A stretch of 41,366 nt of DNA from Synechococcus sp. BS301-5m-G53 (GTDB lineage: Bacteria > Cyanobacteriota > Cyanobacteriia > PCC-6307 > Cyanobiaceae), in assembly GCA_016779825.1 (NCBI GenBank), contig JADHMX010000008.1, positions 1-41,366 on the forward strand, in the 5' to 3' direction. Each line of letters begins with the position of its first letter. Positions within the stretch are counted from its first letter, which is position 1. Shown one piece after another: positions 1 to 41,366 of this stretch. The notes beneath the pieces were generated by a model, which was given only the letters and a program-made list of their open reading frames with translations, was not told the DNA's origin and did no database searches. The translations under genes were made by a program, and so were the position numbers.

Positions 1-126
1 GCACGCCTCGAAGAGGATCAGGCCCAGGCGGAGGTGGACCGGATCCGTCAAACGCTCGGTCTGCCCTGCACAGACCCCATTCGCTGGGGTGCCGAGCCTC
101 TCCTCAGAGCCTTGGTCGAATGTTGA
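1..126 (+). CDS. C-terminal fragment of an upstream CDS (possibly DUF1611-family), 5' truncated
   Basis: Frame 1 is open from base 1 to TGA at 124-126: ARLEEDQAQAEVDRIRQTLGLPCTDPIRWGAEPLLRALVEC*. Family assignment is a weak recollection of DUF1611 C-termini. Confidence 0.55.
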   Translation, partial: ARLEEDQAQAEVDRIRQTLGLPCTDPIRWGAEPLLRALVEC

Positions 127-130
127 GAAG

Positions 131-203
131 GGCGAGCGAGGGGATTCGAACCCCCGAATAGCGGCGCCACAAGCCGCTGCCTTAACCACTTGGCGACGCC
201 CGC
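131..203 (-). tRNA. tRNA-His (GTG)
   Basis: Reverse complement GCGGGCGTCGCCAAGTGGTTAAGGCAGCGGCTTGTGGCGCCGCTATTCGGGGGTTCGAATCCCCTCGCTCGCC has a cloverleaf, T-loop GTTCGAATC and anticodon GTG. Confidence 0.95.
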
Positions 204-245
204 CGCGTCCGTGAGAATCTACCAACACGAGCCGCAGCCTGCCTG

Positions 246-677
246 GTGTCCCCTTCCTTGCGTCCGCGACGTGTGTCTGCAATGGCGCTGTTGGCGGGGG
301 GGGTCGCCATGGTCGGCTTGCTGTCCTTGGTGTTGTCCAATCCGTCCTTTGACGATTACGAGGCCCATGCCGGCGACCAGTTGGTCAAGTTGGGTGCCAA
401 GGAGCTGTGTGACGAGCCGACCCTGCCGATGGTGCTGCGTCTCTGGATTCGCAATTGCCCTGAGCTGATTGCGTCCCAGCGGGATGCCCTGGCGGCGCTG
501 GCCGGTCAGTTCACCACCCGTCGCAACCTGGTGGTGGCCAGCTTGTATTCCACCCGGATGGGGGGGCAAGAGTTGCTGCCGGGGCTGCGCCTTCCCGGAT
601 TCGATGTGCTGACCCTTGGCGTGGCAGGACGTTTTGTGATCCTCAGAACGGACGCAAGCGATGGTGCATCGAAGTGA
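246..677 (+). CDS. DUF4359-like small exported/membrane protein
   Basis: 143 aa ORF with an N-terminal hydrophobic segment; stop overlaps the next start (674). Confidence 0.65.
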   Translation: MSPSLRPRRVSAMALLAGGVAMVGLLSLVLSNPSFDDYEAHAGDQLVKLGAKELCDEPTLPMVLRLWIRNCPELIASQRDALAALAGQFTTRRNLVVASLYSTRMGGQELLPGLRLPGFDVLTLGVAGRFVILRTDASDGASK

Positions 678-1954
678 CCGATGTCTCCTCGCTTGAGGCC
701 CACCCGGGAAGCGGTGTCCTGGAGGCGTGGGCACCCCTGGGACTGCTGGACTTTGATCCCTTAACGCCCTCGCCCGAAATCGAGAAGCAGGGGCTGGTCC
801 CCGTGCGCCTTGCCTGGCATCAGGGGCGCTTGTGCGAGCTCAAACCCCTGTCCGCGGATCAATCCCCGCCGTCTCGGATGGTGCTGCCGCGATTGGTCGA
901 CTGCCATGTCCATTTGGACAAGGCCTACACCTGGGAGGAGCACCCCAACCTCAGCGGCAGTTATGGGGGTGCTCTGGACGCCAATCTGCAGGAGCACAAC
1001 AGCCGAACCGTGGCCTCCGTGCTCCAACGCGGAGAGCGGGCCATGGCGAGGGGTTTGGCCAATGGGCTGCGGGCCATGCGCAGCCATGTCGACAGTGGTG
1101 GCCCCGGCGCCGAGCCCAGCTGGGATGCACTGCTCACCCTTCAGCAGCGCTGGCGCGGCCGCATTGATCTTCAGCTGGTGGCTCTGGTGCCCTTGGAGTT
1201 CTGGGGGTCAGCTGAAGCCGAAGTTCTGGCGCGTCGCGTCGCCGCCAGCGGCGGCTGCCTTGGCGGTGTCCTGACCCCTCCCTGTGGATCAGCTGTGGTG
1301 ACCCAGCAGCTGGAGACGTTGTTGCGTCTGGCAGATCGCCACAACTGCGGCATCGATCTGCACATTGATGAGGCCGATCATGGTCCGGCTGAGGGCATGG
1401 TTCAGCTGCTGAAGGCTCTGCGGCGCGTACCGGTGCAGGTCCCTGTGACCTGCAGCCATGCCAGCAGTCTGTCCCTGCTGTCGGCACCACGCCTGACCCG
1501 CTTGGCAGAGCGCATGGCGGCCGCAAACCTTCGTGTGATCGCTTTGCCCCTCACCAATGCCTGGTTGCTGGCGCGGGCGGATGACGCCACCCCAATTCAG
1601 CGGCCGCAAGCTCCGATCCGTCAGTTGCAACGCTGCGGCGTTCCGGTGGCGGTGGCGGGTGACAACGTGGCTGATCCGTGGTTCCCCGGAGGCGACTTCG
1701 ATCCCTTGGCCTTGCTGGCAGCGTCGATGCCGTTGACCCAATTATTGCCTTGGCAGCGTCTTGGCCTGGCCCCCTTCACCACGGCACCCCCCGCCATTCT
1801 TCAGTTGGAGTGGGATGGGGTGCTGCGGGCCGGTGCTCCTGCAGATCTGATCTGCATGGAGGGCCAGGGATGGTCGGATCTGATCCGTTGCCCTCCGCAG
1901 CGCCAGGTTCTTGCGAACGGTCACTGGGTGTCGTCTTCGGGCGCTAGACCCTGA
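674..1954 (+). CDS. Amidohydrolase, cytosine deaminase-like
   Basis: 426 aa; motifs VDCHVHLDKAYTW, MRSHVDSG, DLHIDE, CSHASSL, AGDNVADPW are typical of CodA-like metal-dependent hydrolases. Confidence 0.85.
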   Translation: MTDVSSLEAHPGSGVLEAWAPLGLLDFDPLTPSPEIEKQGLVPVRLAWHQGRLCELKPLSADQSPPSRMVLPRLVDCHVHLDKAYTWEEHPNLSGSYGGALDANLQEHNSRTVASVLQRGERAMARGLANGLRAMRSHVDSGGPGAEPSWDALLTLQQRWRGRIDLQLVALVPLEFWGSAEAEVLARRVAASGGCLGGVLTPPCGSAVVTQQLETLLRLADRHNCGIDLHIDEADHGPAEGMVQLLKALRRVPVQVPVTCSHASSLSLLSAPRLTRLAERMAAANLRVIALPLTNAWLLARADDATPIQRPQAPIRQLQRCGVPVAVAGDNVADPWFPGGDFDPLALLAASMPLTQLLPWQRLGLAPFTTAPPAILQLEWDGVLRAGAPADLICMEGQGWSDLIRCPPQRQVLANGHWVSSSGARP

Positions 1955-1957
1955 CCA

Positions 1958-3322
1958 GTGTTCAGCCACGTCATGGGTCGCGCCGAAGCCTTCATTGCCC
2001 TGCGGCAAGCCCTCGGTTCGGTGCCCGATCTGGAGTTGTTGGATGAACCGGCGGAGCTTCAGCGCCATTCCCGGGATGCCTTCGAATACTCCCCCGTCCT
2101 GACGCCACAGCTCGAGTCCTGCCGTGCCGAGTTGGTGGTCCGTCCCCGCACGGTGGACGCCGTTGAACGGCTTGCCTCGGCCTGCGCTGAGCATCAGGTG
2201 CCCTTGACCCTGCGCGGCTCCGGTACGGGGAACTACGGCCAGTGTGTGCCCCTGCAAGGCGGCGTGGTGATGCTCACCACGGCCCTGCGGCAGATCCGAT
2301 CGATTGATCCGGCCACGGGGGTGGTGACCGTGGAGCCGGGGTGTGTGATGCGCGATCTGGATCAGGAGTTGCGTCGGCATGGACGCCAGCTGCGCTTGAT
2401 GCCCAGCACCTGGCGTAGCGCCACCATCGGCGGTTTTGTTGCAGGCGGCTCCGGTGGCATCGGTTCGTTGCGTTGGGGCTTTCTGCGTGATCCAGGCCAC
2501 CTGCTCGGAATGGAGGTCGTACCGCTCTGCCCTGATGCCCACCGCCATCAGATCGGTGAGATGGATGCCGAAGCCTTGAACCATGCCTACGGCACCAACG
2601 GCATCATCACGGCCCTCAGCCTGGCCACCGCTCCAGCGGTGAACTGGCACCAGGTGACTGTGGACTGCGACGCCTGGGAGCAGGCGATCGAGTTGATGCA
2701 CAGGATCGCGGCATCCGCTGTTGATCTCCATTTGGTCACCCTGCTGGAACAGCCGCTGCTGTCGCGGATGCCCGGCTGGGGGGGGGCTGCCGTTTCGGCG
2801 CACCGGCTGTTGGTTCTCGTCGCACCCGATGGGCTCACCAGCCTGCGACGCATGGCGCAGTCAGCGGGAGCCACGCTGCGGGATCTCGGACCAGAAGATC
2901 TCTCTGGGGGGAATGGATTACGCGAGTTGAGTTGGAATCACACCACCCTGCATGTACGGGCCTCCGAGCCTGGATGGACCTACCTGCAGATGCTGTTGCC
3001 GCAACCGGAGGCTCCCGCCATCGCTGCATTGAGGCAGCGTTGGGGAGAGAGCCTCATCTGGCATCTCGAGCTGGTGCGTCAGCAGGGCTGTCCTCGCTTG
3101 GCGGCCCTGCCGCTGGTGCGCTGGCAGGGGCCGGATCAGCTGAACCGGTTGATGGAGGACTGCAGGGCTGCGGGTGCCGTCTTGTTCAACCCCCACGTGA
3201 TCACCGTGGAAGACGGTGGACTTGGTGTGATCGATGCCGATCAGGTGGCGGCCAAGCAGCGCTTTGATCCTGCCGGCCTGCTCAATCCAGGCAAGCTGCG
3301 GGGTTGGGAGGAGCGCTCCTGA
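1958..3322 (+). CDS. FAD-binding oxidoreductase (GlcD/FAD_binding_4 type)
   Basis: 454 aa; PRTVDAVERLASACAEHQVPLTLRGSGTGNYGQCVPLQGGVVM is a PCMH-type FAD-binding signature. Confidence 0.88.
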   Translation: MFSHVMGRAEAFIALRQALGSVPDLELLDEPAELQRHSRDAFEYSPVLTPQLESCRAELVVRPRTVDAVERLASACAEHQVPLTLRGSGTGNYGQCVPLQGGVVMLTTALRQIRSIDPATGVVTVEPGCVMRDLDQELRRHGRQLRLMPSTWRSATIGGFVAGGSGGIGSLRWGFLRDPGHLLGMEVVPLCPDAHRHQIGEMDAEALNHAYGTNGIITALSLATAPAVNWHQVTVDCDAWEQAIELMHRIAASAVDLHLVTLLEQPLLSRMPGWGGAAVSAHRLLVLVAPDGLTSLRRMAQSAGATLRDLGPEDLSGGNGLRELSWNHTTLHVRASEPGWTYLQMLLPQPEAPAIAALRQRWGESLIWHLELVRQQGCPRLAALPLVRWQGPDQLNRLMEDCRAAGAVLFNPHVITVEDGGLGVIDADQVAAKQRFDPAGLLNPGKLRGWEERS

Positions 3323-3325
3323 GGA

Positions 3326-3838
3326 TCAGCAGCCCAGACTGTCGAACGTGGCGACGCCCGTGCTGGGGTTGATGCCATCGGCTTCGCGGCAAAGCCGGCG
3401 TTGATCATCACGATCGAGAAGGGCGTCAGTGAAATCGGCCCCCTCGATCTGAGCGTTGCTGAAGCTGCTGCCCGACGCAATGATCCCGGTGAGGATGGCG
3501 TTGCGGAGATCGGTCGCGACGAAGTCGGCGCGATCCATCAGAGCATCGGAGAGGTCAGCGCCTTCGAAATCAGCTTCGGCGAAGGCCCCCTGGGTCAGGA
3601 TCGCCCCATGCAGGTTCGCGCCTCGGAAGTTCGCTCCCCGGCCTACGGCTCCCGCAAAAGATGTGTTGGCCAGGTTCTGCCCCTCGAAGTCACCGTTGCT
3701 CTGGTTGGTGAGCGTGTAGTCCACCTTTTCCTGGAACAGGGCTCGGTCCTGCAGGCCCACCCCGGCGGAGGTGTCCAGGGCTAGGACCGGCCCTCCCAAG
3801 AACAGAAGGGGCAGGAGAAGGCTGAGCAGCCAGGACAT
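3326..3838 (-). CDS. Pentapeptide-repeat protein with signal peptide
   Basis: 170 aa from ATG at 3838: MSWLLSLLLPLLFLGGPVLALD... followed by repeated A(D/N)FxGA units. The 312 aa track ORF runs antisense-like into folC and is trimmed here. Confidence 0.85.
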   Translation of the reverse strand: MSWLLSLLLPLLFLGGPVLALDTSAGVGLQDRALFQEKVDYTLTNQSNGDFEGQNLANTSFAGAVGRGANFRGANLHGAILTQGAFAEADFEGADLSDALMDRADFVATDLRNAILTGIIASGSSFSNAQIEGADFTDALLDRDDQRRLCREADGINPSTGVATFDSLGC

Positions 3839-3867
3839 TCGCACCACAATCCGCGCGCAAGCTGAGC

Positions 3868-5082
3868 TCACTCTGCCGTTACAACGCCGCGAGCGAACAG
3901 GTCGCCGATCAGATACAGCGATCCGGCAACAATCGGCATTGGTGTCGGCCATCCAGCGCTGCTGAGTTGGTTCAGCACGGTTTCGAGGCTGTCGGCCTCC
4001 TGCAGCTGGTTGCCGAGCTGAGGGAGTTTCTGGAGGAGAGCCGCCCGGCTCCAGCTCTTGTGGCTCGGCACTGGAATGATCCAGGCCTGGTCCTGGGGCT
4101 GCAGCAAGACCTCGAGCATGGCGACGGCGTCTTTGTGGGCCTGAATCGCCAGAATCCACACCACCCCCTTGGATGCATTGGGCCATTGATCGCGTTCCTG
4201 GGCCAGTTGCACCGCCGCGGGTGGATTGTGGGCTCCGTCCAGGCGCAGCCGATGCTTCATCCAATGCACGGTCTGCAGGCGACCGGGCCAGCGGGCTGCC
4301 GAAAAACCCTCACGGATCACAGCCTCAGGCAGCGTCCAGCCCAAGCCTGATAAGGCCTGCAAAGCCCCCAAGGCCACAGCGGCGTTGCAGCGTTGGATCT
4401 CGCCGGGCAGACCCAGTTGCCAACTTGAATTCAGAGGCTTCACCCACTGCAGGTTCGCCTGTTGCGTCCGGCAGGTCTCCTCCAGGACGGTTTGCACGGC
4501 GAGGTGTTGCTCACCGCTGATCACGGTGGCGTGGGGCGGGATTGCTGCTGCTTTCTCCCTGGCGATGGCGGTGAGGCTGTGGCCGAGGTGCTCACAGTGA
4601 TCCAGGCCGATATTGGCGACGGCAATCACAGGGCGACGGGGATGCGCCGTGGTCGCGTCAAGCCTCCCCCCCAGGCCCACCTCCAACACCAGGAGCTCAC
4701 AGGCGTGCCGCTGAAACTCCAACAAGGCTGCGGTCACGAGCAGTTCAAAAGGGGTTAGCCGATGCCGTTCATGCAGGGGTTGGAGGTCCTGCAACTGGGA
4801 GCGCAGCGTCTCAACGGCAATGGGAGCTCCCTGGATTCGGATGCGTTCGCACCAGCTCACCAGGTGCGGGGAGGTGGTGACTCCGCAGCGCAATCCAGCA
4901 GCACAGAGGGCTGATTCGAGAAAGCTGACGATGGACCCCTTCCCGTTGGTGCCGAGCACCTGAATCGCGGCAAGCGACTGACAGGGATGGTCGAGGTCGT
5001 GGAGGGCCGCATGCATCCGATCCAACTGCAGATCCATGCCACGCAGATCGAAGCGTGGGATCAGATCCGAGAGATCGTCCAC
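3868..5082 (-). CDS. folC: Bifunctional folylpolyglutamate synthase / dihydrofolate synthase
   Basis: 404 aa; VLGTNGKGSIVSFLESAL, TTSPHLVSWCERIRIQG, EVGLGGRLDATT, LDGAHNPPA motifs. Confidence 0.95.
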   Translation of the reverse strand: MDDLSDLIPRFDLRGMDLQLDRMHAALHDLDHPCQSLAAIQVLGTNGKGSIVSFLESALCAAGLRCGVTTSPHLVSWCERIRIQGAPIAVETLRSQLQDLQPLHERHRLTPFELLVTAALLEFQRHACELLVLEVGLGGRLDATTAHPRRPVIAVANIGLDHCEHLGHSLTAIAREKAAAIPPHATVISGEQHLAVQTVLEETCRTQQANLQWVKPLNSSWQLGLPGEIQRCNAAVALGALQALSGLGWTLPEAVIREGFSAARWPGRLQTVHWMKHRLRLDGAHNPPAAVQLAQERDQWPNASKGVVWILAIQAHKDAVAMLEVLLQPQDQAWIIPVPSHKSWSRAALLQKLPQLGNQLQEADSLETVLNQLSSAGWPTPMPIVAGSLYLIGDLFARGVVTAE

Positions 5083-6264
5083 TCAGCTGACGCTGGAGAG
5101 GGTTGCCGCCAGGCGGCGCAGCAGTTCGCGGACCTCGCGTTTGTTGATGGTCAGAGGGGGAACCATGCGCAGCACCGAGGGGCCGGCCGCCACCAGCAGC
5201 AGCCCGTGATCGATGGCGGCTTTTGCCAGCTCAGGGGCCGTCCAGCTGCTGCCCTCCCGGATCACGATGCCCTGCAGCAGGCCCCAGCCCCGCACACCCA
5301 GCAGGTGCTCGGGGAAGCAGTTCACCAGTTCTTGAAGTCCGTCACGCAGCTGTTCTCCTCGGACGGTGACGTTGTTCAGCAGTCCCCGTCGTTCGATTTC
5401 GGTGGCCACCGTCAACCCCGCCCGGCAGGCGAAGGGATTGCCACCAAAGGTGCTGGCGTGGTCTCCAGGTTCAAACACATCAGCAGATGCCTTCACCAGC
5501 AGGGCACCGATGGCATGGCCACCACCCAGGCCCTTGGCCAGGGTGAAGGCGTCAGGGGTGATGCCCAGCTGCTCGTAGCCCCATAGGCGCCCGCTGCGTC
5601 CCATGCCCACCTGCACCTCATCGAGGATCAGCAGGATGTTTCGCTGCGTGCAGATCTCGCGCAGGCGTGAGAAAAAGGCGCGGTCCCCTGGATTGACTCC
5701 CCCTTCACCCTGCAGGGGTTCAATCAGCACAGCCGCGATGGAAGGGCCTGCTTTTTCATGGCGGCTGATCAGGGCTTCCAGGGCCGCCAGATCGTTGTAG
5801 GGGAAGTAGTCAAATCCGGCCACCATGGGCTCAAAACCCTTGTGGTACTTGGGTTGACCGGTGGCAGTGACCGCCGCGAGGGTGCGGCCGTGAAAGCTGG
5901 CTGCTGCTGTGAGGATCACGGGCTGTTCGATGCCGCGCCGTTGGTGGCCGTGTTTGCGGGCCAACTTGATTGCCGCTTCGTTGGCTTCGGCGCCGGAATT
6001 GCAGAAGAAGACGCTGTCGGCACAGCTGTGGTTGACCAGCCAGCTGGCCAGCTGCTCTTGCTCAGGAATCCGATAGAGATTCGACACGTGCTGGAGCCGT
6101 CCCAGCTGTTTGTGCAGAGCGCGCTGCATCACCCCGTCGCTGTGGCCCAGGGTGCAAGTGGCAATGCCAGCCACGGCATCCAGGTAACGGCGCCCTTCGG
6201 TGTCCTTTACCCAGCAGCCCTTCCCTTTGGCCAGGGCCAGAGGGAAACGGCCGTAGGTGTTCAT
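5083..6264 (-). CDS. argD: Acetylornithine aminotransferase
   Basis: Class-III aminotransferase: NSGAEANEAAIKLAR, LDEVQVGMGRSG, TLAKGLGGGHAIGA, STFGGNPFACRAG. Start set to ATG at 6264 because the longer track ORF reads through a tRNA. Confidence 0.95.
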   Translation of the reverse strand: MNTYGRFPLALAKGKGCWVKDTEGRRYLDAVAGIATCTLGHSDGVMQRALHKQLGRLQHVSNLYRIPEQEQLASWLVNHSCADSVFFCNSGAEANEAAIKLARKHGHQRRGIEQPVILTAAASFHGRTLAAVTATGQPKYHKGFEPMVAGFDYFPYNDLAALEALISRHEKAGPSIAAVLIEPLQGEGGVNPGDRAFFSRLREICTQRNILLILDEVQVGMGRSGRLWGYEQLGITPDAFTLAKGLGGGHAIGALLVKASADVFEPGDHASTFGGNPFACRAGLTVATEIERRGLLNNVTVRGEQLRDGLQELVNCFPEHLLGVRGWGLLQGIVIREGSSWTAPELAKAAIDHGLLLVAAGPSVLRMVPPLTINKREVRELLRRLAATLSSVS

Positions 6265-6277
6265 CACAGCGGATGGA

Positions 6278-6360
6278 TGGGAGCCGGGGGACTTGAACCC
6301 CCAAGACCAGTGGCCGGCTGATTTTGAGTCAGCTGCGTCTACCAATTCCGCCAGGCTCCC
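6278..6360 (-). tRNA. tRNA-Leu (CAA)
   Basis: Reverse complement GGGAGCCTGGCGGAATTGGTAGACGCAGCTGACTCAAAATCAGC...GGTTCAAGTCCCCCGGCTCCCA; class II tRNA with long variable arm, anticodon loop CTCAAAA. Confidence 0.95.
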
Positions 6361-6393
6361 GCACAGCGATTGTATTGATTGAAGGGCCCCGTT

Positions 6394-7698
6394 TCAGGGG
6401 ATGTTGCGCTTCACCTCAGCGCCCACAGAACTGAGCTTGGCTTCGAGGTCGTCATAACCCCGATCGAGGTGCTTCAGACCAGACACTTCTGTGATCCCCT
6501 TGGCTGAGAGGCCAGCCAGGACCATGGCGGCGGCTGCACGGAGGTCTGTGCCGGTGACGGGGGCAGCGCTGAGCTGGGCAACGCCCTCAACGATGGCGGT
6601 GCTGCTTTCCAGACGGATGGATGCGCCCATTCGTTGCAGTTCGGCCACGTGCTGCAACCGGTTTTCGTAGATCTTTTCGCTGATCACGCTGGTTCCCTTG
6701 GCCGTACACATCAGGGCCATGAACGGTGCCTGAAGATCGGTCGGGAATCCTGGAAAAGGTTGGGTGGTGATGTCCACGGCATGGATCTCGCCAGGGGTGA
6801 TCGTGACGGACCTCCCGTTGATTTCGATGCTGCATCCGCAGTCGCGGAGCTTCTGGAGCACAGCGCTGAGATGCTCGGGAATAACGGGCTCCACCACCAG
6901 TGGCGAGCGGGTGATTGCCGCAGCCATCAAGAAGGTTCCGGCTTCGATCCGATCGGGAATCACCGGATAGTTGCTGCAACCCCGGAGCCGCTCTACCCCT
7001 TCGACGGTGATCACCGGGCCGCCAGCGCCGGTGATGCGCGCTCCCATGGTGTTGAGCAGATTGGCCAGGTCCTGCACTTCAGGTTCCTGGGCGGCGTTTT
7101 CAATGGTGGAGACCCCTTCCGCCAGAACGGCAGCCATCAGAATGGTCTCCGTGGCGCCGACGCTGGGGCAGTCGAGCACGATTTGAGCACCAGACAGGCG
7201 CTTTCTGCTGCCAGGAACTGAGGCTGAGACAATCCCGTGCTCGACGTTGACGACGGCCCCGAGGGCCTTCAGGCCGCGGATGTGTTCGATGACGGGACGA
7301 GCGCCAATGCGGCAGCCACCGGGAAGGGGAACCCGGGCGTGTCCCAATCGTCCCAGCAGAGGTCCGATGCTGAAGAAGCTGGCACGAAGACTGTTGACCA
7401 GTTCATAAGGAGGAGCAGAGCCGCTGAGCTCGGCTGCGGTGAGACGGATCCGGTCGGAGGCTCGATCCACCTGCACGCCCAGAGATTCAAGGATGGCGCT
7501 CATGCCATCGATGTCGGTCAGGGACGGGATGTTGGTGAGTTCAACCGTCTCCGAGCTGAGAAGGCTGGCGGTCATCAGCACCAGAGCAGAGTTCTTCGCA
7601 CCGCTGACGCGAAGTGTTCCTTTTAATCCATGGCCACCGCTCACATTCAGGCGTTGCTTGAGACTCTCCTGAGACGCTTCTGCAACGGCCATCATCAA
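6394..7698 (-). CDS. murA: UDP-N-acetylglucosamine 1-carboxyvinyltransferase
   Basis: 434 aa; SGAKNSALVLMTASLL, PGGCRIGARPVIEHI, CPSVGATETILMAAVLAEG, DLRAAAAMVLAGL. Confidence 0.97.
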   Translation of the reverse strand: MMMAVAEASQESLKQRLNVSGGHGLKGTLRVSGAKNSALVLMTASLLSSETVELTNIPSLTDIDGMSAILESLGVQVDRASDRIRLTAAELSGSAPPYELVNSLRASFFSIGPLLGRLGHARVPLPGGCRIGARPVIEHIRGLKALGAVVNVEHGIVSASVPGSRKRLSGAQIVLDCPSVGATETILMAAVLAEGVSTIENAAQEPEVQDLANLLNTMGARITGAGGPVITVEGVERLRGCSNYPVIPDRIEAGTFLMAAAITRSPLVVEPVIPEHLSAVLQKLRDCGCSIEINGRSVTITPGEIHAVDITTQPFPGFPTDLQAPFMALMCTAKGTSVISEKIYENRLQHVAELQRMGASIRLESSTAIVEGVAQLSAAPVTGTDLRAAAAMVLAGLSAKGITEVSGLKHLDRGYDDLEAKLSSVGAEVKRNIP

Positions 7699-7845
7699 TG
7701 CGGTGATCCCCTATGTCTGGATTTTGACAACAGTCTTTGAGACCGTCTAGACGGCCGGCGTTCAAAGTGGACAGTTTGTGATGGAGGCGAGGCAGCCCGG
7801 GATCGGCGATGCCTTATGTTCATTCCGTCGAATATCGACGCGCCA

Positions 7846-7929
7846 GCGGATGTGGCGGAATTGGTAGACGCGCTAGTTTCAGGTACTAGTGGTGGCAACA
7901 TCGTGGGAGTTCAAGTCTCCCCATCCGCA
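7846..7929 (+). tRNA. tRNA-Leu (CAG)
   Basis: GCGGATGTGGCGGAATTGGTAGACGCGCTAGTTTCAGGTACTAGTGG...GTTCAAGTCTCCCCATCCGCA; anticodon loop TTCAGGT, class II variable arm. Confidence 0.95.
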
Positions 7930-7961
7930 CTAACTTTGTTGGGTAGCAACGCCCGACAATC

Positions 7962-8210
7962 ATGATCGTTCTCAAGATCTCTAACTCATCGGAAGTGGTT
8001 GCTTCCAAGGTTGGAAAGTTCATTGAGCTCCTCACCCCTGACTCCATCGATCACACAACCGTTGAGGATCAGGTGATCAAAAAGATGATCGAAAACCTTG
8101 CAGCGGAAGGAATCAAGGGTGAAATCGCAGCCATCAATGGCCTCGAGCTCGATGGCGAAAATCTGAGCGTTCACAAGGGCTTGAACGTGCGCAAACACGC
8201 AGCGTTCTGA
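7962..8210 (+). CDS. Conserved hypothetical protein (82 aa)
   Basis: Compact ORF after tRNA-Leu; protein-like composition; no domain recognised. Confidence 0.7.
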   Translation: MIVLKISNSSEVVASKVGKFIELLTPDSIDHTTVEDQVIKKMIENLAAEGIKGEIAAINGLELDGENLSVHKGLNVRKHAAF

Positions 8211-8317
8211 GTCGTTCTCTGGATTCCTCCTCCCCCCTGATTAGCAGCCGACGCAATCCCCTGGTCAAACGGCTGCGAACCCTGGCCACCCGCGCAGGGC
8301 GAGAGGGCGAGGGGCTG

Positions 8318-9070
8318 TTGCTTCTCGAGGGCACCCACCTGTTGCAGGAAGTTCTCAGGCAGGGCGACGCACCCGAGGAAATCATCGCGACTGAAGCCTG
8401 GTTGCAAGGCCATTCGGCCCTGGCAGAACGTTGTTCCCAGGCCCGATGGCGGATCGTCACCGATGAAGTGCTGAGGGCAGCCCTCACGACGGTCACGCCC
8501 GATGGGGTTGCCTGCTTGAGCTCCCTAGACGCTCTTCCCACCGTTCCGTCAGAGCTGGATTTTGTCTTGGTGCTGGATCGAATTCAGGATCCCGGCAACC
8601 TGGGCACCCTGTTGCGGACGGCGCTTGCCGCAGATGTCAACGCGGTCTGGATGGGGGCTGGTGTGGACCCCTTGGGCACGAAGGTGTTGCGGGCCTCAGC
8701 CGGTGCTCTGCTGCAACTGCCGCACCAACGCTTTGGCCCCAGCGAAGCGATGGCGATTCCCCTGCTTCAGCAGGAACTAAAACAGCTACGAGCCTCGGGA
8801 GTGCAGGTTGTGGCCACCCTGGTGCCTGATCCGACCCAGGTGGATCCTCCGATGCCTTACTGGGATCTCGACTGGACGCTGCCGACGGCGCTGGTGTTGG
8901 GCACCGAAGGTGCGGGTCTTCATCCAGATCTGCAGGCCTGCTGTAGCCATGCCGTCACGCTTCCCCACAGCTCAAGGGTGGAATCCCTGAATGTGGCGTC
9001 TGCCGCTGTTCCTCTCCTCCTGGAGCGGCGAAGGGCGACAATGACCGCCACATCGCAGCAGTTCGGGTGA
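8318..9070 (+). CDS. TrmH/SpoU-family RNA methyltransferase (true start probably upstream of 8318)
   Basis: LVLDRIQDPGNLGTLLRTALAA, GTKVLRASAGALLQLP, LVLGTEGAGLHPDL, SLNVASAAVPLLLERRR are SpoU motifs. Confidence 0.92.
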   Translation: MLLEGTHLLQEVLRQGDAPEEIIATEAWLQGHSALAERCSQARWRIVTDEVLRAALTTVTPDGVACLSSLDALPTVPSELDFVLVLDRIQDPGNLGTLLRTALAADVNAVWMGAGVDPLGTKVLRASAGALLQLPHQRFGPSEAMAIPLLQQELKQLRASGVQVVATLVPDPTQVDPPMPYWDLDWTLPTALVLGTEGAGLHPDLQACCSHAVTLPHSSRVESLNVASAAVPLLLERRRATMTATSQQFG

Positions 9071-10509
9071 GCGACGCCAGCTTCGACTTCGACGTCATCG
9101 TTATTGGTGCCGGCTACGGCGGCTTCGACGCTGCCAAACATGCCGCCGAGCACGGACTCAAGACGGCGATCGTGGAATCCCGAGACATGGGCGGCACCTG
9201 TGTGAACCGGGGCTGCGTTCCTTCCAAGGCGCTGCTGGCCGCCAGTGGAAAAGTGCGGGAATTAGCCGACGACAAACATTTGTCGAGCTTCGGCATTCAC
9301 GCTGCTCCTGTGCGTTTCGAGCGGCAGAAGATCGCTGATCACGCCAATCAGCTGGTTCAGACCATTCGCACCAACCTCACCAAGACCCTGGAACGGGCTG
9401 GGGTGACGATCCTCCGGGGCCATGGCCGTCTGGAGGGCAGCCAGAAGGTGGGGCTGCGTGAGCCCAGCGGCGTCGACAGGGTGCTGACCGCCAAGGACGT
9501 CATCATCGCCACAGGTTCGGATCCCTTTGTGCCGCCGGGGATCGAAACCGATGGCCGTACGGTCTTCACCAGTGATGAGGCGATCAACCTGGAATGGCTG
9601 CCCCGCTGGATCGCGATCATCGGCAGCGGTTACATCGGCCTTGAATTTGCGGATGTGTACACCGCCCTGGGTTGCGAAGTGACGATGATCGAGGCGATGG
9701 ACAAGGTGATGCCCACCTTTGATCCAGACATCGCCAAGATCGCTGGTCGTCATCTGATTGACGGTCGCGATATTGATGCTCGTTCCGGCTTGCTGGCCCG
9801 AAAGGTCACCCCGGGCTGTCCAGTGCAGATCGAACTGGCCGATTTCAACAGCCGTGAACTGGTGGAGACCCTTGAGGTGGATGCCGTTCTGGTGGCCACC
9901 GGGCGCGTTCCCAGCAGCAAGGGCCTCAACCTGGAATCGCTAAATGTGGAGACGAACCGCGGTTTTGTCCCGATTGACGACGCCATGCGTGTTCTGGTCA
10001 GCGGTCAGCCCGTGCCCCATCTCTGGGCCGTTGGCGATGTGACCGGCAAGCTGATGCTGGCCCACACCGCTGCTGCCCAGGGCACTGTTGCCGTGGACAA
10101 CATTCTTGGCCACGACCGCGAGATCGACTATCGCAGCATTCCAGCGGCCACCTTCACCCATCCCGAGATCAGCTCCGTTGGTCTGTCTGATGCGGATGCC
10201 AAAGCCCTGGCTGAGAAGGATGGTTTCCAACTCGGCTCCGTGCGCAGTTATTTCAAGGCCAATTCCAAAGCCCTGGCTGAACTGGACAGCGACGGCCTGA
10301 TGAAGCTGCTGTTCAACAAGACCAGTGGTGAAGTGCTTGGAGCTCACATCTATGGGCTCCACGCCGCCGATCTGATCCAGGAGGTGGCCAATGCCGTTGC
10401 CCGCCGTCAAAGCGTGCGTCAGCTCGCCACGGAAGTGCACACGCATCCGACCCTCAGCGAGGTGGTGGAGGTTGCTTACAAACAGGCCGCTGCCCAGCTG
10501 GCCGCCTGA
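9067..10509 (+). CDS. lpd: Dihydrolipoamide dehydrogenase (E3)
   Basis: 480 aa from [36 protein letters not shown] redox-active Cys pair, C-terminal [17 protein letters not shown]. Confidence 0.96.
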
Positions 10510-10550
10510 TCCCGCGCACCCGTTTCCCGTCCCAGCATTATCCCTGTTCC

Positions 10551-11435
10551 ATGGAGATCCGCCGTCGTCCCCCCAACCCCAAGGTGCGGGTTGCCCATCT
10601 CGAATATGCGGTCCCCCACGACGATGAGGAACCGCGTCACATCCTCGAGAAGATTGTTTGGGAAAAAGACCGTCAGATCGATATCGCTCGCGAGAAAGTT
10701 CCCCTCGACAACCTGAAGCAGCAGATCGCCAAGCTTCCTCCCACGAAGGATTTTCTGGGGGCGCTTCAAAAGGCCGCCAGGAAGCCGGCGGTGATTGCTG
10801 AGGTGAAAAAAGCGAGCCCTAGCAAAGGGGTGATTCGTGAAGATTTCGATCCGGTGGCGATCGCCAAGGCCTATGCCGCCGGGGGCGCGAGCTGTCTCTC
10901 TGTGCTTACGGATAAGACGTTTTTTCAGGGGGGATTCGATGTCTTGGTGGAGGTGCGTCAGGCCGTCGACCTGCCTCTGCTCTGCAAGGAGTTTGTCTTG
11001 AGTCCTTATCAGCTGTTTCAGGCCCGGGCGGCCGGTGCTGATGCGGTTCTGCTGATCGCTGCCATCCTGTCGGACCAGGATCTGCGTTATCTCAGCAAGG
11101 CCGCAGCGGCTCTCGGCCTCACGGTGTTGGTGGAAGTCCATGACGCCACTGAAATGGACCGGGTCCTCAGCATTGGCGGCTTCCCCTTGATCGGGATCAA
11201 CAACCGTGATCTCACCAGCTTCGAAACGGATCTGGCCACGACAGAGCGGCTGCTGACTGACTTCAACGACCGCTTGCAGCAGCAGGGGGCACTGCTTGTG
11301 AGTGAGTCGGGTCTGTTCACCAGGGCCGATCTCGATCGGGTTCAGGCCGCCGGTGCAGGGGCGGTGCTGGTGGGGGAAGCCCTGATGCGGCAGCCGGATG
11401 TTGAAGCCGGTCTGGTGCAGCTGATCCAGCCTTGA
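10551..11435 (+). CDS. trpC: Indole-3-glycerol phosphate synthase
   Basis: 294 aa; [73 protein letters not shown]. Confidence 0.97.
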
Positions 11436-11493
11436 TCACACGGCTTTCCGTGCCCACTGCTGATGCAGAATTGATCCATTCAGGCGGTTCCTT

Positions 11494-12165
11494 GTGCTGA
11501 TTAGCCTTTTGACCGGTTTTGCAGCCGGGGCCGTCCACGTGGTGGGTGGTGCTGACCACTTGGTGGCGATGGCCCCTTTCTCCTTGAATAAGCCCCTGGC
11601 TGCCTTTCGTCACTCCCTGGCCTGGGGTGCCGGCCACTCCACCGGAGTTGTGGTTCTGGCACTGATCGCCATCGGCCTGAAAGATCTGGCCCATGTGGAG
11701 ACGATGTCGTCCTGGGCAGAATTTCTGGTGGGCGTGGCCCTGCTTGTGGTGGGTGCCCTGGCCGTGCGCACGGCCTTCGGGCTGGAACTGCACACCCATG
11801 AGCACCACCATGACGGTGCTGCTGCAGAGCATCGTCATCTTCACCTGCATGTGCGCGGCGCCAGCAACCATCGTCGCCATGTGCATGCTTCCTCTGGCTT
11901 GGGCCTGCTGCATGGACTGGCGGGGGCCAGTCACCTGCTGGCGGTGATCCCAGCCCTGGCCCTGCCTCCCCACGCCGCTTTGGGCTATCTGGTGGCCTAT
12001 CTGCTTGGTTCCATCGGCGCCATGGCGGCTGTGGTCTCCGTCGTGTCGTTCCTCACCCTCCGCAGCGGTGCCCGGCTGATGCCCTTCCTCGTGGGCGGTG
12101 CGGGTGCTCTGTCGATCATCACCGGGGCCATCTGGCTGCAGAAAACCTCACCAGCATTGTTCTGA
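11494..12165 (+). CDS. sodT: Putative nickel permease adjacent to Ni-SOD (SodT-like)
   Basis: 223 aa multi-TM protein; HVVGGADHLVAMAP and GLLHGLAGASHLL His motifs; central His-rich loop HTHEHHHDGAAAEHRHLHLHVRGASNHRRHVH; next to sodX/sodN. Confidence 0.8.
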   Translation: MLISLLTGFAAGAVHVVGGADHLVAMAPFSLNKPLAAFRHSLAWGAGHSTGVVVLALIAIGLKDLAHVETMSSWAEFLVGVALLVVGALAVRTAFGLELHTHEHHHDGAAAEHRHLHLHVRGASNHRRHVHASSGLGLLHGLAGASHLLAVIPALALPPHAALGYLVAYLLGSIGAMAAVVSVVSFLTLRSGARLMPFLVGGAGALSIITGAIWLQKTSPALF

Positions 12166-12480
12166 TCCCCTGCGGGGGAGCCGACCCACCACCTCGCCAA
12201 TCAACAGCTTTGTTGGCACCGCTCCGAGTTGGCGGCTGTCGGTGCTTGCGGCGGGGTTGTCTCCCAGTAACCAAAGCCCCGTTCCCTCAACGTTCTTCAG
12301 GCGCTTGATCAGGCGAAGCTTGCTTTGCTGTGGATGCCAGGTCACCACCACGGATCCCAGGCTGGGAGCGGGCTTCCCTCCCAGCCGTTTGACCAGAACT
12401 CGGTCTCCGGGTTCAAGGGTGGGTTGCATCGATCGTCCTTCGATCCGCAGCAGCAGCCGTCGCCCACAAAAAAGCAGCAA
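12148..12480 (-). CDS. sodX: Nickel-type superoxide dismutase maturation protease (S26-like)
   Basis: 110 aa; GRSMQPTLEPGDRVLV (Ser) and KLRLIKRLKNVEG (Lys) signal-peptidase dyad, LLGDNPAASTDSRQLGAV; downstream of sodN. Confidence 0.93.
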   Translation of the reverse strand: MLLFCGRRLLLRIEGRSMQPTLEPGDRVLVKRLGGKPAPSLGSVVVTWHPQQSKLRLIKRLKNVEGTGLWLLGDNPAASTDSRQLGAVPTKLLIGEVVGRLPRRGSEQCW

Positions 12481-12530
12481 CAGGTCGCGAAGACCTGCTG
12501 CTGCGATGGGGGGGTTGGTTCTGTTCGAAC

Positions 12531-13004
12531 TCAGGATGCGGTGACCCAGGCGTCGGAACGGCCCTTGGACTGCCAGAACATGCCGTGGATTTTTTCAACG
12601 GCGGCCATCAGTTCCTCGGCCTTGGCCTGATCGATGTTCACCTTGCAGGCGCTGCAGAGTTTGGCGGCTTTCCAGAAGGTGTCGTGCAGGTCGGGGAAGC
12701 TGGCCAGGTGATCGGGCTTGAAATAGTCGGTCCAGAGGATCAACAGCTCTTTCTTGGTCTTCTGTGCTTCCTCTTCCTTGATGGCGACATAGCGGCCGAA
12801 GGTGTTGTTGTAGGCAGCCAGGGCAGCGGCGTCACCAGCGGCGGGGGCTTCCATCGCCTTCAGCTTTTTGGTCATCGACAGCACGGCTTCGGCTGCTACA
12901 CGAGCGGAAGCCGGGTCGTACACGCCACAAGGACCGTCGCAATGGGCTTCTGCCACGGGGGCAGGGAGGGCACATGCAAGGGCGGAAAGGGCCGAGCGCA
13001 GCAT
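12531..13004 (-). CDS. sodN: Nickel superoxide dismutase
   Basis: 157 aa; diagnostic Ni-hook HCDGPCGVYDP after a 20-aa leader ending in AEA. Confidence 0.98.
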   Translation of the reverse strand: MLRSALSALACALPAPVAEAHCDGPCGVYDPASARVAAEAVLSMTKKLKAMEAPAAGDAAALAAYNNTFGRYVAIKEEEAQKTKKELLILWTDYFKPDHLASFPDLHDTFWKAAKLCSACKVNIDQAKAEELMAAVEKIHGMFWQSKGRSDAWVTAS

Positions 13005-13046
13005 CGGTTCAGAGCGGAATTGGCTTGAGTTGAGCCTAGCTTCCGC

Positions 13047-13646
13047 TCACTTCTTCACGTCGAGCAGTTCCACCTCGAAGATCAAAGTTGCATTGGGGGG
13101 GATCACGCCACCGGCTCCCCGGGTTCCGTAACCCAGATCAGAGGGGATCACCAGCTTGCGTTTGCCGCCCACCTTCATGCCGGCGACACCTTCGTCCCAA
13201 CCCTTGATCACCCGGCCAGCGCCGAGGGGAAAGCTGAAGGGGGTGCCTCGGTCGTAGCTGGCATCGAACTGCAGTCCGTCTTCCAGCGTGCCGCGGTAGT
13301 GCACCACCACCGTTTGGCCGGGGGTGGCCTCTTCGCCGCTGCCCACCTCCAGCTCGATGATTTTCAGACCACTGGCGGTGATGGTGGTGTCAGGAGCATC
13401 AAGGGGGCCGCCGAGGGCTGAAGCGTCGGCGGGAGCGGAATCGTTGGCCATGGCGAAAAGAGTCGGGTTGGGGTCGTCAGGGTCGAGTTCGAAGCTCAAG
13501 GCCTTTTGGGGTTTCGAAGCCTCGGTGCGAACGGCAGCTGGCTGCGCCGGGGCTGCGGAAACGGTGGAGGGGGCCACGATCTGGCTGACCAGGGCCAGGA
13601 GCAGGCAGGCCACGCAGACCGTTGTGCTGATGATGATGTCGCGCAC
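13047..13646 (-). CDS. FKBP-type peptidyl-prolyl cis-trans isomerase, exported
   Basis: 199 aa; [65 protein letters not shown]. Confidence 0.96.
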
Positions 13647-13697
13647 GGAATGGCTTCTGTTGCATCGATTCTGACCTTCAGTCCGCGGCGTCGGCGT

Positions 13698-14027
13698 TCA
13701 TTCAGACCGGTTCATTTGCCGCAGCTGTTGCTCGAGGCGATCAATGCGTCCGCGCAGCTCATCCACTTCCTTCTGGCTGGGAACGCCAAAGTCCTGGAGC
13801 AGGTTGTCGCGGTTGCGTTCCAGGTTGCGCCCCATCTGCTGTTCCAGTTCGGGGGTTTCACCGCGGAGGGCCTTGAGCACGTCGTCCACCAGTGCCGATG
13901 CCTCATTCGGATCAAGCCGGCCACTGCTCACCCAGTTCTGGGTGACGCCGCGCAGCCGTTCAGCAACGAGGGTGGTTGTGCCCAGGCCGCGGAGCAGCAG
14001 TTGCTGAAGAGGATTCGCGGCATCCAT
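13698..14027 (-). CDS. Small coiled-coil (phasin/poly-hydroxyalkanoate-granule-like) conserved protein
   Basis: 109 aa from ATG at 14027: MDAANPLQQLLLRGLGTTTLVAERLRGVTQNW... ending in a heptad-like RGRIDRLEQQLRQM. Longer track ORF overlaps lnt on the other strand. Confidence 0.7.
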   Translation of the reverse strand: MDAANPLQQLLLRGLGTTTLVAERLRGVTQNWVSSGRLDPNEASALVDDVLKALRGETPELEQQMGRNLERNRDNLLQDFGVPSQKEVDELRGRIDRLEQQLRQMNRSE

Positions 14028-14080
14028 GGCGACAGGTGGGCGGCTCCGATCCAGGATGCCTTCGGCCGGGACTGCTGACC

Positions 14081-15496
14081 ATGGGCAATCACCAACTGCA
14101 GGCCGGATCGCGGGCGCTGCTTGGCGGCGTCTTGGCAGGCGTGGCGCCAGCCTTTGGCGGGCCATTGCTGATGGTCCCCGCCCTGGCGCTGCTCTGGTCC
14201 GTGGCTGAGCGTCCCCGCTGGTCGGCGGGCTGGGGACTGCTGGCTGTTTTGATCAGCCACCGTTGGTTGCTGGCCCTGCATCCCCTCACCTGGATGGGCG
14301 TTCCCGCCTGGCTGAGCCTGCCAGTTGCGCTGGCCCTTTGGCTGGCCTGCGGGATCCTTGCCGCCTTGCTCGTTGGCGGATGGTCTCTGCTGGCGCGGCG
14401 GCTGCCTCGCCGCTGGCCGCGTCCAGTGCGGCTGATGCTGCTGGCCGGCCTCTGGGCCTTGGCCGAACTGGTGCTGTCGGGGTCGCCGCTGTTCTGGATC
14501 GGCGTCGGCGGCACCACCCTGCCCTGGGACCGCCCCTTGGCGGGATTGGCTCGCTGGTTCGGCTCCGGGGGGCTGACGTTGCTGCAGTTGTGGTGGGGCT
14601 GTTGCCTGCTGGTGCTGTTCGAACAACCCGCTGCCTGGCGTCGCTGGGGCCTGATCGGATTGCTCAGCGTGCTTCTGGCCCATGGCTTGGGGAGCTGGCT
14701 GTTGTCGGCGCCGCCGCCGCCGGTCGGGTCCGTAGGCATGGGGGTCTGGCAACCCGCTGTTCCCACACGAGAAAAATTCGATCTGGAGCGTCAACAGGCG
14801 CTTCCAGAAGCGCTGGTGGATGCGATGCGTCAGCTGGAGCCCAACAATCCAGTGGCTTTGGTGGCTCCGGAAGGAGCGCTGCCGGCGAATTTTCAGGTGC
14901 CGGTCGAGGCTCCAGCCATCCCCCTGATCAGCGGTGGATTTCGTTGGGTGCGAGGTCAACAACGCAGTTCTCTGTTGCTGTACGAGCCGCCGGATCGCTT
15001 TCCTGTTCCCCTCGCCGACAAGCATCGTCTGGTGCCGATCGGGGAATGGGTTCCGCCGCTGCCCGCTGGCCTGACGGCGGGGCTGTCTGCGGTGGGTGGA
15101 TTGTCTCCGGGCCCGGCATCCCGAACCATGGCGGTTTTAGAGCCGCCGGCTGCTGTGGCCATCTGCTACGAGATCGCCGATGGTCTGGCCCTGGCACGCG
15201 CTGTCGCTGATGGCGCGACCTGGCTGCTGGCTATTGCCAATCTCGACCCTTACCCGATGCAGCTGCAGAAGCAGTTTTTGGCGCTGGCGCAGCTGCGGGC
15301 GATCGAGACCGGACGGGACCTGCTCAGCGTTGGCAACACGGGCCCCACGGCGCTGATTTCGGCCAACGGGTCGGTGCAGTGGTTGCTTTCGCCTGACGCC
15401 CCCGGCGTGGCCCAGGCCGTCATTCAGGTGCGCGAGCGCGTCACGCCCTATTCCCGTTGGATCAGCCCCCCACCCAGAACGGTTTCACCCTCGTAG
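14081..15496 (+). CDS. lnt: Apolipoprotein N-acyltransferase
   Basis: Multi-TM N-terminus plus nitrilase-like C-terminus ([30 protein letters not shown]). Start set to ATG at 14081. Confidence 0.9.
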
Positions 15497-16599
15497 AAGA
15501 CCGCCGCCTGGCCAGGGGTGATTGAGAACTGCTCCTCTTCAAAGCTGAGACGGCAGCGGTGAGGCCGCTCTCGCTGCTGATCTGCCTCGGTGGCCGGGAG
15601 GGGTGAAAGCTCCGCACGCACCGGCGTGCTGCGGTAGCGCACCTGTACCTCAACGGTTCGCGGCCCCTCGATCGGGTCGATCGAGACCCAGTTCACCGCG
15701 CCCACCACGCAGCTGTCTCGGCCGGCTTCGGCCCGTGGAGCGACGACCACCCGATTCATCGCAGCATCAAGCCGGATGACGTGAAGGGGCTCGCGCCAGG
15801 CCACACCGAGACCTTTGCGCTGACCGATGGTGAAGTGTTCGATGCCGTCGTGCTCGCCCACAACGGTTCCGTCCGCCAGAACGATTTCTCCCTGCCGCGG
15901 TGGCAGATAAGCATCCAGGAATGCCCGCATGGATCCGTGGTGGTCTGCCAGGCAAAGGTCCTGGCTTTCCGGTTTTTCTGCGGTGCGCAGACCGTGGCGG
16001 GCGGCTTCGAGCCTTGTGTCGGGTTTGGTCAGTTCCCCCAAGGGAAAAACGATGCGCCCCAACACCTCCTGGGGCAGGTCGTAGAGGAAATAGCTCTGGT
16101 CCTTGCGGGTATCGAGGCCCCGCAAAAGCTGATGGCGCCCTTGATCACCGCCATGACGGATCCGGGCGTAGTGGCCGGTGGCGATGCGGGGCAGCTTGCG
16201 CTCTTGCAGAGCCCAATCGAGCATCGGACCAAATTTCACGGAGCGATTGCACTGGGAGCAGGGCAGTGGCGTGATCCCATCGCGGTAGCCGTCCACCAGC
16301 CGTTGAACGATCTCCTGTTGGAAGGTCTCCCGGGTGTCCACAACGTGGTGGGGAATGCCCAGCTGTTCACAGATGCCGGCCGCATCCACGAGTCCCTCCG
16401 CGCAACAGGCCCCTTTCCCGCTCATCAGCCAGAGCGTCAGGCCTTCCACCTGCCAGCCCGCTTCCACCAGCAGTGCTGCTGTCAGAGAACTGTCAACGCC
16501 TCCGGACAGACCAACGGCCACGCGATGCTCCCCAGGCCATTGCCGGAGCCGCTCAAGAGCTGCCTCTCCAGCGCGGGTTGAGGTGGATCCAACGGCCAT
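15448..16599 (-). CDS. mnmA: tRNA-specific 2-thiouridylase
   Basis: From ATG at 16599 ([11 protein letters not shown]...): [75 protein letters not shown]. Confidence 0.96.
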
Positions 16600-16650
16600 G
16601 GGCGGCGCAGGGAGTTCTCTCCATAGTGAGGTCCCGGCAACCTGCAACTG

Positions 16651-18174
16651 GTGTGGCCACCCGCTGATTCCGATCATCTGCTCGTGGATGCTGCGTCCAT
16701 GGCTGCCGTGGAGCAGAGGTTGTTCGATAGCGGCATGCCCGTCGCCGCCTTGATGGAGAAGGTGGGTCTTGCCATGACGGCATGGCTGCTGGCGCGCCGG
16801 GATCTGCTGCGCCATGGCGTGGTGGTCCTGGTGGGACCGGGTCATAACGGTGGCGATGGCCTGGTGGTGGCCAGGGAGCTGCACCTGGCGGGAGTTGAGG
16901 TTTCCCTCTGGTGTCCCCTCCCGATTCGCAAGCCCCTGACCGCTGAACATCTGCGTCATGGGGAGTGGCTGGGTCTCCGGCGCCTGGCTCAAGAGCCCGA
17001 TCCAGGAGGTGCGGCGCTGTGGCTGGATGCGGTGTTCGGGCTCGGCCAAAGCCGGCCGCTGCCTCAGTCGTTGGTTGATCTGTTCCGTCGACGAGAGCAG
17101 ATGCGGCCTGGGGCGCTGATCAGCCTGGATGTGCCATCGGGCCTTTGTTCCGATCAAGGCACCGTGTTGGGGGAGCAGGCGGCCTGTGCTTCGGCCACCC
17201 TCAGCGTTGGCTGGTTGAAGCGTGGGTTGTGTCTGGACCCAGCCCGTCCCTGGGTTGGTGCGCTGGTGCGGATTGATCTGGGTTTTTCCCCTGCGGTGAT
17301 GGGCGACGCCACTGCAGTGTTGCCGCGTCGCCTGCCGGTGGAAGAGGCAACAACGACTCCGTTCCCACCACTGCCGCCAACAGCGATGAAGTACGAACGG
17401 GGCCGCTGCCTCGTGGTGGCGGGCAGTGATCGCTATCCCGGCGCGGCATATCTGGCATTGCGGGGGGCCATGGCCAGTGGTTGCGGCTGTGTTCAGGCCG
17501 CTGTGCCGCCCCGTCTGCAATCCGGCTTGTGGCAGGTGTTGCCCGAGGTGATGCAACTGGAGGACGGGTTGATTCCAGACCGGTTGGATGCAGTTTTGGC
17601 CGGTCCCGGACTCGGGGACCCCAGCCATTGGTGGAACCAGTGGTCGGAGCAGCTGCTCAGCGTCGCTGGTTTGCTGGTGCTGGATGCGGATGGCATCAAT
17701 GGACTGGCGGCCAGTCCGGAGGGGTGGCGTTGGTTGTTGCAGCGGCAGGGGCCGACATGGCTGACGCCCCATGCGGCCGAGTTTGTGCGTTTGTTTCCGC
17801 ACTGCGATGAGGGTGATGCACTCGGCAAGGCAATCGCCGCAGCCCGCTGTAGTGGTTGTTGCGTTTTGCTGAAGGGTGCCCATTCCGTGCTGGCGGATCC
17901 ATCGGGTGCGGCTGTGGTGCTGACAGGCACGTCTCCTCGGGCGGCCCGCACGGGCCTCGGAGATCTGCTGGCCGGTTTCGCCGCTGGTTGGGGCGCCCAG
18001 GTTGTCGCTGCGCAGCATCAGCCAGGACTGGAAAGCTTTGCTGCCGCTATGGCTTTGCATGGTTTGGCAGCACAGCGTGCTCGCTCAAGTGATGCTTCGG
18101 CGATTGCAGATTGTTTGAAAACCCTTACGGCGCAGTGTCAGAAAAAGCAAACAACGATGTTCAACGAAGTCTGA
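16651..18174 (+). CDS. nnrD: Bifunctional ADP-dependent NAD(P)H-hydrate dehydratase / NAD(P)H-hydrate epimerase
   Basis: 507 aa; [26 protein letters not shown] (YjeF_N) and [49 protein letters not shown] (YjeF_C). Confidence 0.93.
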
Positions 18175-18210
18175 ACAAATGATTCGTTTTGAACGTCTCG
18201 GCTTGCTGGT

Positions 18211-18235
18211 CCCAAAAGGGCTTTTCCGGGTTTTT
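18211..18235 (+). terminator. Candidate Rho-independent terminator after nnrD
   Basis: CCCAAAAGGGCTTTTCCGGGTTTTT: imperfect hairpin (CCCAAA/TTT..GGG with bulge) followed by T5. Confidence 0.35.
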
Positions 18236-18353
18236 AAATCTTTCGCAAATCTGAAATGTTGCGGTTTGCTGTTCTGAATCTGAAGGGTTGCTGAAAACAC
18301 ATCCACATTCTTTCTGTTCGTAGGAAAGTCGATTCACCTCCGCAGCACCCAAG

Positions 18354-19292
18354 GTGTCTACCGCTTCCAAGCCGCTGGAGACTCAACGCCGGCGCAGCAG
18401 CGACCCTGTCAGTTGGTACCTCGCCACCATTGGCAGAATTCCACTGCTTACCCCGGCAGAGGAAATCGAGCTGGGGAATCAGGTGCAGGCCATGATGGCT
18501 CTGACCGAAGACGGTTCCCGTGAGTTCGAAGATGGAGAGCTCACCACGCCGCAGCGCCGTCTCCTGAGGATTGGTCGCCGCGCCAAAGAGCGGATGATGA
18601 AGGCCAACCTTCGTCTGGTCGTCAGCGTTGCCAAGAAATATCAGGGCAAGGGTCTGGAGTTGCTTGATCTGATTCAGGAGGGCTCCCTCGGCCTGGAGCG
18701 TGCTGTTGAGAAATTCGATCCCACCCGCGGCTACAAGTTCTCGACCTATGCCTTCTGGTGGATCCGCCAGAGCATGACCCGTGCGATTGCCTGCCAGTCG
18801 CGCACGATTCGACTGCCGGTTCATCTCAGTGAGCGGCTCACCACCATCCGCAAGGTCAGTCTTGACCTCGCCCACAAACTGGGTGCCATGCCCAGCCGTG
18901 TGGAGATCGCGGAAGCGATGGATATTCCCTTGGATGAGCTGGATTCGCTGCTGCGTCAGGCCCTCACCACCAGCAGCCTGGATGCACCCGTTAATGGTGA
19001 AGAAGGTCGCAGCTTCCTCGGGGATTTGATTGCAGATTCATCCCTCGATGAACCGCTCGAAATCGTGGAGCAGCGAATTCATCACGAACAGCTGGGCCGC
19101 TGGCTGAGTCATCTCAGTGAACAGGAGCAGCATGTTTTGCGCATGCGCTTCGGGCTTGAGGGCAACGAACGCCACACGCTGGCTGAAATCGGACGTCTCA
19201 TGGACGTGTCCAGAGAGCGGGTGCGTCAGGTGGAACTCAAAGCGCTGCGGAAGCTGCGCAACCTGACCCGTCGTCTTCCGAGCGGCATCTGA
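18354..19292 (+). CDS. Group 2 (RpoD-like) RNA polymerase sigma factor
   Basis: 312 aa from GTG; NLRLVVSVAKKYQGKGLELLDLIQEGSLGLERAVEKFDPTRGYKFSTYAFWWIRQSMTRAI and LxxIGRLMDVSRERVRQVELKALRKLR. Confidence 0.97.
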   Translation: MSTASKPLETQRRRSSDPVSWYLATIGRIPLLTPAEEIELGNQVQAMMALTEDGSREFEDGELTTPQRRLLRIGRRAKERMMKANLRLVVSVAKKYQGKGLELLDLIQEGSLGLERAVEKFDPTRGYKFSTYAFWWIRQSMTRAIACQSRTIRLPVHLSERLTTIRKVSLDLAHKLGAMPSRVEIAEAMDIPLDELDSLLRQALTTSSLDAPVNGEEGRSFLGDLIADSSLDEPLEIVEQRIHHEQLGRWLSHLSEQEQHVLRMRFGLEGNERHTLAEIGRLMDVSRERVRQVELKALRKLRNLTRRLPSGI

Positions 19293-19342
19293 GCCCGCTC
19301 GGAGACAGCGCCTTCAAGAGAAACGAGGCAAGTTCAGCTGAA

Positions 19343-20434
19343 TCAGTCTTCCGCCCAGATGTAGCGGGTGAGTTCAGATGGATCCGGCTCGGGGGCGGAG
19401 AGGGCAAAGTCAACGCAGTCCTGAACGATGCCGTCGATCTCTTTTTCGATCGCGCGCAGTTCATCGCTGTTCACCAGACCAGCTTCCGTTAGATCCCTCT
19501 CGAGGGCTTTGAGGGGATCACGCTTGGCCCAGAACTGCTTCTCTTCCTCTGCGCGCAGTTCGTCAGGGTCGGCCAGGGAGTGACCACGGAAGCGGTAGGT
19601 CAGGCATTCGAGCAAGGTCGGCCCCTCTCCGGCCCGAGCCCGCTCGACAGCACGCTGGGCTGCCGCACGCACGGCCAGGACATCCATTCCGTCCACCTCT
19701 TCGCCGGCCATCCCGAAGGAGCTGGCCTTGCGCCAGATCTCCGGGTCACTGGTGGCCCTGTCGTGGGACATGCCAATGGCCCACTTGTTGTTTTCGACCA
19801 CGAAGATGATCGGCAGCTTCCATAGCTGCGCCATGTTCATGCATTCGAAGAACTGACCGTTGTTGCAGGTTCCATCTCCAAAGAATGCTGCTGTCACGGC
19901 GTTGCTGGAGGCATCACCCAGGGCGTCCCGCTTGTAGCGGCTTGTGAAGGCTGAACCGAGAGCCACGGGGATGCCTTCGGCGATGAAGGCAAAGCCACCC
20001 AGCAGGTGATGCTCCTTGGAGAACAGGTGCATTGAACCCCCACGCCCCTTGCTGCAACCGGTCTCCTTGCCGAAAAGTTCGCTCATGACCTCACGGGCCG
20101 GCACGCCGGCACTCAAGGCATGAACGTGATCGCGATACGTGCTGCAGAACCAGTCGTGCTGACGCTTCATCGCACCAATCACACCAGTGCTGACGGCTTC
20201 CTGACCGTTGTAGAGGTGCACGAAGCCAAACATTTTGCCCCGGTAATACATCTCGGCGCATTTGTCCTCAAAGCGCCTGCCCAGGGTCATGTCCCGGTAG
20301 AGCTCAAGACCGGTGTCCCGGTCAACGGTGGCTCGCTGTGTGGTGACCAGTTTCGCGAGCCGTTCGGCATGGGGACCAGCAGTCGCAGTGCCAATTGGAG
20401 CGGAATCGACGGCGAGGTCCTGGCCCATGTCCAC
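19343..20434 (-). CDS. pdhA: Pyruvate dehydrogenase E1 component, alpha subunit
   Basis: 363 aa; [84 protein letters not shown]. Confidence 0.97.
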
Positions 20435-20529
20435 CTAAGGGATTGCGATCGACTTTAAGGGCCCGCCCAAGATCGATGGGCAAAACCCTTGACACTGACT
20501 AAGATCCGCGTCTCCTTGCAGCGGCGCTG

Positions 20530-22485
20530 TTGGATCTGCCCATCGATCATTTCCGACTTCTGGGCGTGAGTCCATCTGCAGAGCCAGAGGCGATTCTGCG
20601 CCGGTTGGAAACCCGTTGTGACAGTCCACCGGACCAGGGCTTCACCCACGAGGCTCTGCTCCAACGGGCCGACTTGCTGCGTCGCAGCGCCGATCTGCTG
20701 ACAGATCCCGCCGACAGGGCTGAATACGAAGCGGCTTTGCTGCGGCTCAGTGAATCCCATCCGAATGGAACGGTGGGATTGGACCTCCCCTCGAGCAGTG
20801 AGGTGGCGGGGTTGATTCTGCTCTGGGAGGCCCATGGAGCGATTGAGGCGTTTCAACTGGCCCGGCAGGGGCTCCAGCCCCCTCAGGCTCCAGCCCTGGG
20901 CAGTGGTCGTGAAGCGGATCTGACGCTCCTGGCGGCTCTGGCCTGCCGCGATGCTGCCTTGGAGGAACAGGAGCAGCGCCGTTATGAGTCGGCCGCGCAA
21001 CTCTTGATCGACGGGATCCAGCTGCAACAGCGGATGGGCAAGCTGCCTGATCAGCAACGCTTGCTGGAAGACGCGTTGCAGGCGCTCACCCCTTTCAGGA
21101 TTCTGGATCTGCTGAGTCGTGATCTGGGGGATCAGGACTCCCATCAACGGGGTCTGACGCTGCTGGATGAGTTGGTCGTCGCCCGTGGTGGCTTGGAGGC
21201 CGTCGACGTTGATGACGATCAGCCCGGGAGCCTCAGTCAGGACGATTTCGAATCCTTCTTTCATCAGATCCGTCGATTCCTGACGGTTCAGGAGCAGATT
21301 GATCTGTTCAGTCGCTGGTTTGAGGGAGGAGCCTCTGATGCGGGTTTTCTTACGGTTCTGGCGCTGACCGCGGCAGGGTTCTCGCGGCGCAAGCCCGAGT
21401 TCTTGGAGCAAGCGCGCGAGCGGATGCAAACCCTTGCCAATGCAGATCTCGACCCGATGCCGCTGCTGGGCTGTCTTGATCTGCTTTTGGGCAACGTCAA
21501 GGATGCGGACCGGCATTTCGCTGTTTTGCGGGATCCAGACCTGCAGGCCTGGTTCCTGAACCACCCCGGTGATCGGCTTGCTGCGCAATGCGAATACTGC
21601 AGAGCCTGGCTTGAACGCGATGTGTTGCCGGGATACCGCGATGTCGATGCATCGGGTGCAGATCTGGATGCCTGGTTCGCTGATCGTGATGTGCAGGGCT
21701 TTGTCGATCGTCTCGATCGCAAGGCGTCGCGTCAGATCGGCGCTGATGAGATGGCCCTGGCCTGGGCAACGGCAGGGGATGCATCAATTGAGTCCTCGCA
21801 CGATTTGGATGAATCGGTTTCGGATGTTGATTCCGAAGACGCGGATGCGCCTCAGCCCCTCTGGCAGCAACGCTGGCTTCGTCCGGCTGCTGCAGCTCTT
21901 GCAGTGGTCGGGATCGCTGTGGGAGGCATCGCCCTGGTTCGACGCAACCTGGACTCCGCGCCCGCAATGCTGGAGACGACTTCGGAGACCGCTGAGGTTG
22001 AAGAGACCGCGGACGTCGACGCTCCTGCGCTGCCGCTGGCCGATGGACCTATCGCGAGCCTGAAGCCCGACCTTCAGCCTTCCGCTCCCTCGGAACCGCT
22101 GGTCAGTGATGCACCAACGGAAGCAGAGCTGCAGGCTTTGGTGCAGGGATGGTTGGATGCCAAGGCTTTGACCCTGTCCGGTCAGCAGGCTGATCTTTCC
22201 GTCGTGGCGAGGGATCCCTTGGTGAAGCGCGTCGAGGCTGAGCGAGCAGCGGATGCGGCCGCAGGACGATCAAAGTCGATTGATGCCTCGATTACCACCA
22301 TCGAGGTGGTGGACCGCCAACCTCACAGGATTGAATTGCTGGCCCAAGTGGCCTACAGCGATCGCCTTCAGGATGTCGACGGTGTCTTGATCGAAGAGAC
22401 AGCGGCGACTGATTTCATCGTGACCTATGTGCTTGGAAGGGATGGAAAGCAATGGCGTTTGCATGAATACATGTCGGGCTCCTGA
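20530..22485 (+). CDS. ARC6/Ftn2 (ZipN)-like cell-division protein
   Basis: 651 aa from TTG; N-terminal J-like domain (DHFRLLGVSPSAEPEAILRRLE...LLTDPADRAEYEAAL), TM near 435-460, C-terminal IMS-like domain (VQGWLDAKALTLSG...WRLHEYMSGS). Confidence 0.88.
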   Translation: MDLPIDHFRLLGVSPSAEPEAILRRLETRCDSPPDQGFTHEALLQRADLLRRSADLLTDPADRAEYEAALLRLSESHPNGTVGLDLPSSSEVAGLILLWEAHGAIEAFQLARQGLQPPQAPALGSGREADLTLLAALACRDAALEEQEQRRYESAAQLLIDGIQLQQRMGKLPDQQRLLEDALQALTPFRILDLLSRDLGDQDSHQRGLTLLDELVVARGGLEAVDVDDDQPGSLSQDDFESFFHQIRRFLTVQEQIDLFSRWFEGGASDAGFLTVLALTAAGFSRRKPEFLEQARERMQTLANADLDPMPLLGCLDLLLGNVKDADRHFAVLRDPDLQAWFLNHPGDRLAAQCEYCRAWLERDVLPGYRDVDASGADLDAWFADRDVQGFVDRLDRKASRQIGADEMALAWATAGDASIESSHDLDESVSDVDSEDADAPQPLWQQRWLRPAAAALAVVGIAVGGIALVRRNLDSAPAMLETTSETAEVEETADVDAPALPLADGPIASLKPDLQPSAPSEPLVSDAPTEAELQALVQGWLDAKALTLSGQQADLSVVARDPLVKRVEAERAADAAAGRSKSIDASITTIEVVDRQPHRIELLAQVAYSDRLQDVDGVLIEETAATDFIVTYVLGRDGKQWRLHEYMSGS

Positions 22486-22540
22486 GCTGCTTGACCGTCG
22501 CTTTTTACGATCACCCCATTGATTCAGGGGCGTGACGCCG

Positions 22541-24037
22541 ATGTTCGACGAGCTTTCCGCCCGTTTTGAGGATGCTGTCAAAGGGCTGCGAGGCCAAGAC
22601 AGCATCAGCGAGACCAATGTCGATGGAGCCCTAAAGGATGTTCGCCGGGCGCTGCTGGAAGCGGATGTAAGCCTTCCGGTGGTGAAGGACTTTGTCGCTG
22701 AAGTCCGCGAGAAGGCTGTCGGTGCCGAGGTGGTGCGCGGTGTCAGTCCGGATCAGAAGTTCATCCAGGTGGTCCATGAACAGCTGGTGGAGGTCATGGG
22801 GGGAGATAACGCTCCCCTGGCCAAGGCAGCTGAAGCTCCCACCGTCGTGTTGATGGCCGGCCTTCAGGGTGCCGGTAAGACCACGGCTACGGCCAAGCTG
22901 GGCCTCCACCTCAAGGATCAGGGGCGACGGGCCCTGATGGTGGGTGCCGACGTCTATCGACCAGCGGCCATTGAGCAGCTCAAGACCTTGGGTGCTCAGA
23001 TCGATGTGGAGGTGTTCAGCCTCGGTGCCGAGGCCAAGCCAGAGGACATTGCGGCTGCTGGTCTGGCCAAGGCGAAAGAGGAAGGCTTCGACACGCTCCT
23101 CGTCGACACCGCCGGTCGCCTCCAGATCGACACCGAGATGATGGAGGAGATGGTGCGGATCCGCACCGCTGTGCAGCCCGATGAGGTGCTGCTGGTGGTG
23201 GATTCGATGATCGGCCAGGAAGCGGCCGAACTGACCCGTGCTTTCCACGATCAGGTGGGCATCACCGGTGCGGTGCTCACCAAGCTCGATGGTGATTCCC
23301 GCGGCGGTGCAGCTCTCTCGATCCGCAAGGTGAGCGGTCAGCCGATCAAGTTCATCGGTACGGGCGAGAAGGTGGAGGCGCTGCAGCCGTTCCATCCCGA
23401 ACGGATGGCCAGCCGCATCCTCGGCATGGGTGATGTGCTGACCCTGGTGGAGAAGGCCCAGAAGGAGGTCGAACTCGCCGACGTCGAGAAGATGCAGAAG
23501 AAGCTGCAGGAAGCGACCTTTGACTTCTCGGACTTCGTGAAGCAGATGCGCTTGATCAAGCGCATGGGCTCGCTTGGGGGCCTGATGAAAATGATCCCGG
23601 GCATGAACAAAATCGATGACGGCATGCTCAAACAGGGGGAGCAGCAGCTCAAGCGCATCGAGGCCATGATCGGCTCGATGACCCAGCAGGAGCGGGAAAA
23701 TCCCGACCTCTTGGCCAGTCAACCCTCAAGGCGTCGTCGGATCGCTAGCGGCAGCGGTCATCAGGCTGCTGATGTGGACAAGGTGCTGGCCGACTTCCAG
23801 AAGATGCGCGGCTTCATGCAGCAGATGAGCCAGGGCAACATGCCCGGCATGGGTGGAATGCCAGGGATGGGCGGGATGCCAGGAATGCCCGGGATGGGCG
23901 GCATGCCGGGCATGGGTGGAATGCCAGGAATGCCTGGCATGGGTGGCATGCCCGGGGGCGGTGGTCGCCCCGGACGCGGCGGTCCGCCGAAGCGGCAGCG
24001 ACCCGCCAAGAAGAAGAAGGGCTTCGGGGACCTGTGA
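22541..24037 (+). CDS. ffh: Signal recognition particle GTPase Ffh/SRP54
   Basis: [47 protein letters not shown]; Met/Gly-rich M-domain tail. Start chosen as ATG 22541 ([19 protein letters not shown]). Confidence 0.97.
23838..23960 (+). repeat. Degenerate tandem repeat encoding (G)MPGMGG / MPGM units in Ffh C-terminus
   Basis: Repeated ATGCC(C/A/G)GG(C/A)ATGGG(T/C)GG(A/C/G) units. Confidence 0.85.
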
Positions 24038-24051
24038 GGGCGGAGCGGTAT

Positions 24052-24097
24052 GGTGGTTGTTTGGCGGGCGTTTAGGCGCCGCCGGACCACCTCTTTT
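24052..24097 (+). terminator. Candidate hairpin terminator/attenuator between ffh and rpsP
   Basis: GGTGGT(24052-24057)/ACCACC(24086-24091) outer stem and GGCGG(24063-24067)/CCGCC(24079-24083) inner stem followed by TCTTTT. Confidence 0.45.
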
Positions 24098-24116
24098 CCT
24101 TCATTCCAGGGCCACG

Positions 24117-24524
24117 ATGATCAAGCTCCGCCTGAAGCGGTTTGGCAAGAAGCGGGAAGCGAGCTTCCGCCTCGTGGCCTGCAACAGCACCTCGCGTCGG
24201 GACGGTCGTCCCCTCCAGGAGCTGGGCTTCTACAACCCGCGGACGAAGGAAACGCGTCTCGACACCGAGGCCATCCGTGAGCGTCTGGGTCAGGGTGCCC
24301 AACCCACCGATGTGGTGCGCACGCTGCTCGAGCGTGGCGGTCTTCTGGAAAAGACCGTGCGTTCTGCGGAGACCGTTGGTAAGGCCAAGCAAGCGGCCAA
24401 GCGTGAGGCTGATGCCAAGCAAGCCGCTAAGGAGGCTGCTGAGGCCAAGGCTGCCGCAGCTGAAGAGAAGGCTGCCGAAGCTGAAGCTTCCGATTCTGCT
24501 GATTCCGAATCCACCGAGGGCTGA
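24117..24524 (+). CDS. rpsP: 30S ribosomal protein S16 with long charged C-terminal tail
   Basis: [53 protein letters not shown]...; Ala/Lys/Glu-rich tail after about residue 85. Confidence 0.97.
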
Positions 24525-24532
24525 TCATTCCG

Positions 24533-25528
24533 GTGTCTGACGACGGCGAACGCGGCCGCTTCGTTCTCGACCTACCTGATCCCGATGCTGCACTGGCTCT
24601 GGCCGGTGCAGCAGAAACAACCCTGCATCGCCTGGAAGCTCTGACAGGAGCCTCCATGGTGCTGCGGGGTCTTCAACTGGTGATCACCGGGCGGCCGACG
24701 CAGATCGAGCGGGCTGCCGCCGTTGTTGAACTGGTGCGCCCGATCTGGCAGGAGGGTCAGTCGGTCTCACCGGTGGATCTTCAATCGGCCCTTGGCGCCC
24801 TCAACACGGGCCGGGGCGATGACCACGCCGCCATGGGTGAACAGGTGCTGGCGAAGAGCCAGAAGGGCAACCTGTTGCGCCCTCGCACCCTGCGTCAGAA
24901 GAAATACGTGGATGCGATGGAGCGCCACGACCTCACCTTTGCCCTCGGCCCTGCCGGCACGGGAAAAACTTTTCTGGCCACCGTTCTGGCGGTTCGGATG
25001 CTCACCGAACGCAAGGTGGAGCGCTTGATCCTCACCAGGCCGGCTGTTGAAGCTGGGGAACGTCTGGGGTTCCTGCCGGGCGACCTGCAGCAAAAGGTGG
25101 ATCCCTATCTGCGACCGCTTTATGACGCCTTGCATTCTCTGCTCGGCGCAGAAAAAACCAGCGTGCTGTTGGAGAAGGGGGTGATTGAGGTGGCTCCGCT
25201 GGCCTACATGCGTGGCCGAACCCTCGGCGATGCCTTCGTGATTCTCGATGAGGCCCAGAACACCACGCCGGCCCAGATGCGCATGGTGCTCACCCGTCTT
25301 GGAGAGCGTTCTCGGATGGTGGTGACGGGTGATCCCACCCAGGTGGATCTCCCCCCCGCGGTGCAGAGCGGTTTGGTGGAGGCCTCCGAGGTTCTGGAGG
25401 GTGTGGAAGGGGTCGCTGTCTGTCGCCTCACCGCGGCGGATGTGGTGCGTCACCCCCTTGTGCAGCGGGTGGTCGAGGCCTATGCCCGACGTGACGAACG
25501 CAAGACAGCCAAGCCTGTGCGTCGATAG
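24533..25528 (+). CDS. PhoH-like ATPase
   Basis: 331 aa from GTG; LRQKKYVDAMERHDLTFALGPAGTGKTFLATVLAV, RPAVEAGERLGFLPGDLQQKVDPYLRPLYDAL, VILDEAQNTTPAQMRMVLTRLGERSRMVVTGDPTQVDLP. Confidence 0.95.
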   Translation: MSDDGERGRFVLDLPDPDAALALAGAAETTLHRLEALTGASMVLRGLQLVITGRPTQIERAAAVVELVRPIWQEGQSVSPVDLQSALGALNTGRGDDHAAMGEQVLAKSQKGNLLRPRTLRQKKYVDAMERHDLTFALGPAGTGKTFLATVLAVRMLTERKVERLILTRPAVEAGERLGFLPGDLQQKVDPYLRPLYDALHSLLGAEKTSVLLEKGVIEVAPLAYMRGRTLGDAFVILDEAQNTTPAQMRMVLTRLGERSRMVVTGDPTQVDLPPAVQSGLVEASEVLEGVEGVAVCRLTAADVVRHPLVQRVVEAYARRDERKTAKPVRR

Positions 25529-25596
25529 GGAGATCCACACCCCACTCCCTTGTCACCACTGGCAGGATGTGTTGAGTCTTTGGTGACCTGGTCGAC

Positions 25597-26328
25597 ATGC
25601 CAGCAAGCAGCAATTTCCAGGAGGCGATCCGCGAGGCGCAATCCAGCGCCCTCGTTGGACCCAACGTTGTCAATAAAGCGCTGCCCTACGTCGGCGGCGG
25701 CATGGTGCTCACCTCGATCGGGGTGATCGGTGGTCTTTCGATGATGGCCACTCCCCTGTTCATGCCCCTGTTCTGGGTGGCTGTGATCGGCAACTTGGTG
25801 CTGTTCTTCGTGGCGCAGAACGTTGCGATGAAGGGCAACAACGCCACAGCTTTGCCGTTGTTGTCGATCTACAGCCTGATCACCGGTTTCACCTTGAGCG
25901 GCCTCGTGGCGTTTGCTGGAGCCGTTGCCGGCATCGGTGCGGTTGGCACAGCAGCTCTGGCCACCGGCATCACCTTCGTGATTGCCTCGATCGTTGGCCG
26001 TCGCATGAGTGATTCGGTCGGTCAGGCCCTCTCCGGTGTCGTCGGTCTCGGCTTGATCGGTTTGATTCTGGCGATGGTTGTCCAGTTCATCGGCGGCATC
26101 TTTGCTCCGTCCATGTTCCATGGCACCAGCTTTGAGTTGATGATCGCCGGCTTCGGCACCGTGCTCTTCGTGGGCGCCGCCTTTGTCGACTTCTACACGA
26201 TGCCCCGTTCCTACCGGGATGATCAGTACCTGGCAGGTGCCCTGAGCATGTACCTCACCTACATCAACCTGTTCATCTTCATCCTGCGCTTGATCATCGT
26301 GCTCAATGGCGGTGGTCGTCGCGACTGA
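25597..26328 (+). CDS. Bax inhibitor-1 / YccA family membrane protein
   Basis: 243 aa, multiple TM segments; IYSLITGFTLSGL, FVGAAFVDFYTMPRSYRDDQYLAGALSMYLTYINLFIFILRLI. Confidence 0.88.
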   Translation: MPASSNFQEAIREAQSSALVGPNVVNKALPYVGGGMVLTSIGVIGGLSMMATPLFMPLFWVAVIGNLVLFFVAQNVAMKGNNATALPLLSIYSLITGFTLSGLVAFAGAVAGIGAVGTAALATGITFVIASIVGRRMSDSVGQALSGVVGLGLIGLILAMVVQFIGGIFAPSMFHGTSFELMIAGFGTVLFVGAAFVDFYTMPRSYRDDQYLAGALSMYLTYINLFIFILRLIIVLNGGGRRD

Positions 26329-26357
26329 CGATTTCAACCCAATCGAATCCGCCTTAG

Positions 26358-26381
26358 CCCCGGCTTGTCCGGGGTTTTTTT
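26358..26381 (+). terminator. Rho-independent terminator downstream of the Bax-inhibitor-like gene
   Basis: CCCCGG-cttgt-CCGGGG perfect 6-bp stem followed by TTTTTTT. Confidence 0.9.
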
Positions 26382-26386
26382 ATGGC

Positions 26387-26908
26387 TCAACCTTCGGCCA
26401 CGGCATAGACGCTGTTCCCGATCGCTTGTTTCTGCTCGGCGTCGTACCCCCACTTCTCCAGGAAGGAGACGTCTTCACCGCGGTTGTCGAGGGCGGCGGC
26501 CAGCAGTTGCTCTAAACGCTCCTTCACCTCTGCTGGTTCCAGCAGCCTGAGCAGTTCAATGCAGCGGTTGCTGACCCGCTCCGAGCCTGCCTGCTGCACC
26601 TCATCTCCCGTGCGCCTGTGATGAACGGCCATGGCGGTGCTCATGGCCAGATTGCGGACGCTCAGATCCACAACTCCAGCACCGGCGCCGCGCAGTTGCC
26701 CGACGACGGCATCGGGCAACCGATCCATCAGCACGCTCTCGCCCGCCAGGCTCACCACAAAAAATCCCCGGGCACCATCGCGGCTGGCCACCATTTCACC
26801 GATGCGGTCGGCCAGCACCTCATCGCTGATCTCCTCGTTGTCCCACTGCTGCAGCCAGGCCGCTGTGATTTCCATGGCCTGCTGGAAGTTGGGCTGCTGA
26901 TCCGCCAT
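26387..26908 (-). CDS. Conserved hypothetical protein
   Basis: 173 aa from ATG 26908: MADQQPNFQQAMEITAAWLQQWDNEEISDEVLADRIGEMVASRDGARGFFVVSLAGES...; no known family recognised. Confidence 0.78.
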   Translation of the reverse strand: MADQQPNFQQAMEITAAWLQQWDNEEISDEVLADRIGEMVASRDGARGFFVVSLAGESVLMDRLPDAVVGQLRGAGAGVVDLSVRNLAMSTAMAVHHRRTGDEVQQAGSERVSNRCIELLRLLEPAEVKERLEQLLAAALDNRGEDVSFLEKWGYDAEQKQAIGNSVYAVAEG

Positions 26909-26985
26909 GGACCTGTCGTATTCCTCTGCCCTCAGGTTATGGGTCGATTCAACGGGTCGATTCAATGGCGGCGCAGACTTAGAGC

Positions 26986-27921
26986 ATGCACGCATCCCCC
27001 CTGCCAGAGAATTACCGCTCTGGCTTCATCGCACTGATCGGTCGCCCGAATGTGGGCAAATCCACGCTGGTGAATCAGCTGGTGGGGGAGAAGGTGGCGA
27101 TCACATCGCCTGTGGCCCAGACCACCCGCAATCGCCTGCGGGCAATCCTCACCACGGAGGTGGCTCAGATGGTGCTGGTGGACACGCCTGGCATCCACAA
27201 ACCCCACCATTTGCTGGGGGAACGCCTGGTGAAGAGTGCGCGCAGCGCCATCGGTGAAGTGGACTTGGTGGTGTTGCTCCTGGAGGGGTGCGAGCGCCCG
27301 GGGCGCGGTGATGCCTTCATCGTGAATCTGCTTCAGCAGCAGTCCCTGCCGGTGCTGGTGGCCCTTAACAAGTGGGACAAGTTGGCGGAGGAGCATCGCT
27401 CCGAGGCGGAGGAGGCCTATGCCGCCCTGCTGAAGGAGACGAATTGGCCGGTCTACCGCTGCAGCGCTCTCTCGGGCGATGGCTGCGCAGAGCTCACAAC
27501 AGCGATGGCGGCTCAGTTGCCCTTGGGGCCACAGCTCTATCCGCCCGAGATGGTGAGTGATCAACCGGAGCGGGTGCTGCTGGGGGAACTCATTCGCGAG
27601 CAGGTGCTTCTGCACACGCGGGAGGAAGTGCCCCACAGCGTTGCCGTCACCATTGATCGCGTTGAGGAGCTGCCGGCTAAGGGCAAAGCTGCTGGGCGGA
27701 CTGCCGTTTTGGCCACGGTGCTGGTGGAACGCAAGAGTCAGAAGGGAATCCTGATCGGGAAAGGCGGGGCGATGCTGAAGACGATCGGCCAGGGCGCGCG
27801 GCTACAGATGCAGGTGCTGATCGATGGCCCGGTGTATCTGGAGCTGTTCGTCAAGGTGGTGCCCGATTGGCGCAGCAAACCGGCCCGCTTGGCGGAGCTG
27901 GGTTACACGGGGGATCAATAA
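26986..27921 (+). CDS. era: GTPase Era
   Basis: 311 aa; GRPNVGKSTLVNQLVGEKVAITSPVAQTTRNRLRAILT, VDTPGIHKP, NKWDK, KH domain KSQKGILIGKGGAMLKTIG. Confidence 0.97.
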   Translation: MHASPLPENYRSGFIALIGRPNVGKSTLVNQLVGEKVAITSPVAQTTRNRLRAILTTEVAQMVLVDTPGIHKPHHLLGERLVKSARSAIGEVDLVVLLLEGCERPGRGDAFIVNLLQQQSLPVLVALNKWDKLAEEHRSEAEEAYAALLKETNWPVYRCSALSGDGCAELTTAMAAQLPLGPQLYPPEMVSDQPERVLLGELIREQVLLHTREEVPHSVAVTIDRVEELPAKGKAAGRTAVLATVLVERKSQKGILIGKGGAMLKTIGQGARLQMQVLIDGPVYLELFVKVVPDWRSKPARLAELGYTGDQ

Positions 27922-27959
27922 CCACCCGCTCCACGGCATCAGCGCGTAATGTCGCGCCC

Positions 27960-28862
27960 ATGCTTTCGCTGCTGACGCGTACCAAGAGCTTTAAGGATCC
28001 TTGGGTTGGACACCCTGGTCTGAACAAACGTTGGCAGCTGCATCGACACCGTGTTCAGCTGGCGGAGACGCTTTGCCTCTGGAGACGCCTGCTGCGACCA
28101 GCCCAGCTGGCCAACCTCGAGCGGGATGGCTTTGTGGTGTTGGAGAACTTTCTGCCGCAGCAGGAGTTTGAGGCTTTGCGTGACGAGGTGGAGGCCGTTG
28201 TTGGTCGCGCCTCGCGCCTGCATCCGGCACCGGACAACAACCGGCCTGGATTTCGCCCGAAACAACCCTTCCCCGGTGGGTTTGACCGTTTTGACGGTGG
28301 AACCCTCAACCGCTTTCTTCACCTCGACCCCGAGCGGATGCCTCGGGCCGCCGCCTTTTCCCATGACCAGCGGCTCAGTGCGGGATCGCGCCAGGTCATT
28401 GGTTTGCCGATCAATCCGCGGAAGCTGGACATTTATCTCACGGTGCATGGTGAGGAGACCCGCACGCCCGATCTCCAGAAGGTGCTGCATCGCGACACGT
28501 TTTTCCGTGCTCTCAAGTTTTGGTTTTTTCTGCGGCCGGTGCAACGTCAGGACGGACCCTTCGAATATGTGCCGGGCAGCCATCGGCTCGATCCACAGCG
28601 CCTGCGTTGGGAGCAGGCCACGGCCAGCGCGGCTGCTGAACAACGGCGGCAGCCGGATGTGTCTGGATCGTTCCGAATTCGCGAAGAGTCCCTGGCCGAG
28701 CTGGGTTTACCCCAGCCTGTTGCGCTCACCTGCCCCGCCAACACCCTGGTACTGGCGGATGTCTTCGGCTTTCACCGTCGTGGTGCTGCTGTTCCTGGAC
28801 GGCAGCGGTTGGCGCTCTACGGCTGGAACCGCCCTTATCCCTTCCTTCCCATCAGCTGGTGA
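27960..28862 (+). CDS. Phytanoyl-CoA dioxygenase (PhyH)-like Fe(II)/2OG oxygenase
   Basis: From ATG 27960 (MLSLLTRTKSFKDPWVG...): LERDGFVVLENFLPQQEFEALRDEVEAVV, HRD iron-binding motif, DGPFEYVPGSHRL, FGFHRRG. Confidence 0.82.
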   Translation: MLSLLTRTKSFKDPWVGHPGLNKRWQLHRHRVQLAETLCLWRRLLRPAQLANLERDGFVVLENFLPQQEFEALRDEVEAVVGRASRLHPAPDNNRPGFRPKQPFPGGFDRFDGGTLNRFLHLDPERMPRAAAFSHDQRLSAGSRQVIGLPINPRKLDIYLTVHGEETRTPDLQKVLHRDTFFRALKFWFFLRPVQRQDGPFEYVPGSHRLDPQRLRWEQATASAAAEQRRQPDVSGSFRIREESLAELGLPQPVALTCPANTLVLADVFGFHRRGAAVPGRQRLALYGWNRPYPFLPISW

Positions 28863-28883
28863 TCCGGCTGAGAGGATGGGTGC

Positions 28884-29345
28884 ATGAGTGAACAAGCCTT
28901 TCCCCCGGAAGACCCTGGCTCCTTTCTGAGCCTCTGCGACGGGGAGTGGATGAGCCTTCGCAGCTGTTTTGAGCTGGCGGCCGGTGGTGATGACGAGTGG
29001 CACAGCAGCGAACGGGGTGACCTCACTGTCCGCTACGTGGCAGAACAGGGGGCGCTTGGCCAACTCCAGGTGCAGGCCCCTGGTGGAACCCGCAGCACCC
29101 TCACCTTCGCCGCCGATGGACAGCTGATTCTTGATGGTGATTCCCCAGGCAACTGGAGGTTCTGGCCCGACGGCAGCATGGAGTTGAACCTCAGCCGGCC
29201 CGATGGGGTGTCTGTTCAGGAGAGGATCTGGTTCACGCGGGTCAACCTGCGCCTGCGCAGCACAACGGCGGTGGATGGGCAGGGAACACCGGTGCAGGGC
29301 AGTTTCTGCACGGACATCCGCAGGGTGTCCAAACCTGCGGCCTGA
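28884..29345 (+). CDS. CpcS/CpeS-family phycobiliprotein chromophore lyase (lipocalin-like)
   Basis: 153 aa; FLSLCDGEWMSLRSCFEL and QERIWFTRVNLRLRST resemble the CpeS/CpcS family. Confidence 0.8.
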   Translation: MSEQAFPPEDPGSFLSLCDGEWMSLRSCFELAAGGDDEWHSSERGDLTVRYVAEQGALGQLQVQAPGGTRSTLTFAADGQLILDGDSPGNWRFWPDGSMELNLSRPDGVSVQERIWFTRVNLRLRSTTAVDGQGTPVQGSFCTDIRRVSKPAA

Positions 29346-29351
29346 GGCGGC

Positions 29352-30557
29352 ATGGCGCCCTATCGGCTTGATGTGGTGAGCCTGGCGCCGCAGGCGTTTG
29401 CCCCTCTGCTGGAGCTGGGGGTCATCGGTCGTGCCTTCAACGCGGGCATTGCCGAGTTGCACCTGCACAATCCCCGCGACTTCGCCACGGATCGCCATCG
29501 CAAGGTGGACGACGAGCCCTACGGGGGCGGCGCCGGCATGGTGCTCAAGCCCGAGCCGGTGTTCGCCGCGATGGAGGCGATTCCCCGCAGTCCCCGCAGC
29601 CGGGTGCTGTTGATGTCACCGCAGGGGTGCCCCCTGCAGCAGGCAGATCTGCAGCGTTGGTCCTCCGACCACGATCAACTGGTCTTCCTCTGCGGTCACT
29701 ACGAGGGCTTCGACGAGCGGATACGCGGCCTGGCGGATGAGGAGGTGTCGATGGGTGATTTCGTCCTCACCGGTGGTGAACTGCCGGCGATGACGGTGAT
29801 CAATGGTGTTGTGCGCCTGCTGCCCGGCACGGTGGGAACGGCCGATTCCCTGGTGGAGGAAAGCCACAGTGCGCTTCTCCTGGAACACCCGCATTACACC
29901 CGCCCCGCCGACTTTCGCGGCATGACCGTGCCGGATGTGCTGCGCAGTGGCGATCACGGTGCGATCGCCCGCTGGCGTCAGGAGCAGCGGGAGCAGCGCA
30001 CCCGCGAGCGGCGGCCCGATCTGTTTGCGCGCTGGCAGGCCGCGACAATGAATGCCCCTTCAGACCCTGGCATGGAGCTGCGCATCGGCAACGGATACGA
30101 CATCCATCGGCTGGTGCCGGGACGGGCTCTCATCCTGGGGGGCGTGACCCTGGACCATCCCGATGGTCTCGGCCTGGATGGGCACAGCGATGCAGATGTG
30201 CTGGTGCATGCCGTGATGGATGCCCTGCTCGGGGCCCTTGCCCTTGGTGACATCGGCAAGTACTTCCCTCCCACCGATCCCCAATGGAAAGGGGCCGACA
30301 GCTTGAAGCTGTTGGATCAAGTGGTGAGGCTGGTGAAGGAGCGCGGCTGGTCGGTGGTGAACATCGATGCGGTGGTGATTGCCGAGCGCCCCAAGCTCAA
30401 GCCGCATATTGCCGAGATGAGCAGCCGGATAGCGACAGCGATCGGCATTGCCCCTGATGCTGTGGGTGTGAAGGCCACCACCAACGAAGGCTTGGGTCCG
30501 GAGGGACGGGAAGAGGGCATCAGTTGCCAGGCTGTGGCCCTGCTGCAGCGGAGCTGA
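29352..30557 (+). CDS. trmD-ispF: In-frame TrmD-IspF fusion: tRNA (guanine37-N1)-methyltransferase followed by 2-C-methyl-D-erythritol 2,4-cyclodiphosphate synthase
   Basis: Single 401-aa ORF; TrmD motifs [46 protein letters not shown]; IspF motifs [66 protein letters not shown]; no stop between. In-frame internal ATGs at 30048 and 30072. Confidence 0.93.
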
Positions 30558-30560
30558 ACC

Positions 30561-31001
30561 GTGCATCGACTCCGGTCTGTTCTGCTTAGGGTCATTGGAC
30601 CTTGTTTGGCATTGGTTCTGTTGTTGGGCGGGCTTTCGGAGAAAGAGGTTCGGGCCGGGGCTGACCAGCAGGTGGGCGAAGCGGTGGCTGTGGTTGAGCA
30701 TCTGCGGCTGCAGGTGCCCGTGGAGAGCCGTGAGCATTGGATGGCGGCGGAACGCGGCAGCTGGGAGCCTTGGTTGAAGCAACAGCCTGGATTTCTCGGT
30801 CGTGATCTGTACTGGGATCCGGCAACCGAGGAGGGAACCCTGCTGATTCGTTGGAGCAGTCGTGAGGCCTGGAAATCCATCTCCATGGCTGAGGTGGAGA
30901 CAGTTCAGCAGCGCTTCGAGACGTTGGCCCGTGAGCAGACGGGACAGAGCCAGGGCAACCCCTTCCCTCTGGTGTTTGAAGGGGAACTGTTGCCGCAGTG
31001 A
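30561..31001 (+). CDS. TIGR03792-like protein (antibiotic biosynthesis monooxygenase-like fold), signal peptide
   Basis: 146 aa; VEHLRLQVPVESREHWMAAERGSWEPWLKQQPGFLGRDLYWDPATEEGTLLIRWSSREAWKSI. Confidence 0.8.
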   Translation: MHRLRSVLLRVIGPCLALVLLLGGLSEKEVRAGADQQVGEAVAVVEHLRLQVPVESREHWMAAERGSWEPWLKQQPGFLGRDLYWDPATEEGTLLIRWSSREAWKSISMAEVETVQQRFETLAREQTGQSQGNPFPLVFEGELLPQ

Positions 31002-31672
31002 ACACGCCTGACGCTCGCCTTGATCTGCGGCGCCGCCAGCGCTTGGGCATGGTTGAGGCCATCTGGGGGGAACACAAGACAGCCGATCAGATCATTGCCA
31101 TCCTCGAGAGCTTCGCCGCATCAGGGGAAATGGGTCTGGTGACCCGGGTGGCTCCCGAGAAAGCGGCACAGGTGTGCAAGGCCTTGCCGGCGGTGGAGCG
31201 GCACCCCGACGCCCGCTGCCTCACCCTGGGTGCCCTGCCTCCTCTGCCACCGCCACCAGCTGAGGTGGTGGTGCTCAGCGGAGGCAGCAGTGATCGCACC
31301 GTGGTGGCTGAGACCGCCCTGGCCCTGCGTTGCCATGGCATCGGCGTGGATCCTGTGATGGATGTGGGGGTGGCTGGGTTGCATCGTCTGCTCGATCAAC
31401 TGCCCCGTCTGGCCTCGGCTCGGATCCTGATCGCCTGCGCGGGGATGGAGGGTGCGCTGCCGACGGTGCTGGCCGGTCTGGTGCCGCAACCCGTGATCGG
31501 TGTCCCGGTTTCGGTTGGCTATGGAATCAGCGCAGGAGGACGAACCGCCTTGGAAGGAATGCTCGCCAGCTGTGCACCCGGATTGACGGTCGTCAATATC
31601 GACAACGGCTATGGCGCAGCCATGGCTGCATTGCGGATGCTCCGAGGCTGTGCCCCAGAGGCTTCAAGCTGA
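30998..31672 (+). CDS. larB: LarB, nickel-pincer cofactor biosynthesis (AIR carboxylase-like)
   Basis: 224 aa; VVLSGGSSDRTVVAETALALRCHGIGVDPVMDVGVAGLHRLLDQL, CAGMEGALPTVLAGLVPQPVIGVPVSVGYG, VVNIDNGYGAAMAA. Confidence 0.93.
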   Translation: MNTPDARLDLRRRQRLGMVEAIWGEHKTADQIIAILESFAASGEMGLVTRVAPEKAAQVCKALPAVERHPDARCLTLGALPPLPPPPAEVVVLSGGSSDRTVVAETALALRCHGIGVDPVMDVGVAGLHRLLDQLPRLASARILIACAGMEGALPTVLAGLVPQPVIGVPVSVGYGISAGGRTALEGMLASCAPGLTVVNIDNGYGAAMAALRMLRGCAPEASS

Positions 31673-31676
31673 GGTT

Positions 31677-31814
31677 TCAAGCCCCAGCTGGAGAATCGAT
31701 CTGACCGAGACGCTGCAATTCAGCACGGTTGTGATCGCACTCGACGCGCTGCATTGCAATCACCAAGGCATCAAGATCGGCTCGGGCCAGCTCACCATCC
31801 TGTTGCCAAGCCAT
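31677..31814 (-). CDS. Candidate small protein (45 aa from ATG; 52 aa from TTG at 31835), unlisted in the ORF track
   Basis: Minus-strand translation MAWQQDGELARADLDALVIAMQRVECDHNRAELQRLGQIDSPAGA*; amphipathic, protein-like composition in an otherwise unexplained gap. No clear Shine-Dalgarno. Confidence 0.45.
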   Translation of the reverse strand: MAWQQDGELARADLDALVIAMQRVECDHNRAELQRLGQIDSPAGA

Positions 31815-31847
31815 GGAGCGGGGGTCGGGAGCCAACGCCGGATGTCC

Positions 31848-31865
31848 GATAATTGTTATCGATAA
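31848..31865. promoter_or_regulatory. Fur/Zur-like palindromic box
   Basis: GATAATTGTTATCGATAA: GATAA-TTG-TTATC inverted repeat overlapping a second palindrome TTATCGATAA; resembles FUR-family GATAAT-N-ATTATC core with one mismatch. Confidence 0.4.
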
Positions 31866-31933
31866 GTTAAGGGAGATTTCCGGGAAGAAATACTCAGAAA
31901 TCCTGTAGATGAATGCAGAGAGGCTTCGGCTCC

Positions 31934-32881
31934 TCAGAGGTGTTGGAGGTTGGGATAAGCGGTCACCAGATCATTGGCGCTGAGCACATCACCGCGGCCT
32001 TCGGGCTGCCAGATCACCTCGAGGGCCATCAGTTCACTGGACGCTGTGGACCCAAGAATGCGCAGGGTCTGGCGCAGATCTTCACCGGTGTCGGCTCCGG
32101 CGAGCTTGGCCGTTGCCGTTGACGCCACGAGCAGCGTCACGACGATGAATTCGTTGGTGGCATCCGCCTCTCCAGCGCTGCTGCTCGTGTCGGCGATCCT
32201 CTGCCCGCCAACATTGCTGGTGAGCTCAGCGTCGAGTTTGCTGCGCTCATTCATCGAGAGGCGATTGAAGGTCGATTCAGCTGAGCTGAACGGCACACTC
32301 CCGCTCTCAGCATTGGCGTAGACCCAGAGGTCCGGCTGACGTAGCAGGGCAAGGGTTGTTTCCTGGAGCAGCCTCTGCAGACCGGCGGAACTGCTGGTGT
32401 CGGAGGAGCCTGCCAATGAGCGCAGATCGTCCTGGAGGGATTTGGCACTGGCCAGAAGCCCCACCTGCACCTGGATCATGTTCACGTTGCGGGGCATGGC
32501 CGGGGCTGCTGCAGCACCGCCGATGGCGGGAGCACCGCCACCACCACGAACGGCGTTCACCAGAACACCGGCGATGGCCATCAGGATCAGCAGGCCGAAC
32601 AGGCCGCCGCCACCGAAGCCGAAGATCGGGATGATGAACGGAAAGCCCATTCCGCCGCCGCGGTAGCCACCACCGCGATAACCACCGCCGTAGCTGCCAC
32701 CCCCATAGCTGCCCCCGGATCGCGGCATCGAAGGTGCACGGAAGCTGCCCCCGCCCATGCGTCCACCGCGGGCTGCATCAGCCGGCTGGGCCTGGAACAG
32801 ACAGATCCCTGCAATCACAACAGGCAAAAGCAGTGAAGCGAGCAGTCGTCGGGGTCGTGTCAACAGTCGGGGGGTGGCCAA
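31934..32881 (-). CDS. DUF1517 domain protein with signal peptide and Gly/Tyr/Arg-rich region
   Basis: 315 aa; GGRMGGGSFRAPSMPRSGGSYGGGSYGGGYRGGGYRGGGMGFPFIIPIFGFGGGGLFGLLILMAIAGVLVNAVR. Confidence 0.85.
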   Translation of the reverse strand: MATPRLLTRPRRLLASLLLPVVIAGICLFQAQPADAARGGRMGGGSFRAPSMPRSGGSYGGGSYGGGYRGGGYRGGGMGFPFIIPIFGFGGGGLFGLLILMAIAGVLVNAVRGGGGAPAIGGAAAAPAMPRNVNMIQVQVGLLASAKSLQDDLRSLAGSSDTSSSAGLQRLLQETTLALLRQPDLWVYANAESGSVPFSSAESTFNRLSMNERSKLDAELTSNVGGQRIADTSSSAGEADATNEFIVVTLLVASTATAKLAGADTGEDLRQTLRILGSTASSELMALEVIWQPEGRGDVLSANDLVTAYPNLQHL

Positions 32882-32911
32882 AACAGCGCCCGCAGCGTCA
32901 TTCAGGCGACT

Positions 32912-33130
32912 CTAGGAACCACCACCCACGATGGTGACGATCTCAAGGGTGTCGTCATCCTTCACCAGGATGGTGTTCCAACGGCTGCGGGGGGCGATCA
33001 CCCCGTTGTGTTCGGCGACCACCAGCTGAGGGTTGTTAGCCAGCTGGGCGACAACAGCCTCCAGGCTGGCGGGTTCTGGTGCTGGATCCAGAACGCGAGT
33101 TTCACCGTTGACCATCAGGGTGAGAGGCAT
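32912..33130 (-). CDS. thiS: Sulfur carrier protein ThiS
   Basis: 72 aa ending in EIVTIVGGGS (GG near C-terminus), ubiquitin-like; adjacent to thiE. Confidence 0.92.
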   Translation of the reverse strand: MPLTLMVNGETRVLDPAPEPASLEAVVAQLANNPQLVVAEHNGVIAPRSRWNTILVKDDDTLEIVTIVGGGS

Positions 33131-33133
33131 GGC

Positions 33134-34192
33134 TCAGAACGTGGCGTGGTCCAGCTGCTGGAGCAGTTGCCGCGAGGCCTGCCCGACATCATCTGCCTGC
33201 ATGATTGCGCCGATCACCGCCACGCGCCGGCCTCCAGCTGCGAGTAATGCCTGCAGGTTGTCAGGCGTGATTCCACCAATGGCGAAGACGGGGCATTGGC
33301 TGATCGCTGTGGCCTTGGCCAAGAGCTCCACACCAACAGGGTTCCGTTCGGGTTTGACGGCTGTGGAGTGGATCGGGCCGAAGCCGAGATAGTCGATCGG
33401 CTCCTGCTGAGCCTGATGAACCTGATCGATGCTGTGGGTGCTGCGCCCCAGCAGACGATCGCAACCCAGCAGATCGCGCGCCACCTCGCTGGGGATGTCC
33501 TCCTGGCCCAGGTGCACCCCATCCGCATCGACCGCCAGGGCCAGGTCCACACGGTCGTTAATGAACAAAAGCGCCCCGTAGCTTTTGCAGAGCTGCTTGA
33601 GCTGTTGGGCCTCCTGCAGACGTTCGCGGTCGTTCCCCGCTTTGCAGCGGTACTGAACCATGCCCACGCCGTTTTGCAGGGCGGTCTGCACCCGATCGAT
33701 GAGGTCATCGCAGGGGCTTGTGATCAGGCAGAGGCGACAGTCCTGAAGCTTGTTGCGTCGCCTTGCTCCCAGCGTGGCGTTGAGGCAGGTCACCTCCAGG
33801 TCGTAGAGGCCGTAGCGGATCGCAGCGGCTTCAGCGGCCAGCGCAGGATCGATGTTGCGTCCGTATTCCTCCAGCACCCGCAGCGCTTCCTGCACCCTGG
33901 CGCAGTTGGCAGCCACCACGTGGTCGGGGCTGTGGCGATCCAGTTGGGCTGGATGCTCCAGGCCGGCACCGGTGTCGGTGCTGGTGGAGCGGGCCTGCTT
34001 GTAGCTGTCGTGATGTAGTCGTCCCAGCCGTTGTCGCCAGTCCTTGAGACGCACCACCAGATCCTGTTGCTCCAGTCCGAAGCGGCACCAGTCCTCGACA
34101 ACCCTCAGGCCTTCCCGGGCACGGTCGAGGTTGGCGTCGATCAGGCGTGCCACCCGTGGATCCAGGGAGGTCTCGCGAGGGGTCGGATTCAT
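33134..34192 (-). CDS. thiE: Thiamine-phosphate synthase with N-terminal extension domain
   Basis: 352 aa; C-terminal ThiE motifs VQYRCKAGNDRERL, FINDRVDLALAVDADGVHLGQEDIPSEVAR, GRSTHSIDQVHQAQQEPIDYLGFGPI; N-terminal RLIDANLDRAREGLRVVEDWCRF. Confidence 0.95.
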   Translation of the reverse strand: MNPTPRETSLDPRVARLIDANLDRAREGLRVVEDWCRFGLEQQDLVVRLKDWRQRLGRLHHDSYKQARSTSTDTGAGLEHPAQLDRHSPDHVVAANCARVQEALRVLEEYGRNIDPALAAEAAAIRYGLYDLEVTCLNATLGARRRNKLQDCRLCLITSPCDDLIDRVQTALQNGVGMVQYRCKAGNDRERLQEAQQLKQLCKSYGALLFINDRVDLALAVDADGVHLGQEDIPSEVARDLLGCDRLLGRSTHSIDQVHQAQQEPIDYLGFGPIHSTAVKPERNPVGVELLAKATAISQCPVFAIGGITPDNLQALLAAGGRRVAVIGAIMQADDVGQASRQLLQQLDHATF

Positions 34193-34225
34193 GGCACCCT
34201 GTGGGAAACGGTTTCGGCGTCGGTC

Positions 34226-34345
34226 ATGGAGAACGGTGGTTCAGAGAGCTCCATGCACGTTCTGGTCTGGGGCATCGTTCTTCTCGGCGGCATCGGCGTG
34301 TTCATCGTCTGGGGGCTAGTGAATGCCTATCCGACCGTGGCCTGA
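34226..34345 (+). CDS. Candidate 39-aa single-TM small protein
   Basis: ATG 34226: MENGGSESSMHVLVWGIVLLGGIGVFIVWGLVNAYPTVA*, one clear hydrophobic helix; divergent from thiE. Only present in the track as the tail of an over-extended ORF. Confidence 0.6.
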   Translation: MENGGSESSMHVLVWGIVLLGGIGVFIVWGLVNAYPTVA

Positions 34346-35346
34346 GAACCGGTTTCAAGGATCTCGCGGGCCTGGGCTGCGTCGCGGCCGATCTGGCTGC
34401 TGAGCTCCTCCAGACCACTGAATTTGCTCTGCCCGCGTAAGCGCTGCACCGGTTCAACACTTAGATGCCGCCCCTCAAGCTCCAGGCTCTGATCCAGCAG
34501 GTGCACTTCCACGGCTGATGGGGAGGTGGGATCGACGGTGGGTTGGGGGCCGAGGTTCATCACGGCCGGCAGACGCTCGCCATTCCCATCCAGTTGGGCC
34601 CAGGCGGCGTAGACGCCAAGCCCTGGCAGCGCCTTGCGGCCGTCCACCTGGAGATTGGCGGTGGGCCAGCCCAGCTCTCTCCCCAGGCCTCGGCCGCGAA
34701 CCACCCGTCCTTGAAAGCGGTAGGCCCGGCCCAGCAAGGATTTCGCGGCTGCTAGATCGCCCTGCTCAAGGGCCACGCGGATTCGGCTGCTGCTCATCCG
34801 GCCCTCACTGTCCTCAACGATGGGCACAACCTTCACTTCAACGCCTTCACGAGCTGCCAGCCGTTCCAGCATCTCGGCGTCCCCTCGTCGCTGATGGCCG
34901 AAGCGGAAGTTTGTGCCCACGGCGATGCGCCTGGCCTGAAGCGTGTTCACCAACACAGTGGTGATGAACTCTTCTGCGCTCAGCTGAGCGAGCTCGCGGG
35001 TGAAGGGCACCAGCACGAGCTGTTGGATTCCCAGGGGTTCCAGCAGGGCCAGCTTTTCGCTGGGTAGATCCAGCCTCAGGCGTGCTTCTCCGAACAGCAC
35101 CTCCCGGGGATGGGGCCAGAAGCTCACCACCGAGGCAACGGCCTCCTTCGGGCTGTCCTGGATGGCCTCGGCGATCACGCGCCGATGGCCCGCGTGCAGC
35201 CCATCAAAACTGCCCAGCGCCAGGGCAGTGGGACGACGGGCCTCCTCTGGAGAGCAGAGCGGGATCAAGGAGGTGCAGAAGGTGCGCTTTGGTGGCAAGT
35301 TTGAACGACAGAGCTTCAGGGCATGGCCGACCGCCTCGATTTCCAA
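34327..35346 (-). CDS. ribF: Bifunctional riboflavin kinase / FAD synthetase (start may be internal)
   Basis: LGSFDGLHAGHRRVIAEAI, VGTNFRFGHQRRGDAEML, SSSRIRVALEQGDLAAAKSLLGRAYRFQGRVVRGRGLGRELGWPTANL. Confidence 0.94.
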   Translation of the reverse strand: MEIEAVGHALKLCRSNLPPKRTFCTSLIPLCSPEEARRPTALALGSFDGLHAGHRRVIAEAIQDSPKEAVASVVSFWPHPREVLFGEARLRLDLPSEKLALLEPLGIQQLVLVPFTRELAQLSAEEFITTVLVNTLQARRIAVGTNFRFGHQRRGDAEMLERLAAREGVEVKVVPIVEDSEGRMSSSRIRVALEQGDLAAAKSLLGRAYRFQGRVVRGRGLGRELGWPTANLQVDGRKALPGLGVYAAWAQLDGNGERLPAVMNLGPQPTVDPTSPSAVEVHLLDQSLELEGRHLSVEPVQRLRGQSKFSGLEELSSQIGRDAAQAREILETGSQATVG

Positions 35347-35883
35347 CAGTTGTCGTTCGGAGTGCGTCGGATGGGATGGATCCGCTTCTGGATTCAGGTG
35401 GTTCTCGGCATCGTTGTCGTGGGCGTTCTTCTGTTCAACAACATCGGTGGCAGCCTGGCCCGCAATTCCGAGCGCGCTGTGGGCCTGGGTCCTGGCCTAT
35501 CGCTCACGTCACTGGCCTTCCTCGTTCTGCTGTTCAGCCTCTGGCAGGGCTGGCTGATCGTTCGTTCCGGTCGGGCCATCGGCAGTGCAGCCCGACCCAG
35601 TCGTGGCGAGGTGGCGCGGCTGATTAAACGGGGGCTGCTGGCCGATCTCTTGGGCCTCACCTTCGCCACCATCGGCTACCAGGCTCTCGCCGGCAGCCTG
35701 TTTGTGCAGGCCTCCATGCAGACCCCTGGTATTGCCATCGGCGGCCGCGGCATGGCCGACAACCTGGCGATCACCTCACTGGAGATGCTGTCTGTGCTCA
35801 GCAACACCCAGGTGCTGTTCGCCCATCTGATCGGTCTGTTGTTCTCCCTTTGGCTGCTGCAGCGGATCTACCGCACCAGTTGA
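35323..35883 (+). CDS. DUF3611 family membrane protein (Tic21-like)
   Basis: 186 aa, several TM segments; [69 protein letters not shown]. Confidence 0.82.
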
Positions 35884-36677
35884 TCCTTGAGCTTGAGCTG
35901 CGGCAGTCCGCTGAGGGCCCCCCGCCAGAACAGGTCGGGCTGGATCGGCGTGAGCGAGGGGGAATTGGCGTGGATCTGGGCCACATCGCTAGGCCAATCG
36001 CGGGGGCCTTCACCGGCTGATTCCAGATCCTTCACCGCTTCTCCGGCCAGCCAGTAATAAGCCCGCCCACGGGGGTCTTCCCGGCGGCTGAATTGCTCGT
36101 CGTATCGCCGGATCGAGAGACGGGTCCAGCGCAGTGCTCCCATCTCCTCCCGGGCACAGGGGGGGATGTTGAGGTTGAGCAACAGGTTGTCGGGCCACTG
36201 GTCCTCGATGGCCTGTTCACTCACCTCCAGGGCAAGATCGGCAGCCGCCTGGAACTGACGCCACTGGAAGCAAGCGCTGCTCACCGCCAGGGAACGTATG
36301 CCCTCAAGGGTGCCCTCCATCGCTGCGGCAACGGTGCCGGAGCAGAACACGTCGGTCCCCAAGTTGGGGCCGTGATTGATGCCGGAGAGCACCAGGTCTG
36401 GCTTCTCTTTCACCAGTTCGAACAGCGCCAGTTTCATGCAATCGGCGGGAGTGCCGCTGCAGGCCCAGGCGGTCACGCCTGGGGCAAACAATTCGTCGGC
36501 GCGCTCGGCGCGGATGGGGGTCTGCAGGGTGAGGCCATGGCCGGTGGCAGACCGTTCCTGATCCGGGCAGACCACCGTCACCTGATGGCCGCGGGCTGCC
36601 GCTGCAGCGGCCAGGGTTCGGATGCCGTCGGCGAAGACCCCATCGTCATTGCTGATCAGGATCCGCAGCGGGGCCAT
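35868..36677 (-). CDS. surE: 5'/3'-nucleotidase SurE
   Basis: 269 aa; [74 protein letters not shown]. Confidence 0.96.
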
Positions 36678-36748
36678 GGGGTTATTCGCTCTGAGGTGAA
36701 CCTAAGCGGCTTGGCTGCTTACAGTCGGCAGCTGTCTGTTCCATCCCT

Positions 36749-37756
36749 GTGAGCGCACCGGTCACCCTGCAGCAGCTCACCGATCAGCTCGATGCCCTTG
36801 AGCAGCAGGCCGCGGCTGAGATCGCCGAGGCGGCCGACGCCGCTGCACTGGAGCAACTGCGGGTCGGGCTGCTGGGTAAGAAGGGCCGGATATCGGGTGT
36901 TCTGGGCGCCATGGGCAAGTTGCCCGGTGAGGAGCGCCCCCTGGTGGGCCAGCGCGCCAATGTGTTGAAAACGCAGGTGCAGTCGCTGTTGGGTGAGCGG
37001 CTGCAGGCCGTGAAGCAGGCGGCCATGGCGGAGCGGATTGCCAAGGAAAGCCTGGATGTCACGGCTCCGGCTTCAGGGGTGCGGATGGGGCATCGCCATC
37101 CGCTGATCACCACCACCGAAGAGATCGTCGATCTGTTCCTGGGCCTCGGTTACAGCGTGGCGGAAGGGCCTGAAGTGGAGCGGGACCACTACAACTTCAC
37201 CGCGTTGAACATCCCCGAGGACCATCCGGCCCGGGACATGCAAGACACCTTTTATTTAGGGGGTGACCTGCTGATGCGGACCCACACCTCGCCGGTGCAG
37301 ATCCGCCACCTCGAAGAGAACCCGCCGCCGGTGCGGATCGTGGCTCCAGGGCGTGTGTATCGCCGCGATGCCGTTGATGCCACCCACTCGCCGGTGTTCC
37401 ACCAGGTGGAGGTTCTGGCCATTGATGAAGGGCTCGATTTCAGCCACCTGCGCGGCACGGTGATGGCCTTTCTCAAGGCTTTCTTTGGCGACCTGCCGGT
37501 TCGCTTCCGGGCCAGTTACTTCCCCTTCACCGAGCCCTCAGCCGAGGTGGACGTGCAGTGGCGCGGCCGATGGTTGGAGGTGATGGGTTGCGGGATGGTC
37601 GACCCAGCTGTGCTGGAAGGGCTGGGCCTTGATCCCGAGCGCTACAGCGGTTTCGCCGCAGGCCTGGGGGTGGAGCGCTTCTGCATGGTGCGCCATGGCA
37701 TTGACGACATCCGCAGGCTTTACACCAGCGATCTGCGCTTCCTCGAGCAGTTCTGA
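36749..37756 (+). CDS. pheS: Phenylalanyl-tRNA synthetase alpha subunit
   Basis: 335 aa from [93 protein letters not shown]. Confidence 0.97.
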
Positions 37757-37836
37757 TCGGGAACCTTCGTTACTGAGCTTCGTTCAGTTCTCGCGCGTCC
37801 CATAGGCTGAGGTGGACCTCTACCCGTCGTGGATCA

Positions 37837-38745
37837 GTGCCCCGGATCGGACTGATCGTCAATGACGGCAAGCCGCTGGCGGTTCAGACCGCGGACACAA
37901 TTCAGCAGCGCCTCGAAGCGGCGGGCCATGCCGTGCAGCGGGCCAGCAGCTCCGGGGGAATGGTGGGGTTTGCTAACCCCGATCAGCACCTGCGGCTTCG
38001 GGGCTACAGCGCCTGCGTGCCAAAGGGCTTTGATCAATCAATGGTGTTGGCCATCGTGCTGGGGGGTGACGGCACGGTGCTCTCCGCAGCGCGGCAGACG
38101 GCCCCTGTTGGGATTCCGATTCTCACGATCAACACCGGCCATCTGGGGTTTTTGGCTGAGGCCTATCTCGATGATCTGGACCGGGCCCTTGATGTGGTGC
38201 TCACCCAGCAATGGACGATCGAGGAACGCAGCAACCTCGTGGTGAGTGTGATGCGGGGCGATCAGCGCCGCTGGGAGGCGCTGTCCCTCAACGAAATGGC
38301 ACTGCACCGGGAGCCGCTCACGAGCATGTGCCACTTCGAGATTGCCATCGGCCGTCACGCCCCGGTGGACATCGCTGCCGATGGCGTGATCCTCTCCACG
38401 CCGACCGGTTCCACGGCCTACGCCCTCAGCTCCGGCGGGCCGGTGATCACGCCGGATTGTCCGGTGCTGCAACTCACCCCGATCGCGCCCCATTCCCTGG
38501 CCTCCCGTGCCCTCGTGTTCAGCGACCGTGAACCCGTCACGATTTTTCCGGCCACGCCGGAGCGGCTGATGATGGTGGTGGACGGCAGTGCCGGTTGCTA
38601 CGTCTGGCCGGAGGATCGGGTGCTGATCCGTCGCAGCGATCACCCCGTGCGCTTTGTGCGCCTCGCCGACCATGAGTTCTTCCAGGTGCTGCGCAACAAA
38701 CTGGGTTGGGGCTTGCCCCACATCGCCAAGCCCGAGCGGGAATGA
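37837..38745 (+). CDS. nadK: NAD kinase
   Basis: 302 aa; [67 protein letters not shown]. Confidence 0.96.
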
Positions 38746-39419
38746 ACCCTGATCCCCTGTTGCTGTTGGCAGGTCCTTCGGCGGTCTCCCTGGCGCCCCG
38801 TCTTGCGGCATCGGGTTACGCCACCCTCGATTGGCTCAGTGCCGGGCCCTCAGCCCATGCCCCTGAACCAGGTGAATCTCCGGTGGCTGCGGTGTTGGCG
38901 GCCGATCAGGCCGCATTGATTCCAGACCTGCGCAGCCGTTTCGGGGCTATGCCGATCCTGTTGGATCTGGAACGCGACAGCGTTGAGGCCCGCGCCGCCT
39001 GCCTGGGAACTGGTGCCGATGATTTCTGGCTCTCGGAGATCGGGCCCAGCGATCTGTTGCTGCGTCTGCGCCTGCACCGCACGATTCAACAGCGCTCAGG
39101 TCAGCGACCGGCGCTGCTTCAGCTCGACGATCTCAGCCTCGATCCCACCACTCGAACGGTGCGTCGGGGAGAACGTGAGGTGGCATTGACGGCTCGGGAA
39201 TTCATGCTCCTGCAGGTGCTATTGCGACGGCGGGGCAAGGTGTTGAGCCGTGATGTGCTGCTTCAGGAGGTGTGGCAGGGGGAGCGCTCTAGCAGCAATG
39301 TTGTTGAGGTGTATGTGCGCTACCTGCGCCAGAAGCTGGAGGCCGGCGGTGAGCGCCGTCTGCTGCACACCGTGCGCGGCCGGGGTTACTGCCTCGGCCA
39401 TGCGTTGCTGGAGGCTTGA
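38742..39419 (+). CDS. OmpR/PhoB-type winged-helix regulator with degenerate receiver domain
   Basis: From ATG 38742; C-terminal [70 protein letters not shown]; receiver lacks canonical acidic pair and KP motif. Confidence 0.88.
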
Positions 39420-39425
39420 TCGGCC

Positions 39426-39869
39426 ATGGACGCTCTGCCGCCTGAGCCGCCGCCGCAGTGGCTGCCAATTGGTGCCCTCTGGTGTGTGGCTCCCGAGCGT
39501 TGCATCGATCTCGAGGTGGCCCGCAGTCCAGAGCAGCAGCGGCTGGGGTTGATGCAGCGGCCAGCTCTGCCGCCCTTGCGCGGGATGTGGTTTCCCTTCT
39601 CCACGCCGCAGCCGCAGCGCTTCTGGATGTTCAACACCCTTGCGCCTCTGGACATGATTTTTGTGCGTGATGGGCGGGTGCTCGATCTGGTGCCTGCCGT
39701 TCCCACCTGCGCTGCCCTGCCCTGTCGCTCCTACGCCGCCGATGTGGACGGCAACGGACGGGCTGATTTCGTTGATGCGGTGATTGAAATCGGTGCCGGG
39801 GAGGCCGAGCGGCTTGGGATTGGAATTGGCGATCCGGTTCGGATTGACCCGATCACCTCTTTGGAGTGA
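39426..39869 (+). CDS. DUF192 family protein
   Basis: 147 aa; CIDLEVARSPEQQRLGLMQRPALPPLRGMWFPF, RFWMFNTLAPLDMIFVRDGRVLDLVPAVPTCAALPC. Confidence 0.85.
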   Translation: MDALPPEPPPQWLPIGALWCVAPERCIDLEVARSPEQQRLGLMQRPALPPLRGMWFPFSTPQPQRFWMFNTLAPLDMIFVRDGRVLDLVPAVPTCAALPCRSYAADVDGNGRADFVDAVIEIGAGEAERLGIGIGDPVRIDPITSLE

Positions 39870-39894
39870 AGCCGCCTTAAGCCGGCTTCACTCC
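39863..39894. other. Perfect 12-bp inverted repeat spanning the convergent DUF192/cobL gene ends
   Basis: GGAGTGAAGCCG (39863-39874) - CCTTAAGC - CGGCTTCACTCC (39883-39894); both stop codons lie inside. Confidence 0.85.
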
Positions 39895-41136
39895 CGTCAC
39901 GATCAAGGTGGGGTTCATCGGAGCCAGGCGCGTGCCATCCCCCAGCGGTTGTCCTCGCCAGGCCTGCAGTTGCTGCACGCGCACGGCCAATCCGGCGTTC
40001 TCGAGCAGTGGCCGAACGCTGGCCAAGGCCTCAATGCCGGCCAGGGGGATCACCACAACGCCTCCAGGCCGCAGCCGGGCCAGCACGTCCTGCAGCAAGC
40101 GCTCCCGTTGGGCGCCACCGCCTCCGAGCAGAACCCGGTCGGGCTGGCTGAGATGGCTGGGGAGCCCGCCGTTCAGCACCGCGGTGGCATCGGCTTCCAG
40201 CACTGCTGCGGGGCTGACCCCGAGCCGTTGCGCATTGCGCTGGATCAGTTGCGCACCGCCGGCGCGGCGTTCCACCGCCAGCAGTTGCAGCTCCGGGCGC
40301 AGGCGCAGAGCCTCCAGTCCAACGCTGCCGGTGCCGGACCCCAGATCCCAGAGCACCCCCTGCTGCGGCAGGGCGAGTTCGGCCAGCAGTTGGATGCGCA
40401 CCTCCCGCTTGGTCATCAGTCCGGGGTGATCGCTGTGCTGCAGGTAGAGCCCGTCATCGAGCCCGAACAACGGCAGATTGTCCGGATCTGGTGCGGCGGG
40501 TTCTCGGGCGATTAGCAGCGCGATCAGCAGCGGATGCAGGTCCGCCGGCAATGCGGTGCCGGGGGTGATCTGCTGCACCCGCTCGTCGGGGTGCCCAAGG
40601 TTCTCGCAGAGCCAGATGTCTGTGCTGGCCTCCAGGCCGCTGCTGCGCAACATCCGCTGCACCGTTTCGGCGCCTCCCTGGTTCGGGTCTGTAAGCACTG
40701 CCAGGGCCGCCGGTCGCTTCTGCAAGGCACTGGCCAGGATTTCGGGGTCCCGTCCGTGCAGGCTCACCCAGTCGGCGTCCTGCCAGGGTCGACCGATGCG
40801 GGAGAAGGCCAGCTGCAGGGATGTGGGGGCGGGATGAAACCGCAGCCGCTCCGCGCCAATGCGGTCGCAGAGGATCCGCCCCAGGCCGAACCAGAGCGGA
40901 TCGCCGCTGGCCAGAACCACCACAGGCTCTTCTGCAGGCCGTGATTGCAGGCTGTCCACTAGAGCCCGCGGGTTATCGCTGCTGATCAGCTCCGGCAGGG
41001 CGTTCCCCAGCCAGTCCTGCAAAGCGGTTTGCATCCGCTGCGGCGCTGCAATCACGGCGGCAGCCCGCAATAGCGACTGCTGTGGAGCGGGCAGCGAGGC
41101 GGGAGCCCCGGCGTCGGTGCCGATCACATCGATCAT
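39877..41136 (-). CDS. cobL: Precorrin-6Y C5,15-methyltransferase (CbiE-CbiT fusion)
   Basis: 419 aa; VVVLASGDPLWFGLGR, FHPAPTSLQLAFSRIGRPWQDADWVSLHGRD, LTDPNQGGAETV, GVLWDLGSGTGSVGLEALRL, VLLGGGGAQRERLLQDV. Confidence 0.95.
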   Translation of the reverse strand: MIDVIGTDAGAPASLPAPQQSLLRAAAVIAAPQRMQTALQDWLGNALPELISSDNPRALVDSLQSRPAEEPVVVLASGDPLWFGLGRILCDRIGAERLRFHPAPTSLQLAFSRIGRPWQDADWVSLHGRDPEILASALQKRPAALAVLTDPNQGGAETVQRMLRSSGLEASTDIWLCENLGHPDERVQQITPGTALPADLHPLLIALLIAREPAAPDPDNLPLFGLDDGLYLQHSDHPGLMTKREVRIQLLAELALPQQGVLWDLGSGTGSVGLEALRLRPELQLLAVERRAGGAQLIQRNAQRLGVSPAAVLEADATAVLNGGLPSHLSQPDRVLLGGGGAQRERLLQDVLARLRPGGVVVIPLAGIEALASVRPLLENAGLAVRVQQLQAWRGQPLGDGTRLAPMNPTLIVTGVKPA

Positions 41137-41168
41137 CCCGTCATTCTGGTGTCAGGGTTTGTGGGGCC

Positions 41169-41366
41169 ATGGCAGGGGGTGATCTGCTGGTGGATCGCTT
41201 GGTGGCGGGAGGCTTCCTGCGCCCTGTGGTGCTGCTTCGAGGCCTGCAGCTCCGTCGCCCGGCCCTCTCCTGCTGGAGGGTGAGCGTGGTGATGGGACTG
41301 AGTGGGCTGGTGGTGGAGCCCCTGGCTTGGCTGCAGTCCTGGCTGTTCGCCCGTCGTTTGCAGACG
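41169..41366 (+). CDS. Start of an unidentified protein, 3' truncated by window end
   Basis: ATG 41169 open to the edge: MAGGDLLVDRLVAGGFLRPVVLLRGLQLRRPALSCWRVSVVMGLSGLVVEPLAWLQSWLFARRLQT. Confidence 0.55.
   Translation, partial: MAGGDLLVDRLVAGGFLRPVVLLRGLQLRRPALSCWRVSVVMGLSGLVVEPLAWLQSWLFARRLQT

Follow-up and report, generated by a model that had tools for sequence, protein, structure and literature searches.

A trmD-ispF fusion gene with a conserved internal start codon in Synechococcus and Prochlorococcus

TrmD methylates tRNA and IspF makes isoprenoids; both are essential enzymes, and their pathways are unrelated. In the window studied here, the whole stretch of 41,366 nucleotides from Synechococcus sp. 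BS301-5m-G53, the two are encoded in one uninterrupted reading frame. This raises the question whether the locus is a genuine fusion or an accident, and whether IspF is made as part of the fused polypeptide, as a separate protein, or as both. We read it as a genuine and old TrmD-IspF fusion gene with two products, and assign a probability of about 0.77 to this reading.

Two complete domains in one frame and their spread

The fused frame (29352..30557, forward strand) comprises 401 codons from an ATG start to a TGA stop. An earlier note on this DNA had described a 401-residue frame with a full TrmD followed by a full IspF and no stop between them, and the coordinates as well as the Pfam and NCBIfam matches agree with this description. 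Nearly full profiles were covered by the matches to tRNA_m1G_MT (E 2e-61) and YgbB (2.3e-66) in Pfam and to trmD (3e-86) and ispF (9.7e-64) in NCBIfam. The TrmD domain (residues 5-228; 29364..30035, forward strand), delimited by PF01746, TIGR00088, NF000648 and the alignment to solved TrmDs, scores above the cut-off of both equivalog models (TIGR00088: 288.5 bits, cut-off 195; NF000648: 292.3, cut-off 220). The ispF frame, counted from the internal start, has 161 codons and a stop (30072..30557, forward strand; PF02542, TIGR00151 and alignment to solved IspFs) and reaches 214.1 bits with the IspF equivalog TIGR00151 (cut-off 116.45). With the bifunctional IspDF model NF006899 the frame scored 212.5 bits against a cut-off of 417, the IspF part alone matching; a match to the IspD part sits elsewhere in the genome (C84). 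The SPOUT domain of Tm1570 (PF09936) is absent from the C-terminus, where the domain is PF02542.

Residues R155 and E170 of the frame occupy the positions of the catalytic R154 and D169 of E. coli TrmD. R155 is invariant among the TrmDs compared. Residue 170 (29859-29861) is Glu where E. coli has the catalytic Asp169, and Glu stands at this position in 35 of the 46 TrmDs compared, among them all cyanobacterial sequences except one, and also in the TrmD of 8byh/8b1n, the latter presumably being the C. nitroreducens TrmD-Tm1570 fusion. Since Glu is so widely shared and TrmD-Tm1570 is active in vitro, we do not regard Glu170 as a sign of decay. On the IspF side, the metal and active-site residues D250, H252, S279, D280, D300 and T377 are invariant, and H278 is found in 49 of the 50 sequences compared. 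The frame encodes both enzymes in full, and their activities are predicted.

A first predicted model, based on close orthologues alone, was discarded for its low confidence (63.6); a deeper alignment gave the model used here (mean pLDDT 86.1). In the latter, the IspF part lies within about 1 Å of solved IspF chains, and TrmD and IspDF chains were matched as well. Its pTM of 0.50 fixes no relative placement of the two domains, and residues 234-238, inside the linker, are disordered. Depending on the domain model used, the last residue of TrmD is 225-232 and the first of IspF 243-244; the linker thus has about 11-17 residues, close to the approximately 10 given in the earlier note.

The window's genome is a draft, 79% complete and with 5% contamination, and an assembly or sequencing error might have deleted the trmD stop. 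However, the lack of a stop, noticed earlier in this one sequence, extends to the relatives: within the family sample of 400 genomes, the fusion is open in 32/32 same-genus genomes having the locus (own genome counted), 13 of which are single-contig assemblies. Chance or sequencing error is excluded by this agreement, and the error explanation can be regarded as refuted. A hidden second trmD or ispF was also considered and rejected, since the locus is the sole match to the protein in the window's genome and each same-genus genome has one match. As a side observation, the match in one single-contig genome (L190, g54) is broken within IspF, at about residues 299-310, by a frameshift or a sequencing error, and its linker is open.

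The fusion also occurs in other genera, including Synechococcus sp. WH 5701 (L032) and Prochlorococcus AG-402 genomes (L036, L042). In Nostoc, Leptolyngbya and Calothrix, trmD adjoins ispF with stops between them. On a tree of 198 loci, the fused state occupies a large region of marine Synechococcus and Prochlorococcus; separately from it, the state appears in smaller groups (part of g5, g35, g23). Parsimony gives 23 changes of state, at least 7 of which are forced by well-supported branches; as this count mixes gains and losses, we state no exact number of fusions. As reconstructed on this tree, the fusion is a state gained several times from the adjacent pair and lost several times. An ancestral adjacent trmD-ispF pair, as in Nostoc and Leptolyngbya today, probably lost its trmD stop on several occasions.

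Codon 241 and the proposed products of the fused gene

The earlier note named two in-frame ATGs as possible internal starts, codon 233 (30048) and codon 241 (30072), and both are present. Codon 241 (30072..30074, forward strand), the ancestral ispF start, was examined for its conservation and its substitution pattern, with IspDF fusions as a control. A codon alignment of 90 distinct fused ORFs shows a start-type codon there in 85 (59 ATG, 22 GTG, 4 TTG). Four g35-type ORFs have an ATG two codons after this position, and the last one (L118) carries CCC at codon 241 and a TTG a few codons upstream. On the tree, base changes at codon 241 among these 85 ORFs amount to 10/0/0 for positions 1/2/3, compared with 5/0/17 for the median codon. 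It is the single column showing such behaviour; the linker codons beside it change freely at all three bases.

If the fused polypeptide alone were made, Met, Val or Leu at position 241 would have to be structural. The frame that is open throughout and the lack of a Shine-Dalgarno signal would agree with this. However, the residue varies between M, V and L while the codon stays ATG, GTG or TTG. Where codon 241 is GTG or TTG, in 26 sequences, there are 22 all-Val/Leu columns, of which 241 alone is start-type throughout, and its third base has not changed at all, against 3-9 changes at the other 21 columns. GTG accounts for only 8% of the Val codons in genus g56. As a control we used 30 IspD-IspF fusions, obtained by a phylum-wide search around a Capsulimonas locus (L102): at their junctions a start codon is found in at most 27% in any column and in 0% at the equivalent column. 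We therefore consider it very improbable that the fused polypeptide is the sole product. The invariant third base, the confinement to ATG, GTG and TTG and the IspDF control argue for selection on the start codon, and start-codon selection, not residue selection, is the best reading of codon 241. This selection suggests that 30072 is indeed used for initiation.

The upstream in-frame ATG (codon 233; 30048..30050, forward strand) is kept in 32/32 genomes of the window's genus, and in many others the residue is M or I. Many Prochlorococcus have ATA or ATT at this codon, which makes 30072 the more probable start in general. A motif (R/K/T)(M/I)(D/E/N) lies some 8 codons ahead of the internal start (30045-30053 in the window, and in orthologous linkers); it recurs in the window's genus and in most fused Prochlorococcus linkers, the remaining linker being free.

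The earlier note had seen only weak Shine-Dalgarno-like sequence, and we likewise found no Shine-Dalgarno enrichment before codon 241: a match of at least four bases occurs in 17 of 89 fused ORFs, where 32 are expected. These numbers do not support Shine-Dalgarno-driven initiation. The missing signal and the CCC of L118 speak against the two-product reading, though many cyanobacterial genes have no such sequence. In 12 of 18 groups the surroundings of codon 241 are somewhat less structured than those of other codons, and strong RNA structure at the junction was dismissed as a candidate (z = 0.45). Alternatively, a promoter within trmD might drive a short transcript of its own for free IspF, with ribosomes not initiating inside the long one. 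Such a transcript would likewise require the conserved start codon, the lack of a Shine-Dalgarno sequence is compatible with it, and the Prochlorococcus inserts described below carry conserved DNA upstream of ispF. However, no sigma-70-like promoter was found in 28500-31200, which is a weak test in cyanobacteria. We regard a short mRNA as the exclusive source of free IspF as possible, though somewhat doubtful.

The linker (codons 229-240; 30036..30071, forward strand) is free in sequence and length and always in frame in fused loci. In the marine clade of 76 tips, 631 linker substitutions were inferred, from which about 32 stops (31.7) would be expected under neutrality; the test is approximate, its sample is one selected for fused loci, and simple splits were counted separately. 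For the window's genus alone, 166 substitutions give 4.0 expected stops. Simple losses of the fusion inside the marine clade are few, about 1-6: one is clear (L220), and short stretches are inserted in L213, L218, L219, L192 and L193. All gaps in fused loci are multiples of three, which is partly true by the definition of a fusion, whereas gaps in adjacent split loci fall in all three phases. These patterns bear on the explanation that the trmD stop was lost by chance, with free IspF, initiated at codon 241, doing the work and the extension of TrmD idle. The strong upkeep of the internal start speaks for it, as does the linker, unconstrained save for its frame, and Prochlorococcus lineages with inserts live with separate TrmD and IspF. 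However, an idle tail fits poorly with the few simple losses against the stops expected, with the phase of the gaps and with more than one origin of the fusion, and we consider it unlikely. In view of the few losses, the fused frame itself also seems to be kept, so that the fused product would matter.

The reading we prefer, a fusion gene with two products, can be outlined as follows. Translation from 29352 through the lost trmD stop would yield a bifunctional TrmD-IspF of about 44 kDa, as the open frame implies, and a second initiation at codon 241, on the same or a shorter mRNA, would yield an ordinary IspF of about 17 kDa. IspF trimers may then be a mix of free and TrmD-tethered subunits, so that dimerisation of TrmD would not have to impose a rigid 2-fold/3-fold lattice. 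The making of both products, the usefulness of the tethering and the form of the assembly are what we infer from these patterns. A true fusion and a separate IspF from an internal ATG, set out as alternatives in the earlier note, are compatible, and both find support: the frame and the start at 30072 are each kept.

Inserts at the 5′ end of ispF in Prochlorococcus

Codons R244-H252 (RIGNGYDIH; 30081..30107, forward strand) are intact in the window, and the orthologous stretch is a hotspot for the insertion of cassettes in Prochlorococcus. In many Prochlorococcus-type genomes, inserts of mostly 0.3-6 kb part trmD from ispF; cassettes within the 5′ codons of ispF were found at L194-L197, L201-L203, L206 and L208-L211. 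In a good part of the inserts, TrmD retains the former linker plus the opening codons of ispF, followed by a conserved tail. The TrmD of L203 ends after the insertion in ...NQFMKFRIGNEYDIYPDW and a stop, and split TrmDs often end with the linker plus RIGNEY..YPDW and a stop. Besides YPDW, acidic-aromatic tails such as DDWLWDL, DEDWFWNM and DPWWD, each directly before the stop, were seen in L198, L201, L204, L208, L215 and L217. Beyond the insert, ispF has a new N-terminus, new upstream DNA and a new start.

The right-hand ends of the inserts are alike across genera, and most of the cargo is not. At right-hand ends (L203, L206, L210, L217) there are TTACA/TCACA-type repeats about 11 nt apart, for example TCACAGATGCGTCACAG. 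They lie upstream of the new ispF start and also near some left ends, and are perhaps a regulator site or the end of an element. Joint sites occur within the inserts of L210, L201 and L208, which fits cassettes inserted serially and suggests repeated insertion at the same site. In g56 an AAC is shared; the codons on its left agree with the incoming element, those on its right with the host. Judged by Pfam for 10 proteins and by eye for the others, the cargo resembles surface-glycan and methyltransferase genes; a recombinase was not recognised. A free element or phage with the cassette end was searched for in viral contigs, where it had no match, and the exact joint-site pattern was not found in 61 Prochlorococcus-type genomes. 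The junctions suggest site-specific exchange at the 5′ end of ispF; homologous spread of an older insert is a possible alternative.

A more far-reaching proposal takes up both parts of the locus. The weak, selected start would set the ratio of tethered to free IspF, coupling a translation-fidelity enzyme to isoprenoid supply in mixed TrmD2/IspF3 assemblies, and undescribed surface-glycan cassettes would exchange at the same ispF codons in Prochlorococcus, breaking the fusion and restarting ispF. We offer it tentatively, and that both parts hold together is rather unlikely.

Comparison with known systems

In this locus, abundant marine phototrophs have linked two essential enzymes whose pathways are unrelated. 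It would be a clean natural case of a fused gene retaining a separate product, with a start codon kept where the examined IspDF fusions have lost it, and the codon-level test applied here could uncover other hidden internal starts. If the tethering is functional, tRNA m1G37 modification would be tied to the supply of isoprenoids, including pigment. The cassettes in the 5′ codons of ispF may represent a new integration system of Prochlorococcus. No report of a TrmD-IspF fusion was found in the open-access literature, and a SPOUT review (PMC1829167) and a survey of the MEP pathway (PMC10663253) do not mention it; the bare architecture may be listed in protein databases. To the best of our knowledge, both the insertion site in ispF and the evidence at codon level for two products are new.

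In IspDF, trimeric IspF carries at its N-terminus an enzyme that forms dimers when unfused (PMC5821942). TrmD-IspF resembles it (C. jejuni 1W55, H. pylori 8XHU) in having a dimeric enzyme on the N-terminus of IspF with a short junction. However, its partner comes from an unrelated pathway and its junction keeps a start codon, which the 30 IspDF junctions do not have. The TrmD-Tm1570 of Calditerrivibrio nitroreducens (PF01746-PF09936) is a homodimeric tRNA methyltransferase active in vitro (PMC11187310). It likewise has a second enzyme domain at the C-terminus of TrmD, but this partner is another knotted SPOUT methyltransferase and not IspF; no mention of internal initiation was found for it.

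Tycheposons and genomic islands of Prochlorococcus carry cargo cassettes at a fixed chromosomal site, a tRNA gene. The ispF inserts share the cargo at a fixed chromosomal site but sit at the 5′ coding end of ispF, are mostly 0.3-6 kb long, and have no recognised recombinase. In its proposed expression the locus resembles genes of the cheA long/short type, in which an in-frame internal start gives a long and a short product from one gene. As there, one trmD-ispF frame would give two products sharing their C-terminal part; in contrast to cheA, the short product would be an entire enzyme, from a different pathway, whose gene was formerly separate.
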